DNA of 64,000 bases from Quadrisphaera sp. DSM 44207 (lineage in GTDB: Bacteria > Actinomycetota > Actinomycetes > Actinomycetales > Quadrisphaeraceae): contig NZ_FNKA01000001.1 of NCBI RefSeq assembly GCF_900101335.1, forward strand, positions 372,001 to 436,000, in the 5' to 3' direction. A program made the position numbers and the translations under genes. This document shows positions 1 to 64,000 of this stretch, piece by piece. Positions within the stretch are counted from its first letter, which is position 1; each line of letters starts with the position of its first letter. Under the pieces are notes generated by a model. The model was not told where the DNA came from. It searched no databases and was given only the letters and a program-made list of their open reading frames with translations.

Positions 1-193
1 GGCGGGCGGACGCCTGCCGGGACGGCGTCCGCGTCTGCGAGGGCGCGGCCGTGGTGCCCACGGGCGGTGCATCCTCTCGTCGGGAGTGCTCCGGTGGTGC
101 GTGCGGTCCCGGACATCATCCCGCGGGGCGCGTCGGTCTTGCGGCCGACCCCCGCCCCGCCCGGCAGGAGGAGCTGTCGGCGAGGTGGGTCGG
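1..193. other. left edge, no gene recognised
   Basis: No convincing gene is seen here. One plus-strand frame is open from the window edge, but that frame stays open far downstream through an unrelated region, which is common in DNA this GC-rich. A short tail of a gene that starts outside the window cannot be excluded. Confidence 0.3.
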
Positions 194-1140
194 TCAGGAC
201 AGCAGCGGGACGCTCGCCGGCGAGCCGTGCCCGAACGCGCGCAGCAGCGCGCGCTCGTCGGCGTCGGACAGCCCCGCGGCGCGCCGCGGCGGGCGGGCGC
301 GACTCCTCCTCCGCCAGGACGTCCGCCAGCGTCTGCTCCAGGGGGCGGGGGAGCAGCCCGGCACGGCGGGCCCGGCTGCTGTCGGCGGCGCTGAAGCCGC
401 GCCAGTCGGGGTCGGCGAGCCACAGCGGCAGCGACCGCTCCCCCATCCACTCCCCCACCCCGTGGTCGAGCAGCCACCGCGGGTCGGCGCGCACGACGGG
501 GCCGGTGTGCCCGGCGACCTCGCGCGCGAGCGCGAGGTCGCCGGCCAGCGGCAGGGTCTCGCCGGTGGCGTTGAGGACGCCGCTGAGCCCCCGCGCGCCC
601 GCCTCGACCAGCCACGCGGCCAGGTCGCGGACGTCGAGGACCTGCGTGGGCAGGTCCGGGTCGTCGGGGACGAGCACCGCGCCGTCCGCGGCCGCCGGGT
701 GGGCGAAGCGCCAGGGCCAGTAGCCGGTGCGGTCGGAGGGGTCACCCGGGCCGCCGATCAGGCCCACCCGCACCACCAGCGCCCGGTCGGGGCCGAACGC
801 GCCCAGCACGTGCTGCTCGCACGCGACCTCGGCGGATCCGTACGACTCCACGCTCTCCGTCGCGTCCCCGGCCAGCGGGGGCAGCAGCGCGCCGTCCTCG
901 GTCTGGCCGGGTCTGCGGTGGTCGGCGTAGGCGTTGCCCGAGGAGACGAAGACGTACGTCCTCGTGCGGTCGGCGAGCGCGGCCACCGCGGTGCGCACGT
1001 GCCCGGGCTGGCGGGCGACGTCGACGACGAGGTCCCAGTCGGTGCCGGTCACCGCCTGGTGCGCCTCCGGGCGCTCGCGGTCGGCGCGCACGAGCTCCGC
1101 GCCGTCCGGCGCGCCCCGGGAGCGCAAGGAGCGTCCGCTG
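194..1140 (-). pseudogene. NAD-dependent epimerase/reductase remnant
   Basis: The minus strand encodes a recognisable extended-SDR reductase body. It contains TDWDLVVDVARQPGHV, a strand plus Ser-Ser-Gly turn (TYVFVSSGNAYAD) and a Tyr within ESYGSAEVACEQ, a typical isoflavone-reductase/epimerase layout. The N-terminal nucleotide-binding strand with its GxxGxxG loop is missing: homology starts abruptly near 1140. Near 268-297 the reading frame shifts by one base inside a GC-only run, after which the natural C-terminus (AAGLSDADERALLRAF) continues to a stop at 194. Loss of the 5' end plus the shift point to a pseudogene. The C-terminal shift alone could be a sequencing error, but the missing N-terminus is harder to explain that way. 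Confidence 0.6.
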
Positions 1141-1289
1141 AGGGCAGACGCCGCAGGCCCAGGGCGCGGACGCGTTCTGGGCCGCGTCCTCCTCCGCCTG
1201 CCAGAACGCTCGGGTCTCGTCCCGGAGGACGGGGCCGGCGCGTTCGCGGGGCCGATGACGCCGCTGCCCGGTGCGCCCAGGCTGGTCCC

Positions 1290-1835
1290 GTGAGCACGAC
1301 CGGAGAGGTCCTCCTGCTGGTCGCCCACGCGAGCACCGCCCTGGTGTGCGTGGGCCTGGGCGCCTGGGTGCTGCTGCGCCGCCGCAGGGGCGACGCCGCC
1401 CACCGCGCGGCGGGCTGGGCCTGGGTCGCGGGCATGGCGTTCGTCGCGACGAGCTCCTTCGCCCTCCGCGACCTGCGCGACGGCCGGCTCAGCCTGCTGC
1501 ACGTGCTGTCCGTGGTGACCCTGGTCAGCCTCGTCCTCGGCGTGCGCGCCGCCCGCCGTCACGACGTCCGCGGGCACCGCGGGAACATGCGCGGCTGCTA
1601 CCTCGGGCTCCTGGGCTCCGCCATCGGGGCCGTCGCCGTGCCCGACCGCGCCATCCCCGTCTTCGTCGTCACCGAACCGCTCGGCGCCCTCGCCGCGGCG
1701 GCCGCGCTCGCCGCCACCACCGCGGCGGTCATCGGGCTCGCCCGCGCCACCGGGCGCCGACGCCCCCGCGGCGCGGCCCGCCCGTTGCCCCCGGCACGGC
1801 GCGGCGCGAGCATGGCGGGTGCCGACGAGCGGTGA
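1290..1835 (+). CDS. DUF2306-like membrane protein
   Basis: A 181-residue protein of unknown role, probably in the cytoplasmic membrane. The sequence shows about five hydrophobic segments: EVLLLVAHASTALVCVGLGA at the N-terminus, a second around WAWVAGMAFVATSSFAL, then LHVLSVVTLVSLVLGV, an YLGLLGSAIGAVAV segment and a long Ala-rich last helix. A conserved-looking RGHRGNMRGCYLGLLGS stretch with basic residues precedes the fourth helix, as in DUF2306 proteins. The GTG at 1290 was chosen because the membrane protein begins directly there. The same frame is open far upstream, but that part reads antisense to the broken reductase. The C-terminal tail is Arg/Pro-rich. No reaction can be assigned. 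Confidence 0.65.
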   Translation: MSTTGEVLLLVAHASTALVCVGLGAWVLLRRRRGDAAHRAAGWAWVAGMAFVATSSFALRDLRDGRLSLLHVLSVVTLVSLVLGVRAARRHDVRGHRGNMRGCYLGLLGSAIGAVAVPDRAIPVFVVTEPLGALAAAAALAATTAAVIGLARATGRRRPRGAARPLPPARRGASMAGADER

Positions 1836-2541
1836 CGCCGGCGCGGGAGGGGTGGTGGCGGACGACGGGCACGACGAGGAGCTGGCGCGGCTGCGGGCGG
1901 CGATGCTCGCCTACGAGGCGTCGCCGCGGCGCCGGCGCCTGCTCCTGCGGCTGACGGGACAGGCGCCGGACGAGCAGGACCGCGAGCGCCTGCGCCGCCA
2001 CGAGATCGGCCCGCACGGCCGCATCGCCGAGACGGCGCTGCGCGTCGTGCGGGAGACGGAGGCGATCACCCGGGCCACCGTCGAGCGCGACGTCGTGCAG
2101 GACCTCACCCTCGCCGAGCTGCGCGCCGTCCACGAGGAGCTCCTCGGCCGCCGCGCCACCGCCGCGGACCCGCTCGCGCCGGACGTGTCGCTGCTCTTCC
2201 GCAGCAGCCCGGAGCAGTCGGCGCTGCTGGCGCGGGTCCTGCCCGGGCTCGAGGTCGACGACGTCCCGCTGCGCCGCTACGCCGCGCTGGCCGGCCCGCC
2301 GGGCAGCCGCCCGGAGCCCTTCCTCGTCCACCAGGCCGCGGACGCCGCGGGCCGCCGCACCGTGCTGGGGCGCCTGTGGCTGGACGCCGACTTCCTGCTG
2401 CACGAGCAGTGCTTCGGCGCCGTTCCGAGCGAGGACCTCATGGCGCTGGAGCAGCTCGTGCAGGGCGACCTGTGGGTCACGCTGGAGACGGTGCGGGCCC
2501 TCGCCGAGGACGCCGCCCGCGACGAGCCGCACCGGCCCTGA
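1819..2541 (+). CDS. hypothetical protein
   Basis: Not recognised. The product is a 240-residue, probably soluble, Glu/Arg-rich protein, mostly alpha-helical by composition, with no signal peptide or membrane segment. Possible starts are GTG 1819, which overlaps the previous gene by 17 nt, and GTG 1852 or 1855 just after a GGGAGG run that sits too close to act as a good ribosome site. The overlap suggests co-transcription with the DUF2306-like gene. Codon use is strongly GC in third positions and the frame has a sharp end, which supports a real gene. A C-terminal patch (LWLDADFLLHEQCFGAVPSE) is the most distinctive part and would be the best search query. Confidence 0.6.
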   Translation: MPTSGDAGAGGVVADDGHDEELARLRAAMLAYEASPRRRRLLLRLTGQAPDEQDRERLRRHEIGPHGRIAETALRVVRETEAITRATVERDVVQDLTLAELRAVHEELLGRRATAADPLAPDVSLLFRSSPEQSALLARVLPGLEVDDVPLRRYAALAGPPGSRPEPFLVHQAADAAGRRTVLGRLWLDADFLLHEQCFGAVPSEDLMALEQLVQGDLWVTLETVRALAEDAARDEPHRP

Positions 2542-2556
2542 CCCCGGCCCTCGGCC

Positions 2557-2925
2557 TCAGCGGCGCGGACGACGGGAGCGCGCGACCACCACGAGCCCGA
2601 CCACGAGCAGGGCCAGGGCGCCCACGGCCTGCCCGCCCTGCACGATCCGGGTGACGTCCAGGGCCGGGTGCCACGTGACCTGCCCGTCCCGGACGGCGTA
2701 GACCCCGGCCTGGCGCGCCCCGAACCCGTACCCGAAGCCCGAGCCCTCCTGCCTCGGGCCCTCGGGCGCCGGCTCCTGCGACGTGCCGCCGCCGGCAGCG
2801 CCGCCCGTACCGCCCCGGACCCGGGCCACGGGGATCACCGTGACGCCGTCCACCTGGACGGGCTCCCCGAACACCGTCCTCGCGCCCACGTCGGCCACCT
2901 GCTGCAGCAGCTCCTGCTCGCTCAC
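2557..2925 (-). CDS. GerW/YtfJ-like sporulation-family protein
   Basis: A 122-residue protein. Its N-terminal part (LLQQVADVGARTVFGEPVQV, then DGVTVIPVARV) matches the GerW/YtfJ family, first known from Bacillus spore germination but widespread in actinobacteria that make no endospores. A Gly-rich middle (GSGFGYGFGARQAGVYAV) is followed by HPALDVTRI and a single C-terminal membrane helix (ALALLVVGLVVVA) with a basic tail, so it is probably membrane-anchored. GTG 2925 is preferred over upstream starts because it follows an AGGGGG ribosome site and removes a low-quality N-terminal extension. Its role outside sporulation is unknown. Confidence 0.7.
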   Translation of the reverse strand: MSEQELLQQVADVGARTVFGEPVQVDGVTVIPVARVRGGTGGAAGGGTSQEPAPEGPRQEGSGFGYGFGARQAGVYAVRDGQVTWHPALDVTRIVQGGQAVGALALLVVGLVVVARSRRPRR

Positions 2926-3072
2926 GCCGTCGCCCCCTCGCTGCGACGGGCGGCGGCACGGCGCCGCCGTCCGCGCACCATGCTCCTCGCGCCCGCCGGG
3001 CCCGCACAAGGGCACCGGCGCCTACGCTGGGGGCGATCCTCGCGCCGCGCAGCCCCGTCCGAGGAGGTCGCC

Positions 3073-4698
3073 GTGCCCGCTCCCGACGTGCCGACCCCCG
3101 ACGTGCCGACCCCCGACGTCCCGACGAGCGCGTGCGACGTCCTCGTCGTCGGGGCCGGGCCAACGGGGGTGATGGCCGCGTGCTGGCTGGCGCGCTGCGG
3201 GGTCGACGCGGTGGTCGTGGACGGCAAGGCCGGGCCCACGCGCGAGTCGCGGGCCCTGGCGCTGCAGGCGCGCACCCTGGAGGTCTACGACCAGCTGGGC
3301 GTCGTCGACCGCGTGCTGGAGCGGGCGCGGGTCGCCGACGCCGTCGCCCCCGGGTACGAGCGCCGCAGCTTCGGGCGGGTCGAGCTGGGCGAGCTGGGCG
3401 GCGGCGTCACGCCGTACCCGCGCATCCACGTGCTGGAGCAGAGCGAGAACGAGCGCCTGCTCGTCGAGCACCTGCAGCGCCTGGGCGGGCGCGTGCGCTG
3501 GGGTCACCGGCTCACCGCGCTGCGCGACGGCGACGGCGGTGCCAGCGGGGCGGGCGGGACGAGCGGCGGCGCGAGCGGCGAGGGGCCCGGCGTCGTGGCC
3601 GAGCTGCAGGGCCCGCACGGCGCCGTCCGCGTGCGCGCCCGGTACTGCATCGGCGCCGACGGCGCCTCCTCCACCGTGCGCTCCCTGCGCGGCATCCCCT
3701 TCGAGGGCGTGACGAACGCGGGCACCTTCTTCGTCGCGGACGCCGCCGGCGTGCGCGGCCTGGTGCCGGGAGCGGTCAACGCCCGTCCCGGCGCCACCAG
3801 CTTCCTGCTCACCTTCCCGATGGGCGCCGGCGAGCGCCACCGCCTCGTCGGGCTGGTCCAGGACGCCGACGGGGACGGCGCCGTCGACGAGGGCGACGTG
3901 CGCGCGCTGCTGCAGCGCGTCTACGGGGTCGTGTGGGGGCCGACGACCTGGTCCTCCACCTACCGGGTGCACCACCGCGTGGCGGCGACCTTCCGCGACG
4001 GGCCCGTGCTGCTGGCCGGGGACGCCGCGCACGTGCACTCCCCCGTGGGCGCGCAGGGCATGAACACCGGCCTGCAGGACGCGCACGGCCTCGCCCTCAA
4101 GCTGGTCGACGTCCTCGCCGGCACGGCCTCCGACGCCTCCCTCGACCGCTACGACGCCGAGCGCCGGCCCGTGGCGCGGCACCTGGTCTCCACCACCGAC
4201 CGCGCCTTCGGGGTGATCACCTCCCAGCGGCCGCTGGCGCGCCTGGTGCGCACGCGCGTGGTGCCGCGCGTCGTGCCGCTCGCGGTCCGGGCCGTGCCGC
4301 GCGTGCGGGGCGCCTCCCGGGTGTTCGAGTACGTCGCCCAGGTGCGGATCCACTACTGGATGAGCGAGGAGGCCCGCACGGCTTCGGGCGCGCGGCGGGG
4401 GCGCGTGGTGGGGCGCCGGCTGCCGTGGACGGGCGAGAACCACGCCGTCCTGCGCTCGGCCACCTGGCAGGTGCACTGCTACGGCCCGGGGGACGACGCG
4501 GCCGCGCGGGCGCTCGCCCAGCGGCTGGGCACCCCGGTGCACGCCTTCGCGCCCTGCCCGGCGAGGGGCCTGGACGCCGGCACGGCGCTCCTCGTGCGGC
4601 CCGACGGCTTCGTCGCCGCCGCGGCGCCGCTGGAGCGGGCGGCCGAGGAGCTGCCGCGGGCCCTACCCGACCGCCACCCGGCCCGCAGGGCCGGCTGA
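3073..4698 (+). CDS. FAD-dependent aromatic monooxygenase
   Basis: A 541-residue flavoprotein of the phenol/aromatic hydroxylase class (PheA/TfdB/MhpA type, FAD_binding_3), expected to use NAD(P)H and O2 to hydroxylate a substrate not identifiable from sequence. Motifs in order are a dinucleotide loop VVGAGPTGVMAACWLARCG near residue 20, CIGADGASSTVRSLRGIPFE (the DG motif) near 195, and LLAGDAAHVHSPVGAQGMNT (the GD motif) near 315. A thioredoxin-like C-terminal region follows, as in the longer members. GTG 3073 follows GAGGAGG by about 6 nt. The first residues are a PTPDV triplet repeat produced by a 15-bp DNA repeat, so the mature N-terminus may begin at ACDVLVVGAG. There are no pathway genes nearby, so a resistance or detoxification role is equally possible. 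Confidence 0.85.
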   Translation: MPAPDVPTPDVPTPDVPTSACDVLVVGAGPTGVMAACWLARCGVDAVVVDGKAGPTRESRALALQARTLEVYDQLGVVDRVLERARVADAVAPGYERRSFGRVELGELGGGVTPYPRIHVLEQSENERLLVEHLQRLGGRVRWGHRLTALRDGDGGASGAGGTSGGASGEGPGVVAELQGPHGAVRVRARYCIGADGASSTVRSLRGIPFEGVTNAGTFFVADAAGVRGLVPGAVNARPGATSFLLTFPMGAGERHRLVGLVQDADGDGAVDEGDVRALLQRVYGVVWGPTTWSSTYRVHHRVAATFRDGPVLLAGDAAHVHSPVGAQGMNTGLQDAHGLALKLVDVLAGTASDASLDRYDAERRPVARHLVSTTDRAFGVITSQRPLARLVRTRVVPRVVPLAVRAVPRVRGASRVFEYVAQVRIHYWMSEEARTASGARRGRVVGRRLPWTGENHAVLRSATWQVHCYGPGDDAAARALAQRLGTPVHAFAPCPARGLDAGTALLVRPDGFVAAAAPLERAAEELPRALPDRHPARRAG

Positions 4699-4750
4699 CG
4701 AGCGGCTGGGAGCGGCTGTCGGTCGGACGACGGACGGGAGGAGCAGCACC

Positions 4751-6049
4751 GTGCGGGCGGGCGGGCAGCAGCGGCAGGATGGTGCCGTGGGTCCTGCAGC
4801 GAGCACCGGCGCTCTCGAGGACGTCCTCGAGGGCGCCGCCGTCACGCCGGTGTTCCAGCCGCTGGTCGACCTCACCTCCGGTGACGTCGTCGGGTACGAG
4901 GCGCTCGCGCGCGGGCCGCGAGGCAGCCGCCTGGAGCTGCCCGACGCGCTGTTCACCGCCGCCCGCCGGGCGGGCCTGGTGCGCGAGCTGGACTGGCTGT
5001 GCCGGCGCCGCGCCGTCGACGCGGCGCGCTCGGTCGCCTTCCGCCACCCGCTGTCGCTGTTCGTCAACGCCGAGCCGGCGGGGCTGGCCGGCCCGCCGGG
5101 CGAGGACGCGCTGGCCTGGCGCGACATGAGCGACCTGCGCTGCTACGCCGAGATCACCGAGCGCGCCCTGGGCGAGCACCCGGCCGCCGTGCTGCGGGCG
5201 GCGGACCGCGTGCGCGAGCAGGACTGGGGGATCGCCCTGGACGACATCGGCGCCGACCCGGCGTCGCTGGCGCTGATGCCCGTGCTCGAGCCGGACGTGC
5301 TCAAGCTGGACGCCGCCCTGCTGGCGCCCGGCGCCGGCGCGGGCGCGGCGCAGGTGCTGCACGCGGTGCTGGCGCAGGCGGAGCGCACGGGCGCCGTCGT
5401 CGTGGCCGAGGGCATCGAGACCGCCGAGCAGCACGACCTCGTCCGCGCCCTGGGCGTCGGGCTGGGGCAGGGCCACCTGCTGGGCGCGCCCGCGGAGCTG
5501 CCCGGCACCCTCGACTTCCCCACCCGGGCGCTGCCGATGCTGCCGCGCCTGGTCGACCGGGCCGTGCCGCTGACGCCCTTCGCCATCGTCTCGAGCTCGA
5601 CGGGCACCCGCCGACTGCCCGGGGGCGCCGTGCGCGCGGTGGTCGAGCAGCTGCTCGACCAGGCGCCGCGCGTGGACCCGGCCGCCCTCGTGCTCACCGC
5701 CGGCGGACCCGCCGACGCCGCTGGTGGCACCGCTGGTGGCACTGCTGATGGCACCGCTGGCGGCACCGCGCTGGTGACGACCTCGACCTCGCGCGGCACG
5801 ACCGTGCTCAGCGCCGCCGTGCGGCCCGTGGTGCAGTGGAGCGGCCTCGAGCGGCGCGCGGACCCGCCCGCGGACCCCCTGCTGCACGACTGGGACGCCG
5901 TGGTGCTCGGGCCGGGGTTCGCCGCGGCGCTGGTGGCCCGCCCGGCGTCCTCGACCCCGGAGCCGGCGGACGAGTGGCACGCGGTGCTGACCTTCGACCG
6001 CGACCTCGTGGTGCGCTGCGCGGCGTCCCTGCTCGCCCGCGTGCCCTGA
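4751..6049 (+). CDS. EAL phosphodiesterase with C-terminal DICT domain
   Basis: A 432-residue soluble signalling protein. Residues about 25-260 form an EAL domain for c-di-GMP hydrolysis. The catalytic set looks intact: YEALARGP, Asn in LFVNAEP, EITER, the paired Asp of LDDIGAD, Lys in DVLKLD, AEGIET, and Gln in GLGQGHLLG. Loop 6 reads DDIGAD instead of the usual DDFGTG, which may affect dimer-dependent activation. Residues about 270-420 match the DICT sensory domain (TPFAIVSSSTGTRRLPGG), often fused to EAL or GGDEF modules. The start follows GGGAGGAG at good spacing. A 12-bp tandem repeat near 5719-5765 encodes an AGGT linker. No GGDEF partner lies in the window. Confidence 0.85.
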   Translation: MRAGGQQRQDGAVGPAASTGALEDVLEGAAVTPVFQPLVDLTSGDVVGYEALARGPRGSRLELPDALFTAARRAGLVRELDWLCRRRAVDAARSVAFRHPLSLFVNAEPAGLAGPPGEDALAWRDMSDLRCYAEITERALGEHPAAVLRAADRVREQDWGIALDDIGADPASLALMPVLEPDVLKLDAALLAPGAGAGAAQVLHAVLAQAERTGAVVVAEGIETAEQHDLVRALGVGLGQGHLLGAPAELPGTLDFPTRALPMLPRLVDRAVPLTPFAIVSSSTGTRRLPGGAVRAVVEQLLDQAPRVDPAALVLTAGGPADAAGGTAGGTADGTAGGTALVTTSTSRGTTVLSAAVRPVVQWSGLERRADPPADPLLHDWDAVVLGPGFAAALVARPASSTPEPADEWHAVLTFDRDLVVRCAASLLARVP

Positions 6050-6103
6050 GACCGCGCGAGGGCACGCGGTGGCGCCCCGGGCCCCGGGCCCGGACCGCCG
6101 GCC

Positions 6104-7270
6104 TCAGCGCACCTCGACCGGTCGCGGCAGGAAGCCCCGCCGCAGGTGCCACATGGCCTGCAGCGTGCGCAGCTCGGCCTCCGGCGCGTCGTGCGGCGCC
6201 GTGCCGCGCACCACGCGCTCGCGCAGGAACGCCAGCTCGGTGGCGAGGTCCTGGAAGTCGCGCATGGCCCGCTCGGCGCCCGGCCCCAAGGTGCGCCCGG
6301 CCCAGTCGCGGGCGCGCCGGCGCTCCTCCAGGGAGCCGAGCATCGCCGCCTCCGCGCCGGTGATCCAGCCGCTGGCGGCGTAGGCGCCGAGGTGGCGGCG
6401 CAGCAGGCGCCCCTCGCGGGCGCGCGCGGCGACGGCGACCGCGACGGCGAGGAGGAAGACCGGCACCTGCAGCGCCACGTAGGCCCCGACGAAGCCCTGC
6501 AGGCCCTGGACGGCGGAGAAGTTCCACAGGCCGTGCAGCAGCACGGCGGCGACGAACCCGGCCAGGGGCGCGAGCACCCTCACCGCCGGGGAGCGGCGGC
6601 TGGCCGCCAGGCCGAGGCCGACCCCGGTGGCCATCGTGAACAGCGGGTGGGCGAAGGGAGAGAACAGGCAGCGCACCACGAAGACGACGGCGGTGGCCGC
6701 GCTGCCCTCCTCGAGGAGGCTGCGCCCGAGGTAGAGGACGTTCTCGACGAAGGCGAAGCCGATGCCGGCCAGGCCGGCGTAGACGATGCCGTCGACGACG
6801 CCGTCGAACTCGCGCCGCCGCGTCAGCAGCACCAGGAGGACCGCGAGGCCCTTGGCGCCCTCCTCGACCACGGGGGCGACGAAGACGGGCACGAGGCCCT
6901 CGTCGCCGCCCGCCGCGCGGATCGCCTCGACGGAGGCGGTGTTGAGCACGAGCGCCGCGAAGGTCGCCACGAACGCGCCCCAGCCGAAGGCGAAGAGCAG
7001 CAGCCCCCGCGGCTCGGCCTCGTAGCGGTCCAGCCACAGGAACACCGCCACGACGGGGAAGACCGGGACGACGGCCAGCAGCAGCCCCACGACGAGGCCG
7101 GTGGGGCCGGTGTCGCCGAGGATCGCGACGAGCGTCAGCAGCCCGCAGCTGACCAGCAGCAGCACGGCGACCACGCGCAGCAGGACGCGCGCCAGGCGCG
7201 AGCGCCCGGGCTCGCGCGGGGGGTGGGGGACGGGTGGCTCGCCCACCGGACGCGCGGTGCCCAGGTCCAT
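6104..7270 (-). CDS. PrsW-family intramembrane metalloprotease
   Basis: A 388-residue polytopic membrane protein. It has about eight hydrophobic helices, with the PrsW (CPBP-like) signature: VVEEGAKG near residue 135, FAFVENVLYLGRS, SPFAHPLFTMATG and a His in LLHGLWNFSA. These Glu/His residues are the presumed metal site. Bacillus PrsW starts proteolysis of an anti-sigma factor, but the substrate here is unknown. A soluble, charged C-terminal region of about 110 residues follows the last helix. The ATG lies 6 nt after a TACTCT box (minus strand, 7277-7282), so the mRNA is probably leaderless. It is divergent from orn. Confidence 0.85.
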   Translation of the reverse strand: MDLGTARPVGEPPVPHPPREPGRSRLARVLLRVVAVLLLVSCGLLTLVAILGDTGPTGLVVGLLLAVVPVFPVVAVFLWLDRYEAEPRGLLLFAFGWGAFVATFAALVLNTASVEAIRAAGGDEGLVPVFVAPVVEEGAKGLAVLLVLLTRRREFDGVVDGIVYAGLAGIGFAFVENVLYLGRSLLEEGSAATAVVFVVRCLFSPFAHPLFTMATGVGLGLAASRRSPAVRVLAPLAGFVAAVLLHGLWNFSAVQGLQGFVGAYVALQVPVFLLAVAVAVAARAREGRLLRRHLGAYAASGWITGAEAAMLGSLEERRRARDWAGRTLGPGAERAMRDFQDLATELAFLRERVVRGTAPHDAPEAELRTLQAMWHLRRGFLPRPVEVR

Positions 7271-7276
7271 GGCGGG

Positions 7277-7316
7277 AGAGTAGTTGGCGGGCGCTGCCGG
7301 CACGCGCCCGTACAGT
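7277..7316. promoter_or_regulatory. divergent leaderless -10 pair
   Basis: Two outward-facing -10 boxes lie between prsW and orn: TACTCT on the minus strand (7277-7282, 6 nt before the ATG) and TACAGT on the plus strand (7311-7316, 6 nt before the GTG). Each predicted transcript would start at or within a base of its start codon. Seen in sequence; the function is inferred. Confidence 0.6.
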
Positions 7317-7322
7317 GAGCCG

Positions 7323-8027
7323 GTGCCCAGCGCCTCCGCCGACCGCATCGTGTGGATCGACTGCGAGATGACCGGCCTGGACCTCGCCGCCGACGCCCTC
7401 GTCGAGGTCGCCGTCCTCGTCACCGACTCCGCGCTGACGGTGCTGGACGACGGCCTCGACGTCGTCATCCGGCCCCCGCAGGCGGCGCTGGACCAGATGC
7501 GCGACGTCGTCCGGCACATGCACACCACCTCGGGGCTGCTCTCGCAGCTGGCCGACGGCATGAGCCTGGCGGAGGCCGAGCAGGCCGTGCTCGAGCACGT
7601 GCGCCGGCTGGTCCCGGAGCCGCGCAAGGCCCCGCTGGCGGGCAACTCCGTCGGCACCGACCGCGGGTTCCTCGCCCGCGACATGCCGGCGCTCGACGCC
7701 CACCTGCACTACCGGATCGTCGACGTCTCCTCCGTCAAGGAGCTGGCCCGGCGCTGGTACCCGCGGGCGTACTTCGCCGCCCCCACCAAGGCCGGGGGGC
7801 ACCGGGCCCTGGCGGACATCCACGAGAGCGTCCTCGAGCTGCGCTACTACCGGGAGGCGGTGTTCGTGCCGCCGCCGGGCCCGGACTCCGCAGCGTCGAA
7901 GGCGGCCGCCGAGCGGGCGCTCGCCCCGCGCTCCGCCACCTCCCCCGCCCCGTCCTCCACCGCGTCCTCGACCGCCCCCGCGGTCTCCCCTCCGGCGGGG
8001 ACGTCGTCCGCGCCCGGAGTGCTCTAG
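7323..8027 (+). CDS. orn: oligoribonuclease
   Basis: A 3'-5' exoribonuclease that degrades 2-5 nt RNAs and linear pGpG, so it also finishes c-di-GMP breakdown. All DEDDh residues are visible: Asp and Glu in IVWIDCEMTGLD, Asp in GTDRGFLARDMPALD, and His with Asp in GGHRALADIHES. The core (about residues 1-190) is the normal family length. A 45-residue Ala/Pro/Ser tail is extra and probably disordered. GTG 7323 is 6 nt past TACAGT, so translation is probably leaderless, and the usual family N-terminus begins there. It lies directly upstream of tRNA-His. The EAL protein 1.3 kb away could supply its pGpG. Confidence 0.95.
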   Translation: MPSASADRIVWIDCEMTGLDLAADALVEVAVLVTDSALTVLDDGLDVVIRPPQAALDQMRDVVRHMHTTSGLLSQLADGMSLAEAEQAVLEHVRRLVPEPRKAPLAGNSVGTDRGFLARDMPALDAHLHYRIVDVSSVKELARRWYPRAYFAAPTKAGGHRALADIHESVLELRYYREAVFVPPPGPDSAASKAAAERALAPRSATSPAPSSTASSTAPAVSPPAGTSSAPGVL

Positions 8028-8040
8028 GATCGTTCCGCTG

Positions 8041-8058
8041 CCGGGCCGAGGGCCCGGC
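8041..8058. terminator. hairpin after orn
   Basis: Perfect 7-bp stem CCGGGCC/GGCCCGG with a GAG loop, sitting between the orn stop and tRNA-His. There is no T tract, as is usual in this genome. It could equally affect processing of the tRNA 5' side. Confidence 0.4.
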
Positions 8059-8062
8059 CGTG

Positions 8063-8138
8063 GTGGGTGTAGCTCAGCTGGTAGAGCACCTGGTTGTGGT
8101 CCAGGATGTCGCGGGTTCAAGTCCCGTCACTCACCCCA
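8063..8138 (+). tRNA. tRNA-His (GTG)
   Basis: Complete cloverleaf. The acceptor GTGGGTG pairs with CACTCAC through one G-U pair. The D arm is AGCTCAGCTGGTAGAGC. The anticodon stem CCTGG/CCAGG encloses anticodon GTG. The T arm is GCGGGTTCAAGTCCCGT, and CCA is encoded at 8136-8138. The base at 8062 is G and the discriminator is C, giving the extra G(-1):C73 pair characteristic of tRNA-His. Confidence 0.95.
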
Positions 8139-8534
8139 CGCAGGTGGCCCTCCGACCAGCGGTGGCGCGGGAGAGTGGTCGGGTGGCGAACTGGCCATCG
8201 GCGGCTCTCGTCGACGAGCCACGCACGGGCCACCGCAGCGCGCAGGAAGGCACCTGGGGCGTGCTCGGTGGGGCTCGGTCCGTCCGGCCCATCCTCCGAT
8301 GGCTGCAGGGTCCACGGTCTTCCACCGCCACGGGCCAGACACCCTGAGCTCCCAGGTCATCCACGACTGGATCAACGCCGGTACAGCGACCCAGCGACGG
8401 CCCCAGGTCCTCAGCCCCGATGGCCGCCGCTGCCTGATAACACAGCCGCCTCTGCGCGTCCTCCAAGACCGGGCGCGGACCACCGCCGTCGTCGAGCGAC
8501 TGCTGACTGCTGGCTCCGCGCGGCTGACGCGAGC
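8139..8534. other. low-coding-quality stretch after tRNA-His
   Basis: About 400 bp between tRNA-His and the ATPase, with visibly lower GC than the flanks and no recognisable gene apart from a weak 79-codon frame at its right end. No copy of the tRNA 3' end was found at the far side of the adjacent low-GC patch, so the stretch cannot be called an integrated element with attachment sites. Confidence 0.4.
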
Positions 8535-8538
8535 CTAA
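8299..8538 (+). CDS. hypothetical protein, weak
   Basis: A 79-codon frame of unknown meaning that overlaps the end of the opposite-strand ATPase by 4 nt. No ribosome site or known domain is obvious. The middle (SQVIHDWINAGTATQRRPQV) looks protein-like but is not recognised. It could be a remnant of the same imported segment as the ATPase, or spurious. Confidence 0.25.
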   Translation: MAAGSTVFHRHGPDTLSSQVIHDWINAGTATQRRPQVLSPDGRRCLITQPPLRVLQDRARTTAVVERLLTAGSARLTRA

Positions 8539-9746
8539 TCCGGTCCTCGGCGCGGGCGCGGAGTGTGCAGCTCGAGTTCGAAGTGACGCCGCATGTAGTC
8601 GTCGAACTGCGGGACGGTGAACGCGGCATAGCCGAGACGCGGACTGTAGACGAGACCTCGCCTGATCAGTGCATCTCGGGTCTGCCCGACCGGAGCTGAA
8701 GACTTCAGGCCGAGAACTGCGGCGATGTCTCCGCTGGAGTGCTCACCTGGGCCGAGTTGAGCCATGGCGCGGAGGTAGCGGCGCTGTGCGTCGGGCAGCC
8801 TGTCTGTGCGGAAGGTGAAGAAGCCTCGATCGAGCCAGTCCCTCACGAGAGGGCCGACTCGGATCGCGTCCTCCAGGGTGATCGGAGACGCCTCGGACGT
8901 GCGCCAGAGGTGGTCACCGAACACCTGCAGGAAGAACGGGTGACCGTCCGTGAACCGCACTGCCTCGTCAAGCGCGGAGCTGAGCATCTCGACTCCCTCA
9001 GCCCTTGCCGGCTCGGCTAGAGCCGCCATGGCATCGGCGCTGACCAGCCGCTCCACGGTCCTGGTCTCGAACATGCGCTCGGAGTACGAGGCAGCTTCTG
9101 CTAACACTCCTCGCGTCTGAGGCAGTCCTGCGGCGACCATGGTGAGCGGCAGGGTCCGTTGGGCGACCTTGTGCAGTGCCGACACCACGGCGCCGAGCGC
9201 CTCCGAAGCGGCGAACTGCAGTTCGTCGAACATGAAGGCCACTCCACGCCTGTGGTCCCGTGCGGCTTCGCCCAAGGCGACGAAGAGGTCCGTGACGTCC
9301 CGCACGGGGTCACCGCTAGCCGCCTGCTGCTCATCAGGGGCCGCCAGTCCGATGGTGAGGCCGCCGATCGACTAGGTAGCCTCCATGCCGCCCAGGATCC
9401 GCGAGACCTTCTTGGCGGCCGCGCTCCATCGAGAGGGCGGAGCGATCTCGAGAAGAGCCTCACGAACCAGCCTGGACACGGTCTCGATCACGTTGGACCC
9501 GGCCGTGAGTTCGTACTCGACGACGACCCACTGTCGCGTCAGGGCAGCGCGGGCGAACTCGTTGAGGAGCACCGTCTTGCCCACACCGCGTAGGCCGACG
9601 ATGAGGGTGCACTGAGCCCCTCGGCCGTTCTCGAGCCGCTGGAGACGCGCTTGGAAATCCGACAGCTCCCTTGCGCGGCCGATGAGGAAGGCCGGTGGCT
9701 GCCCAGCCCCGGGCGTGTAGGGGTTCAGCACCGCGTCAAGAGGCAC
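8535..9746 (-). pseudogene. AAA/STAND-like ATPase with in-frame amber stop
   Basis: A 404-codon frame that would encode a P-loop ATPase of the type found beside accessory and defence genes. Walker A is VGLRGVGKTVLLNEFARAA near residue 50, and Walker B is VAFMFDELQFAASEALGA near 165. A winged-helix-like C-terminus (GDIAAVLGLKSSAPVGQTRDAL) resembles archaeal-type ATPases. Codon 125 (9372-9374) is TAG; upstream and downstream halves are in the same frame and both read as normal protein, so one substitution explains the break. Nearby sequence is AT-richer than the genome, which suggests transfer. Possibilities are a decayed gene, a sequencing error or readthrough. An inverted repeat sits at its promoter. 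Confidence 0.7.
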
Positions 9747-9762
9747 GCTACTTCTTTGCGCT

Positions 9763-9803
9763 CTTTACAGGACTTTGCGTACAGTACGCAAAGTCCTGTA
9801 AAG
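9763..9803. repeat. perfect inverted repeat, 19-bp arms, CAG spacer
   Basis: The arm starting CTTTACAGGACTTTGCGTA at 9763 is matched exactly by its reverse complement at 9785-9803, with CAG between. It lies 16 nt upstream of the ATPase GTG (minus strand) and next to the point where aldehyde dehydrogenase homology begins. A further CTTTGCG copy occurs about 10 nt to the left. It is best read as an operator or a recombination site. It is AT-rich compared with the surroundings. Confidence 0.85.
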
Positions 9804-9859
9804 ATCGCAAGAGGACCTGGCTGTGATGAGCACCGGCGTCCGATCCGAGGACCTGCTGC

Positions 9860-10198
9860 GTGACGGGCCTGCGCCAGGACGACGAGATCGCCCGCGAGGA
9901 GGTCTTCGGCCCCGTCATCACGGTGCAGCGCGTCGAGGACGAGGCGCAGGCGGTGCGCTGGGCCGACGACAGCCAGTACGGCCTCGCCTCGAGCGCGTGG
10001 ACGCGCGACCACGGGCGGGTGATGCGCATGGCGAAGGCCCTGGACTTCGGATGCGTTTGGATCAACACGCGCATCCCGCTCGTGGCGGAGGTGCCGCACG
10101 GCGGCTTCGGCCGCTCCGGGTGCGGCAAGGACCTGTCCGCGTACGGCTTCGAGGACTACACCCGCACCGAGCACGTCATGAGCAGCATCACCGCGTAG
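9860..10198 (+). pseudogene. aldehyde dehydrogenase, C-terminal stump
   Basis: Encodes only the last 112 residues of a betaine/aminobutyraldehyde dehydrogenase-like enzyme (typical proteins are near 480-500 residues). It begins TGLRQDDEIAREEVFGPVIT and contains YGLASSAWTRDHGRVMRMA, FGCVWINTRIPL and the C-terminal GRSGCGKDLSAYGFEDYT. The NAD-binding domain and catalytic Cys/Glu region are absent, and upstream sequence shows no homology in any frame. The break coincides with the end of the low-GC ATPase/inverted-repeat segment, so insertion or deletion there probably removed the 5' part. Codon use is normal for this genome. Confidence 0.8.
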
Positions 10199-10202
10199 CG
10201 GC

Positions 10203-10307
10203 TCACAGGGCGAGGAGCACCAGCAGGAGGATCGCCGTCCCGACCAGGGAGATGAGCAGCGAGCCCAGGCAGCCGCTGCGGTTGCTGAAGAAGAGGAACA
10301 CGCGCAC
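10203..10307 (-). CDS. 34-residue membrane microprotein
   Basis: A short gene: GTG at 10307 preceded by GGGGAAG at 6 nt, reading VRVFLFFSNRSGCLGSLL and then ISLVGTAILLLVLLAL to a TGA. It is one membrane helix preceded by an aromatic/basic start with a Ser-Asn-Arg-Ser-Gly-Cys turn. Similar tiny proteins with this FFSNR-GC start occur in actinobacteria without assigned function (recollection, not a search). The good ribosome site and clean hydrophobic pattern support reality. GTG 10301 is an alternative start. The stop lies 4 nt from the end of the aldehyde dehydrogenase stump, convergent with it. Confidence 0.6.
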   Translation of the reverse strand: MRVFLFFSNRSGCLGSLLISLVGTAILLLVLLAL

Positions 10308-10437
10308 GAACTTCCCCGCGGCGGCGCTTCCACACCCGCCCCGGACGGGTCAGCCGCACCTCAAGCGCCCGATCCCGGGGTCGATCCTCCCTCCAGCGCG
10401 CCGCACCGGGCGGCGCGGCCCTGGAGGAGGCACCGGG

Positions 10438-10611
10438 ATGATCTCGCCGACGCACCCGCACCCGGAGGACGACGCGGTGATGGGGCTGCTGGCCGAGCGC
10501 GTGCCGCTCTCGCTCCTGTGCGACCTCGGCACCCGAGGCGGCCCGGACTCGGCGGGCATCCTGGCCGCCGAGGGCCGGCCCGAGCGGCCGTGGTGGGTGC
10601 AGGCGCGGTAG
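10438..10611 (+). CDS. conserved-looking small protein, 57 residues
   Basis: Starts at ATG 10438 after a strong GGAGGAGG ribosome site. The product has an acidic/His-rich beginning (HPHPEDDAV), a central MGLLAERVPLSLLCDL segment and ends RPERPWWVQAR. The pattern recalls small actinobacterial proteins with a LL-ERVPLSLL-DL core, but no function is known. There is no membrane helix or signal peptide. Downstream lies a GC-rich tandem repeat rather than a gene. Confidence 0.55.
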   Translation: MISPTHPHPEDDAVMGLLAERVPLSLLCDLGTRGGPDSAGILAAEGRPERPWWVQAR

Positions 10612-10629
10612 GCGCCCCGTGCGTCCTGC

Positions 10630-10684
10630 GTGTTCCGGCGGTGTTCCGGCGGTGTTCCGGCTGGGTTCCGGCGGCGTTCCGGCG
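10630..10684. repeat. 11-bp tandem repeat, five copies
   Basis: Imperfect copies of GTGTTCCGGCG. The first two are identical; the later copies change one or two bases. It fills the gap between two small genes. No function is visible; slippage expansion is the simplest explanation. Confidence 0.8.
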
Positions 10685-10742
10685 GCGCCGGCTCGGCGTG
10701 TTCGCCAGCGGGACGGGCGCGCGCGTGCCGACACTGGACGGC

Positions 10743-10949
10743 ATGGCTGGTGACATGGCTGGTGGCACGGCTGGTGACGCGCCTGGTGACGACGAGCTGC
10801 TGACGAGGTCCGCCGAGGTGCCGCGTCCTCGCACGCCGATGCACCAGCGCCGGTGCACGTGCATCTGGTCCGGGCCGCAGGCCCGGACCATCCCCGACCC
10901 GTTCTGCCCCTCGGCCGTCCTGCACGTGGACGACGCCGCCCGCCGCTGA
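10743..10949 (+). CDS. hypothetical small Cys-containing protein
   Basis: A 68-residue frame from ATG 10743 with a repetitive Gly/Ala start (MAGDMAGGTAGDAPGDDE) and a more protein-like end (QRRCTCIWSGPQARTIPDPF, then CPSAVLHVDDAARR). There are three Cys residues, which might bind metal. No clear ribosome site is present and the repetitive start may reflect the repeat-rich neighbourhood. It ends just before a hairpin shared with the convergent gene. Confidence 0.35.
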   Translation: MAGDMAGGTAGDAPGDDELLTRSAEVPRPRTPMHQRRCTCIWSGPQARTIPDPFCPSAVLHVDDAARR

Positions 10950-10954
10950 GCGCT

Positions 10955-10972
10955 GGGCCCGGCGCCGGGCCT
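10955..10972. terminator. bidirectional hairpin
   Basis: Self-complementary GGGCCCGGCGCCGGGCC core (8 bp on each side of the centre, then a G-T pair) between convergent reading frames. No T tract. Confidence 0.45.
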
Positions 10973-11364
10973 CAGCGGGGGTCGGACAGGCCGTACCGGG
11001 CGAGCAGCACGGCCACGGCCGTGCACGGCGAGGGGCCGCCGCACGCGGGGCACGCGCCGGCGGGCGCGCGCGGCGCGCGCGGGTGCGGCAGGCGCGCGAA
11101 GAGGCGGTGCTGCTGGACGGCGGAGCGGTCGCGCATGAGCGCCGGCAGGTGCGGGCCCAGGTCGGACGCCGTCCAGGCGCCCGTGCGGGCGACCTCGGCG
11201 CGCGCCAGGTGCACCCGCCGCTCGACCTCGGCGATGGCGACCAGCAGCCGGTCGTGCACGTCCTCGGCGCCGCCGGGCGCGGCGGCTGCGGCGGGCGCAC
11301 CGGGCGCACCGGGTGCGACGGGAGCGCTGGTCTCCTCGCGGGGCGCGTTCCGGGTCGTGCGCAT
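10972..11364 (-). CDS. hypothetical protein
   Basis: A 130-residue protein from ATG 11364, preceded by GAGGAGG. An Ala/Pro-rich N-terminus leads to a helical part (VHDRLLVAIAEVERRVHLAR) and then LPALMRDRSAVQQHRLFARL. A C-terminal CPACGGPSPCTAVAVLLARYG has three Cys, suggesting a small zinc knuckle. It is not assigned to a family. It stands alone between tRNA-Lys and a hairpin. Confidence 0.55.
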   Translation of the reverse strand: MRTTRNAPREETSAPVAPGAPGAPAAAAAPGGAEDVHDRLLVAIAEVERRVHLARAEVARTGAWTASDLGPHLPALMRDRSAVQQHRLFARLPHPRAPRAPAGACPACGGPSPCTAVAVLLARYGLSDPR

Positions 11365-11495
11365 CGGGGGGTCCTCCTCGCAGGCGGTCCCGTCCCATCG
11401 GCAGGAGCCGGGCCGGCGTTGAGCCCCGCGCGCCGGGGACCGCGGCCCGGACGCGCAGGAGCCCCACCCGCGCTCGCCGCCGGTGGGGCTCCTCG

Positions 11496-12917
<1,422 letters not shown>

Positions 12918-12997
12918 GTCCCGCGGCAGCGGGCCGGGCGCGTCGAGGACGGTGTAGCGGGCGTTGGGCCGCGCCGCGCCCGGGGGTCGCGCGGCGC

Positions 12998-13339
12998 TCA
13001 GAGGTACAGGCCCGTCTGGCCGCCCTCGACGCGCGGGGCGGCCACGGCGTGCAGGTCGCGCTCGCGCAGCAGCACGTACTCGCTGCCCTGCAGCTCGACC
13101 TCGGCGCGGTCCTCGGGGTCGAACAGCACGCGGTCGCCCAGCTGCACCTGGCGCACGTGCTGCCCGACGGCGGCCACGGACCCCCACGACAGGCGCCTCC
13201 CGACGGCCGCGGTGGCCGGGATGACGATGCCGCTGCCCGAGCGGCGCTCGCCCGCCTCGCGGTCCAGGGAGACCAGCACGCGGTCGTGCAGCATGCGGAT
13301 CGGCAGCCGCTCCCCCGCGCCGGCGCTCGTCTGGCTCAC
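12998..13339 (-). CDS. GroES-like co-chaperonin
   Basis: A 113-residue Cpn10-fold protein. It shows PIRMLHDRVLVSLDREAGER, the mobile-loop region SGSGIVIPATA, GDRVLFDPEDRAEVELQGSE and the closing EYVLLRERDLHAV. It is not next to a groEL, and the loop differs from classic GroES, so it is likely a paralogue. GTG 13339 is 7 nt after TACGGT (minus strand, 13347-13352), so it is probably leaderless. The P450 frame lies just downstream on the same strand. Confidence 0.8.
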   Translation of the reverse strand: MSQTSAGAGERLPIRMLHDRVLVSLDREAGERRSGSGIVIPATAAVGRRLSWGSVAAVGQHVRQVQLGDRVLFDPEDRAEVELQGSEYVLLRERDLHAVAAPRVEGGQTGLYL

Positions 13340-13370
13340 GCCGCCGACCGTACCCGCCGCGGGCGGCGGG

Positions 13371-13703
13371 TCAGGAGCGGCGGCGGCGCCAGATCGACGC
13401 GCCCAGCAGCCCGAGCACCACGGCGCCCGCGGCGGCGACGCGCTCCACCCGCAGCGCGCCGTCCTCGTCGAGGACCAGCTCGCGGGCCCTCGCCTGCGCG
13501 TCGGCCGCCGTGCGGCGCGCCAGCTCCTTGGGCGCCACGCGCGCGGTGAGTTCGTCGACGGTGCGGGCCAGGTGGTCCTGGCGGGCGTCGATCTCCCGCT
13601 GCAGCCGCGCCGGGTCGGTGGGCAGGTCCGAGGACCCCTGCCGGTTCACGGGCCGGCCCGGGGAGTTCGGCGCGTCGGCGTGGTCGTTGCTCGGGCTGGA
13701 CAT
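13371..13703 (-). CDS. DUF3618 protein
   Basis: A 110-residue protein. A polar N-terminus is followed by the DUF3618 core (DPARLQREIDARQDHLARTV, DELTARVAPKELARRT) and one C-terminal membrane helix (AAAGAVVLGLLGASIW) with a basic end. The family is common in actinobacteria and of unknown function, probably tail-anchored in the membrane. ATG 13703 is 7 nt past TAGGTT on the minus strand, a leaderless arrangement, and is preferred over TTG 13712. Confidence 0.8.
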   Translation of the reverse strand: MSSPSNDHADAPNSPGRPVNRQGSSDLPTDPARLQREIDARQDHLARTVDELTARVAPKELARRTAADAQARARELVLDEDGALRVERVAAAGAVVLGLLGASIWRRRRS

Positions 13704-13713
13704 GCCGGGCAAC

Positions 13714-14529
13714 CTAGCGCGCGCCCGATCCGTCGGCAGTCCGGGAGGCCGGGTCGAACCCGAACGGCAGCTCCAGGCGGTGCGCGGCCAGCAGCTCGGC
13801 GTCGGCGAGCAGCCGCCGCGTCGGGCCGTCGGCGACGATGCGGCCGCCGTCCAGCACCACCGAGCGCGGGCAGGTCTGCAGCGCGTACGGCAGGTCGTGG
13901 GTGACGACGACGACCGTGACGTCCAGGCGCTCGAGCACCTCCGCGAGCTCCCGGCGGCTGGCCGGGTCGAGGTTGCTCGTCGGCTCGTCGAGCACGAGCA
14001 CCTCCGGCCGCATCGCGAGCACCGTGGCCACCGCCACGCGCCGCCGCTGCCCGAAGGACAGGTGGTGCGGAGGGCGGTCGGCGGCGTCCGCCATGCCCAC
14101 CTGCTCCAGCGCCCGCCCCACCCGCCGCTCCAGCTCCTCGCCGCGCAGGCCGGCGTTGCGCGGCCCGAACGCGACGTCGTCGCGCACGGTGGGCATGAAC
14201 AGCTGGTCGTCCGGGTCCTGGAAGACCAGGCCCACGCGCCGGCGCACCTCCGCCAGGCTCGCGCGGGTCAGCGGCAGGCCGCCCACGACGACCTCGCCGC
14301 TGCCGGTGCCGCCGGCGACCGCGCCGAGCACGCCGGCCAGGTGCAGCACGAGCGTCGTCTTGCCGGCGCCGTTGGGGCCCAGCACGGCGACGCGCTCGCC
14401 GCGCTCGACCACCAGGTCCACGCCGAAGAGCACCTGGCGCCCGTCGGGGTGGGCGAACGCCAGGCGCCGCACCTGCAGGGACGGCGGCGCTCCGGACGAC
14501 GGCGTTCCGGACGACGGCGCGGCGCTCAC
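13714..14529 (-). CDS. cbiO: cobalt/nickel ECF transporter ATPase
   Basis: A 271-residue ABC ATPase that powers the CbiMNQO energy-coupling factor importer at the inner face of the membrane. Walker A is LGPNGAGKTTLVLHLAG near residue 53. The Q-loop is VFQDPDDQLFMPTV, typical of ECF ATPases. The signature is HHLSFGQRRRVAVA, and Walker B is VLVLDEPTSNLDPAS. GTG 14529 overlaps the cbiQ stop by 4 nt (GTGA), showing translational coupling. It is the last gene of the operon. Metal specificity (Co or Ni) cannot be read from the ATPase. Confidence 0.92.
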   Translation of the reverse strand: MSAAPSSGTPSSGAPPSLQVRRLAFAHPDGRQVLFGVDLVVERGERVAVLGPNGAGKTTLVLHLAGVLGAVAGGTGSGEVVVGGLPLTRASLAEVRRRVGLVFQDPDDQLFMPTVRDDVAFGPRNAGLRGEELERRVGRALEQVGMADAADRPPHHLSFGQRRRVAVATVLAMRPEVLVLDEPTSNLDPASRRELAEVLERLDVTVVVVTHDLPYALQTCPRSVVLDGGRIVADGPTRRLLADAELLAAHRLELPFGFDPASRTADGSGAR

Positions 14530-15308
14530 GCCGCGCTCCCTGCGAGGGGGCCCGCGCCGGCGGCGAGGGCCGCGACGACGGCAGCCGCCGCCGGCAGCGC
14601 CGCCGCCGCCAGCCACTGCGGCGCGCGGGCGCGCACCCCCTCCGGCGCCACCGCCCCGCCGCGCCAGCCGCGCGCGAGCATCGCCTGCTGCACGCGCTCC
14701 CCCCGCTCGTAGGTGCGCACGAACACCGCGCCGACGCCCGCGGCCACCGCCGCCAGGTGCCGGGCGCGGCTGGCGGGGGCGCCGCGCACCTCCCGCGCGA
14801 TCCGCACCCGGCGCAGGTCGTCGGCGACCACCGCGGCGTAGCGCAGCATGAACGCCATCACCGACAGCAGCGGCGCGGGCAGGCGCAGCCGCTCCAGACC
14901 TGCCAGCAGGTCGCGCGGTGCGGTCGTGCTGGCCAGCAGCACCGCCGCGCCCGTCCCGAGCGTCGCCTTGGCGAGCAGCGTGCCGGCACCCAGCAGGCCC
15001 GGCTGCGAGAGCGCCACGCCGGCGACCTGCGTGCGCGGGCCGGTCGCCACGAGGGGCAGCAGGAGGGCGGAGACGGCGAACGGGGCCTCCACGACGAGGC
15101 GCCGGCCGAGCACGGGCAGCGGCACCCGGGCCAGGAGGACGGCGAGCAGCAGCAGGGCGGCCTGGGCGGCGAACGCGGCCCAGGCGCCCGCCGGGGTGGC
15201 GACGACGGCGAGGGCGAACAGCACGAGGGCGAGGGTCTTCACGTGCGCGGGCAGCCGGTGCACGGGGCTGTCGCGCACCACGAGCAGCCCGTCGACGCCG
15301 GCGCTCAC
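14526..15308 (-). CDS. cbiQ: cobalt/nickel ECF transporter T component
   Basis: A 260-residue membrane protein, the transmembrane coupling subunit. It begins near RDSPVHRLPAHVKTLALVLF, shows about five membrane helices, and carries the two cytoplasmic Ala-Arg-Gly coupling motifs in degenerate form (IAREVRGAPASRARHL and MLARGWRGG) that contact the ATPase. GTG 15308 overlaps the cbiM stop (GTGA). Confidence 0.9.
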   Translation of the reverse strand: MSAGVDGLLVVRDSPVHRLPAHVKTLALVLFALAVVATPAGAWAAFAAQAALLLLAVLLARVPLPVLGRRLVVEAPFAVSALLLPLVATGPRTQVAGVALSQPGLLGAGTLLAKATLGTGAAVLLASTTAPRDLLAGLERLRLPAPLLSVMAFMLRYAAVVADDLRRVRIAREVRGAPASRARHLAAVAAGVGAVFVRTYERGERVQQAMLARGWRGGAVAPEGVRARAPQWLAAAALPAAAAVVAALAAGAGPLAGSAA

Positions 15309-16354
15309 CCCCGGGCGCCGCGGCGCGCCCGCAGGGAGCGGGACGCGCTCGCGGCCGCCAGCGCGAGGAGCACGGTGACGAGGACGCCGGCGACGCCGGC
15401 GAGCCCGGTCGCCACCGCCGGGCTCGTCACGCCGCGCAGCGCGTAGTCCGCCAGCGGCGAGGCGGCCGTCAGCGGCGAGGCGGCCGCGGCGTCGAAGCCG
15501 AGCACCGCGCTCACGCGCTCCAGGCCGTCCGGGGAGGTGCTGGCCACCAGGCCCGCCAGCCCGGCGACCACCGCGGTGACCGCCAGCCCGGTGGCCAGCG
15601 GCAGCGCCGCCCGGGCGGGCGCCGCCGGGTGCGCCGCCGGGTGCGCCGCCGCGCTCGCCGTCACCGTGCTGCGGACGCCGGCGGCGTCCACGAGCACGAG
15701 GTCCGGGCGCAGGTGCCGCGCGGCGTGCACGAGGTCCGGGCGGGTCGCCACCACCGCCGCGACCACGGAGGCGGTGATCACCGCCTCCCCCAGGCCGATG
15801 ACGAGGTGCCAGCCGCCCATCGCCAGCGCCAGGGCGCCGACGGGCACGGGCACGGCGCCGCCGATCGCGTACAGGCCCGTGAAGGCGAGCGCGGCGGCGG
15901 GCACGGAGACCAGGCCGGCCGCGGCGGCGGCCGGCACGGCGCTGCGCGGGCGCCGCGGCAGCACCGAGAGCACCGCGCGCTGCACCAGCGCCGCGGCCAC
16001 GACGGCGACGACCGCCAGGAGCAGCACGTTGGTGCCCAGCGCCGTCAGGCCGCCGTCGGCGAACAGCAGCGCCTGGACGGCGAGGACGACCGTCATGCAC
16101 AGCACCGCCGTCCACGGGCCCACCAGCGCCACGGCCAGCGCGCCGCCGACCAGGTGGCCGCTGGTGCCGGCCCCGACGGGGAAGTTGACCGTCTGGGCGG
16201 CGAAGACGAACGCCGCGGTCAGGCCCGCGAGGGGGGCGCCCGCCTCCCGCACCTCCTGCCCGGAGCGCTGCAGCGCCGCGCCCACCGCGCCGGCGGCGAC
16301 CGCCGCGGTCGCTGCGGAGGTCGTCGCGTCGAGGAAGCCGTCGGGCACGTGCAT
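15305..16354 (-). CDS. cbiM: cobalt/nickel ECF substrate component, CbiM-CbiN fusion
   Basis: A 349-residue membrane protein. It starts with the metal-binding N-terminus MHVPDGFLDATTS, whose His2 and free amino terminus chelate the metal ion after loss of fMet in the family. The S-component helices follow (FPVGAGTSGHLVGGALAVAL, GGWHLVIGLGEAVIT). The C-terminal third (about residue 260 onward) holds the CbiN/PDGLE part (ASTSPDGLERVSAVLGFD) between two helices, so M and N are fused. It is the first gene of a three-gene operon. A His-containing insert (AAAHPAAHPAAPA) lies at the fusion joint. A perfect palindrome sits 22 nt upstream. Confidence 0.92.
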   Translation of the reverse strand: MHVPDGFLDATTSAATAAVAAGAVGAALQRSGQEVREAGAPLAGLTAAFVFAAQTVNFPVGAGTSGHLVGGALAVALVGPWTAVLCMTVVLAVQALLFADGGLTALGTNVLLLAVVAVVAAALVQRAVLSVLPRRPRSAVPAAAAAGLVSVPAAALAFTGLYAIGGAVPVPVGALALAMGGWHLVIGLGEAVITASVVAAVVATRPDLVHAARHLRPDLVLVDAAGVRSTVTASAAAHPAAHPAAPARAALPLATGLAVTAVVAGLAGLVASTSPDGLERVSAVLGFDAAAASPLTAASPLADYALRGVTSPAVATGLAGVAGVLVTVLLALAAASASRSLRARRGARG

Positions 16355-16375
16355 GGCCGCGAGTCTCCTGCTACC

Positions 16376-16390
16376 TGCGACAGCGTCGCA
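16376..16390. promoter_or_regulatory. candidate metal-regulator operator
   Basis: Perfect inverted repeat TGCGAC-AGC-GTCGCA, 22 nt before the cbiM ATG. On the coding strand it reads TTGCGACGCTGTCGCAG, which resembles the TTGC...GCAA layout of Fur-family nickel regulators (Nur). The position over the leader or promoter of the uptake operon fits a repressor site. Specificity is inferred. Confidence 0.45.
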
Positions 16391-16488
16391 ACCAGCGTCC
16401 CGGCGGTGCCGGGGCCCGTGCGTGCGCACGGGTCGGCGCCCGTCCGCGAGGACGGCCGCCGCACGGGCCGCCGCGTAGGCTGCGGCGC

Positions 16489-16959
16489 GTGAGCCAGCGA
16501 CTCGAGGTCGGCGACCCGGCCCCGGACTTCACCCTCCCGGCGGTCCCGGGCGGCACCTTCTCGCTGTCCGGGCACCGCGGGCGCTCGGTGGTCGTCTACT
16601 TCTACCCGGCCGCCAGCACGCCGGGCTGCACCACGCAGGCGTGCGACTTCCGCGACTCCCTGGCCTCGCTGCAGGGCGCGGGCTACGACGTCGTGGGAGT
16701 CTCCCCCGACGACCTGGACGCCCTGCAGCGGTTCGCCGCCGACGAGCACCTGACCTACCCGCTCGCCAGCGACCCCGATCACGCCGTCCTCCAGGCGTGG
16801 GGCGCGTGGGGCGAGAAGACCGCGTACGGGCGCGCGAGCACGGGGGTGATCCGCTCCACGGTGGTCGTCGACCCCGAGGGCCGGGTGGCGCTGGCGCGCT
16901 ACGGCGTGAGGGCCAGCGGCCACGTCGCGCGCCTGCGCGAGGAGCTCGGCCTCGGCTGA
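16489..16959 (+). CDS. bcp: thiol peroxidase (BCP peroxiredoxin)
   Basis: A 156-residue cytosolic peroxiredoxin that reduces H2O2 and organic hydroperoxides. The peroxidatic Cys lies in TPGCTTQACDFRD near residue 46, with a second Cys five residues on, the usual atypical 2-Cys BCP/PrxQ spacing. GTG 16489 is 7 nt after TAGGCT (16476-16481), a leaderless promoter. It is divergent from the cbi operon. Confidence 0.93.
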   Translation: MSQRLEVGDPAPDFTLPAVPGGTFSLSGHRGRSVVVYFYPAASTPGCTTQACDFRDSLASLQGAGYDVVGVSPDDLDALQRFAADEHLTYPLASDPDHAVLQAWGAWGEKTAYGRASTGVIRSTVVVDPEGRVALARYGVRASGHVARLREELGLG

Positions 16960-16980
16960 CGCGCGTGCCGGGGCTCCGTC

Positions 16981-17062
16981 GCGCGAGTGGTGAAACTGGC
17001 AGCCACGCAGGGTTTAGGTCCCTGTGCCTCCGGGCGTGCGGGTTCGAGTCCCGCCTCGCGCA
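16981..17062 (+). tRNA. tRNA-Leu (TAG)
   Basis: Acceptor GCGCGAG/CTCGCGC. The anticodon stem CAGGG/CCCTG has loop TTTAGGT giving anticodon TAG. There is a class II long variable arm (TGCCTCCGGGCGT), and the T arm is GCGGGTTCGAGTCCCGC. CCA is not encoded. Confidence 0.95.
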
Positions 17063-17106
17063 CCGACCGGGTGGGTGGCCCGCGCCCTCGGGGGTAACAG
17101 GGGGCC

Positions 17107-17781
17107 ATGGCCGACACCGCGATCTTCGACGTCGACGGCACCCTCGTCGACACCAACTACCAGCACGCCCTGGCCTGGTACCGGGCGTTCCGCCGCTACG
17201 ACATCACCCGCCCCCTGTGGCGCATCCACCGCGGCGTCGGCATGGGCGGCGACATGTTCGTGCCGAGCATCGGCGGCGAGGACGTCGAGGCGCAGCACGG
17301 CGACGAGCTGCGCGACGCGTGGGTCGAGGAGTTCGACCGCCTCATCGACGAGGTCCAGCCCTTCGAGGGCGCCCGGGACCTGCTGCAGGAGGTCAAGGAC
17401 CGCGGCTTCCGGCTGGTCCTGGCCAGCTCGGGGAAGTCCCAGCACGTCGAGCACTTCCTGGACCTCGTCGACGGCAAGGACCTCGCCGACGCCTGGACCA
17501 CCTCCGAGGACGCGGAGAAGAGCAAGCCCGAGCCCGACCTCGTGCGGACCGCGCTGCAGCGCGTCGAGGGCGCGCAGGGCGTGATGGTCGGCGACTCCAC
17601 CTGGGACTGCATCGCGGCGGGCAAGCTGGACGTGCCCACCCTCGCCGTGCGCACCGGGGGCTTCTCGGTCGAGGAGCTGACCGACGCCGGCGCCGTCCGC
17701 GTCTTCGACTCCCTCGGGCAGCTGCGCGAGCACCTGGACGAGACGCCGCTGGGGCGCCCGAGCGGCGAGCGCGCTGCGTGA
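17107..17781 (+). CDS. HAD-superfamily hydrolase
   Basis: A 224-residue phosphatase-like enzyme of the phosphoglycolate-phosphatase/beta-PGM subgroup. Motif I is IFDVDGTLVDT (nucleophile Asp8 and Asp10), motif II LVLASSGKS, motif III Lys in KSKPEPD, and motif IV MVGDSTWDCIAA. A helical cap lies between motifs I and II. The substrate is unknown. It lies just after tRNA-Leu. Confidence 0.88.
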   Translation: MADTAIFDVDGTLVDTNYQHALAWYRAFRRYDITRPLWRIHRGVGMGGDMFVPSIGGEDVEAQHGDELRDAWVEEFDRLIDEVQPFEGARDLLQEVKDRGFRLVLASSGKSQHVEHFLDLVDGKDLADAWTTSEDAEKSKPEPDLVRTALQRVEGAQGVMVGDSTWDCIAAGKLDVPTLAVRTGGFSVEELTDAGAVRVFDSLGQLREHLDETPLGRPSGERAA

Positions 17782-17810
17782 GGACGGCCCGGCCGGGTAG
17801 GAGGCCGGGC

Positions 17811-18965
17811 ATGCCCACGACGCTCCCCCGCACCCCGGCGGCCGCGCTGGCCGCCGGGCTCCTCACCGCCGCCCTGGTCACGGGGTGCACCGGCACCGGC
17901 ATCCCGGGCACCGACTCCGGCGACGAGGCGGCGTCCGAGGCGGCGGCGTCCGCGGACGACGCGACTCCCGGCGGCGGCACGACCGGCGGCACGACCGGCA
18001 GCGCGGCCGGCGGCACGACCGGCAGCTCGGGGAGCGGCTCGGGCGGGACGGGCACCGGCGGCCTGGAGGACGTGCCGGGGGTCGCGCAGGAGCTCGCGCC
18101 CAGCGTGGTGACGATCCTCACCGGCGGGGGCACCGGCAGCGGCGTCATCTACGCCGAGGACGGCCTGGTCGTCACGAACGAGCACGTCGTGCGCGGCTCC
18201 ACCGACGTCGAGGTGGCCTTCGCGGACGGGCAGCGCGCACCGGGCCGGGTGACGGCCACCGACGCGATCACCGACCTGGCCCTCGTGCAGACCGACCGCA
18301 CCGACCTGCCGGCCGCGACGTTCCAGGAGGAGCTGCCCGGGATCGGCACGCTGGCCGTCGTGATCGGCAGCCCCCTGGGCTTCCAGAACAGCGTCACCGC
18401 CGGCGTGGTCTCGGGGCTGCACCGCGAGATCCCCGGCTCGGCCACGCAGGGCCAGCAGTCGCTGGTGGACCTGGTGCAGACCGACGCCGCCATCAGCCCC
18501 GGCAACAGCGGCGGCGCCGTGTCGAACGCCGAGGGCGAGGTCATCGGCATCTCCGAGGCGTACATCCCGCCGCAGGCCGGAGCGGTCGCCCTCGGCTTCG
18601 CCATCCCGGCGGCCACCGCGGTGGACGTCGTGGAGCAGCTGCTGGAGGACGGGCGCGCCGAGCACGCCTTCGCGGGCATCGCCCCCGCGGCGCTGACCCC
18701 CGAGATCGCGCAGCAGTTCGGCCTCGAGGCCACCGAGGGCTCCCTGGTGCGCGGCGTCGTCCCGGACGGCCCGGCCGAGCAGGCCGGTCTGCGGGCCGGT
18801 GACGTCATCACGGCGGTGGACGACGAGCCGATCGCCACGCCGGAGGACTTCCTCGCCGCGCTGCGCTCCCGCGACCCGGGGGACGCCGTCACGCTGACGG
18901 TGCGCAGCCCTGGCGGGGAGCCGCGGGAGGTCGAGCTGGAGCTGACCGACCGCCCGGAACGCTAG
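17811..18965 (+). CDS. HtrA/DegP-like lipoprotein serine protease
   Basis: A 384-residue secreted protease. The signal peptide ends in a lipobox (ALVTGCTG), so Cys near residue 24 should be lipidated. A Gly/Thr/Ser-rich linker follows (about residues 30-85). The trypsin-fold triad is visible: His in VVTNEHVVRG (about 124), Asp in AITDLALVQT (about 154) and Ser in SPGNSGGAVSN (about 231). One PDZ domain lies at about residues 280-380 (RAGDVITAVDDEPIATPEDF). The role is probably quality control of envelope proteins. ATG 17811 follows AGGAGG. The stop codon lies inside a 74-bp palindrome. Confidence 0.93.
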   Translation: MPTTLPRTPAAALAAGLLTAALVTGCTGTGIPGTDSGDEAASEAAASADDATPGGGTTGGTTGSAAGGTTGSSGSGSGGTGTGGLEDVPGVAQELAPSVVTILTGGGTGSGVIYAEDGLVVTNEHVVRGSTDVEVAFADGQRAPGRVTATDAITDLALVQTDRTDLPAATFQEELPGIGTLAVVIGSPLGFQNSVTAGVVSGLHREIPGSATQGQQSLVDLVQTDAAISPGNSGGAVSNAEGEVIGISEAYIPPQAGAVALGFAIPAATAVDVVEQLLEDGRAEHAFAGIAPAALTPEIAQQFGLEATEGSLVRGVVPDGPAEQAGLRAGDVITAVDDEPIATPEDFLAALRSRDPGDAVTLTVRSPGGEPREVELELTDRPER

Positions 18966-19027
18966 GGGCGCGCGCTGCGCCCCGCCCGCCGGCGGGCGGG
19001 GCGCAGCGCGCGCCCCTAGCGTTCCGG
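18954..19027. terminator. perfect 74-bp palindrome at the htrA-like gene end
   Basis: Two 37-bp arms with no spacer, centred between 18990 and 18991, checked base by base. The left arm holds the last codons and stop of the protease gene. RNA would form a very stable hairpin, so it can act as a terminator for both strands. A palindrome this exact is unusual and can also arise by template switching or an assembly fold-back. Confidence 0.8.
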
Positions 19028-19029
19028 CG

Positions 19030-19191
19030 ATGAGGTTCTTCTACGTCGCCAGCGCGGCCTCGACCGCCTACCGCCTCTACCAGCGCCTCAGGCGCTCGCG
19101 CCGCGCGGCCCCTGCTCCGGTGCGCCGCCGAGGCCGAGGGCCGACGCCACCTGCGGCGCGAGGGCGCGGAAGGCGCGTCCGCGGTGGCTGA
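19030..19191 (+). CDS. possible 53-residue protein antisense to rdgB end
   Basis: From ATG 19030 the frame reads [20 protein letters not shown] and then becomes Arg/Pro-rich as it runs antisense to the 3' end of rdgB. The first 20-25 residues look protein-like and lie outside rdgB, but no ribosome site is present because the start is 3 nt from the palindrome. Probably chance or a decayed end of a gene. Confidence 0.2.
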   Translation: MRFFYVASAASTAYRLYQRLRRSRRAAPAPVRRRGRGPTPPAARGRGRRVRGG

Positions 19192-19741
19192 TCGCCTCCT
19201 TCTGCGCCGCTGACAGCTCCGCGCACGTGACGTCCAGGCCCTGCGGCACGAGCGCCGGGTCGTAGCCGAAGCCGCCGCTGCCGCGCGGCTCGCGCACCAG
19301 GGCGCCGCGCAGCCGGCCGAGCTCGACGCGCTCGGCGCCGTCGGGGGTGACCAGGGCCGCCGCGCAGACGAACTCGGCGCCCCGGTGCTCGTCGGGGACG
19401 TCGGCGACCTGGGCGAGCAGCAGGGCCAGGTTCGCCGCGTCGTCCCCGTGGCGCCCGCACCAGCGCGCGGAGAAGATGCCGGGCGAGCCGCCGAGGACGT
19501 CGACGGCGATGCCGGAGTCGTCCGCGACCGCGGGCAGGCCGGTCGCGGCGACGACAGCCCGCGCCTTCAGCAGGGCGTTCTCGGCGAAGGTGACGCCGGT
19601 CTCGGGCACGTCGGGCAGGCCCAGGTCCCCGGCGGCGAGGACCTCCACGACGTCCGCACCGCCCAGGGAGCCGGTGAGGATCGAGCGCAGCTCGCCGACC
19701 TTGTGCGCGTTGCGCGTGGCCAGCACCAGGCGGGCGGTCAC
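19088..19741 (-). CDS. rdgB: XTP/dITP pyrophosphatase
   Basis: A 217-residue nucleotide-pool sanitising enzyme that hydrolyses ITP, dITP and XTP. Signatures are [18 protein letters not shown] at the N-terminus, [43 protein letters not shown] and [13 protein letters not shown] 19741 overlaps the rph stop by 4 nt (GTGA), the common rph-rdgB coupling. The C-terminal [10 protein letters not shown] tail is extra. Confidence 0.95.
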
Positions 19742-20493
19742 GACGTCAGCGCCTGCGCCTGCACGCGGGTGAGCTCGGCGCAGCCGGCGAGGGCCAGGTC
19801 GAGCATGGCGTCGAGCTCGCCGCGGTCGAACGGCGCGCCCTCGGCGGTGCCCTGCACCTCCACGAACCGGCCCGAGCCGCTGACGACGACGTTCATGTCG
19901 GTGCCGGCCCGCACGTCCTCGGTGTAGTCGAGGTCGAGCACCGGCACGCCGCGGCCGCCGAGCCCGACCACGCCCACGCTGACGGCGGCCACCGACTCGC
20001 GCAGCGGGTCCCTGCGCACGACGCCCTTCGAGCGGGCCCACGCCACGGCGTCGGCGAGCGCCACGTAGGCGCCGGTGATCGCGGCCGTGCGGGTGCCGCC
20101 GTCCGCCTGCAGGACGTCGCAGTCGAGGACGACGGTGTTCTCGCCGAGGGCCTTCAGGTCCACGGCCGCGCGCAGCGAGCGGCCGACGAGGCGGGAGATC
20201 TCCTGGGTGCGCCCGCCGACCTTCCCCTTGACCGACTCGCGGTCCGAGCGGGTGCTCGTCGCGCGCGGCAGCATCGCGTACTCGGCCGTCAGCCAGCCCT
20301 CGCCGCTGCCCTTGCGCCAGCGCGGCACACCCTCGGTGAACGAGGCGACGCACAGCACCGTGGTGCGGCCGAACTCCACGAGCACGCTGCCCTCGCCGGC
20401 CTCCAGGTAGCGCCGGGTGATCCGCACCTGGCGCAGCTGGTCCGGGGCGCGCCCGTCGGCGCGGGTCGGGACGGTCGGGAGGGCTTCGGCCAT
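19738..20493 (-). CDS. rph: ribonuclease PH
   Basis: A 251-residue phosphorolytic 3' exoribonuclease that trims tRNA 3' ends. Visible blocks are [39 protein letters not shown], the [20 protein letters not shown] catalytic region, [15 protein letters not shown], and [18 protein letters not shown] with the metal-binding Asp residues. ATG 20493 is 7 nt past TAGGCT (minus strand), probably leaderless. First gene of a pair with rdgB. Confidence 0.95.
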
Positions 20494-20585
20494 GCGGGCG
20501 AGCCTAGGCGCGCCGGCTCCAGCGCCGGCGCGCGCCTGCCGATGGGCAGCGGACGCCGACGACCGGCCCGGCCCAGGAGGACCTC

Positions 20586-21521
20586 GTGCGCTACCGCCTC
20601 GTGACCCGCAGCGACTTCGACGGCCTCGTGTGCGCCGTCCTGCTGCGCTCCCTCGACCTCGTGGACGAGATCGCCTTCGTCCACCCCAAGGACGTCCAGG
20701 ACGGCGTCGTGGAGGTCACCGGAGGCGACATCCTGACGAACCTGCCCTACGCGCCCGCCGCGCACCTGGTCTTCGACCACCACTCCAGCGAGGTGCTGCG
20801 CAACGCCGCGGCCGCCAACCACGTGATCGACGCCGCCGCGCCGTCGGCGGCCCGGGTCGTCTTCGAGCACTTCGGCGGCGCGACGCGCTTCCCGCAGGTC
20901 TCCTCGGAGCTCATGCGCGCGGTGGACCAGGCCGACTCCGCCGCGTACTCCCTGCAGGACGTGCTGGAGCCGGCCGGCTGGACGCTGCTGAACTTCCTCA
21001 TGGACAGCCGCACCGGGCTCGGGCGCTTCCGCGACTTCCGGATCTCCAACTACGACCTGATGATGCAGCTGATCGACGCGTGCATCGAGCACGACGACGT
21101 CGAGGCGATCCTCGCCCTGCCGGACGTCGCCGAGCGCGTCGCGCTCTACCAGCAGCAGGCCGACCCGTTCGCCGCGCAGCTGCGCCGCGTCAGCCGCCTG
21201 CACGGCGACGTCGTCGTGGTGGACCTGCGCGGCGAGGACGTCATCCACGCCGGCAACCGGTTCCTCGTCTACGCGCTGTTCCCGGCCGCGCGCGTGTCCG
21301 TGCACGTGATCCCCGGCCGCGCGGGCCTGAACACCGTGCTCGCGATGGGCAGGTCGATCCTCGACCGCACCTCGAGCGCGGACGTCGGCGCCGTCGCGCT
21401 GCGCCACGGCGGGGGCGGGCACGTGGCGGCCGGCACCTGCCAGGTGCCGCACGAGGACGCCGAGCGGGTGCTGGCCGAGGTCGTCGGGTCGCTGGGCGGC
21501 CCGCGCCCGGCCCTCGTCTGA
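20586..21521 (+). CDS. DHH-family phosphoesterase
   Basis: A 311-residue protein of the DHH superfamily (exopolyphosphatase/NrnA-like). It has the first metal motif [14 protein letters not shown], the DHH motif VFDHHSSEV near residue 62, and the C-terminal DHHA1 substrate loop [12 protein letters not shown] near 280. Such enzymes cleave small phosphoesters or oligonucleotides; the precise substrate is unknown. The start at 20586 follows CCAGGAGG. It is divergent from rph and convergent with the MBL gene. Confidence 0.85.
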
Positions 21522-21548
21522 GGCGACCCCGCGGCCCGGGCGACCCGC

Positions 21549-21584
21549 GGCTGGGCCGGCCGGTGGCTGGGCCGGCCGGTGGCT
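21549..21584. repeat. 16-bp tandem repeat, just over two copies
   Basis: Unit GGCTGGGCCGGCCGGT occurs twice and then starts a third time, between convergent genes. GGCCGGCC inside each unit is self-complementary, so the repeat may fold into terminator-like hairpins. Confidence 0.7.
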
Positions 21585-22378
21585 CAGACCACGAGGACGG
21601 CGCCCGGGGCGGCCAGCTCCAGCGGGCCGGGGTACTCGGCGCGGGCCTCGGCCTGCACGGCGCCGGGCGGGGTCCACGGCGGCAGGTGCGTGAGCACGAG
21701 CCGGCGGGCGCCGGCCTCGGCGCCCGCCCGCCCGGCCCGCCGGCCGGTCAGGTGCAGGTCGCGCGGCTCGTCCCACTCCTCCAGCAGCGAGGCCTCGGAC
21801 AGCAGCAGGTCGGCGTCGCGCCCCAGCTCCAGCAGCGCCGGGCAGGTGTCGGTGTCGCCGGTGTAGGCCAGCACGCGCTCGCCGCCGCCCTGGCCCTGCT
21901 CGGCGGGTCCGGTGACCCGCAGGCCGTAGGTCTCCACCGGGTGGTTCATCCGGTGCGGCACCACCGTCAGCGGCCCGATCCGCACCGGGTCGTGCTGGCG
22001 CCAGGCGCTGAAGGCCAGCACCCGCGCCAGGGGCCGCTCGTCGGTCAGGTCGTAGGCGCGGGCCAGGCGGCGCGGGGCCCCCGACGGCGCCCACACCGCC
22101 ACCGGCGGGGTGTCGCGCCGTCCGGCGGGGCCGTACTTCAGAGCCACGTACAGGGCGGTGGCGTCCAGGCAGTGGTCGGCGTGCAGGTGGCTGAGCAGGA
22201 CGGCGTCCAGCCCCGTCGGCTCCACGTGCCGCTGCAGCGGGCCGTAGGCGCCGCTGCCGAGGTCGAGCACGACGCGCCACGTGCGGCCGGCGTCGTCCTC
22301 GGCCTCCACCAGGTAGCACGACGCCGGGGAGCCCGGCCCGGGCACCGAGCCCGAGCAGCCGACGACGGTGAGCCTCAC
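21584..22378 (-). CDS. MBL-fold hydrolase (RNase Z-like)
   Basis: A 264-residue metallo-beta-lactamase-fold enzyme. It opens with [20 protein letters not shown]. The metal motif is [16 protein letters not shown], with other ligands in [26 protein letters not shown] and the C-terminal LTHLPPW. It belongs to the group always found beside murI and rph in actinobacteria; the substrate is unsettled, and a phosphodiesterase role is likely. GTG 22378 overlaps the murI stop (GTGA). Confidence 0.88.
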
Positions 22379-23229
22379 CGGGCGCTCCTGCGCGGCACGA
22401 CGGGGATCGACGCGGTCGTCAGCGCCGTGGTGTGCCGCTCGGCGCTCAGCGCCGCGGGAGCCGCGGTGCCGAGGAAGCGGCGGGCGAGGTCGGTGAACGT
22501 GGCCGGGTCCCCGGTGGTGAGGAAGCGGTGGCGGGGCTGCGGCAGGCCGTCGGGGCGCGCGGCGTCGCGCTGCACCAGCTCGCGGTAGACCGCCTGCGCC
22601 GTCTCCTCGGCGCTGCTGACCAGGCTGACGCCCTCCCCCACCACGTACGACAGCGCCCCGGTCAGCAGCGGGTAGTGGGTGCAGCCGAGCACGAGCGTGT
22701 CGACGTCCGCGGCGACGACCGGCGCGAGGTACTCGCGGGCCGCGGCCAGCAGCTCGGGGCCGGAGGTGACCCCGGCCTCGACGAACTCCACGAAGCGCGG
22801 GCACGCCTGCGTCGTCACCCGCACGTGCGGGGCGGCGGCGAAGGCGTCGGCGTAGGCGCCGGACGTCGCCGTCGCCGTCGTGCACACCACCCCCACCCGG
22901 CCGTTGCGCGTGGTCGCCACCGCCCGCCGCACCGCGGGGCGGATCACTTCGACGACCGGGACGTCGTAGCGCTCGCGGGCGTCGTGGAGCACCGCGGCGC
23001 TCGCGGAGTTGCACGCGATGACGAGCAGCTTCACGCCCTGGGCGACGAGCTCGTCGAGGCACTCGAGCGCGAAGGCGCGCACCTGCGCCAGGGGGCGGGG
23101 CCCGTAGGGGGCGCGGGCGGTGTCGCCGAGGTAGACCACGGGCTCGTGCGGGAGCTGGTCGAGCACGGCGCGGGCGACGGTCAGGCCCCCGACCCCCGAG
23201 TCGAAGATGCCGATCGGTGCGTCCGCCAC
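22375..23229 (-). CDS. murI: glutamate racemase
   Basis: A 284-residue enzyme that makes D-glutamate for peptidoglycan. The two catalytic Cys lie in [14 protein letters not shown] and [12 protein letters not shown], and the N-terminal substrate loop is [18 protein letters not shown] 23229 lies 8 nt past TAGTCT on the minus strand, near-leaderless spacing. The C-terminal 25 residues beyond the fold are Ala/Thr-rich. Confidence 0.95.
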
Positions 23230-23240
23230 GAGCGCGAAGA

Positions 23241-23831
23241 CTACGTGCCGGCCCCGCGCGCGGGCGGGCGCGCCTGCAGCTGGGCGGTCAGGGCCGTGAC
23301 GAGGGTCTCCTGCAGCCAGGTGAGGAAGTCGTAGACCGCCGCCATCCAGGCCCGGGGGTCCTCGGGGGCCAGCTGCGCGGTGCGCCCCAGCAGCTGCTCG
23401 GCGTCCTCGTCGCTGCGCAGCTCCAGGCGGGTGGCGAGCACCAGCCGGACGTCGTTGAGCGCCGTCAGCCACGCCTGGGCCTCGACGTCGTCCAGCTGCA
23501 GGGGCCCGGGCCGGTCCAGGGTGTGCCGGGCGGTCGACAGCGCCTCGCGCTTGCGCCGCCGCAGGGTGCCCTCGGTGAGGCGGCGGAACTCCGCGGCGGC
23601 CTCCGCGTCGTCCCGGGCGGCCTCCGGCAGCAGCCGGGCCAGCGCCGGGTCCGTCGGCGTGGTCGCCTCCGGGCTCAGCTCGACGAGGGCCTCGAGCGGG
23701 TCCACCAGGTGCAAGCGGCCGTCGTCCAGGAGGTCCTCGACCTCCAGGAGCAGCCCCGCGAGCAGGGTGCGCTCGTCCTCGTCCAGCCGGGCGCCGACCC
23801 CGCGCCGGGTCCGCTCGAACCGGCGTGCCAC
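23241..23831 (-). CDS. DUF2017 protein
   Basis: A 196-residue helical protein found next to clpS in most actinobacteria and suspected to work with it. Typical blocks are [55 protein letters not shown] and the C-terminal [19 protein letters not shown] 23831 follows GGAGGAGG. No catalytic residues are evident. Confidence 0.88.
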
Positions 23832-23871
23832 CGCCTGCCTCCTCCGCTCGCGCGCCTGCCGGCCCGCTGCT

Positions 23872-24174
23872 CTACGACTTGCTGAACGTCGCCCACAGCC
23901 CGAAGCCGTGCATCGCCTCGGTGTCCCGCTCCATCTCCTCGCGCGTGCCGGAGGAGACCACCGCCCGGCCGGCCTCGTGCACCTGCCGCATGAGCTTCTC
24001 CGCCTTGGCCCGCGGGTAGCCGAAGTAGCTCTGGAAGACGTAGCTGACGTACGACATCAGGTTGACGGGGTCGTTCCAGACGATGGTCACCCACGGCGCG
24101 TCCGGGCGCGCGAGCTCCTCGGCGTCCAGCTGCTCGGCCTCGGCGGGAGAAGCCGTCGCGATCACGGTCCCCAC
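23872..24174 (-). CDS. clpS: ClpS adaptor
   Basis: A 100-residue N-end-rule adaptor that delivers substrates to the ClpAP/ClpCP protease. It shows the conserved [20 protein letters not shown] substrate pocket and ClpA contact, and the [20 protein letters not shown] segment. GTG 24174 is 6 nt after TAGAGT, whose last bases overlap the divergent pncB -10 box. The N-terminal extension (residues 1-25) is typical of actinobacterial members. Confidence 0.95.
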
Positions 24175-24180
24175 GCACCC

Positions 24181-24190
24181 ACTCTACGGT
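24181..24190. promoter_or_regulatory. overlapping divergent -10 boxes, clpS/pncB
   Basis: The ten bases ACTCTACGGT contain TAGAGT on the minus strand (24186-24181) and TACGGT on the plus strand (24185-24190), sharing the central TA. Each lies 6 nt before a GTG start (24174 and 24197). Only 22 bp separate the two genes, so both transcripts should be leaderless and mutually exclusive in initiation. Confidence 0.65.
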
Positions 24191-24196
24191 GAGCGG

Positions 24197-25495
24197 GTGC
24201 AGACCTCACCGCTCCCCTCGACGGCGCTGCTGACGGACCACTACGAGCTGACGATGCTGCGGTCGGCGCTGCGAAGCGGCGCGGCCGCCCGCCGGTGCAC
24301 CTTCGAGGTCTTCGCGCGGCGGCTGCCGCACGGGCGCCGCTACGGCGTCGTCGCCGGCACCGGCCGGCTGCTGGAGGCGATCGCGCGGTTCCGCTTCGAC
24401 GAGCCCGTCCTCGCCCGGCTGCGGGAGGCCGGCACGGTCGACGAGGCCACCCTCGAGCACCTGGCGTCCTGGCGCTTCACCGGAGACGTGGACGGCTACG
24501 CCGAGGGCGAGGTGTTCTTCCCCGGCTCCCCGGTGCTGACGGTGACGGCCCCCTTCGGCGAGGCCGTGCTGCTGGAGACGCTCGTGCTCTCGGTGCTCAA
24601 CCACGACAGCGCGGTCGCCGCCGCGGCGGCCCGCATGGTCAGCGCCTCCTCGGGCCGGCCGCTGATCGAGATGGGCACCCGGCGCACCCACGAGGAGGCC
24701 GCCGTGGCGGCGGCGCGCGCCGCCTTCCTCGCCGGCTTCTCCGCGACCTCGAACCTGGAGGCCGGACGCCGCCACGGGCTGCCGACGACCGGCACGAGCG
24801 CGCACGCGTTCACGCTGCTGCACGAGACCGAGGAGGAGGCGTTCGCCGCCCAGGTCGCCGCGCTCGGCACGGGCACGACGCTGCTGGTGGACACCTACGA
24901 CATCCGCCGGGGCATCACCACCGCCGTGCAGGTCGCCGGCACCGGCCTCGGCGCGGTGCGCATCGACTCCGGGGACCTCGCCGTCCTGGCCCACCAGGCG
25001 CGCGAGCAGCTGGACTCCCTCGGCGCGACGTCGACGCGGATCGTGCTCTCCGGGGACCTCGACGAGCACGCCCTCGCCGCGCTCGTCGCGGCGCCCGTGG
25101 ACGCCTACGGCGTCGGGACGTCGGTCGTGCTCGGCTCCGGGGCCCCGACCGCCGGCATGGTCTACAAGCTCGTGGACGTCGAGGGGCGCCACGTCGCCAA
25201 GCGCTCGGAGTCCAAGACCACCCACGGCGGGCGCAAGGTCGCCGTGCGCCGGCACCGCGCCAGCGGGACGGCGACGGAGGAGGTCGTCAGCGCGGACGGC
25301 GCGCCCCCCGCGGAGCCGGGCGACCGCGCGCTGCAGGTGCCGCTGGTGCGCGGCGGCGAGCCGGTGCCCGGCCTGGCGGCGCTGGAGGACTCGCGCCGGC
25401 ACCTGCGCGAGGTGATGGTCACGCTGCCGTGGGAGGGCCTGGCGCTCTCGCGCGGGGAGCCGGCGATCCCGACCCGCCAGCTGCCGCCGCGCTGA
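24197..25495 (+). CDS. pncB: nicotinate phosphoribosyltransferase
   Basis: A 432-residue enzyme of the NAD salvage pathway (nicotinate plus PRPP plus ATP to NaMN). It has ALLTDHYELTMLRSAL at the N-terminus, the phosphorylated-His loop LPTTGTSAHAFTLL, the IDSGDLAVLAHQAREQL phosphate site, YGVGTSVVLGSGAPT and the VAKRSESKTTHGGRK block. GTG 24197 is 6 nt after TACGGT, leaderless. An upstream in-frame start would run into clpS and is rejected. Confidence 0.95.
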   Translation: MQTSPLPSTALLTDHYELTMLRSALRSGAAARRCTFEVFARRLPHGRRYGVVAGTGRLLEAIARFRFDEPVLARLREAGTVDEATLEHLASWRFTGDVDGYAEGEVFFPGSPVLTVTAPFGEAVLLETLVLSVLNHDSAVAAAAARMVSASSGRPLIEMGTRRTHEEAAVAAARAAFLAGFSATSNLEAGRRHGLPTTGTSAHAFTLLHETEEEAFAAQVAALGTGTTLLVDTYDIRRGITTAVQVAGTGLGAVRIDSGDLAVLAHQAREQLDSLGATSTRIVLSGDLDEHALAALVAAPVDAYGVGTSVVLGSGAPTAGMVYKLVDVEGRHVAKRSESKTTHGGRKVAVRRHRASGTATEEVVSADGAPPAEPGDRALQVPLVRGGEPVPGLAALEDSRRHLREVMVTLPWEGLALSRGEPAIPTRQLPPR

Positions 25496-25597
25496 GCGCA
25501 CCGTCCGCGCCCGTGCCAGCACCACGGCGACCCGGAGTCCGCGCACGTGCTGACACCCGCGCCGCCCCGGGCCGGCGCTGCCGTCGCCCGGGAGCGC

Positions 25598-26641
25598 TCA
25601 GCGCAGGGCCGCCAGCACCCGGGCCACGTCCTCCTCGTCGTTCCACAGGTGGAAGGACAGCCGCACCGCCCCGGCGCGGGGCACCGCCGTGACCCCGGCC
25701 GCGCTCAGGCGCGCCAGGGCGCGGCCGTCGGGGTCCGGGACGGCGACCACCGCCCGCCGCGCCGGAGGCAGCCCCAGGCCCTCCAGGACGGCATCGGCCA
25801 GCCCGGCGTCGTGCCGGTGCACCTCGTGCGGGTCGAGGGCGGCGAACAGCTCCAGCGCCGGGACGGCCCCCACCCACGGCAGCCAGGCCGGGGAGACGTC
25901 GAAGCGGCGCGCGTCGCGGGCCAGCGCCATGTGCGGCCCGTACACCGAGGCCCACACGTCCTCGCCCGCGTACCAGCCGGCGTCCACGGGCACCAGCTCG
26001 TCCCAGCGCCGCGGCGCCACGGTGCCGAGGGCGACGCCGCGCGGGGCGCACAGCCACTTGTACGCCGAGGTCACCGTGACGTCGAAGTCCCCCGCCCGCA
26101 CCGGCAGCCACCCCACGGCCTGGGTGAGGTCGCAGAAGGTGGTCGCCCCGACGCGGTCGGCGGCCTCGCGCACGGCCGCGGCGTCGGCGAGGGCACCGTC
26201 CGCGGACTGCACGAGGGAGAAGGCGACCAGGTCGCAGCCCTGCGCGACGGCGTCCGCCAGGCCCGCGAGCGGCACCTGGCGCACCGCGACGTCCCGCCGC
26301 TCCTGCTGGACGAGGAAGGGGAAGACCACGGAGGTGAAGTCCTCCGCCACGCAGACCACGCGGGCGCCGTCCGGCAGGGACGCCGCCACGGTGCCCGCCG
26401 TGACGGACGCCTGCGCACCGACGCTGACCCACTCGGTCGGCACGCCCACCAGCCGCGCGTACAGCTCCCGGGCGCGGGCCACGGACCGGTCGTAGGCGCG
26501 GGCGTCAGCGCGCCCGTCCGCCCACTCCTGCACGGCGGCGCCCAGGGCGTCGCGCACCCCGGCCGGCGGCAGGCCGAGCGTCGCGGCGTTGCAGTAGCCG
26601 GGCACGTGCGGGAACTGCGCCCGCGCGGTCGAGAGGTCCAC
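25598..26641 (-). CDS. class V PLP-dependent aminotransferase-like enzyme
   Basis: A 347-residue fold-type I PLP enzyme of the NifS/Csd/isopenicillin-epimerase-like group. The Schiff-base Lys is in VTSAYKWLCAPRGVALG near residue 200, with a cofactor Asp/Gln region FCDLTQAVGWLPV and phosphate contacts QASVTAGTVAAS. No active-site Cys loop typical of desulfurases is evident, so lyase, epimerase or transaminase activity are all possible. The start overlaps the open end of the upstream membrane-protein frame. It is convergent with pncB. Confidence 0.8.
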   Translation of the reverse strand: MDLSTARAQFPHVPGYCNAATLGLPPAGVRDALGAAVQEWADGRADARAYDRSVARARELYARLVGVPTEWVSVGAQASVTAGTVAASLPDGARVVCVAEDFTSVVFPFLVQQERRDVAVRQVPLAGLADAVAQGCDLVAFSLVQSADGALADAAAVREAADRVGATTFCDLTQAVGWLPVRAGDFDVTVTSAYKWLCAPRGVALGTVAPRRWDELVPVDAGWYAGEDVWASVYGPHMALARDARRFDVSPAWLPWVGAVPALELFAALDPHEVHRHDAGLADAVLEGLGLPPARRAVVAVPDPDGRALARLSAAGVTAVPRAGAVRLSFHLWNDEEDVARVLAALR

Positions 26642-27632
26642 GCCGCGATGCTGCCAGCCGGGCGCCGCGCGGGGGTCGCCGCAGCACCAGGAGCACCCCC
26701 GCCGCGGTCGCCGCGGCCAGGACGGCGAGGGCGAGCAGCGTGGGCGCGTCCGGGCGCAGGAGGGCCTGGCCGCGCAGCGCCTGCCACGCCAGCAGCACCA
26801 CGAGGGCGGCCTGGGCGGTGCCGGCGACGGCGACCAGGCGGGCCCGCGTGCGCGGGTCGAGGCCCGTTCCGCGCGCCAGCGCCCACGCCAGCAGCGGCAG
26901 GACCTGCAGGGCGTGCAGGCCGGCGAAGTGGGCCACGCGCAGGTCCCCGTGGGCGGTGCTCCACCCGGTCAGCGGCAGCCCCGGGCCGCCGTCCGGCGCG
27001 CCGACGGTGTGCCCGCCGGTGGGGTTCCAGGCGCCGTTGGTGATCATCAGCACCGCCTCGGCCATGCCGAGCAGGCTCACCGCGACGCCCCACCCGATGC
27101 CGGCGGCGACCCCCGCGTCCAGGTCGCGGTTCCGCAGCGCCAGCACGCCGGCCGCGACGGTCGCCAGGAAGACGAGCGAGATCACCGCTCCCATCGCCTG
27201 GAAGAGGGCGCCGTCGAACGGCGTGGTCGCGTTGAAGTGGCTGCTCGTGTCGCGCAGCACCTGGGTGGTGATGGCGCCCAGCTCCAGCACGAGGGCCACG
27301 GCCACCGCGGCGCTGACCGCCCCGGTGGCGCGGCGGTGCCCGCGCACGTGCGAGAGCACCCAGCGCAGCGAGAGCAGGTAGGCGGTGACGGACACGGCGA
27401 ACTTCGCCGGCTTCAGCCACGCGGGCGCACCCGTGATCGTCCGGTCGTCGAGCACCAGGCCGGCGGCGGAGACGGCGAGGAGCGCGGCCGAGGCCGCGGC
27501 GCCGACCGCCAGGACGGTGCCCGGGTCGAGCCGGCGCCGGCCTCCGCCGGCGAGGCGGCGGGCGCGCTCGGCGGGGGTCGCGGGGACCGCGGGGACCGCG
27601 GGGACCGCGGGGACTGCGGCGGTGGTGGTCAT
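26505..27632 (-). CDS. polytopic membrane protein, unknown
   Basis: A membrane protein with about seven to eight helices from ATG 27632. The N-terminus is a VPAVPAVPAVP repeat made by a 9-bp DNA repeat. It contains PAWLKPAKFAVSVTAYLLSL, LELGAITTQVLRDTSSHFN, MAEAVLMITNGAWNPTGGHT and HFAGLHALQVLPLLAWALAR, a pattern of conserved hypothetical proteins with polar residues in the helices. The last helix ends near 26655, yet no stop appears until 26505, so the frame runs 137 nt into the aminotransferase. The C-terminus may therefore be frameshifted or simply long. Confidence 0.65.
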   Translation of the reverse strand: MTTTAAVPAVPAVPAVPATPAERARRLAGGGRRRLDPGTVLAVGAAASAALLAVSAAGLVLDDRTITGAPAWLKPAKFAVSVTAYLLSLRWVLSHVRGHRRATGAVSAAVAVALVLELGAITTQVLRDTSSHFNATTPFDGALFQAMGAVISLVFLATVAAGVLALRNRDLDAGVAAGIGWGVAVSLLGMAEAVLMITNGAWNPTGGHTVGAPDGGPGLPLTGWSTAHGDLRVAHFAGLHALQVLPLLAWALARGTGLDPRTRARLVAVAGTAQAALVVLLAWQALRGQALLRPDAPTLLALAVLAAATAAGVLLVLRRPPRGARLAASRRGPLDRAGAVPARARLLQRRDARPAAGRGARRPGRRRAGVGGRAR

Positions 27633-27675
27633 GCGGTCAGCGTGGGGGCGTGCGGTCCGCGGCGTCGTCGGCCCC

Positions 27676-27721
27676 GCGGCCGCCTCCTCCTCGTCCCCGG
27701 GGACGAGGAGGAGGCGGCCGC
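27676..27721. repeat. perfect 46-bp palindrome in a divergent promoter region
   Basis: Two 23-bp arms without spacer, centred between 27698 and 27699, read base by base. It lies between two genes transcribed away from each other (starts 27632 and 27829), so it is not a terminator for either coding end. It could be a dimeric operator for both genes, an attenuator in a 5' leader, or a structural element. Confidence 0.85.
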
Positions 27722-27828
27722 TCGGGACGGTCCGCGGGGACGGCGGCGCGGCTAGCATCCCCGCCACCGGGGCTGCCCCGGCCCCGCTGGCGCGCACCGC
27801 GCGGCCCGGCACCGAGGAGCGCACGAGC

Positions 27829-29004
27829 GTGGAACGCGACACCGAGCGGCAGTCCCCGGTGCCCGAGCGCATCTACGCGGGCGTCGCGCTCGCGGCCGCC
27901 GTCCTCGGCCTGCTCGAGGGCCCGCGGACGCCGCTGGTCCTCGGCTGCGTGCTGCTCTCCCTCGTGCCGTCGGCGCTCGTGGCCGCCGGCCGCGACCTGC
28001 CGCTGGGGGCGTTCGCGCTGCTGTCGATCGCCCCGGTGGTGCTCCTGGTGGCGGTCCACGGCGTCGGTGGCGCCGTCTTCCTCGCCACGGTCGCCGCCAG
28101 CCGCGTGGCCAGCCGCGCGGGCCCCGGCGCCCTCGTCGGGGCGACCACGGCGGCCGTGGTGGCGCTGCCCTTCCTGCCGTTCCTCCTGCCCGCCGGTGCG
28201 CGGGACGCGGGCTCGGTGTACTTCGCGTTCGGCGACCTCCTCGGCGTGCTCGTCGGCCTCCTCGTGCACCGCGCCACGGCGCTGGCCGAGGACCTGCGGG
28301 CGGCCGACGCCCGCCTCGCCGAGGCGGCGGCCCGCGAGGAGCGGCACCGCATCGCCCGCGACGTCCACGACCTGGTCGCGCACTCCCTCACCGTCGTGGT
28401 GCTGCACGTCGGCGGCGCCCGGCGGGTGCTGCGCACCGACCCGGCCGCCGCCGAGGGCGCCCTCGCGGACGCCGAGCGGGTGTGCCGGGAGAGCCTGGAC
28501 GGCATCCGCGGCGTCGTGGGCCTCCTGCGCGACGAGCGCGAGGAGCGCCCGGTGCTCTCCCTGGACCTGCAGGAGCTCGCCGACGGCTACCGCGCCGCGG
28601 GGCTGCCGGTGGCGCTGCGCACGAGCGGTGCGCTCGAGGCGCTCCCCCTGGTGACCCGCGTGACGCTGCACCGCGTGGTCCAGGAGGCCCTCGCCAACGC
28701 CGCCCGCCACGCCGACCCGCCGTCCGCGGCGGTGGACGTCGCCGTCGAGGGCAGCGGTGTGCTCGTGCGCGTCAGCAACCCGGTGCGCGAGGGAGCCGGG
28801 GCGGCGGCGTCCTCGGGCGGCTACGGGCTGGTGGGGCTGGCCGAGCGCGTGGCCTCGGTCGGCGGTGACCTGGCGGGCGGCCCGGACGGCGGCGCGTGGG
28901 TCGTGCGCTGCCGCCTGCCGCTGCCCGGGGCGTCGACGCGGCCCTCGCGCGCGGCGTCCGCGGCGTCCGCGGCGGGGACGGCGGGGACGGGGAGGACGGC
29001 GTGA
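27829..29004 (+). CDS. NarL-type sensor histidine kinase
   Basis: A 391-residue membrane sensor. About five N-terminal helices (residues 15-135) are followed by a short coiled segment. The HisKA_3 dimerisation helix has the phospho-acceptor His in RIARDVHDLVAHSLTVVVLH near residue 182. The ATP-binding domain shows VVQEALANAARHADPP (N box) and SSGGYGLVGLAERVASVGGD (G box). GTG 27829 follows GAGGAG. It is coupled to the next gene by a GTGA overlap. The signal is unknown; the membrane-embedded sensor suggests envelope stress or antibiotic sensing. Confidence 0.88.
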   Translation: MERDTERQSPVPERIYAGVALAAAVLGLLEGPRTPLVLGCVLLSLVPSALVAAGRDLPLGAFALLSIAPVVLLVAVHGVGGAVFLATVAASRVASRAGPGALVGATTAAVVALPFLPFLLPAGARDAGSVYFAFGDLLGVLVGLLVHRATALAEDLRAADARLAEAAAREERHRIARDVHDLVAHSLTVVVLHVGGARRVLRTDPAAAEGALADAERVCRESLDGIRGVVGLLRDEREERPVLSLDLQELADGYRAAGLPVALRTSGALEALPLVTRVTLHRVVQEALANAARHADPPSAAVDVAVEGSGVLVRVSNPVREGAGAAASSGGYGLVGLAERVASVGGDLAGGPDGGAWVVRCRLPLPGASTRPSRAASAASAAGTAGTGRTA

Positions 29005-29663
29005 GCGGCGCGGGCGTGCGGATCGTGCTCGCGGACGACCAGGCGATGGTCCGCTCGGGCCTGGCGATGGTCCTCGGCTCCGAACCGGGCTTCTGCGTCG
29101 TCGCCCAGTGCGAGGACGGGTCCGCGGTCCTGCCGGCGGTGCGGGCGCACCGGCCCGACCTCGTGCTCCTGGACGTGCGGATGCCCCGCGTCGACGGCCC
29201 GGAGGCCACGCGCCGGCTGCGCGCGGACCCCCAGGCGCCGCCCGTGCTGGCGCTGACGACCTTCGACGACGACGAGGTCCTGTGGGCGGCGCTGGACGCC
29301 GGCGCGGCGGGCTTCGTCCTCAAGGACAGCCCCGCCGAGCTGCTCGTGGACGCCGTGCGCGCCGTCGCCGCGAGCGGGGCCTGGCTGGACCCGCGCGTGC
29401 TGCCCCGGGTCCTGGAGCGCGCCCGCGGGCGCCCGGACCGAGCCGCGGGCTCGCGCGTGCTGGAGCGGTTGACGCCCCGGGAGGCGGACGTGCTGCGGCT
29501 GGTGTGCCGCGGCGCGAGCAACGGCGAGATCGCGCAGGCGCTGCGGATGGCGGAGCGGACGGTGAAGTCCCACGTCTCGGCGATCCTGGCCAAGCTGGGG
29601 GCCCGCGACCGGGCCGCGGCCATCGTCGCGGCCTACGACGCCGGGCTGGACCCGCGACGCTGA
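29001..29663 (+). CDS. NarL/FixJ response regulator
   Basis: A 220-residue two-component regulator. The receiver domain has DD in IVLADDQAMVRSG, phospho-acceptor Asp in LVLLDVRMPRVDG, Thr in ALTTFDDDEV and Lys in FVLKDSPAEL. The C-terminal LuxR helix-turn-helix is RLTPREADVLRLVCRGASN followed by EIAQALRMAERTVKSHVSAI. It is translationally coupled to the kinase upstream. Confidence 0.92.
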   Translation: MSGAGVRIVLADDQAMVRSGLAMVLGSEPGFCVVAQCEDGSAVLPAVRAHRPDLVLLDVRMPRVDGPEATRRLRADPQAPPVLALTTFDDDEVLWAALDAGAAGFVLKDSPAELLVDAVRAVAASGAWLDPRVLPRVLERARGRPDRAAGSRVLERLTPREADVLRLVCRGASNGEIAQALRMAERTVKSHVSAILAKLGARDRAAAIVAAYDAGLDPRR

Positions 29664-29800
29664 GCCGCCCGCCCGTGCTCGCCCACGGCTGACCGGGCGC
29701 GGCCGGCCACCGACCGCGCGCGGACCGCTCCCCGACCACCCACTTCATGTGACTCTGCGTCAATACTTTGACACGGAGGGTTCGGCGTGGGGAGGCGGCG

Positions 29801-30874
29801 GTGGCGAGGGAGCAGGCGTGGCGGACGGGCGCCAGGGCCGGTGCCGCGGCGGCGGGGGCCGTCGTCGCGGCCCTCGCCCTCGCGCCGGCGACGGCCGCGG
29901 GCGCCTCGTACGCGGCGCTCGGGGACTCCTACTCCTCCGGCACCGGCACGCGCGCGTACCTCACCGACGGGACGTCGTGCTCGCGGTCGGTGTACTCCTT
30001 CCCCTCGCTGCTGGCCAGCGGCCGGGGCTACGCGCTCGACCTGCGCGCCTGCGCCGGAGCGACCACCGCCGACGTCGCCGCGCTGCAGCTGGGCGCCCTC
30101 AGCGGCGCGACGGCGCACGTGACGCTCACGGTCGGCGGCAACGACGCCGGCTTCGTCGACGTGCTCACCGAGTGCGCCAGGCCCGCGTGGATGAGCGACT
30201 GCACCGCCGCGGTCGACCGGGCGCAGGGCGTCATCACCTCCTCGCTGCCGGGCCGCCTGGCCTCCCTGTACGCCGCGGTGCGCTCGCGCGCCCCGCAGGC
30301 GCGCGTGGTCGTCGCCGGGTACCCGCGGGTGTTCAACGGCACCGACTGCAACTCCGCGACGTGGTTCTCGGCCGCGGAGATGTCGCGGCTGAACGCCACC
30401 GCCGACCTGCTCAACGCCACGGCCGCCGCGGCGGCGAGGACGGCGGGCGTCTCGTACGCGAACCCGACGGCGTCGTTCACCGGTCACGCGGTGTGCGACC
30501 CCTCCGCGTGGGTCAACGGCCTGTCGAGCCCCACCGCCGACTCGTACCACCCGAACCGCTCCGGGCACGCCTCCGGCTACGCGCCGCTGGTCGGCACCGC
30601 GCTCACCGGCAGCGCCGTGCCGGTGAGCGCGGCCACCCTCGCGCTGGCGGAGGCGTCCGCGGAGGACCTCGCGGCGCGGCAGCGGCCGCACGCGGCGCAG
30701 GACCGCACGATCGAACCCGCCGTGGTGCGCGCCCCCGACCTCACCAGCCCCGAGGCGAGGGCGGCCGCGGCGAGGGCCGGGGTGGACCTGCGCAGCCGCG
30801 CCAGCATCGACGCCGCCGACCGCAGGTACGAGGAGCAGCAGGCGACCGCCCGCGGCGCCGCAGGAGGGACCTGA
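29801..30874 (+). CDS. secreted SGNH/GDSL esterase
   Basis: A 357-residue extracellular lipase/esterase. A signal peptide (basic start, AAAGAVVAALALAPATAAGA) is followed by the block I GDSYSSGTGT with the catalytic Ser. Block III is TLTVGGNDAGF, and the C-terminal Asp-x-x-His is in SYHPNRSGHASGY. Six Cys in the core could form three disulfides, as in Streptomyces SGNH lipases. After the catalytic domain (about residue 255) comes a 100-residue Ala/Arg-rich helical tail. GTG 29801 follows GGGGAGG; the TTG at 29768 is less likely. Confidence 0.88.
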   Translation: MAREQAWRTGARAGAAAAGAVVAALALAPATAAGASYAALGDSYSSGTGTRAYLTDGTSCSRSVYSFPSLLASGRGYALDLRACAGATTADVAALQLGALSGATAHVTLTVGGNDAGFVDVLTECARPAWMSDCTAAVDRAQGVITSSLPGRLASLYAAVRSRAPQARVVVAGYPRVFNGTDCNSATWFSAAEMSRLNATADLLNATAAAAARTAGVSYANPTASFTGHAVCDPSAWVNGLSSPTADSYHPNRSGHASGYAPLVGTALTGSAVPVSAATLALAEASAEDLAARQRPHAAQDRTIEPAVVRAPDLTSPEARAAAARAGVDLRSRASIDAADRRYEEQQATARGAAGGT

Positions 30875-30959
30875 GCTGCAAGGACGTGGACCGGCGCCGT
30901 CTCGACCACGCCGCCCCCGCCCGTCCCCGGGGTCGCGGCCGGTCCAGGGCGCCCCAGGT

Positions 30960-31265
30960 GGATCGGGCCGCGGCGGCGTGCAGGGCGGCGCGGTCGGCGA
31001 CGGCGAGGCCGAGGTGGTCCAGGCCGACCCGGTCCTGGTCGAAGCGGTCGGCGGCGGGCGCGACCGGGCGCAGGCCGAGCAGACCCGACCCGAGCCGGCA
31101 GACCACTCCGCCGTACAGGAACCCCAGCTGCTCGCGGGTGCGCTCGTCGGCGTCCGGTGGCACCTCGAAGGCCACGGGCAGGGCGAACACCCGGTCGTAG
31201 AAGGCCCGGGAGCGGGCGATGTCGGTGACGGTCAGCCGCACGTGGGCGAAGCCGTCGACGGCGAT
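30960..31265 (-). pseudogene. truncated VOC (glyoxalase-like) protein
   Basis: The minus strand encodes the first 100 or so residues of a vicinal-oxygen-chelate protein: HVRLTVTDIARSRAFYDRVF, LPVAFEVPPD, LGLRPVAPAADRFDQDRVGL and DHLGLAVADRAALHAAAAR. After this the family's second metal-binding strand (a D-P-x-G-x-x-E type ending) is absent in all frames. There is no normal start codon at the 5' end, which overlaps the MarR gene. It is probably a remnant of a gene once in the MarR operon. Confidence 0.5.
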
Positions 31266-31903
31266 GCTCGTGCCCCGGTCTGCGTCGAGCGGCGCGCCAG
31301 GTGGCCGAGCGCCCCGGTGCCCGGGCCGCGACCCGCCCCGGGACCGCTCGCCACGGACCGGTCCTCGGGAGGCACCGCGTTCGCCGGAGAGGTCGTCCGC
31401 AGGTGCGCGTTGTGGGCCGTCATCGCGGCGACGACGTTGGTGAGCAGGTGTTCCACCTGCTCCAGGACGGCGTCGCCGTAGCCGTCCAGGACGCGGTCGA
31501 GCTGCTCGCCGGTGGGGGTGAAGAACTCCTCGGTCCGCGCGCGGGCCCGCGGCGTCAGGCGCACCCGTACGACGCGGCGATCGGCGTCCTCGCGGCTGCG
31601 GACGACGAGACCGGACGTCTCCAGGCGGTTCAGCAGGGTCGCCGTGGCCCCCGAGGTCAGGCCCGTGCGCTCGGACAGCCGCGCCGGTGTCAGGGGCTCC
31701 GCGGTGCTCTCGGCCCACAGGACCTCGGCCACGGCGACGGCGTCGCTGACGTGCACCCCCAGCGTCCGGGCCAGGTGACGGGTCAGCTCGACGTGGGTGT
31801 CGGTGTAGGAGCGCAGCAGCTGCAGCACCCTGGCCCGCTGGCCGGGCCTGAAGAGGGAGTCGCCCTCGTCGATCTGCTCGTCCTGCTCGCCCTGGACCGC
31901 CAC
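31232..31903 (-). CDS. MarR-family transcriptional regulator
   Basis: A 223-residue winged-helix repressor. The helix-turn-helix is LTPARLSERTGLTSGATATL, and the wing is VRSREDADRRVVRVRLTPR. The C-terminal 50 residues beyond the domain are Gly/Arg-rich and may be readthrough caused by loss of the natural stop near the VOC remnant. GTG 31903 is 6 nt after TAGAGT (minus strand, 31910-31915), so it is leaderless. It faces the flavin monooxygenase, the usual layout of a MarR sensor controlling a drug-modifying enzyme. Confidence 0.85.
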   Translation of the reverse strand: MAVQGEQDEQIDEGDSLFRPGQRARVLQLLRSYTDTHVELTRHLARTLGVHVSDAVAVAEVLWAESTAEPLTPARLSERTGLTSGATATLLNRLETSGLVVRSREDADRRVVRVRLTPRARARTEEFFTPTGEQLDRVLDGYGDAVLEQVEHLLTNVVAAMTAHNAHLRTTSPANAVPPEDRSVASGPGAGRGPGTGALGHLARRSTQTGARASPSTASPTCG

Positions 31904-31979
31904 GCGTGCACTCTACTCGATCGCGGAGTACCTTGATGATGAAGGTTCTTCGCCGAGGAGCCATCTGATCGGAGGCAGC

Positions 31980-33353
31980 ATGAGCACGATGCTCGAGGGA
32001 GCACCGCGGGTCCTGGTCACCGGCGGCAGCATCGCCGGTCCGGCCGTGGCGCACGAGCTGTGGCGGGCCGGTCTCTCCCCGACCCTGCTCGAACGCGCCC
32101 CGCGGGTGCGCAGCGCCGGCCAGAACGTCGACGTCCGCGGCGCCGGCCACGAGGTCCTGCGCCGGATGGGACTGCACGGGAGCGTGGCCGCCGCGGGCAC
32201 CGGTGAGACCGGGACGCGGTTCCTGCGCCCGGACGGCACCGCCTACGCCACCATCCCCGCCGAGCAGGGCCACGACGGACCCACCGCCGAGCTGGAGATC
32301 CTGCGCGGACGGCTCTCGGCGCTGCTGCTGCAGGCCACCGTCGGCGAGGTGGAGCACCGCTACGGCGACCACCTGGTCGAGGTCTCCCAGGACGAGCACG
32401 GCGTCGACGTGGTCACCGCCGCCGGCCACCGCGAGCGCTAAGACCTGCTGGTGGTCGCCGAGGGCCGCCGGTCCAGGACCCGTGACCTCGCCTTCGGCAC
32501 GGACGCCGGCACCGGAGCCGCCTACCGCGACCGGGGCCAGTACGTCGCCTACGGCACCATCGAGCGCACCGACGCCGACGACCGGTGGTGGCGGTGGCTG
32601 ACCGCCACCGACGGCCGCGTCGTCTCGCTGCGCCCGGACGACGTCGGTTCGACGCGGGCGGCCCTGGCCTTCCGAGCCCCGCCGCTGGGGCTGGACCGCC
32701 TCGACGCGCAGATCCAGATCAGGGTGCTGCGCGAGCGGTTCGCCGGTGCGGGGTGGCAGACCCAGCGCGTCCTGGACGGCTTCGCCGCCCAGCCGGAGGA
32801 GTTCTACCTCGAGCGCGCCGAGCAGGTGTCCGTGCCGCGGTGGTCGTGCGGGCGGGTCGCCGTCCTCGGCGACACCGCCTGGGGCGGCCCCACCGGGATG
32901 GGCACCACGCTGGCGCTGCTGGGAGCGCACGTCCTCGCCGGCGAGCTCGCCGCCGAGCAGGAGCGCGCGCGTCGCTCCGGCTCACCGTTCGACCCCGGCC
33001 GCGCCCACCGGGCCTACGAGCAGCTGCTGCGTCCGCACGTGGAGGAGGTCCAGCGGCTGCCCCCGGGAGTGCCCGCGCTGGCCCTGCCGAAGACCCGCTG
33101 GGGCCTGGAGGTGCTGCACGGCGTCCACCGCCTCGTCGCCACCCGCGCGCTGCGCGGGATCGCGGAGCGCGTCCTGCCGTCCTCGGCGTCGAGCTCGCTC
33201 GCCCTGCCGCAGTACCCGCAGCTGCGGGCGCGCGCCGACGACCCCGCGCAGGCGGCCGTCACCGTCCCCCGGTCGCAGCCCGCGACCGCCGCAGCGGCGA
33301 GCGCCGACCCCACGTCGCCCAGCGCCACAGCCACTCCAGCGGTCCCTGGGTGA
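31980..33353 (+). pseudogene. FAD-dependent monooxygenase with in-frame ochre stop
   Basis: A 457-codon frame for a TetX/PgaE-like flavoprotein. It contains VLVTGGSIAGPAVAHELWRA (FAD loop), GRLSALLLQATVG, VVAEGRRSRTRDLAFG (DG-type motif) and VAVLGDTAWGGPTGMGTTLA (GD motif). Codon 154 (32439-32441) is TAA between HRER and DLLVVAEG; relatives have an aromatic residue at that place, so a one-base change from a Tyr codon fits. Both halves share the frame. ATG 31980 follows GGAGGCAGC. The 3' end overlaps the convergent DUF418 gene by 95 nt. Either inactivated or a sequencing error. Confidence 0.75.
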
Positions 33354-34323
33354 AGTGCCGCAGCCACCAGGTGGAGAAGGCCCACTGGGCGACGAGGAGC
33401 ACACCGGCCACGAGGAGGAGCACCGTCCAGGAGCGGCTGGACGGCAGGTCGAGCAGGTGCCCGGCGAGGACCAGCACCACGGTGGCGCTCACGTAGGTGG
33501 TCAGCGCCGTGCGTCCCAGCGGCACGAAGGCGGTCTGGAGCAGCGAGCGCACCGGGGTGCGCAGCAGCACCAGCAGCCCGGTGACGTAGACGCCGGCCGT
33601 GAGCAGCCCGGCCACCGCGGAGGAGGCGGTGAAACCGGAGCGCTCCAGGTCCTCCAGCTGCCAGGCCGCAGCGGGCGCCGCGGCGGCTGCGAAGCCGAGG
33701 AGGAGCAGCAGCGGTCCCCGGGTGGAGGTCTCCAGGCGGTCGACGACGCCGTAGCGCACCAGGGCGGAGCCGAGCAGGAACAGCCCCGGCACCAGGGCGA
33801 TGCCTCCCCCGGTGGCCAGTGCTGCGGGGACCAGCACCGCAGCGCCCGCTGCCACCGCCCACCGCGGCAGCCAGGAGGAGGGCAGCAGCACCAGCAGCCC
33901 GACGACGGCGTAGGGGGTCAGCGCCTCCCCCGGGTGCAGCAGCTGGTGGGTTCCGCCCAGGGGCAGCAGGACCAGCAGGCGCCGCGCCAGCAGCACCCGC
34001 GGGCGGGTGGCGCGGCGTGCGGCGGAGGCCAGGAAGAGGGAGGAGCCCACGCCGAACAGCAGCGAGAAGATCGGGAAGAACCGCTGCTGGACGAGGAGCT
34101 GCAGCCAGCCGCTCGGATCCTCCAGCGTGACCGGGGAGGGCTCCAGCGCGTGCTGGAAGCGGGTCACCGGCCCGGCGTTGACCAGCAGGATCCCGCACAG
34201 GGCGAACCCGCGCAGCACGTCCAGCGCGTCGATGCGCGCGCTCCTGGCCCCCACCGGCGCCGGTGCGCCGGTGATCGGCTCCCCCGCGGCCAGGAGGGTC
34301 GAGGAGGGAGGGTCCTGAGGCAC
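33259..34323 (-). CDS. DUF418 membrane protein
   Basis: A 354-residue protein of about nine membrane helices. The family start is RIDALDVLRGFALCGILLVN, followed by QRFFPIFSLLFGVGSSLFLA, and the DUF418 C-terminal block has GRTALTTYVSATVVLVLAGH and AQWAFSTWWLRHFTQGPLEWL. Members are related to acyltransferase-3-like proteins and have no firm function. GTG 34323 follows AGGAG. Confidence 0.85.
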   Translation of the reverse strand: MPQDPPSSTLLAAGEPITGAPAPVGARSARIDALDVLRGFALCGILLVNAGPVTRFQHALEPSPVTLEDPSGWLQLLVQQRFFPIFSLLFGVGSSLFLASAARRATRPRVLLARRLLVLLPLGGTHQLLHPGEALTPYAVVGLLVLLPSSWLPRWAVAAGAAVLVPAALATGGGIALVPGLFLLGSALVRYGVVDRLETSTRGPLLLLLGFAAAAAPAAAWQLEDLERSGFTASSAVAGLLTAGVYVTGLLVLLRTPVRSLLQTAFVPLGRTALTTYVSATVVLVLAGHLLDLPSSRSWTVLLLVAGVLLVAQWAFSTWWLRHFTQGPLEWLWRWATWGRRSPLRRSRAATGGR

Positions 34324-34588
34324 GGCGCGGCTCCTGCTCGAGTCGCTCGCCCGGCACCGCGCCGGCGAGGGGGCCGAGCCTGCTCCCCTCGCGCGCCCGG
34401 CACGTCCACCCCAGGTGCCCACCGGCCTCCCCGGCCTCCTCCTGCGGGATGACGCACGAGGACGCCGGCGCGCCCGTGAGGGCGGACGGTGTCAGCCGCA
34501 GGCGAGGGCGACCTGGCGGGCCACCCAGCGCGTCGTGATCACCCCTGCCGTCGTCCACCCCCGTCCACCCCCGTCCGCCCCGGGCGCG

Positions 34589-36007
34589 TCAGCCGACGTC
34601 GAGGGCGAGCAGGTCCTCCTCGGTCTCCCGCCGCACCACCGCGCGGGCGACGCCGTCGCGCACGGCCACCACGGGCGGGCGCGGCACGTGGTTGTACTGG
34701 TTGGCCATGCTGCGGCAGTACGCGCCCGTGCCGGGCACCGCCAGCAGGTCCCCGGGGCCGACGTCCCCGGGCAGGAACTCGTCCTTGACGACGACGTCGC
34801 CGCTCTCGCAGTGCTTGCCGACGACGCGGCTGAGCACCGGCGGCGCCGAGGACGCGCGCCCGGCGAGGGTGGCCGAGTAGTCCGCGTCGTACAGGGCCGT
34901 GCGGATGTTGTCGCTCATCCCGCCGTCCACGGCCACGTAGCGGCGCCGGGCCCCGCCGTCCAGCTCGACGTCCTTGACCGTGCCGACGCGGTAGAGGGTG
35001 AAGGTGCTCGGCCCGGCGATCGCCCGCCCGGGCTCGACCGAGATCCGCGGCACCGGCACCCGCAGCGCGGCGCACGCCTCGACGACGACCTCCGCCATCC
35101 CCTTCGCCAGCTGCTCGGGGGTCAGCGGGTCGTGCTGGGTGGTGTACGCGACGCCGAAGCCGCCGCCGAGGTCCAGCTCGGGCATCGCGTGCCCGTGCTC
35201 GCGCGCGACGGCCGCGTGCAGCCCGAGCACGCGGCGGGCGGCGACCTCGAAGCCCGCGACGTCGAAGATCTGGGAGCCGATGTGGCTGTGCAGCCCGCGC
35301 AGGTCGAGCTCGGGGCGGGCGAGGACGGCGGCCACCGCAGCCGCGGCGTCCCCGCCGGCGAGCGAGAGGCCGAACTTCTGGTCCTCGTGCGCGGTGGCGA
35401 TGTAGGAGTGGGTGTGCGCCTCGACGCCGACCGTGACGCGGACCAGCACGCCCTGGCGCACCCCGTGCGCGGCGGCGGCGTCGGCGATGCGGTCCACGTC
35501 GCCGAGGTTGTCGACGACGACGCGTCCGAGCCCGGCCCGCACGGCACGGGCGATCTCGGCGTCCGACTTGTTGTTGCCGTGCAGCAGCATCCGCTCCGGC
35601 GGCATCCCGCCGCGCAGGCCCACCGCCAGCTCCCCGCCCGTGCAGGCGTCGTAGGACAGGCCCTCCTCGGCCAGCCAGCGCGCCACCGCGGTGCACGTGA
35701 AGGCCTTGGCGGCGTAGTAGACGTCCGCGCCGCCGCAGGCGTCGGCGAAGGCCGCGTCGAAGGCGTCGCGGAACGCCCGGGCCCGGGCGCGGAAGTCGAC
35801 CTCGTCGAGCACGTACGCCGCGGTGCCGTGCTCGGCGGCGATGGCGGCGACGTCCAGGCCGCCCACGCGCAGGGCGCCGTCCTCGCCGCGGGAGGCGGTC
35901 GCGGACCACAGCCCGGGCACGAGCGCGTTGACGTCGGCCGGCACGGACAGCCACGCCGGAGCGCCGTAGCCCTCGGCGTGCAGGGCTCCGGCGGGGTGTG
36001 CTCGCAC
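34589..36007 (-). CDS. lysA: diaminopimelate decarboxylase
   Basis: A 472-residue PLP enzyme making lysine from meso-DAP. The cofactor Lys is in VYYAAKAFTC near residue 100, the phosphate loop is ELDLGGGFGVAYT, EPGRAIAG binds PLP, and the substrate Cys-Glu pair is in GKHCESGDVVVKDEF. GTG 36007 follows GGAGGG. The 30-residue N-terminal extension is usual in actinobacteria. It lies 8 nt downstream of argS, the common argS-lysA pair, so it is probably co-transcribed. Confidence 0.95.
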   Translation of the reverse strand: MRAHPAGALHAEGYGAPAWLSVPADVNALVPGLWSATASRGEDGALRVGGLDVAAIAAEHGTAAYVLDEVDFRARARAFRDAFDAAFADACGGADVYYAAKAFTCTAVARWLAEEGLSYDACTGGELAVGLRGGMPPERMLLHGNNKSDAEIARAVRAGLGRVVVDNLGDVDRIADAAAAHGVRQGVLVRVTVGVEAHTHSYIATAHEDQKFGLSLAGGDAAAAVAAVLARPELDLRGLHSHIGSQIFDVAGFEVAARRVLGLHAAVAREHGHAMPELDLGGGFGVAYTTQHDPLTPEQLAKGMAEVVVEACAALRVPVPRISVEPGRAIAGPSTFTLYRVGTVKDVELDGGARRRYVAVDGGMSDNIRTALYDADYSATLAGRASSAPPVLSRVVGKHCESGDVVVKDEFLPGDVGPGDLLAVPGTGAYCRSMANQYNHVPRPPVVAVRDGVARAVVRRETEEDLLALDVG

Positions 36008-36015
36008 GATCCCTC

Positions 36016-37683
36016 CTACATCCGGTCCGGGGCGCTGACGCCGAGCAGCGCCAGCCCGTTGGCCAGCACCGTGCGGGTGGCCTCGTTCAGCCACAGCCGG
36101 GTGCGGTGCACGTCGGTGACCGGCTCCTCGCCCTGGGGGCTGACGCGGCGCTCGTCGTACCACTTGTGGTAGCTGCCCGCGAGGGCCTCCAGGTGGCGGG
36201 CCACCCGGTGCGGCTCGCGCAGCTCCCCGGCCTGCGCGACGACGCGCGGGAACTCGCCGAGCGCCGCGAGCAGCGCCGTCTCGGTGGGGTGGTCCAGCAC
36301 CGAGGGGTCGAAGCCGTCCTCGGTGCGCACGCCGAGGTCGCGGGCGGTGCGGCCGACCCCGGCGGTGCGCGCGTGCGCGTACTGCACGTAGAAGACGGGG
36401 TTGTCGTTGGTGCGCTTGACGAGCAGGTCGAGGTCGACGTCGATGGCCGAGTCGGCCGAGTAGCGCGTGAGCTCGTAGCGGGCGGCGTCCGCCCCGACGG
36501 CGTCGACGAGGTCCTCCATCCTCACGACCGTGCCGGCCCGCTTGCTCATCCGCACCGGCGCGCCGCCGCGCACGAGGTTGACCATCTGGCCGATGAGCAC
36601 CTCCACCACGGCCGGGTCGTCGCCGAACGCGGCGGCCGCCGCCTTCAGCCGCGCGACGTACCCGTGGTGGTCGGCGCCGAGGAGGTAGACGCACAGGTCG
36701 AACCCGCGGGCGCGCTTGTCGCGCAGGTACGCCAGGTCGCCGGCGATGTACGCCGGGGACCCGTCGGACTTGATGACCACCCGGTCCTTGTCGTCGCCGA
36801 ACTCGGTCGAGCGCAGCCACCACGCGCCCTCCGCGGCGTACAGCCGCCCCGAGGCCTTCAGCTCCTCGACGACGCGCTCGACGGCGCCGGAGGCGTGCAG
36901 GGAGTCCTCGTGGAAGTAGACGTCGAAGTCGACGCCGAAGGCGTGCAGGTCGGCCTTGATCTGGTCGAACATCAGCGCCACGCCGCGGGCGCGGAAGACC
37001 TCCAGCGCCTCGTCCTCGGGCAGCGACAGCGGGTCCGCCTCCCCCGCCGCCCGCACGTCGGCCAGCACCCGGGCGGCGATCTCCTCGACGTAGGCGCCGC
37101 CGTAGCCGTCCTCGGGCGCCTCCTGGCCGCGGGCGCGCGCGAGCAGGGAGCGCGCGAACCGGTCGATCTGCGCGCCGTGGTCGTTGAAGTAGTACTCGCG
37201 CGCCACCCGCGCGCCGCAGGCCTCCAGGACGCGCGCCAGGGAGTCCCCCACCGCCGCCCAGCGCGTGCCGCCCAGGTGGATCGGGCCCGTGGGGTTCGCC
37301 GAGACGAACTCGAGGTTCACGGAGCGGCCGGCGGCGGCCTCGCCGCGCCCGTAGGCGGGGCCCGCCTCGACGACGGTGCGCGCCAGCTCCCCCGCCGCGG
37401 CGGCGTCGAGGACGATGTTCAGGAAGCCCGGGCCCGCGACGTCCACGCTCTTGACGCCGGGGACGGCGGACAGGCGGGCCGCGAGCGCGTCGGCGAGCCG
37501 GCGCGGCGGCACGCCCGCGCCCTTGGCCAGCTGCAGCGCGACGTTGGTGGCCCAGTCCCCGTGCTCGCGGTTGCGGGGGCGCTCGATCCGCACCTCGTCC
37601 GGAACGGCGACCGCGAGCTCGCCGGCGTCGACGGCGTCGGTCAGGCAGGCGCGGACGGCTGCAGACAGCTCGGCGGGGGTCAC
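36016..37683 (-). CDS. argS: arginyl-tRNA synthetase
   Basis: A 555-residue class I synthetase. The HIGH-type motif is [20 protein letters not shown] near residue 135, the KMSKS-type motif is [11 protein letters not shown] near 378, the Add-1 domain is N-terminal, and the DALR anticodon domain carries [15 protein letters not shown] 37683 is 6 nt past TACCCT (minus strand, 37695-37690), so the operon mRNA is probably leaderless. First gene of argS-lysA. Confidence 0.96.
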
Positions 37684-37720
37684 CCCCCCAGGGTAATGGC
37701 GCGGCTCCCGCGCCCGGCCG

Positions 37721-38128
37721 TCAGCGCGCGCCCTGCGCCGGGCGCCCGGAGGCCGCGAGGTCCTCGACCACCTCGACCAGGGCGCTGGGGTCGAAGGGCT
37801 TGGACACGAGGGCGTCGATCCCGGCGTCGCGGGCGCGGGCGCGCTGGTGGGCCTGCACGGACGCCGTGACCATCACCACCGGCAGGGTCGCCAGCGCGGG
37901 GTCGCGCCGGATGTCCGCGAGCGTCGTCCAGCCGTCGCGCGGCTCCATCACGGCGTCCATGGTCACGACGTCGGGTCGCGGCAGGGAGGGGTCGCGCAGC
38001 CGCTGCAGGCACGCGTCGCCGTCGGCGGCCTCCTCGACGACGTGCCCCTCCAGCTCGAGGTTGAGGCGGATGAGCATGCGGATCTGCTCGGTGTCGTCGA
38101 CGACGAGGACGCGGACGGGGTCGACCAC
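37721..38128 (-). CDS. single-domain response regulator
   Basis: A 135-residue CheY-like receiver with no output domain: [15 protein letters not shown] (acidic pocket), phospho-acceptor Asp in [13 protein letters not shown], and Lys in [15 protein letters not shown]. It is expected to signal by protein contact. GTG 38128 is 6 nt past TACGCT (minus strand), so it is leaderless. No cognate kinase is adjacent. Confidence 0.85.
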
Positions 38129-38174
38129 GGGGCCAGCGTAGGGCCCGGACGGAGGTGGGGGCCCGGACGACGAC

Positions 38175-38205
38175 GGGCCGGTCGCGGCTGTGTCGCGACC
38201 GGCCC
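38175..38205 (-). terminator. hairpin after tRNA-Arg
   Basis: 12-bp stem GGGCCGGTCGCG/CGCGACCGGCCC with a 7-nt loop, 6 nt after the tRNA-Arg 3' end on the minus strand. No T tract. Confidence 0.6.
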
Positions 38206-38211
38206 TGCGCG

Positions 38212-38283
38212 TGCCCCCGGCAGGATTCGAACCTGCGCACCCGCCTCCGGAGGGCGGTGCTCTATCCCCTGAGCTACGGGGGC
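38212..38283 (-). tRNA. tRNA-Arg (CCG)
   Basis: Minus-strand cloverleaf: acceptor GCCCCCG/CGGGGGC, anticodon stem CGCCC/GGGCG with loop TCCGGAG giving CCG, T arm GCAGGTTCGAATCCTGC, discriminator A. CCA is not encoded. Confidence 0.95.
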
Positions 38284-38383
38284 CGACCGCGCCGACGCGC
38301 GGCACGGGCGCGGTCGCGACTCTAGCAGCGCCCCGGCGGCGGCCGTGACCCGCTCGCCCGCCCCCGACCGGGCCCGGTCGGGC

Positions 38384-40210
38384 TCAGTCGGCCTCGGCGA
38401 ACTCCCAGTGCCACGGCTCGTAGGGGCCGGAGCCGCTCTTGCGCGCCCACTCGGGGTTGTCCCAGCCGTAGGCGGGCGCGTGCTCGCGCAGCCAGTCGTA
38501 GTGCTCGTCGGAGTCCTCGACGCCGCCGCCGAGGTCGACCGCCAGGCCCCAGCCGTGCTCGCTGGTGCCCGGGCGCGCGGCCAGGTTCGGCTTGCTCCGC
38601 TTGACCGCCACCTGCGCGGCGTAGGAGCGGTAGGAGTCGGTCAGCGACAGGTCCTCGCCGAACTGGGCGCGGAAGGCCAGGTTGAGCCGGGCCAGGCTGA
38701 CGGCGGCGTCGGCGCGCAGCATGTGCCCGGACTCCCACAGCGAGCACAGCTCCTCGGTGTCGAGGCGCCCGTTGGCGGCGTCCTCGGAGCCCTCCGGCAC
38801 CACGCCGGTGCACCCCTGCGTCAGCTCCGCGACGGCCTGGCGCTCGGCCTCGGCGGCCGCGGCGGCGGCCGCCTCCGCGGCCTGGCGCTCCTCCAGCAGC
38901 TTGCGCTCGGCGGCGCGGCTGGCCTGGTCGGCCTCGGCGCGGGCGCGGGCCATCGCGGCGGCGTCGGGCAGCTCGAGGTCGGCCGACAGCGGCGCGGTGG
39001 CCGCGACCTCCACCGCCGGGACGTCGCTGACCTCCTCCAGCGCCACGGTGGTCGCCACCGGGGTCCGGGGAGCGACGGCGGTGCGGGTCGTGCTCGTGGT
39101 GTCGGCCTCGGCGCTGCCGGCGCCGACGTCGGCGACGAGCGGCGCGACGAGGGTGGCCAGGCCCAGGACGCCGGCCACGCCGACCTGCGGGATGGCAGGC
39201 AGGCCCGTGCGGGTGGGGGTGCGGTGGTGCCCGCGGCCGCGGGCCGGGGAGAACGCGGCGCCGCTGTGGCGCCGGCGCAGCAGCCCGCCGCGCCCGGCCG
39301 CCTCGGGCGCGCGCTCGGGCACGCGCTCGGTGGGCGCGGCCTCGTAGACCGGCGGCAGCGTGACGGTCGAGATCGCGACGCCGTCGACGGACCCCGCCGG
39401 CACCGGCCGGGAGCTGGGGACCACCGGCGCAGGCACCGCCGCCCGGGGGGCCGTGCGGGGGGCCGTGCGGGGGGCCGGGCGGAGGGCCGTGCGGGATGCC
39501 GTGCGGACCGCCGTGGCCGGGCGCGCGCTCGGGACGGCGGCGGTCGCAGCGGCCGCGGGGACCGCGGGCAGCGGCGCCGTCGTTCCGGGGGCGGCTGCCG
39601 TCGCGCTCGCGGGAGCGGGGACCGGCGCGGTCGCGGGCGCGGCCGCGACGACGGCGGGTGCGGGGTCGGGTGCGGGCTCCGGCGCGGCCGCCGCGGCCTG
39701 GGCGCGCAGGGCGCGGCGGCCGCCGGGCCGGGGCCCGACGCTGGCGGTGGGCGCCGTCGCGTCGACCGGCCCGGCAGCGCGGCGGCGGGCCCGGGCAGGG
39801 GCCTGCTCCGGCGCCGGGGGCGCGGACGGCGCAGGCGCACCGGCCGGCGGGGGCGCCGCGGCGGACGCCGCCGCCAGCAGCGAGGTCGCGTCGACGGGAC
39901 GGTCGGCGCGACGGCGCCCGGAGCGCACGGCCGGGGCAGCAGGCGCCGCCGGAGCGGCAGCCGCGGCCGGGGCAGCAGGCGCGGCCGGGCCGGCCGCGGC
40001 GGGGACCACCGGGACGACGGGAACGCCCAGCACGGGGAGAACGGGACCCGTGGTGTGGTCGCCGGCCGAGGAGCGGGCCGGCGCCGCGGCCCAGCCGGCG
40101 CGGGCGCGCAGCCCCTCCTCCCAGGTGGTCAGGGGCTGCAGCCGCGCACTCCCGGCCGGCTCCCCGACGAGCGGTTCGTCGACGGTCCCAGCTGCGCGAT
40201 GCGACGGCAC
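38384..40210 (-). CDS. membrane-anchored M15 D-Ala-D-Ala carboxypeptidase-like protein
   Basis: A 608-residue protein. The C-terminal 150 residues are a VanY/M15 peptidase: LTDSYRSYAAQVAVKRSKP, the zinc motif TSEHGWGLAVDLGG (His and Asp) and the second His in YEPWHWEFAEAD. Before it lies a helical Ala/Glu/Arg coiled region. A single internal membrane helix (VGVAGVLGLATLVAPLVADV, near residue 345) is preceded by a basic stretch. The first 340 residues are an Ala/Pro/Arg-rich low-complexity segment with repeated PVDAT and RTAP units, and would be cytoplasmic. GTG 40210 follows GGGAGGG. It probably trims peptidoglycan stem peptides. Confidence 0.85.
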   Translation of the reverse strand: MPSHRAAGTVDEPLVGEPAGSARLQPLTTWEEGLRARAGWAAAPARSSAGDHTTGPVLPVLGVPVVPVVPAAAGPAAPAAPAAAAAPAAPAAPAVRSGRRRADRPVDATSLLAAASAAAPPPAGAPAPSAPPAPEQAPARARRRAAGPVDATAPTASVGPRPGGRRALRAQAAAAAPEPAPDPAPAVVAAAPATAPVPAPASATAAAPGTTAPLPAVPAAAATAAVPSARPATAVRTASRTALRPAPRTAPRTAPRAAVPAPVVPSSRPVPAGSVDGVAISTVTLPPVYEAAPTERVPERAPEAAGRGGLLRRRHSGAAFSPARGRGHHRTPTRTGLPAIPQVGVAGVLGLATLVAPLVADVGAGSAEADTTSTTRTAVAPRTPVATTVALEEVSDVPAVEVAATAPLSADLELPDAAAMARARAEADQASRAAERKLLEERQAAEAAAAAAAEAERQAVAELTQGCTGVVPEGSEDAANGRLDTEELCSLWESGHMLRADAAVSLARLNLAFRAQFGEDLSLTDSYRSYAAQVAVKRSKPNLAARPGTSEHGWGLAVDLGGGVEDSDEHYDWLREHAPAYGWDNPEWARKSGSGPYEPWHWEFAEAD

Positions 40211-40434
40211 GAGGCACCCTCCCGGAGCGGGTCTAATAGGGGTCGAACGGGGTCGGTCTCCGCCCTGCGGGCGGCCCCGCGCCGCCGTTCTCCCGGCGCC
40301 GAGGAGTTCCCACCATAGGGACGCGAAGGTGCCGGGTCCGGGACTTCCGCGCTTTTGTGGACGGCGAGTTCCACGAATGTCATTCCTGGTCGGGAGAATG
40401 TCCGGCGGTGTCCGTTCCCTCCCGCCCGGCGCGT
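40211..40434. other. leader/intergenic region upstream of the M15 peptidase
   Basis: A 224-bp same-strand gap between guaB1-like and the peptidase. It holds a CCGCCC/GGGCGG hairpin near 40260 and a possible -10 (TATTAG, minus strand, about 25 nt before the GTG). Peptidoglycan hydrolase genes in actinobacteria often have a c-di-AMP riboswitch, but I could not match its conserved core here. Confidence 0.35.
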
Positions 40435-41934
<1,500 letters not shown>

Positions 41935-41993
41935 TCACACCGGTGCGGGGGTGCGGGACGCTCGGGAAGCCCGTCGGGCGCCCGTGGGCGAGA

Positions 41994-41999
41994 TAGGGT
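41994..41999 (+). promoter_or_regulatory. candidate -10 box for kgd
   Basis: TAGGGT about 70 nt upstream of the kgd ATG, in the divergent gap to guaB1. The spacing implies a leadered transcript, unlike many genes here. Confidence 0.35.
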
Positions 42000-42070
42000 T
42001 CTGGGCGGCGAACGAGCGTCGCGGAGCAGCGTCGCGGGACCGTGGAAGTGGAAGAAGGCGAACACCCGCC

Positions 42071-45000
42071 ATGACCCAGACCCCCACCACCGGCAGCTCG
42101 CAGCAGGGCCCGGGCACCGACCCGGCCGCTGAGTTCGGGGCGAACGACTGGCTGGTCGAGGACCTGTACCAGCAGTACCTCAAGGACAGGGAGTCGGTGG
42201 ACCCCGCCTGGTGGGACTACTTCGCCAAGCACTCCCCCGGCAGCCGCGGGGACGACGGCGGCTCAGGCTCCGGCGACGGCGCACAGCCCCGGGCCCAGCA
42301 GCCCCGGGCCCAGCAGCCCCCGGCCCAGCGGAGCTCGGCCCAGCCCTCCCCACAGGCCGCCCCGCGCCCGGCCCCCGCTCCCGCGCCGGCTCCCCGGGCC
42401 GCGGCGCCGACGGCCCCGGCCGGCTCCCCCGCGGCCTCCTCCGGCGCCGAGGGCGTCCCGGTGCCGGCCGAGCGCCGCCCCCAGCCGCGCGACCTGCCGG
42501 CCACCTCCCCCGCCGCCCGCGCGGGCACGTCCTCGACCACCGGGAAGCCCGCGGCGGCCGCGCCCTCGGCCCGGACCGCGCCGCCCGCGCCCGCCGCACC
42601 GGCCGCGCCGAGCGCCCCGGCCCGCGGCGGGCGGGGCCCCGCCGAGGACGCCGAGGCCGCGGACGCCGCGCAGGTCGAGCGCCTGCGCGGCCCGGCGGCG
42701 CGCGTGGTGGCCAACATGGAGGCCAGCCTCGCGGTGCCCACCGCCACCAGCGTGCGCGCGGTGCCGGCGAAGCTGCTCGTCGACAACCGCATCGTCATCA
42801 ACAACCACCTCAAGCGCGCCCGCGGCGGCAAGGTCTCCTTCACCCACCTCATCGGCTTCGCGGTCGTCGAGGCGCTGCGCGACATGCCGGAGATGAACTG
42901 GGCGTACACCGAGGTCGACGGCAGGCCCGGCGTCGTCAGGCCCCAGCACGTCAACTTCGGCCTGGCGATCGACCTGCCCGGCAAGGACGGCACCCGCCAG
43001 CTGCTCGTGCCGAGCATCAAGGCCGCCGAGGAGATGGACTTCGCCCACTTCTGGGCCGCCTACGAGGACCTCGTGCGCCGCGCGCGCTCCGGCAGGCTCG
43101 GCGTGCCGGACTTCGCCGGCACCACCATCAGCCTGACCAACCCCGGCACGATCGGCACGGTGCACTCGGTGCCGCGCCTGGTGGCCGGCCAGGGCACGAT
43201 CATCGGCGTCGGGGCCATGGAGTACCCGGCGGAGTACCAGGGCGCCTCGGCGGAGACCCTCGCGCGCCTGGCGGTCAGCAAGGTCATGACGCTGACGTCC
43301 ACCTACGACCACCGCATCATCCAGGGCGCGCAGTCCGGTGAGTTCCTGCGGCTGGTGCACACCAAGCTGCTCGGCCAGGACGGCTTCTACGACCGCGTCT
43401 TCGCGGCGCTGCGCATCCCGTACGAGCCGGTGCGGTGGGTGCAGGACATCTCCGTCTCCCACGACGACGAGATCGGCAAGACCGCGCGCGTGGTGGAGCT
43501 CATCCACGCCTACCGGGTGCGCGGGCACCTGATGGCCGACACCGACCCGCTGGAGTACCGCCAGCGGCGCCACCCGGACCTCGACGTCCAGACCCACGGG
43601 CTGACCCTGTGGGACCTGGACCGCGAGTTCCCCACCGGCGGCTTCGGCGGGCGGCCGATGATGCTGCTGCGCGACATCCTCGGCGTGCTGCGCGACTCCT
43701 ACTGCCGCACCGTCGGCATCGAGTACATGCACATCCAGGACCCGGTGCAGCGGCGCTGGATCCAGGAGCGGGTCGAGCGGCGCTACAGCCCGCTCTCGCG
43801 CGAGGAGCACCTGCGGGTGCTGCGGCGCCTGAACGCCGCCGAGGCGTTCGAGACCTTCCTGCAGACCAAGTTCGTCGGGCAGAAGCGGTTCAGCCTCGAG
43901 GGCGGGGAGAGCGTCATCCCGCTGCTGGACGCGGTGCTCTCCGACGCCGCGCACGCCGGCCTCGACGAGGTCGCCATCGGCATGCCCCACCGCGGGCGGC
44001 TGAACGTCCTGGCCAACATCGCCGGCAAGAGCTACGGGCAGATCTTCCGCGAGTTCGAGGGCACCCAGGACCCGCGCAGCGTGCAGGGCTCCGGCGACGT
44101 GAAGTACCACCTCGGCACCGAGGGCACCTTCACCGCCGAGGACGGCGCCACGACCAAGGTGTACCTGGCCGCCAACCCCTCCCACCTAGAGGCGGTCGAC
44201 CCGGTGCTCGAGGGCGTCGTGCGCGCCAAGCAGGACCGCATCAACCTGGGCGGGTCCAGCTACCCCGTGCTGCCCGTGCTGCTGCACGGGGACGCGGCGT
44301 TCGCCGGGCAGGGCGTGGTCGCGGAGACGCTGAACCTGTCCCAGCTGCGCGGGTACCGCACCGGCGGCACCGTCCACGTGGTGATCAACAACCAGGTCGG
44401 GTTCACCACCGCCCCGGCGTCCTCGCGCTCGTCGTTCTACTCCACGGACGTGGCGCGGATGGTCCAGGCGCCGATCTTCCACGTCAACGGCGACGACCCG
44501 GAGGCCTGCGTGCGGGTCGCCCGGCTGGCGTTCGAGTTCCGCCAGGAGTTCGCCAAGGACGTCGTCGTCGACATGGTCTGCTACCGGCGCCGCGGCCACA
44601 ACGAGGGCGACGACCCGTCGATGACGCAGCCGCTGATGTACAACCTCATCGAGGCCAAGCGCAGCGTGCGCAAGCTGTACGCGGAGGCCCTCATCGGCCG
44701 CGGGGACATCACGGCGGAGGAGGCCGAGGCGGTCGTCGAGGACTACCGCCAGCAGCTCGAGCGCGTCTTCGCCGAGACCCGCGACACCGGCTCCGGTGCC
44801 CCGCGGGGCACCACCGCGGGCCTGGACCGGCCGGCGTCCCAGCAGGACGACTCGGTCGCCGACCCGGTGGACACCGCGGTCGGCGCCGACGTCGTCGCCC
44901 GCATCGGCCAGGCCCACACCTCCCCGCCGGACGGCTTCACGGTGCACCCGAAGCTGCGGCCGCTGCTGGAGCGGCGGGCGCAGATGTCCCGCGAGGGCGG

Positions 45001-46039
45001 CATCGACTGGGCGTACGGGGAGCTGCTGGCCATGGGCTCGCTGCTCCTGGAGGGCCGCCCGGTGCGCCTGGCCGGGCAGGACAGCCGCCGCGGCACCTTC
45101 GTGCAGCGGCACGCGGTGCTCACCGACCGGGTCACCGGCGAGGAGTGGACCCCGCTGCTGTACCTGGCCCCCGACCAGGCGCGGTTCTGGGTCTACGACT
45201 CGCTGCTGTCCGAGTTCGCGGCGATGGGCTTCGAGTACGGCTACAGCGTCGAGCGCCCGGACGCGCTGGTGCTGTGGGAGGCGCAGTTCGGGGACTTCGC
45301 GCCCGGCGCGCAGACGATCATCGACGAGTTCATCGCCTCCTCCGAGCAGAAGTGGGCGCAGCGCTCCTCCGTCGTCCTGCTGCTGCCGCACGGCTACGAG
45401 GGGCAGGGCCCGGACCACTCCTCCGCCCGCATCGAGCGGTTCCTGCAGCTGTGCGCGGAGCAGAACATGACGGTCGCCATGCCGTCGACGCCGGCGTCGT
45501 ACTTCCACCTGCTGCGCCGCCAGGCGCACGCGCGGCCGCGCCGTCCGCTGGTGGTGTTCACGCCCAAGTCGATGCTGCGCCTGAAGGCCGCGTCCTCGGG
45601 CCTGGAGGAGTTCACCAGCGGCGGCTTCCGGCCCGTGCTGCCCGACCCGGCGCTGGCCGCGGGCGGCCTCGACGCCGGGTCGGTGGACCGCGTCCTGGTC
45701 TGCTCGGGCAAGGTCTCCTACGACCTGCTGGCCGCGCGCGAGGCGGCCGGGGACCGGCGCACCGCCGTGGTGCGCCTGGAGCAGCTGTACCCGGTGGACG
45801 GCGCGGGCCTGCGCGAGGCGCTGTCCGCCTACCCCGAGGACGCCGAGCTGGTGTGGGTCCAGGAGGAGCCCGCCAACCAGGGCGCGTGGCCGTTCCTCGG
45901 CTACGCGCTGCCCGAGGTCCTCGGCGAGCGCCGCGTGCGCCGGATCAGCCGGCCGGCGTCGGCCTCGCCGGCGGCCGGCTCCGCCAAGGCCCACCAGGCG
46001 GAGCAGGAGCGGCTGGTCCTCCAGGCGCTGGCCCGGTGA
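42071..46039 (+). CDS. kgd: multifunctional 2-oxoglutarate metabolism enzyme
   Basis: A 1322-residue fusion (mycobacterial Kgd is about 1230). It has an N-terminal E1-type helix ([20 protein letters not shown]) and an Ala/Pro/Gln linker of about 140 residues with [17 protein letters not shown] repeats. An E2-like acyltransferase domain follows with catalytic His in [16 protein letters not shown] near residue 411, then the ThDP-dependent E1 ([49 protein letters not shown]). It can act as 2-oxoglutarate decarboxylase, carboligase or the E1/E2 part of the oxoglutarate dehydrogenase complex in the TCA cycle. No lipoyl domain is present, as in the family. Regulation by a GarA-like FHA protein is known in relatives. 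Confidence 0.96.
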
Positions 46040-46040
46040 G

Positions 46041-46646
46041 GTGAACCGCTCTCCCCTGAGGGTCTGCGTCGTCGGCGACGACCTGGTCGCAGGGGTCGGC
46101 GACCCGCGCTCGCTCGGCTGGGTGGGCCGGGTCGCCGCCCGCACCCGCACCGAGCAGGGCGCACCGGCGGCGTCCGTGCTGCCGCTCGGGGTGCCGGGCG
46201 AGGGCACGGCCGCGCTGCGCGAGCGCTGGCAGCCCGAGGTCGCGCGCCGCCGCTCCGGCGGGGACGACCGCCTCGTCGTCGGCCTCGGCTGCGTCGACGC
46301 CGTCCAGGGCACGTCCCTGGCGCGCAGCCGCCTGAACCTCGCCGACGTCCTGGACGACGCGGCGCGTGCCGCGCTGCCGGCGTTCGTCGTCGGGCCCCCG
46401 CCGCCGGCGGACCCGTCCCTGCAGGCCGCGGTGGGCGAGCTGGACGGCGGGTGGGCGGACGTCGCCGCGCGCCGCGGCGTGCCCTACGTGGACTGCTTCG
46501 CGCCGCTGCTCGACCACGAGGCCTGGCACGCGGACCTCGCGGTCGGCGACGGCGTGCACCCGGGCCAGGCGGGCTACGGGCTGCTGGCCTGGCTCGTGCT
46601 GCACGGCGGCTGGCACCCCTGGCTGGGCCTGCAGCCGCCGGTGTGA
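46041..46646 (+). CDS. GDSL-like SGNH hydrolase
   Basis: A 201-residue cytosolic SGNH-fold protein beginning 1 nt after the kgd stop, so probably co-transcribed. Block I is altered: CVVGDDLVAGVGDPRSLGW carries Asp where the nucleophilic Ser normally stands (GDS to GDD). The block V Asp-x-x-His is kept in VGDGVHPGQAGYGLLA. The Ser change may make it a non-classical or inactive member. No signal peptide. Confidence 0.8.
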   Translation: MNRSPLRVCVVGDDLVAGVGDPRSLGWVGRVAARTRTEQGAPAASVLPLGVPGEGTAALRERWQPEVARRRSGGDDRLVVGLGCVDAVQGTSLARSRLNLADVLDDAARAALPAFVVGPPPPADPSLQAAVGELDGGWADVAARRGVPYVDCFAPLLDHEAWHADLAVGDGVHPGQAGYGLLAWLVLHGGWHPWLGLQPPV

Positions 46647-46652
46647 GCCGCC

Positions 46653-46667
46653 GGCCCGAGCCGCTCG
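46653..46667. terminator. short bidirectional hairpin
   Basis: CCCGAG-CCG-CTCGGG between convergent genes. No T tract. Confidence 0.45.
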
Positions 46668-46671
46668 GGGC

Positions 46672-47655
46672 TCAGACGGTCAGCACGACCTTGCCGAAGA
46701 CGTCGCCGCGCTGCAGGCGCCGCAGGCCCTCGGCGGCCTGCGCCAGCGGCAGCACGGAGTCGATCACCGGGCGCACCCCGGTGGCGGCGCACAGGCGCAC
46801 GAGCCGGTCGAGCTCGACCCGGCTGCCCATGGTCGACCCGACCACGCGCAGCTGCGCGAAGAAGACCCGGGTCAGCTCCGCCGGCGGGGCGTCCCCGGAC
46901 GTCGCGCCGCAGACGACGACGGTGCCGCCCGGGCGCAGGGCGCGCAGGGAGTGGGCCCACGTGGCGTGCCCGACGCTCTCGAGCACGGCGTCGACGCGCT
47001 CGGGCAGCCGCTCACCGGCCGCGAAGGCGGCCGACGCGCCCAGGGCGAGGGCGCGCTCGCGCTTGGCCTCGTCGCGGCTCGTCACCCACACGCGCAGCCC
47101 GGCCGCGGCGCCGAGCACCACGGCGGCCGTCGCGACGCCGCCGCCCGCCCCCTGCACCAGCACCGTGTCGCCGGGGTGCACGCCGGCGCGGGTGAACAGC
47201 ATCCGGTAGGCCGTCAGCCACGCGGTGGGCAGGCAGGCGGCCTCCTCGAAGGTCAGCTCCGCCGGCTTGGGCACGAGGTTGCGCGCGGGCACCCACACCT
47301 GCTCGGCGAGGGTGCCGGGGTGGCGCTCGGAGAGCAGCGAGCGGCGCGGGTCCTCCGTCTCCTCCCCCGCCCAGGCCGGGTCGGAGACGACGGCGTGCAC
47401 GAGCACCTCGCGGCCCTGCTCGTCCACGCCCGCCCCGTCGCAGCCGAGGACCATCGGCAGCCGCTCGGCGGGCAGGCCGACGCCGCGCAGGCTCCACAGG
47501 TCGTGGTGGTTCAGGCTCGCCGCGCGCAGGCGCACCCGCACCCACCCCGGCGGCGGGCCCCCGGGCGCGCCGGGCTCCGGGGCGGGCGCGTCGCCCACCT
47601 CCAGGGCGGCGAGGGGGTCGTGCGGGTCGGCGCGGACAGCGCGGGCGGCGAGCAC
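46672..47655 (-). CDS. zinc-type alcohol dehydrogenase/quinone oxidoreductase family protein
   Basis: A 327-residue MDR-superfamily reductase. The GroES-like N-domain has SLNHHDLWSLRGVG and LGCDGAGVDEQGREVL. The Rossmann motif is VLVQGAGGGVATAAVVLG near residue 170. A structural-zinc four-Cys loop is not seen, so it may be a quinone-oxidoreductase-type enzyme using NADPH. GTG 47655 is 6 nt past TAGCCT (minus strand), leaderless. Substrate unknown. Confidence 0.85.
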   Translation of the reverse strand: MLAARAVRADPHDPLAALEVGDAPAPEPGAPGGPPPGWVRVRLRAASLNHHDLWSLRGVGLPAERLPMVLGCDGAGVDEQGREVLVHAVVSDPAWAGEETEDPRRSLLSERHPGTLAEQVWVPARNLVPKPAELTFEEAACLPTAWLTAYRMLFTRAGVHPGDTVLVQGAGGGVATAAVVLGAAAGLRVWVTSRDEAKRERALALGASAAFAAGERLPERVDAVLESVGHATWAHSLRALRPGGTVVVCGATSGDAPPAELTRVFFAQLRVVGSTMGSRVELDRLVRLCAATGVRPVIDSVLPLAQAAEGLRRLQRGDVFGKVVLTV

Positions 47656-47718
47656 CGCTCGAGGCTAGTGTTCAGCGCAGCGGGGGGCGAGGGCGCCGTC
47701 CGCCCCGAGGAGGTCGCC

Positions 47719-47901
47719 GTGAGCGAGGACCCAGGACCCGACCCGACCACCGCCCCGCCGCCGCAGGGCAGCCAGAACCCCGGTGTCTCCGAGGCGGGCA
47801 GCGAGACCGCGCCGCCGCCGCAGGGGTCGCAGAACCCCGCGGGCGACGCGGACGAGGCCCCCCCGCCGAAGGGGTCGTCCAACCCCGGCCCGGCCCTCTA
47901 G
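47719..47901 (+). CDS. 60-residue proline-rich triple-repeat protein
   Basis: GTG 47719 follows GAGGAGG at 6 nt. The protein is almost wholly three repeats: TAPPPQGSQNPG, TAPPPQGSQNPA and EAPPPKGSSNPG, joined by acidic spacers (VSEAGSE and GDAD). It has no signal peptide, Cys or hydrophobic segment and should be disordered. The function is unknown. Repeats of a short core separated by acidic linkers recall multi-core precursor peptides or proline-rich docking baits, but no modifying enzyme is adjacent. It is divergent from the reductase and convergent with BrkB. Confidence 0.65.
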   Translation: MSEDPGPDPTTAPPPQGSQNPGVSEAGSETAPPPQGSQNPAGDADEAPPPKGSSNPGPAL

Positions 47902-47920
47902 CCCGGCCCCGCAGCCCGGG

Positions 47921-48802
47921 TCAGGGGCGCCGCTCGCCGCTGCCGGCGGCGGCGAGCGGGCGGCGGGGGCCCACGACGCGCAGGCGCTGCGCCTGGTGGG
48001 TGGCCACGTGCCCGAGGAGCACCACCAGGTGCAGCAGCCAGATCCACAGCAGCAGGGCGGTGGCGACGCCGACCTCGGTGAGCCCGCCGAAGGGCGCGCC
48101 GAGGTCGACCGGCAGCGCCAGGAAGACGACGAACCCCTGCAGGAACCCGGAGACGAACGCGCCGGTGGCGAAGCCGCCGACCAGCGCCACCCGCCACGGC
48201 AGGGGGTCCGGGTCGACGACGCGGAAGGACCACGCCAGCGGCAGGGAGACCGCGACCCAGTCGACGTTGAGCGCCAGGTACACGCCCAGGACGCCGCGCG
48301 CGAGGCCCTCCTGGAACAGGGCCGCCAGCACCGGGGCCACGCCGAGGACGGCGAGCAGCAGCAGCGGCGCCACCGCCAGCACCGGCAGCACGGCCACCCG
48401 ACCCCGCCACCCGACGAACCGGTCGTCCACGTCGGCCAGGGAGGCGTACGCGCGCCGCAGCCCCTCCCCGTACAGGCTCGCGGGCAGGACGGCGAAGAGG
48501 ACCACCCACCAGCTGACGGTGGTGGACTGCAGCACCAGGTCCCGGGCGACGGGGCCCGCACCCATCGCCGGCGGCAGGGACTGCTCCACCGCCGCCGCCA
48601 GGTGCCCCATCCGCTCTGCGCCGACGAGGACGGTCGCCGTCCGCCCGGCCAGCAGGAACCCGGGCACGACGGCGATCGCCGCGTAGAAGGTGACGGCCGC
48701 GCCGTGCAGCAGCAGGTCCCGGCGGCCCAGCTCGCGGCGCACGGCCGTGGGCAGCACCCTCATGACCGCCCGCCACGGCAGGGCGCGGGCGGCGGCGGTC
48801 AC
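47921..48802 (-). CDS. YihY/BrkB-family membrane protein
   Basis: A 293-residue protein of about six membrane helices. It has the family N-terminal block RRDLLLHGAAVTFYAAIAVVP, then YGEGLRRAYASLADVDDRFV and the C-terminal FGGLTEVGVATALLLWIWLL. The family is misnamed RNase BN in older records and is thought to be a transporter-like inner-membrane protein. The start is GTG 48802, with a CATGAT box 6 nt upstream. Confidence 0.85.
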   Translation of the reverse strand: MTAAARALPWRAVMRVLPTAVRRELGRRDLLLHGAAVTFYAAIAVVPGFLLAGRTATVLVGAERMGHLAAAVEQSLPPAMGAGPVARDLVLQSTTVSWWVVLFAVLPASLYGEGLRRAYASLADVDDRFVGWRGRVAVLPVLAVAPLLLLAVLGVAPVLAALFQEGLARGVLGVYLALNVDWVAVSLPLAWSFRVVDPDPLPWRVALVGGFATGAFVSGFLQGFVVFLALPVDLGAPFGGLTEVGVATALLLWIWLLHLVVLLGHVATHQAQRLRVVGPRRPLAAAGSGERRP

Positions 48803-48843
48803 CGCCCGATCATGCCCGCTGCGCCGGGGGCGCGCGGCGCCGG

Positions 48844-49974
48844 TCAGCCGACGATGCCGAGGCGGCGCAGCTCGACGGTCAGGTCGTGGGGGGTGCTCGC
48901 CGCGGCCAGGGCGTCCTCGAGCAGCACGACGCCGTCGCGCACCAGGGCGACGAGGTGCTGGTCGAAGGTCTGCATGCCGTAGAAGCCGCCGTCGGCGACG
49001 AGGTCGGTCAGCGAGGACGTCTTCGCGGGGTCGGCGATGGCGTCGGCGACCCGCCCGGTGCCCACGCAGACCTCCATCACCACGCAGCGGCCCTGGCCGT
49101 CCGCCCGGGGCACCAGGCGCTGGCAGACGATGCCGCGCAGGGCGCCGGCGAGCGCCTGGCGCACCTGGTGCTGCTCGTGCGGGGGGAAGAAGTCCACGAT
49201 CCGCGCGACGGTCTCCTGCGCGTCCGTGGTGTGCAGCGTGGACATCACGAAGTGGCCGGTCTCGGCCGCCGACAGCGCCGCGCGGACCGTCTCGGCGTCG
49301 CGCATCTCGCCGACCAGGACGACGTCGGGGTCCTGGCGCATCGCACCGCGCAGCGCCGTGGCGAAGTCGGCGGTGTCCACGCGCACCTCGCGCTGGTTGA
49401 CCATCGCGAGCTTGTCGGAGTGCAGCACCTCGATCGGGTCCTCGAGCGTGATGATGTGCACCTCGCGCGAGCTGTTGACGTGGTCGACCATCCCGGCCAG
49501 CGTCGTCGTCTTGCCCGAGCCGGTCGGGCCCGTGACGAGGACGAGCCCGCGCGGCTCCAGCGCGAGGGAGCCGATGACGGCCGGCAGGCCGAGCTCGGCG
49601 AGCGCGATCGCCCCGACCGCGACGCGGCGGAAGACCAGGCCGGCCGAGCCGCGCTGGCGGAAGGCGTTGACGCGGAAGCGGCCCACGCCGGGCAGGGAGT
49701 AGGCGAAGTCGGCCTCGCTGGTGCGGGCGAACTCCTCGAGCAGGTCCTCGCGCAGCACCTCGCGGGCCATCTGCTCGACGTCCTCGGGCGTCAGCTCCGG
49801 GGCGTCCAGGCGGCGCAGCCGCCCGTCGATGCGCACCCGCGGCGGGGAGCCGACCTTGCAGTGCAGGTCCGAGCCGTGCAGGTCGACCAGCGCGAGCAGG
49901 TACGGCACGACGGAGACGGGCGCACCGGCCGCGGCGGGGAACCCCGCGGCCGCCTCGGGGGCGATGTGGCTCAC
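48844..49974 (-). CDS. pilT: PilT-type twitching/secretion ATPase
   Basis: A 376-residue hexameric ATPase of type IV pilus retraction. An N-terminal PAS-like part (LALVDLHGSDLHCKVGSPPR) precedes Walker A LVTGPTGSGKTTTLAGMVDH near residue 153, the Asp box ITLEDPIEVLHS, Walker B DPDVVLVGEMRDAETVRAAL, the His box STLHTTDAQETV and the ALRGIVCQRLVPR helix equivalent to the AIRNLIRE retraction motif. GTG 49974 is used because longer starts overlap the carrier-protein gene. No other pilus genes lie in the window. Confidence 0.92.
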   Translation of the reverse strand: MSHIAPEAAAGFPAAAGAPVSVVPYLLALVDLHGSDLHCKVGSPPRVRIDGRLRRLDAPELTPEDVEQMAREVLREDLLEEFARTSEADFAYSLPGVGRFRVNAFRQRGSAGLVFRRVAVGAIALAELGLPAVIGSLALEPRGLVLVTGPTGSGKTTTLAGMVDHVNSSREVHIITLEDPIEVLHSDKLAMVNQREVRVDTADFATALRGAMRQDPDVVLVGEMRDAETVRAALSAAETGHFVMSTLHTTDAQETVARIVDFFPPHEQHQVRQALAGALRGIVCQRLVPRADGQGRCVVMEVCVGTGRVADAIADPAKTSSLTDLVADGGFYGMQTFDQHLVALVRDGVVLLEDALAAASTPHDLTVELRRLGIVG

Positions 49975-49981
49975 CCCGGGC

Positions 49982-50281
49982 TCATCGGGCGCCGCGGCGC
50001 CCTCCTTGAGGACCGCCGTCCCGTGCCGGAGCGGCGTCGTCCAGGACGACGAGGACGTCACCGGCCTGGACGACGTCCCCCGGCGCCACGGCGACGGCGA
50101 GGACGGTGCCGCCCCGCTCGGGCAGGACGGGGATCTCCATCTTCATGGACTCCAGCAGCACCAGCTCCTGGCCGGCGCGCACGCGCTCGCCAGCGGCCAC
50201 GGCCACCTCGAGCACGCGGGCCACGAGCTCGGCCCGCACGACCTCGCCGCCGGGAGGGACCGGGGCGTCCTGTGGGAGCAT
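49982..50281 (-). CDS. biotin/lipoyl-binding carrier protein
   Basis: A 99-residue single-domain carrier with the biotinylation-type motif LVLLESMKMEIPVLPERGG (Lys between two Met near residue 45) on a hairpin of the biotinyl fold. It matches the small biotinylated protein (TB7.3-like) encoded beside the anti-sigma gene in mycobacteria. A partner carboxylase is not present here. ATG 50281 gives the usual length. Confidence 0.88.
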   Translation of the reverse strand: MLPQDAPVPPGGEVVRAELVARVLEVAVAAGERVRAGQELVLLESMKMEIPVLPERGGTVLAVAVAPGDVVQAGDVLVVLDDAAPARDGGPQGGRRGAR

Positions 50282-50312
50282 GGAGGGCACCCCTGGCGAA
50301 GTGGAGGACCGC

Positions 50313-50387
50313 ATGAGCAAGCGCGCCCGCAAGCGCCGCAGCCGCAAGTCCAGCGGCGCCAACCACGGCAAGCGCCCCAACACCTGA
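50313..50387 (+). CDS. ribosomal protein bL37
   Basis: A 24-codon gene: ATG 50313 after GTGGAGG, giving MSKRARKRRSRKSSGANHGK ending RPNT. Size, extreme basicity and the ANHGKRPN ending match bL37, the tiny large-subunit protein seen in mycobacterial ribosomes. Its location between the biotin-carrier and rsrA genes agrees with mycobacterial order. It is transcribed opposite to both neighbours. Identification rests on recollection of the family. Confidence 0.8.
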   Translation: MSKRARKRRSRKSSGANHGKRPNT

Positions 50388-50400
50388 GGCGCCGCCGCGG

Positions 50401-50442
50401 GCGGCTCACCGCCGCGCTCCTCAGCTCTCGGCGGTGAGCCGC
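50401..50442. terminator. 13-bp-stem hairpin between bL37 and rsrA
   Basis: GCGGCTCACCGCC (50401-50413) pairs perfectly with GGCGGTGAGCCGC (50430-50442), with a 16-nt loop. The right arm lies within the final codons of rsrA. It probably ends both convergent transcripts. Confidence 0.6.
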
Positions 50443-50687
50443 ACCTCGCTGATGCGGGCGACGATCCGCAGCCGCAGCGCCTCGGGCGCGCGGTCCTCCT
50501 GGCAGGAGCGGCGCACCAGCTGCTTGACCAGCGCCTCGAGGTCGTACTGGCGCAGGCACGGGGCGCACTCGGCCAGGTGCACGCGGATCAGGTCGAGGTC
50601 GTGCGGGCCCAGCTCGCCGTCGACGTACTCGTAGACCCGGTCGAGGACCTCGCGGCAGTCGCTCGGGTGAGGCCTGCCGCCGCTCAT
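50421..50687 (-). CDS. rsrA: mycothiol-system anti-sigma factor
   Basis: An 88-residue zinc-binding anti-sigma (ZAS) protein that holds SigR inactive until disulfide stress releases zinc. The ZAS motif His-x3-Cys-x2-Cys is seen in [14 protein letters not shown], with another Cys at residue 11 ([15 protein letters not shown]) and one near 62 (RSCQED). ATG 50687 overlaps the sigR stop by 4 nt (ATGA), ensuring balanced synthesis. Confidence 0.92.
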
Positions 50688-51307
50688 CGCTCCTCCGCTC
50701 CGGGCTCGCCGGCGGGCACCAGGCCCCGCTCGCGGGCGTAGTCCTCCAGCAGCGCGCGCAGCTGGCGGCGCCCGCGGTGCAGGCGGGACATCACGGTGCC
50801 GATCGGCGTGCCCATGATGTCGGCGATCTCCTTGTAGGCGAACCCCTCGACGTCGGCGTAGTACACCGCCATCCGGAAGTCCTCGGGGATCGACTGCAGC
50901 GCCGCCTTGACGTCGGAGTCGGGCAGGTGGTCGAGCGCCTCCGTCTCGGCCGAGCGCAGGCCCACGGAGCTGTGCGACTCCGCGCGGGCGAGCTGCCAGT
51001 CCTCGATCTCGTCGCTCTGCGCCTGCTGGGGCTGGCGCTGCTTCTTGCGGTACGAGTTGATGTAGGTGTTGGTGAGGATCCGGTACAGCCAGGCCTTGAG
51101 GTTCGTGCCCGGGCGGTACTGGTGGAAGGAGGCGAAGGCCTTCGTGAACGCCTCCTGCACCAGGTCCTCGGCGTCGGCGGGGTTGCGCGTCATCCGCAGC
51201 GCCGCCGAGTAGAGCTGGTCCAGGTGCTGGAGCGCCTCAGCCTCGAACCGGGAGGTCCGCTCCGCGGCGGACTCCTCCTCGGGGGCTCTGGTCACGTCCT
51301 CTGTCAT
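50684..51307 (-). CDS. sigR: thiol-stress ECF sigma factor
   Basis: A 207-residue group 4 sigma factor (SigR/SigH/RpoE). Region 2 is [20 protein letters not shown] then [20 protein letters not shown]. Region 4 is [19 protein letters not shown] then [21 protein letters not shown] 51307 is chosen; GTG 51310 is possible. It directs thiol-redox genes and probably its own promoter (51443-51469). Coupled to rsrA. Confidence 0.95.
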
Positions 51308-51442
51308 CACCGACGAGGGTAGTCGCCGGATGCGACCCCCGGCGAACCGCAGCGCCCCGGGCTCCCCCGTGACGGCGCCGAGCACGACGAGCACCTCCGA
51401 CCTCCTCACCAGGACGGGTGCGGGTGCCGTCCTGGCAGGCAG

Positions 51443-51469
51443 AACGCCGCCCCCGGCCGGGCTTGTTCC
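51443..51469 (-). promoter_or_regulatory. SigR-type autoregulatory promoter
   Basis: On the minus strand CGGAAC (-35, GGAAC at 51469-51465) is followed 18 nt later by CGTT (GTT at 51445-51443), matching the known SigR/SigH consensus GGAAC/T-N16-19-CGTT. It lies about 135 nt upstream of the sigR start. Autoregulation of sigR/sigH is established in Streptomyces and mycobacteria. Confidence 0.65.
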
Positions 51470-51490
51470 GGTCCCGTCCCCACCTCGTCC

Positions 51491-51526
51491 CGGGTCCGCC
51501 CCGGGTCCGCCCCGGGTCCGCCCCGG
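51491..51526. repeat. 11-bp tandem repeat, three copies
   Basis: Three identical CGGGTCCGCCC units plus a partial fourth, in the divergent sigR/DoxX gap upstream of the SigR-type promoter. Function unknown. Confidence 0.8.
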
Positions 51527-51589
51527 CCGTGCTCCACCCGGGCGACGCCCGGGGTGCGGCGGGGGACCCGGTGCGGTAGGCAGTCCCCC

Positions 51590-52135
51590 ATGACCATCGT
51601 GCGTCGCATCGCCCGACCCCTCCTGGCGGCCCAGTTCATCAACGGGGGCCTCGGCCAGCTGCGCAACCCGCAGGTGGACGCCGCGCGCGGGGGCCCGGTC
51701 TTCCCCGCCCTGGCCGGCAGGAGCATCGGCCCGCTGACCCTGCCCACCGACCGCCAGCAGCTGGTCAAGCTCAACGGCGCGGTGATGACGGGTGCGGGCT
51801 CTCTGCTGGCGCTGAACAAGCTGCCCCGCCTGTCCTCCCTGCTCCTCGCGGGGCTCACGGTCCCGACGACGCTGACGGGCCACCGCTTCTGGGAGCAGAA
51901 GGACCCGGTGCAGCGCGGCGACGACATCGCCGAGGTGCTCAAGAACGCCGGGCTCGTCGGGGGCCTGCTCATCGCCGCCGTCGACACCGAGGGCAAGCCG
52001 GGGCTGTCCTGGCGGGCCAAGCGCGCCGCCCGCAACGCCCGCCTGGCCACCAAGGCCGTCACCCACACCGCCGGCAAGTCCACCCGCGCCGCGAGCAAGG
52101 TCGCGAGCCGGAAGGCGAAGTCCGCCCTGCGCTGA
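51590..52135 (+). CDS. DoxX-family membrane protein
   Basis: A 181-residue protein. The DoxX core has [20 protein letters not shown] at the start and [20 protein letters not shown], then [20 protein letters not shown] and a last helix [16 protein letters not shown]. Four helices are expected. The C-terminal 55 residues are a basic Lys/Arg/Ala tail. The family is linked to thiol and oxidative-stress complexes in mycobacteria. ATG 51590 lies 7 nt after TAGGCA, near-leaderless. It is divergent from sigR. Confidence 0.85.
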
Positions 52136-52149
52136 CCGCCCCGCGGCAC

Positions 52150-52190
52150 CGACGGCCCGCGACCACCGCACCGGTGGTCGCGGGCCGTCG
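52150..52190. terminator. strong hairpin between DoxX and aroA
   Basis: Perfect 19-bp arms (52150-52168 and 52172-52190) with a CAC loop. Placed 15 nt after the DoxX stop and about 40 nt before aroA. Confidence 0.7.
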
Positions 52191-52231
52191 CGCGCGGCGG
52201 CTCGTGCGCCGCGGGCCCTAGGGTCGTGCGG

Positions 52232-53557
52232 GTGAGCCCCGACGTCTGGCCCGCCCCGCACGCCGACTCCCCCGTCGACGCCACCGTCGCGCTGCCCGGC
52301 TCGAAGTCGCTGACCAACCGCTACCTCGTGCTCGCCGCGCTCGCGGACGCGCCGTCCGTGCTGCGCTCCCCGCTGCGCTCGCGCGACACCCTGCTCATGG
52401 CGCGGGCGCTGGGCGAGCTCGGCACCGGCGTCGCCGACCGCGGGGAGGACTGGGTGGTCACCCCGGGGGCGCTCGCGGGCGGCGGGCGCGTCGACTGCGG
52501 CCTCGCCGGCACGGTGATGCGCTTCGTGCCCCCCGTGGCGGCCCTGGCGGACGGCGTCACCACCTTCGACGGCGACGAGCACGCCCGCCAGCGGCCCATG
52601 GCGCCCGTCCTGGCGGCGCTGCGCGCGCTCGGCGCGCGGGTGGACGACGGCGGCCGGGGCCGGCTGCCGTTCACCGTCGCCGGCACCGGCTCCCTGCCCG
52701 GCGGGCGCGTGGAGGTCGACGCGAGCGCCTCGAGCCAGTTCGTCTCGGCGCTGCTGCTCGCGGGCGCCCGGTTCCGCAACGGCCTGGAGCTGCACCACGT
52801 CGGCGCCGCCCTGCCCAGCGCGCCGCACGTCGCCATGACCGTGGAGGTCCTGCGCGACGCCGGCGTGGACGTCGAGGAGCCCGCACCCGCCGCGTGGCGG
52901 GTGCGGCCCGGGCCGGTGGCCGCCCTCGACGTGCACGTGGAGCCGGACCTGTCCAACGCCGCGCCCTTCCTCGCGGCCGCCGCGGTCACCGGTGGGCGGG
53001 TCACGGTGCCCGGCTGGCCCCAGCGCACCACGCAGGCGGGCGACGGGCTGCGCGACCTGCTCGACTCCATGGGCGCCGAGGTCGAGCTCACCCGCGAGGG
53101 GCTGACCGTGCGGGGCACCGGGGAGCTGTACGGGCTGGACGCCGACCTGCACGACGTCGGGGAGCTGACGCCCGTCGTCGCCGCCCTGGCCGCCCTCGCC
53201 GACAGCCCCTCCCACCTGCACGGCATCGCGCACCTGCGCGGCCACGAGACCGACCGCCTGCACGCCCTCGCCACGGAGGTGAACGGGCTCGGGGGGGACG
53301 TCACCGAGACCGACGACGGGCTGGTGGTCCGGCCCCGGCCGCTGCGCGGCGGCGTCTTCCGCACCTACGCCGACCACCGCCTCGCCACCGCGGCCGCCGT
53401 CCTGGGGCTGCGCGTGCCCGGCGTCGGCGTGCAGGACGTCGCCACGACCGGCAAGACGCTGCCGGACTTCCCCGGCCTGTGGCTGGGCATGCTCGGCCAC
53501 CCGGTGCGGAGCGGGCCGCCGTCCGGGCCGCCGTCCGGGCCGCCGTCCGGCTCGTGA
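52232..53557 (+). CDS. aroA: EPSP synthase
   Basis: A 441-residue shikimate-pathway enzyme (shikimate-3-phosphate plus PEP to EPSP). Visible sites are [20 protein letters not shown], the PEP loop [57 protein letters not shown], and the Arg-x2-Glu/Asp regions [13 protein letters not shown] and [17 protein letters not shown] 52232 is 7 nt after TAGGGT, leaderless. The extreme C-terminus is a GPPS tandem repeat from a 12-bp DNA repeat. Confidence 0.95.
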
Positions 53558-53574
53558 GGCGGGGCTGAGGCGCC

Positions 53575-54609
53575 GTGGCGGACCGCCGGCGCCACCCCGA
53601 CGAGCGGGACGTGCGGGTGCGCCCGAACCCGCGCGGCTCGCGCCCGCGCACCAAGGACCGCCCCGAGCACCGGGACGCCGTGCCCGGGCGCGTGCTGACC
53701 ATCGACCGCGGCCGCTGCACCGCCCTGGTGGACGAGGGCGCCCGGGACGAGCGCGCGGTCGTGGCGGTGCGGGCCCGCGAGCTCGGCCGCAGCGGGCTCG
53801 CGGTCGGGGACCGGGTCGCGCTCGTCGGCGACGTCAGCGGCGCCGAGGACGCCCTGGCGCGGGTGGTGCGCGTGGAGGCGCGGCGCACCGTGCTGCGGCG
53901 CACCGCCGACGACACCGACCCGGTCGAGCGGGTCGTCGTCGCCAACGCCGACCAGATGCTCGTCGTCACGGCCCTCGCCGACCCCGCGCCGCGGCTGCGC
54001 CTGGTCGACCGCTGCCTGGCCGCCGCCTGGGACGCCGGCATCGACCCCCTGCTGTGCGTGACCAAGGCCGACCTCGCCGACCCCGAGGACCTGCTGTCCT
54101 CCTACCGGGCGCTGGCGGTGCCCGCGCTGGTGCTGCGGCGGCGCCCGGACGGCGCCCTGGACGGGCTGGACGCGGTCCGCGAGGCGCTGGGCGGGCGCGA
54201 GAGCGTGCTCGTCGGGCCCTCCGGGGTCGGCAAGTCCACCCTCGTCAACGCCCTCGTGCCCTCGGCCGAGCGGGCCACCGGCGCGGTCAACACGGCCACC
54301 GGCCGCGGGCGGCACACGTCCTCCTCGGCGGTGGCGCTGCGGCTGCGCGACGACGGCGGGCGGGTGCTCGGGTGGGTCGTCGACACTCCGGGCGTACGCA
54401 GCTTCGGCCTCGCGCACGTGGACCCGCAGCGCCTCGTCGGCGCCTTCACCGACCTCGAGCCCGGCACCGCGGGCTGCCCGCGCGGGTGCAGCCACGACGA
54501 GCCGGACTGCGCCCTGGACGCGTACGTCGCCGCCGGGCCGGCGGGACCGGCGCGGCTGGAGTCGCTGCGGCGCCTGCTGCGCAGCCGCGGCGGCGAGGGC
54601 GGGGACTGA
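53575..54609 (+). CDS. rsgA: ribosome small-subunit GTPase RsgA
   Basis: A 344-residue circularly permuted GTPase for late 30S maturation. An N-terminal OB fold ([17 protein letters not shown]) precedes the permuted order: G4 [11 protein letters not shown]1 [18 protein letters not shown]3 [12 protein letters not shown]. The C-terminal zinc knuckle is [12 protein letters not shown]. It follows aroA closely; aroA-rsgA-hisN is a common actinobacterial order. Confidence 0.95.
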
Positions 54610-54618
54610 CCCGCCCGG

Positions 54619-55278
54619 TCAGCCCTGCGCGCGTCCGGGCACCGGAGGAGCGGGCACCGGCGGCTGCGTGAGCGGTGCGGCCACTCCCGCCGCGCGCAGC
54701 TCCAGCGCGGCCAGGCGGCGCACGGCCCCGGGGTCGCCGCGGCGCCAGTCCCCCACCGGGTCCGGGCTGATCCTCGCCAGCGCCGCCGGGGGCTGGAAGG
54801 CCAGCGCCCGCAGGGCGAGCAGGTCGGTGCCGCCGGGACCGGTGGCCAGGCGGTGCACCCGGCCCGCGCGCAGCGCGAAGCGCAGCCGCATCGGCAGCCA
54901 CATCGCCACCACGAGCAGCAGCAGCAGCAGCGCGACCACGACGCTGACCACGTCCGCGAGGTCCTGGAGGCTGGCGGCCAGCGAGCCGCCGGCGTCGGCC
55001 AGCTGGTCCACCGACCCGCCCGCGTCGTCCAGCGGCCCGCCCAGCTCGTCGCCCACCACGGGCACCTCCTGCGCGGCGCGCCCGGCGCTGCGCAGCTGCT
55101 CGGCGAGCCCGCCGGCACCGGACTGCAGCTGCAGCCCGGGCCGGGAGAGCTGGCTGATCGCGTCGTGCACCGCGCGCCCGATCAGGACGCACGCGCAGGC
55201 CCACGCCAGCACGAGGACGTCGGCCAGCACCTGCGCGGCGCGGCGGCCCGGCGCCACCGCGTAGGGGCGCAGGCTCAC
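54619..55278 (-). CDS. membrane protein, unknown
   Basis: A 219-residue protein with two membrane helices (VLADVLVLAWACACVLIGRA near the N-terminus and VVSVVVALLLLLLVVAMWLP near residue 125). Between them is a Gly/Ala/Asp-rich extracytoplasmic loop with GGSVDQLADAGGSLAASLQD. The C-terminal half is soluble. GTG 55278 overlaps the stop of the upstream gene (GTGA). It resembles actinobacterial hypothetical proteins encoded beside hisN. No function known. Confidence 0.7.
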   Translation of the reverse strand: MSLRPYAVAPGRRAAQVLADVLVLAWACACVLIGRAVHDAISQLSRPGLQLQSGAGGLAEQLRSAGRAAQEVPVVGDELGGPLDDAGGSVDQLADAGGSLAASLQDLADVVSVVVALLLLLLVVAMWLPMRLRFALRAGRVHRLATGPGGTDLLALRALAFQPPAALARISPDPVGDWRRGDPGAVRRLAALELRAAGVAAPLTQPPVPAPPVPGRAQG

Positions 55279-55787
55279 GAGGGCGGCACCCGCCCGCTCC
55301 ACACCGAGCTCGCGCCGCTGTGCCCGGTGCGCACGACCCACCAGACGGCGAGGACGCCCGCGAGGACCGAGAGCACGACGCCGAGCCGGGCCAGCCCGGG
55401 CCGGCGCGCCCCCACCGCGGTCACGAGCGAGGCCAGCAGCACGCCGGCGACGAACAGCGGCACCCGCGCGCCGAGCTCGGCGTGCTCCGCGGCCACCTGC
55501 GGCCCGCCGAGGCGGGCCTGCAGGGAGCGGCCGGCGAGCACCGTCAGCTGCGCCGCCACGAGCAGGCCGGCGTTGGCGAGGACGACGAGCCACGCCGCCG
55601 CGGCGCGCGAGCGCCCGCCGGGGCGGGCGACGGCGACCGCCACCGCGAGGGTGACCAGCGACATCAGCGGCACCCCGCCGACCACGGAGTGCACCAGGAG
55701 CGGGTGGCCCGGCAGGCCCGCGACCGTGTCGACCATCTGCTCGAGGCGGTCGCCGAGGCCGGCGGCGCCCGGCAGGAGGGTGATCAC
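55275..55787 (-). CDS. DUF2231-like membrane protein
   Basis: A 170-residue protein of four helices. It opens with the DUF2231-type GLPGHPLLVHSVVGGVPLMS (His-Pro-x3-His), then SLVTLAVAVAVARPGG, LVVLANAGLLVAAQLTVLAG and a C-terminal LGVVLSVLAGVLAVWWVVRT. A haem- or metal-binding role has been suggested for the His motif in the family, without proof. It is the middle gene of a coupled three-gene unit (GTGA overlaps on both sides). Confidence 0.7.
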   Translation of the reverse strand: MITLLPGAAGLGDRLEQMVDTVAGLPGHPLLVHSVVGGVPLMSLVTLAVAVAVARPGGRSRAAAAWLVVLANAGLLVAAQLTVLAGRSLQARLGGPQVAAEHAELGARVPLFVAGVLLASLVTAVGARRPGLARLGVVLSVLAGVLAVWWVVRTGHSGASSVWSGRVPPS

Positions 55788-56095
55788 AGCACCACGGTGC
55801 CACCGCTGCGCCAGTACACGCCATGGTCGCGCTCGAGGAAGCCCTCGTCGACGAGGTAGCGGCGCAGCATCGCCACGTCGTCGTGGAAGGCGCGCACGAG
55901 GGCGTTGACCTCCGTCTCCGGGTAGCGCACCCCCGGCTCGAAGACGCGAGCGACGTGGTCGAGGACGACGAGGCGCTTGCGGTGCTTGGCCGGCATCGAC
56001 ACCAGGCGCCCGTCGGCGTCGAGGAAGGCGCGCAGGACGCGCTCGCGGTCGGCGAGCGCCTGCTGCAGGGACAGCCTGCCGGTGCCGGGGTCCAC
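55784..56095 (-). CDS. DUF2087 protein
   Basis: A 103-residue protein with the DUF2087 pattern: VLRAFLDADGRLVSMPAKHR, KRLVVLDHVARVFEPGVRY and PETEVNALVRAFHDDVAMLR followed by RRYLVDEGFLERD. The family is often fused to DNA-binding domains and is predicted to be winged-helix-like and regulatory. GTG 56095 lies 7 nt after TACAGT on the minus strand and is favoured over GTG 56104, which would sit inside the promoter. First gene of the three-gene unit. Confidence 0.8.
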   Translation of the reverse strand: MDPGTGRLSLQQALADRERVLRAFLDADGRLVSMPAKHRKRLVVLDHVARVFEPGVRYPETEVNALVRAFHDDVAMLRRYLVDEGFLERDHGVYWRSGGTVVL

Positions 56096-56232
56096 GCGCA
56101 GCACTGTAGGCAGGGGCCACGACGAGCACCCTGAGCAGCGGCTCGCTGCGCAGCGCAGCCGCTCCCCCGCCCGGTCGCAGGGCCGCCGTCCGGCCCGGAC
56201 GACGGCGGTGCGCTGCCCGGTACGGTGCCCTG

Positions 56233-57036
56233 GTGCCCGGCTTCGAGGACGACCTGAGACTCGCGCACGTGGTCGCCGACGCCGTCGACGGGCTGACCAC
56301 CACCCGCTTCCGCGCCCGCGACCTGGTCGTCGAGGCCAAGCCGGACCTGACGCCGGTCACGGACGCCGACGTGACCGCCGAGAAGCTCGTGCGGGCCCAG
56401 CTGGGCCGCACCCGCCCGCGCGACGCCGTCCTCGGGGAGGAGTTCGGCGGCAGCCTCGGCGCCGGCCGCCGCCAGTGGGTGGTCGACCCCATCGACGGGA
56501 CGAAGAACTTCGTGCGCGGCGTGCCGGTGTGGGCGACGCTGCTGGCCCTGCTCGACGACGGCGTGCCGGTGCTCGGCGTGGTCTCCGCCCCGGCGCTGAA
56601 CCGGCGGTGGTGGGCGGCGCTGGGGACGGGGGCGTGGAGCGGGCCGCGCCTGTCCTCGGCGACGCGCCTGCGGGTCTCCGGGATCAGCCGCGTCGAGGAC
56701 GCCTCCCTGTCGCACTCGGAGCTGTGGGAGTGGGAGGACGCCGGGCGCATCGGCGGGTTCCTCGACCTCACGCGCCGGGTGTGGCGCACCCGCGGCTACG
56801 GCGACTTCTGGTCCTACGCCCTCGTCGCCGAGGGGTCGGTCGACATCGCCTGCGAGCCGGAGCTCGCCGTGCACGACATGGCCGCCCTGGCCCCGCTGGT
56901 GACGGAGGCGGGCGGGCGCTTCAGCTCCCTCGACGGGCAGGACGGCCCCTTCGGGGGCAGCGCGCTGGCCACCAACGGGCTGCTGCACGAGGAGGTCCTG
57001 GAGGCCCTCGCGGCGCGCGCCGAGCCGCGCGCCTGA
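56233..57036 (+). CDS. hisN: histidinol-phosphatase (IMPase family)
   Basis: A 267-residue Mg-dependent phosphatase. Metal motifs are VLGEEFGG (Glu pair), VVDPIDGTKNFVRGVPVW, and the C-terminal ELAVHDMAALAPLVTEAGG. Location after aroA-rsgA identifies it as the HisN-type histidinol-phosphatase rather than a general inositol monophosphatase, an inference from context. GTG 56233 is 6 nt past TACGGT, leaderless. Confidence 0.92.
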   Translation: MPGFEDDLRLAHVVADAVDGLTTTRFRARDLVVEAKPDLTPVTDADVTAEKLVRAQLGRTRPRDAVLGEEFGGSLGAGRRQWVVDPIDGTKNFVRGVPVWATLLALLDDGVPVLGVVSAPALNRRWWAALGTGAWSGPRLSSATRLRVSGISRVEDASLSHSELWEWEDAGRIGGFLDLTRRVWRTRGYGDFWSYALVAEGSVDIACEPELAVHDMAALAPLVTEAGGRFSSLDGQDGPFGGSALATNGLLHEEVLEALAARAEPRA

Positions 57037-57040
57037 GCCC

Positions 57041-57105
57041 GCCCGCAGCACCGCCCGCCGCACCGCCCCCCGCACCGCCCGCAGCACAGCCCGCAGCACC
57101 GCCCG
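57041..57105. repeat. 12-bp tandem repeat, about five copies
   Basis: Degenerate copies of an AGCACCGCCCGC-like unit directly after hisN. Probably non-coding and slippage-derived. Confidence 0.65.
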
Positions 57106-57178
57106 GGAGGGCTGTCCGGAGGTGGAATGCCGGTCTGACCTGCGGCGTTGTAGCCGGTGACACCACCGAGGAGGCACT

Positions 57179-57436
57179 GTGAGAGGTGACCGGGTCGAGG
57201 TCGTCGTCGATGCTGGCGGCGCCACCCGCACGTACGAGATCGAGGCCAGCCGGGCGGGCCGCCGGCTGGAGGTGAGCCACGGCCGCGGCCTGGTCGAGGT
57301 GCTGGAGGTCACGCGCAACGGCACCCCGGTGCGCACGGCCCGGTTCATGGCCAACCGCGTCATCGCGCTGGTCGAGCACCCCGCGGAGCAGGACGAGGGC
57401 GACGAAGTCGTCCCGCTGCGCCGCTCGGCCGCCTGA
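57179..57436 (+). CDS. conserved small beta-rich protein, unknown
   Basis: An 85-residue protein with alternating hydrophobic/polar strands (DRVEVVVDAGGATRTYEIEA, RRLEVSHGRGLVEVLEVTRN) and a C-terminal ARFMANRVIALVEHP. It looks like a small beta-barrel of a conserved actinobacterial hypothetical. GTG 57179 follows CGAGGAGG. The second codon is AGA, very rare in this genome, which may slow early translation. Confidence 0.65.
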   Translation: MRGDRVEVVVDAGGATRTYEIEASRAGRRLEVSHGRGLVEVLEVTRNGTPVRTARFMANRVIALVEHPAEQDEGDEVVPLRRSAA

Positions 57437-57516
57437 GCGGCACCACCGCGGCGGGAGCGCCCCCGGCGGGCGCCCCCGCTGCCGCACCGGCGCTGCCGAC
57501 GCAGCGCGACGTCGTC

Positions 57517-58047
57517 GTGCTGGTCGGGGCGCCGGCGTCCGGCAAGACCACCCTGCGCGGGCGCCTGCAGGCGGCCGGCGCCGCGCCCGCCCGCACGGTC
57601 AGCCTGGACGAGGAGCGGGCGGTGGCGCGCGAGCGCGACGTCGCCGCGGGCCGCGAGCCGCGCCCGCTGCAGGAGTACTCGGCGACGGCCGTGCGCCGCT
57701 GCGAGGCCGCGGTCGCCGCCTCGCTGGCCGCGGGGCTGCCCTACCTGGCCGACGCCACGCACCTGCGCCGCCGCGACCGCGTGGCGCACGTGCGCGCCGC
57801 GCACGCGGCGGGCCTGCGCGCCGTCGCCGTCCTGATGCCGCACCTGGACCCGGCGGCGCTGGCGCGCCGGGACGCCGCCCGCCCGCCGGAGCGGCGGGTG
57901 CCCGCGCAGGTGCTCGCTCGCTGCGCGCACCGCCGCGGGCTGCTCAGCGCCGAGCTGCTGGTCGCGGAGGGCTTCGACGCCGTCGTCGAGGCGGCCGACC
58001 TGCCGCCGGGGCTCGGCGACCTGCCGCCGGGGCTCAGTCGCGGCTGA
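57517..58047 (+). CDS. P-loop kinase-like ATPase
   Basis: A 176-residue protein of the polynucleotide kinase/zeta-toxin-like AAA_33 group: Walker A LVGAPASGKTTLRGRLQ at the very start, VSLDEERAVARERDVAAG, YLADATHLRRRDRVAHVRAA with a possible catalytic Asp, and a lid MPHLDPAALARRDAARPPER. The start is problematic: GTG 57517 removes the first strand residues (DVVVL) before Walker A, and no ATG, GTG or TTG lies between it and the preceding gene. A CTG at 57433 overlapping the previous stop is the only upstream option seen. It overlaps the convergent regulator by 14 nt. Confidence 0.65.
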   Translation: MLVGAPASGKTTLRGRLQAAGAAPARTVSLDEERAVARERDVAAGREPRPLQEYSATAVRRCEAAVAASLAAGLPYLADATHLRRRDRVAHVRAAHAAGLRAVAVLMPHLDPAALARRDAARPPERRVPAQVLARCAHRRGLLSAELLVAEGFDAVVEAADLPPGLGDLPPGLSRG

Positions 58048-58684
58048 GCAGGTCCGCCTGGCCGGCGAGGGTCGCGGCCTCCGCGCGCGTGCTCACGCGC
58101 AGGGTGCGCAGCAGCGCCGAGACCATCCGCTTGACCGTGCGCTCGGAGACGTGCAGCTCGGCCGCCACCTCCACCGTCGTGCGGCCCTCGGCGACCAGGC
58201 GCCACAGGCGGCGGTCCTCGGCGCTCAGGCGCCGCACCAGGTCGTGGGCGCCGCGGTCCCCCTGCAGGCGGCCCAGCAGGGGGTCCGGGACGAGGGACCA
58301 CCCTGCCGCCACGGCGAGCAGCGGCGCCGCCAGGGCGTCCGGGGGCAGGGACTTGGGCACGTAGGCGTGCGCACCGCGCTCGAGGGCGGCGGCCGCGAGG
58401 TCCTCGTCGTCGCTGCCCGACAGCGCCACGACGCGCGTGGCGGGGGCGGCGCGCCGGACGGCGGCGATCGCGCGCAGGCCGCCGGGCTCGGGCATCAGCA
58501 GGTCCACCAGGGCCAGGTGCGGCTGCTCGCGGCGCACCAGCTGGGCGGCGGCGCTCGCGTCGGCGGTGGTCCCCACCACCTTCAGCCGCCCGCCGCTGAG
58601 CTCCGGCAGCACCGCCTCGAGCCCGCGGGCGAACAGCTCGTGGTCGTCGACGAGGACGACCGTGACCTCCTGCCCCTCGTGGAT
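58034..58684 (-). CDS. LuxR-type response regulator, possibly ATC start
   Basis: A receiver plus LuxR protein of about 216 residues. Acidic pocket VVLVDDHELFARGL, phospho-acceptor Asp in LALVDLLMPEPGG, Ser in VVALSGSDDED, Lys in AYVPKSLPPDAL, and HTH RLSAEDRRLWRLVAEGRTTV then AELHVSERTVKRMV. No ATG, GTG or TTG occurs in this frame near the N-terminus. A ribosome site (GGACGGAGG) is ideally placed 5 nt before ATC at 58684. A TACGCT -10 box lies about 36-41 nt further up. An AUC start, as known for infC-like cases, or a sequence error would explain this. Confidence 0.7.
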   Translation of the reverse strand: MHEGQEVTVVLVDDHELFARGLEAVLPELSGGRLKVVGTTADASAAAQLVRREQPHLALVDLLMPEPGGLRAIAAVRRAAPATRVVALSGSDDEDLAAAALERGAHAYVPKSLPPDALAAPLLAVAAGWSLVPDPLLGRLQGDRGAHDLVRRLSAEDRRLWRLVAEGRTTVEVAAELHVSERTVKRMVSALLRTLRVSTRAEAATLAGQADLLSRD

Positions 58685-58754
58685 GGCGACCTCCGTCCCC
58701 CGCTGCGCCCGCCGGCACCAGCGTAGGTCGCGCGCGACGGGGAAGGGCGTCGGT

Positions 58755-59510
58755 GTGCCCGTGCCCCCCGACGACCCCGCCGCCGCGGGTGCGCACCTGC
58801 TGGCCCGCGTCGCCCGCCACGAGATGGTGGGGCTGCTGGGGGCCCAGGCGCACCTGCTGACCGCCGCCCTCGCGCACCTGCCGGACCAGCCGGCCGAGCC
58901 GGGTGATGTCGGTGAGCCCGGGGGCCGGGCGGCGCGCCGGCTGGTGCAGGAGGCCCTGGCGGCGAGGCAGCAGCTGGCGTCGGCGCTCGAGCTGCTGGCG
59001 GCCCTGGACCGGCCCGGGGACGCCGGCACGGCGCCCCTCGTCGAGGTCCTGGCCGGCGCCGTCCCGGGCGAGGGGCCCGCGCCGCCGTGGCTGAGCACGC
59101 GCGTCTCCGCCGCCGCCGCACGCGCGCCCGTGCGCGCTGCCCCGACCCGGGCGGTGCTGTCCAACGTGCTCCGCAACGCCGCGGAGCACCGGGAGGGCGA
59201 GGGGCCCGTGGGGCTGACCGCGCGGGTGCGCGGCGGTGCGGTGCTGGTCGTGCTCGACCAGGAGGGTCGGTGCCCGACCGCCGTCCGGGCGTGCCTGCAC
59301 GCACCGGCACCACCGGCGGGCACCGCGGGCCTGGGGCTGTGGCTGGTGCGCCACCTGACCACCGGGATGGGCGGGGACGTGCGCGTGCGCTCGCGCACGA
59401 CACCAGCGACCGCCCCGCCGACCACCCCGCCGACCACTCCAGGGTCGGCCTACTGGCAGCTGCGGCTGCGGCTCCCGGTCGCCAGGGCGAGCGGGGCCGC
59501 AGCCGCGTGA
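58755..59510 (+). CDS. histidine kinase-like sensor, soluble
   Basis: A 251-residue protein with an N-terminal helical part (AHLLARVARHEMVGLLGAQA, where RHEM resembles a HisKA acceptor region) and a C-terminal GHKL ATPase fold: N box LSNVLRNAAEHREGEG, and a G2 box TAGLGLWLVRHLTTGMGGD. It has no membrane segment or sensor domain. It is divergent from the LuxR-type regulator 71 bp away and is its likely partner. GTG 58755 follows GGGGAAGGG. A Thr/Pro repeat (TTPATAPPTTPPTTPGS) lies near the end. Confidence 0.75.
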   Translation: MPVPPDDPAAAGAHLLARVARHEMVGLLGAQAHLLTAALAHLPDQPAEPGDVGEPGGRAARRLVQEALAARQQLASALELLAALDRPGDAGTAPLVEVLAGAVPGEGPAPPWLSTRVSAAAARAPVRAAPTRAVLSNVLRNAAEHREGEGPVGLTARVRGGAVLVVLDQEGRCPTAVRACLHAPAPPAGTAGLGLWLVRHLTTGMGGDVRVRSRTTPATAPPTTPPTTPGSAYWQLRLRLPVARASGAAAA

Positions 59511-59525
59511 GCTGCTCGAGGGGTG

Positions 59526-60383
59526 CTACTTGAGCATGTCCTTGGCCTTGTCCAGCAGCGCGTGGGCGGTGCTGCTCGGCGTCGCCGGCGGCGTGCCGTA
59601 CAGGCGCGGGTCGCCCGGGGGCAGCACCGGGGCCTCGCCCTGGGCGCTGATCCGCGCGCTGGTGAAGTTCCCGCGCCCGTCCGGGGCCGGGCCGTGCGCC
59701 CAGGAGCCCTCGGTCGCGGCCGGGCCGTTGGAGGCGTCGATGAACACGCGCGCGTACTCGTCGTACTCCTGGTCCAGGGGGAACGCCTCCGGCACCGGCA
59801 GGCCCTCCAGGCCGTCGGCGACGAGCTCCTCGGACGCTCGCAGCCACTGCATCTGGTGCATGTGGTCGCGCGTGATGAGGAACCGCAGCATGTCCCTCAC
59901 GCCGTGGTCGTCGGTCATGTTGTAGATGCGGGCCACCTGCAGGCGCCCCTGCATCTCGGCGGCGGCGTTGTAGTGGAAGTCGGCCATGAGGTTGCCGCTG
60001 GCCGTCACGTACGCGCCGGTCCACGGGTTGCCCATGGCGTCCATGTAGGACGCGCCGCCGCCGTTGACGATGAGGTGCTGCGGGTTCTGGTGGGCCTGCT
60101 CCGCGGAGAGGGAGTCCGTCTCGTTGGTCGGGGCGTCGAGCAGCCGGTCGATCATCGTGACGATCATCTCGACGTGCGCGAGCTCCTCGGTGCCGATCGC
60201 GAGGAGCATGTCCTTGTACTTGCCGGGCAGGCGGCAGTTCCAGCCCTGCAGCAGGTACTGGGTGGCGACCGTCATCTCGCCCCACTGCCCGCCGAGGATC
60301 TCCTGCATCCGGCGGGCGAACGCCGGATCCGGCTTGTCGGGCTTGGCCTCGAACTGCAGCTCGTGGATGTGGGTGAACACCAC
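59526..60383 (-). CDS. manganese catalase
   Basis: A 285-residue di-manganese catalase that breaks down H2O2 without haem. Ferritin-like helices carry the ligands: Glu in FEAKPD/GEMTVATQYLLQGW, EELAHVEMIVTMID (Glu and His), and AAAEMQGRLQVARIYN with RDHMHQMQW. The NPWTGAYVTASGNLMADFHY connector is typical. GTG 60383 follows TTGGAGG. It lies between two regulator/sensor pairs, so stress control by one of them is plausible. Confidence 0.92.
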   Translation of the reverse strand: MVFTHIHELQFEAKPDKPDPAFARRMQEILGGQWGEMTVATQYLLQGWNCRLPGKYKDMLLAIGTEELAHVEMIVTMIDRLLDAPTNETDSLSAEQAHQNPQHLIVNGGGASYMDAMGNPWTGAYVTASGNLMADFHYNAAAEMQGRLQVARIYNMTDDHGVRDMLRFLITRDHMHQMQWLRASEELVADGLEGLPVPEAFPLDQEYDEYARVFIDASNGPAATEGSWAHGPAPDGRGNFTSARISAQGEAPVLPPGDPRLYGTPPATPSSTAHALLDKAKDMLK

Positions 60384-60934
60384 CGGGGTCCTCCAACGTC
60401 GTCGTGCCATCGCCGCCGTCCGCAGCGACCGGTCCCTCCCCTGCCCGCGCGCGCTGGCCCCGGGGGGCCAGCGCGCGGCCCACCCGGGCCGCGTCGAGCC
60501 CGCCGGCTCCGGCGCGGACGGCGTCCTGGCGGTCGGAGCCGCACAGGCGGCTGAGGGCGTGCACGAACGCCAGGCGGTTCGCCATGATCGTCGTCGGGAG
60601 CGCGCCGTCGGCGACGGCGACGAGGGCGACCACGGAGGACAGCGACCACCGAGGCGGCCAGCCCCACCAGCACGGACACGGCGCCGGCGCTCAGGAGGGC
60701 GTCTGGCCCGTGAGGGCGTACGGGCCCGCGCACCGGCTCGGCCGCGCAGCGCCGGGATCACCTCCGGCTCGAACAGCTCGGTGGGCCGCGATGCGGTCGG
60801 CGACCTCGGCCTCGTCGCGGCCGACGTGGACGTCGTCGTCGGCGCTGCGGGTGATGGCGCCGTGGTCGGTGCCCAGGTCGGCGCAGCGGCGCCGGACCGC
60901 CCGGCGTCCTGGCTCACGGCCCGACGCCACGTGC
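60384..60934. other. 550-bp region with broken coding traces
   Basis: No intact gene is supported. On the minus strand a hydrophobic segment (LLSAGAVSVLVGLAASVV) lies in one frame and a protein-like continuation (VALVAVADGALPTTIMANRL) in another. Further up, [20 protein letters not shown] reads in one frame and TELFEPEVIPALRG in a second, as if one gene had lost its frame. The longest piece is a 79-codon frame at 60691-60930. These look like decayed or mis-sequenced small genes. Confidence 0.4.
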
Positions 60935-61690
60935 TCAGCGGGCCAGCAGCCTGCTCGCCAGCACCGCGGCCTGCGTGCGCCGCTCCACGCCGAGCTTGGC
61001 CAGCACGCTGGAGACGTAGTTCTTCACGGTCTTCTCCGCGAGGAACAGGCGCTCGCCGATCTGCCGGTTGGTCATGCCCTCGGCGATGCAGGCGAGGATC
61101 CTGCGCTCCTGCTCCGTGAGCTCCCGCAGCTCCTCCGGCTCCGAGGACCCCTCGCGCAGGCGCTCGAGCACCCGCTCGGTCACGGTCGGGTCGAGCAGGG
61201 ACTGCCCCTGCGCGACCCGCCGCACGGCGTCGACGAGGTCGGTGCCGCGCACCTGCTTGAGCACGTAGCCCGACGCCCCCGCGAGGATCGCCGCGAACAG
61301 CGCCTCGTCGTCGTCGTAGCTGGTGAGCACCAGCGCCGCCGTCCCGGACCCGGCCGAGAGCACCTGCCGGCACACGTCGATGCCGCTGCCGTCGGGCAGC
61401 CGCGCGTCGAGGATCGCGACGTCCGGGCGCATGGCGGGGATCCGGTGCACCGCGTCCGCGGCCGTGCCGGCCTCCCCGACGACCTCCAGGTCCGGCTCCG
61501 CCTCGAGCAGCTCGCGCAGCCCGCGGCGCACCACCTCGTGGTCGTCGAGGAGGAAGACCCGCACGGTGCGCCCCTGCAGCGGCTGCGTCGCCACGCCCTG
61601 CCCGGCCTCCGCGCCCACCTCCCCCGCGCCCACCTCCGCCGCCGGCGCCGCCTGCGCACCACCCACCAGGTCGTCCTCCCCCGCGTCCAT
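60935..61690 (-). CDS. DevR/DosR-like response regulator
   Basis: A 251-residue NarL-family regulator. Receiver: VFLLDDHEVVRRGLRELLEA, Asp in DVAILDARLPDGSG, and Lys in GYVLKQVRGTDLVD. The LuxR domain is LTEQERRILACIAEGMTN then QIGERLFLAEKTVKNYVSSV, where the KTVKNYVSSVLAKL recognition helix is very close to the mycobacterial DosR form. The 40-residue Gly/Ala-rich N-terminal extension may be an over-long start; the domain begins at RTVRVFLLDD. It is divergent from the DevS-like kinase. Confidence 0.88.
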   Translation of the reverse strand: MDAGEDDLVGGAQAAPAAEVGAGEVGAEAGQGVATQPLQGRTVRVFLLDDHEVVRRGLRELLEAEPDLEVVGEAGTAADAVHRIPAMRPDVAILDARLPDGSGIDVCRQVLSAGSGTAALVLTSYDDDEALFAAILAGASGYVLKQVRGTDLVDAVRRVAQGQSLLDPTVTERVLERLREGSSEPEELRELTEQERRILACIAEGMTNRQIGERLFLAEKTVKNYVSSVLAKLGVERRTQAAVLASRLLAR

Positions 61691-61789
61691 GGATGCTTTC
61701 TACCGGGTGCGGCGCGGGGCGGTCACCCGCAGCCGGCGGGCGTGCGCCGCCGGCGCAGCGGGTACTCCACCGAGCGGGAGGGACGGGCC

Positions 61790-63433
61790 GTGGGAGCAGC
61801 GAGGAGCCGGGACGACGCCGCACGCCGCGTGCGAGGGCTGCTCGACGCCGTCGTGGCGGTCACGCAGGACCGCAGCCTCTCGACGATGCTCGAGCAGATC
61901 ACCCGCGCCGCGTGCGACCTGTCCGGCGCCCGCTACGGCGCGCTGGGGGTGATCGCCCCCGACGGCACCCTGGGCGAGGTCGTCACCCACGGGACCAGCC
62001 CCGAGCAGGAGGGGCGCACGGGGCGCTCGCGGCAGGGCCTGGGCGTGCTCGGGGCGCTGGCCGCGGACCCGCGGGCCGTGCGGCTGCGGGAGGTCGGGGA
62101 GCACCCCGAGGCGCACGGCTCCCCGCCGGGGCACCTGGTGATGCCCACGTTCCTCGGCGTGCCGATCCGGGTGCGCGGGGAGGCCTTCGGCAACATCTAC
62201 CTGACCGAGAAGGAGGGCGGCCTGCCCTTCACGGCCGACGACCAGGAGCTGGTCTCGGCGCTCGCGGCCGCAGCCGGCGCGGCGATCACCAACGCCCGGC
62301 TCGTCACGCAGGCGCGCCACCGCCAGGACTGGCTCGAGGCGTCGCTGGAGATCATGCGGCAGCTGCTGGCCGGCGTGGGCCGCGACGACGGCCTCCAGCT
62401 GATCACCGACCGCGCCCGGCAGCTGGCCGGCGCCGACGTCGTCGCGGTGCTCCTGCCCGACGGCGAGGAGGACTTCGTGCTCGCCGCGGTCTCCGGCGTG
62501 GGCCTGGACGAGAGCGGGCAGGCGGCCCGGCTGCGCGGGAAGCGCGGGCCGCGGCACGCCGCGCTCAGCCGGGCGGTGCTCGGGCAGGGCCAGCCGCAGA
62601 TCATCGCGGACATGCGCTCCGACCCGCAGCTGCGCACCCCGCCGGGCACCCCCGAGCTCGGTCCGGGCCTGGCGGTCCCGCTCGCGGCCGGCGAGCAGGT
62701 GCTCGGCGTGCTCGTCGTCGCCCGTGTGCCGGGCGGCGCGCGGTTCGGGGAGGTCGACCTCGGGCTCGCCTCCGCGTTCGCGCGCCACGCCGCCCTGGCG
62801 CTGGAGCTCTCGCGGGCGCAGTCGGACCGCACGCTGCTCGCCGTCTACGAGGACCGCGACCGCATCGCCCGGGACCTGCACGACGTCGTCATCCAGCGGC
62901 TGTTCGCGGCCGGGCTGTCGCTGCAGGGCCTGCGCCGGCACCTGCCGCCGGAGGCGCAGGCCCGCGGCGAGGCGCTGGTCGGGGACCTGGACGAGGCGAT
63001 CCGCGACCTGCGCACGGCGATCTTCTCCCTGCAGCAGCCGACGGACCCGGCGGGCCTGCGCGTGCGCGTGCTGCGGGCGGCCTCGGCGGTGGCGCCCTCC
63101 CTCGGCTTCGACCCGCAGGTGCGCATGGACGGCCCCCTGGACACCGTCGTGCCCGACGCGGTCAGCGCGCACCTGCTGGCCGTGCTCACCGAGGCGCTGT
63201 CCAACGCGGCGCGCCACGCGCGGGCGCACCGCGTGACCGTGGAGGTCTCCGCCGGCCGCGGGCTGCTGCGCCTGGAGGTCTCCGACGACGGCGTGGGGCT
63301 CTCGCGGCGCACGCGCACGAGCGGGCTGGCCAACATGGAGGCCCGGGCGCAGCAGCTCGGCGGCGCCTGGCGCGCCGAGAGCCCGCCCGGCGCGGGCACC
63401 CGCATCGTCTGGCAGGTGCCCCTGCCCGCCTGA
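61790..63433 (+). CDS. DevS/DosS-like two-GAF sensor histidine kinase
   Basis: A 547-residue soluble sensor. GAF-A covers about residues 30-170 (ARYGALGVIAPDGTLGEVVT, PPGHLVMPTFLGVPIRVRGE then GNIYLTEKEGG), very like the haem-binding GAF of DosS. GAF-B covers about 190-345. The HisKA_3 acceptor His is in RIARDLHDVVIQRLFAAGLS near residue 363. The ATPase N box is LTEALSNAARHARAHR, and the G box DDGVGLSRRTRTSGLANMEA. It is expected to sense O2, CO, NO or redox and phosphorylate the divergent regulator. GTG 61790 follows GGGAGGGAC. Confidence 0.92.
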   Translation: MGAARSRDDAARRVRGLLDAVVAVTQDRSLSTMLEQITRAACDLSGARYGALGVIAPDGTLGEVVTHGTSPEQEGRTGRSRQGLGVLGALAADPRAVRLREVGEHPEAHGSPPGHLVMPTFLGVPIRVRGEAFGNIYLTEKEGGLPFTADDQELVSALAAAAGAAITNARLVTQARHRQDWLEASLEIMRQLLAGVGRDDGLQLITDRARQLAGADVVAVLLPDGEEDFVLAAVSGVGLDESGQAARLRGKRGPRHAALSRAVLGQGQPQIIADMRSDPQLRTPPGTPELGPGLAVPLAAGEQVLGVLVVARVPGGARFGEVDLGLASAFARHAALALELSRAQSDRTLLAVYEDRDRIARDLHDVVIQRLFAAGLSLQGLRRHLPPEAQARGEALVGDLDEAIRDLRTAIFSLQQPTDPAGLRVRVLRAASAVAPSLGFDPQVRMDGPLDTVVPDAVSAHLLAVLTEALSNAARHARAHRVTVEVSAGRGLLRLEVSDDGVGLSRRTRTSGLANMEARAQQLGGAWRAESPPGAGTRIVWQVPLPA

Positions 63434-63440
63434 GGGTCGG

Positions 63441-63641
63441 TCAGCCCCGCCGGGCCTGCGCGGGCACGCCGACGCCCCCGCCCTCCAGGGCCGTCGCGGG
63501 CCGCCAGCGCACGAGCCCGCAGTGGACGCAGGCGATGACCGGCCCCGCGGCGTCGACGTCGGCGCGCAGCGCCCACGGGCGCCGGCACGCCGGGCACTGG
63601 TGCGCGAGGGCCCGGCGCCGGCGGAGGCGGTGCGGCGTCAT
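63441..63641 (-). CDS. small zinc-ribbon protein
   Basis: A 66-residue protein from ATG 63641 (GGGAGG upstream) with two CxxC pairs, HQCPACRRPW and ACVHCGLVRW, 19-20 residues apart, a probable zinc ribbon. The N-terminus is Arg-rich. Function unknown; it could bind nucleic acid or protein. Convergent with the DevS-like gene. Confidence 0.6.
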   Translation of the reverse strand: MTPHRLRRRRALAHQCPACRRPWALRADVDAAGPVIACVHCGLVRWRPATALEGGGVGVPAQARRG

Positions 63642-63764
63642 GCCAGCAGCCTCCCGGGCCCACCCGGCGGGCAGGACGGGCCGGAGGGCCCCTCGGAGGG
63701 GGACCAAGGTCCCGAGGAGGACGCCACGACCCGGTGGTGCCCGGAGGGCGCCCGGGCACAGGGA

Positions 63765-63802
63765 CGAGGAAGGCCCGGACCTGGTGGTCCGGGCCTTCCT
63801 CG
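63765..63802 (-). terminator. hairpin after initiator tRNA
   Basis: Perfect 17-bp arms (63765-63781 and 63786-63802) with a TGGT loop, 5 nt after the tRNA 3' end on the minus strand. Confidence 0.7.
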
Positions 63803-63807
63803 ATCAG

Positions 63808-63881
63808 TAGCGGGGGCAGGATTTGAACCTGCGGCCTCTGGGTTATGAGCCCAGCGAGCTACCGAGCTGCTCCACCCCGCG
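63808..63881 (-). tRNA. initiator tRNA-Met (CAT)
   Basis: Minus-strand cloverleaf starting CGCGGGG and ending CCCCGCT plus A. The first pair is a C-U mismatch, as required of initiators. The anticodon stem CTGGG/CCCAG with loop CTCATAA has three consecutive G-C pairs and anticodon CAT. The T arm is GCAGGTTCAAATCCTGC. CCA is not encoded. Confidence 0.93.
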
Positions 63882-63970
63882 TCGGTGATACTGAGAATAC
63901 GCCAGCGGGCGTGGTCCGGGCAAATCAGCCCGGCCCCCGCCCGCTCGTCCCGCTCGCTGGTGCCGCCCGC

Positions 63971-64000
63971 TCAGCCCTGCGCGGCCGCGGCCTCCGCCTC
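63971..64000 (-). CDS. C-terminal end of a gene cut by the window edge
   Basis: The minus-strand frame EAEAAAAQG ends in TGA at 63971. The Ala/Glu composition fits a protein C-terminus, and tRNA spacing leaves room for it, but nine residues are too few to identify it. Confidence 0.3.
   Translation of the reverse strand, partial: EAEAAAAQG

Follow-up and report, generated by a model that had tools for sequence, protein, structure and literature searches.

The window analysed here is a stretch of 64,000 nucleotides from the genome of Quadrisphaera sp. DSM 44207, in which a tRNA-His gene is followed by a small ORF, an ATPase gene read on the opposite strand, a palindrome just upstream of the ATPase start (9 nt from its arms and 15 nt from its core), the tail of an aldehyde dehydrogenase (ALDH) gene and a backbone ORF (Table 1).

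Table 1. Features of the tRNA-His locus, with positions counted from the first base of the window
Feature	Position	Strand	Remark
tRNA-His(GTG)	8063..8138	+	Left boundary of insert; anticodon arm unlike that of all 12 family relatives
Insert	8139..10350	.	Missing from 11/12 family relatives; right edge approximate, placed by eye
ORF, 79 codons	8299-8538	+	Adjoins tRNA-His
STAND/ORC-like AAA+ winged-helix ATPase, 403 codons	8535..9746	-	GTG start at 9746
In-frame TAG, codon 125	9372..9374	-	Just before a variable, low-confidence loop
Palindromic site, 27-nt arms (9756-9782 / 9784-9810)	9756..9810	.	Arms 96% complementary
Perfect 43-nt core of palindrome	9762-9804	.	Inside palindromic site
Half-site CTTTAC	9763..9768	+	In palindrome
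Half-site CTTTGC	9773..9778	+	10 bp from half-site at 9763..9768
Inverted half-site CTTTGC	9788..9793	-	In palindrome
Inverted half-site CTTTAC	9798..9803	-	In palindrome
C-terminal 112 codons, aminobutyraldehyde-dehydrogenase-like	9860..10198	+	Inside insert
57-aa backbone ORF	10438..10611	+	Relatives directly after tRNA-His in 11/12 family genomes

The tRNA-His region was compared with that of the 12 other genomes of the family. A small conserved ORF containing the peptide VPLSLL lies 180-343 bases past tRNA-His in 11 of these 12 relatives and 2,362 bases past it in the window, so that an insert of some 2.2 kb at tRNA-His, running from 8139 to about 10350, is the best reading; it would hold both the ATPase gene and the ALDH tail, and the backbone is taken up again ahead of the small ORF at 10438. 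This bears out the proposal of an earlier note, made on the same DNA, that something had inserted beside this tRNA gene, and the twelfth relative (G002, of the sister genus) agrees with it: there tRNA-His is followed by the start of an actinophage-type tyrosine integrase gene (L147 2348-2953), which matches 513 actinophage records, with the annotation integrase among the matches listed, though its Pfam integrase matches fall below the cut-offs and the contig ends within the gene. GC drops right after the tRNA, as had also been claimed, to 0.725 at 8139-8534 and 0.667 in the ATPase gene against 0.77 for the window, and is 0.487 across the 76 bases preceding the ATPase gene. That this segment stops exactly at the ALDH homology was only half right: the homology does begin in mid-protein at 9860 (the best NCBIfam model, of 475 positions, is matched from 366 on), but about 50 bp matching neither gene (9811-9859) lie between it and the promoter side of the ATPase gene, which faces it, and the low GC continues through the ALDH fragment (0.708) and through 10199-10350 (0.704). 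Two marks of a tRNA-integrated genomic island, insertion at the tRNA 3' end and deviating GC, are present here; the other two, an integrase and a flanking direct repeat of the tRNA end, are not, as the tRNA 3' end did not turn up a second time within the window (in agreement with the earlier note) and the insert ORFs tested showed no integrase or recombinase family, the integrase being seen only in G002. Because both of these are missing, the type of element can only be inferred. The anticodon stem of tRNA-His reads CCTGG/CCAGG in the window and CCGCG/CGCGG in all 12 family relatives, and the tRNA may have been partly replaced by incoming DNA. Searches of Pfam, PHROGs, plasmids and phages returned nothing for the ORF adjoining the tRNA. 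On the reverse strand (10202-10310), past the ALDH fragment and ahead of the backbone ORF, inspection by eye suggested that a small membrane protein, some 35 residues long, may be encoded.

A resident ALDH gene cut by the insertion, which the earlier note supposed, is contradicted by the relatives: no ALDH follows tRNA-His in the 11 that are readable there, the fragment itself lies inside the insert, and the sister genus has its ALDH relatives (63-64%) elsewhere, as long open frames on contigs C38 and C138 of G001 and C514 of G002. A search of the window's own genome with the fragment at E 1e-20 returned only the fragment. Pfam Aldedh has 10 matches in this genome, and the missing part of the protein was not found among them; the two other partial matches (profile 15-233 and 13-297, the ALDH fragment starting at profile 355) do not span the missing stretch, and the first of them gave no match to the G001 protein at 1e-10. 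A short ORF starts at 9823 facing away from the ATPase gene and at about 9857 passes into the ALDH fragment, though not in its frame (9823-9859); this ORF could represent the 5' part of a further broken gene, and our impression is that it resembles a sigma factor.

The P-loop ATPase reported earlier in the low-GC segment was recovered with Pfam (PF13191, AAA_16, E 1.7e-16), but its frame consists of two ORFs in one frame split by a TAG, with 278 codons open past the stop. The Pfam matches were to P-loop families, with TniB (E 0.034) and MarR_2 (E 0.043) below threshold, and the only match to the ATPase in its own genome was the ATPase itself. The protein has residues typical of STAND motifs in LIGRARELSDF (21-31), which we take to be the hhGRExE-type motif before Walker A, and in GHPFF (268-272), presumably the GxP motif after sensor 1; G23 and R24 are invariant and P270 is present in at least 90% of 84 ATPase family sequences. 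The long C-terminal sensor or superstructure repeats of STAND proteins are absent, the ATPase ending after its winged helix at 403 residues. A structure model built from the 84 sequences, with the TAG read as Q, reached pLDDT 94.2 and pTM 0.91 (a single-sequence model gave pLDDT 36). Its best fold matches were the archaeal proteins PAB2304 (Z 23.1) and SSO1545 (Z 22.3) and archaeal ORC2 (Z 20.6), followed by Cdc6/Orc1 bound to origin DNA (Z 18.6) and by plant and animal STAND proteins (about 15-19). By sequence, the window protein found no solved structure at 0.1, and the family profile gave weak matches to ORC4, mS29/DAP3 and other AAA+ proteins (best 0.0016).

The inverted repeat in front of this gene was described earlier as perfect, which holds for its 43-nt core and not for the 27-nt arms; the repeat is more than chance would produce. 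The window copy has no clean TAnnnT box. No other match to a 20-base arm, allowing up to 3 mismatches, was found in the 3.2-Mb assembly; a shorter arm pattern gave 2 extra one-mismatch matches in this genome, and the reversed control gave the same number.

The earlier note suggested searching for ATPase and repeat as recurring pairs at other sites, and they do recur together, with repeats that differ in sequence. Several homologues have long palindromes, not the same in sequence, at an equal distance from the start, among them L010 (28-nt perfect arms), L017, L007 and L020, with three half-sites per arm about 10 bp apart in L010 and L007 (by eye), and many relatives have half-sites that form no perfect palindrome. 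For statistics, 238 upstream regions were reduced to 101 representatives whose proteins are less than 70% identical. Exact 5-mer direct repeats at a spacing of 10 were present in 45/101 regions at -85..0, compared to 11/101 in the next 85 bases upstream and a mean of 7.6 in shuffled sequences; spacings 9, 19 and 20 were likewise raised, and a first set of 48 representatives (from class genomes and plasmid loci) gave 23 versus 6 for spacing 10. The dyad symmetry score was 8.80 near the gene, 6.54 in the upstream control and about 5.9 in shuffles (Wilcoxon P = 1.9e-9 versus control), and when aligned on the dyad the regions showed TTTA blocks on one side, near -27, -17 and -8, and TAAA blocks on the other, near +7, +17 and +27. 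Symmetry above the control's 95th percentile was found in 42/101 representatives (5/101 controls), a 9-11-bp repeat in 67/101 (30/101 controls) and one or other signal in 77/101 (34/101 controls), leaving 24 representatives with neither (for example L030, L188 and L234). At least one member with a signal was found in 11 of the 12 named phyla of this set, which is weak evidence for phyla represented by one row. A cruder test with fixed arms on 25 representatives was weak (z>3 in 7/25; P = 0.06 and 0.095 versus two upstream controls and 0.002 versus shuffles).

A TAnnnT motif, resembling a -10 box, was matched 44 times with its start at -14..-12, compared to 3 in the control; elsewhere in the same AT-rich stretch it occurs about 3 times per position, so roughly 9 would be expected at -14..-12. 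This suggests a leaderless promoter overlapping the proximal half-site. Co-evolution of half-site and winged helix found no support in 65 of the 101 representatives, where the divergence of the one did not follow that of the other (Mantel r 0.035, P = 0.30; partial r -0.06, P = 0.86). Upstream of the ATPase gene in two loci of one genus (L013 and L015) there are several copies of a GTGAAGGTGACGCC-like repeat.

The nearest relative of the window ATPase, L128 (from G382), is 71% identical over 87 residues. Over a 41-bp core it keeps 23/24 half-site bases and 8/17 spacer bases, and 15/20 symmetric pairs remain self-complementary compared to 20/20 in the window, indicating that in this pair of sequences pairing is not what is conserved and favouring a protein site over a hairpin. 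In six further genomes (G008, G011, G012, G007, G010 and G406, the last being the Dehalococcoidia genome of L225) one-arm patterns with up to 1 or up to 3 mismatches matched nothing but both arms of the site at the gene itself. In none of the 7 genomes tested did such patterns, which could miss sites that are weaker or spaced in another way, reveal a further site above control.

ATPase homologues occur in 11/13 genomes of the family, the window's own included, and in 122/394 genomes of the class (E <= 1e-25). A search of genome contigs with the single protein found no close relatives, and a profile search did find relatives, confirming at least 306; the titles of the best 80 of these name at least 19 phyla, Pseudomonadota, Acidobacteriota and Peregrinibacteriota among them. 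Plasmids have relatives as well, in 115 of 72,556 records, under names like 'ATP-binding protein' or 'AAA family ATPase', and a Chlamydiota plasmid has one too. Relatives, some of which are distant, were also found on 25 viral contigs and in 1 of 50,697 phage records, the latter a clone of 5.9 kb that is unverified. There is no conserved neighbour gene, the commonest neighbour family being found at 6/80 loci. Phyla other than Actinomycetota are mixed in a tree of 99 proteins, with 17 changes for Pseudomonadota of which at least 7 are forced by well-supported branches; the tree was made by a quick method, and mixing of this kind does not prove transfer. G005 and G006, two genomes from a single genus, have in common a 90% block made up of site and gene (1,263 bp) with 1.5-kb flanks lacking detectable homology, and the flanks of G005 sit close together in G006 and G004 without the block. 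This does not establish a minimal transposon or precise mobile unit, since the G005 insert is about 3.6 kb when compared with G004 and has other genes aboard. Other same-genus pairs (for example L009-L011, L006-L007 and L062-L063) have flanks in common, and therefore inheritance is often vertical over short times. Adjacency to tRNA genes was discarded as a family trait, a tRNA gene being within 2 kb of available sequence at only 5/101 loci; two ATPase relatives, L199 (tRNA-Ala) and L262 (tRNA-Leu), are 26 bp from one. Among open-licence PMC papers, judged by titles and the starts of abstracts, we recognised none on this pairing of gene and site, and our searches found no function for the homologues.

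Taken together, the best explanation is a two-part unit, consisting of a dyad of 10-bp-phased half-sites and an ATPase of about 400 amino acids, AAA+ and STAND/ORC-like, with a C-terminal winged helix. We propose, at a probability of about 0.62 and from sequence, that the palindrome is the operator/promoter site of the adjoining ATPase gene and that the two form a widespread solitary unit with putative autoregulation; most likely this ATPase has spread horizontally and regulates itself from a private operator that it is predicted to bind. Several ATPase subunits would bind next to one another, each half-site being occupied by one winged helix, the ATP state would set their assembly there, and the assembled ATPase would repress or gate its own promoter, so that the gene would recognise only itself. 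Weighing against this reading are the 24 representatives with neither signal and the 34 control stretches that have one by chance, the weak fixed-arm result, the failure of half-site divergence to follow that of the winged helix, the AT-richness that raises TAnnnT throughout the upstream stretch, and the missing clean box in the window copy.

Whether the copy in the window still works is a separate matter, and there is not far from an even chance that it has lost its role and is decaying as a passenger, with the site and the gene left over from an old integrative element, which is compatible with the operator reading. The TAG at codon 125 may mark a recent pseudogene or else be a sequence error, the window ATPase sits on a long tree branch (1.08 compared to a median of 0.3), and the second tRNA end (in the window) and an integrase family (among the insert ORFs tested) are missing, all as would be expected of such a remnant. 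Against this, the frame stays open past the stop, the site has a perfectly palindromic core, and differences from L128 over 82 codons fall mainly at third positions (19/12/42 at codon positions 1/2/3), which points to selection through most of the time of divergence.

A further reading would be a selfish single-gene unit present across many bacterial phyla, a bacterial ORC/STAND-like ATPase whose sole genomic target would be its own gene, with a phased array of up to 6 subunits on the dyad forming an origin-like or self-marking site as well as a promoter, and with spread via plasmids, phages and tRNA-linked inserts; we regard this fuller version as unlikely.

We give a somewhat poorer chance to the interpretation of the earlier note, a small mobile or defence unit in which the repeat would be one end of an ATPase-bearing element that inserted beside tRNA-His and cut a resident ALDH gene. 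The insert at tRNA-His is confirmed, relatives of the ATPase do occur on plasmids and viral contigs, and an integrase is found at the same tRNA in G002; but the ALDH fragment is within the insert, with no ALDH there in the 11 readable relatives, no recombinase family was found among the insert ORFs tested, and the repeat lies at the promoter and recurs there in relatives, and a promoter site that accompanies the gene from genome to genome accounts for it better than a transposon end does. With PADLOC, the window protein matched no family at 1e-5 (best match SngB, 5.4e-5), and among family members 'mad8' was matched by 11/84 and Cas3b by 1/84; a defence role of the ATPase is neither shown nor excluded. 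A transposon or insertion sequence was rejected, as Pfam gave no transposase match above threshold and the dyad is one promoter site rather than repeats at both ends.

Equally improbable, in our estimation, is a bacterial ORC/Cdc6-like initiator with its own origin, in which the half-sites, flanking an AT-rich centre, would act in the manner of origin recognition boxes, with local replication started or controlled by the ATPase. The model does match archaeal Orc1/Cdc6 folds, the 7 genomes tested have one site each, and in archaea, according to the available excerpt of PMC3936714, an initiator gene lies beside repeats around an AT-rich region with pair-specific recognition. However, the dyad overlaps a promoter-like box, the window protein scores 12.9 bits with TIGR02928 (Orc1/Cdc6) where the cut-off is 181.3, and many members are on contigs of at least a megabase, probably chromosomes, which would need no second origin. 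Least probable of all is that the repeat acts as a nucleic-acid structure (an RNA hairpin, terminator or cruciform) rather than as a protein site, for although its RNA fold is very stable (-40.1 kcal/mol, z -7.7, with 0/200 shuffles equally stable), L128 keeps the half-sites and loses spacer pairing, the half-sites of many relatives lack a perfect palindrome, and a leaderless promoter, which the -10-like box suggests, would leave the dyad outside the gene's own transcript.

If the proposed operator reading is right, the phased dyad that precedes many copies, private to each, offers a handle on what binds there, on the effect of ATP state and on why a regulator keeps one target; if the site works instead like an archaeal origin box, bacteria would carry a second, mobile kind of initiator-like ATPase.

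Among known proteins, the archaeal AAA+ ATPases SSO1545 (2fna) and PAB2304 (2qen) have nearly the whole length of the fold in common with the window ATPase (Z 22-23 over 322-325 residues) at 15-17% identity, and we know of no cognate upstream site for either. The best viral family match, PHROG 6841 (E 7e-14), covers only residues 6-283 and is given no function. The STAND regulators MalT and IniR are, as far as the available excerpts describe them, ATP-switched multimers and so resemble the mode of action proposed here, and the ATPase domain of IniR is predicted to resemble SSO1545 (excerpt of PMC5760070), but both are multi-domain proteins (IniR has 818 amino acids) with sensor domains and separate target operons, whereas the window ATPase ends after the winged helix. 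Archaeal Orc1/Cdc6 proteins likewise combine AAA+ and winged-helix domains (Z 18.6-20.6 to 2qby and 1w5t). Their ori-cdc6 pairs place the gene beside repeats around an AT-rich centre, the protein serving only its own neighbouring site (excerpt of PMC3936714), which is a precedent for a protein devoted to one adjoining site; the window site differs in having short 10-bp-phased half-sites over a promoter-like box. Orc1-2 of Saccharolobus islandicus is described in the available part of PMC9738581 as an ORC-type AAA+ winged-helix transcription regulator switched by ATP binding and hydrolysis, and is thus a precedent for an ORC-type ATPase in transcription; it acts there as a global DNA-damage regulator, whereas the window ATPase family has one site per genome in the 7 tested.
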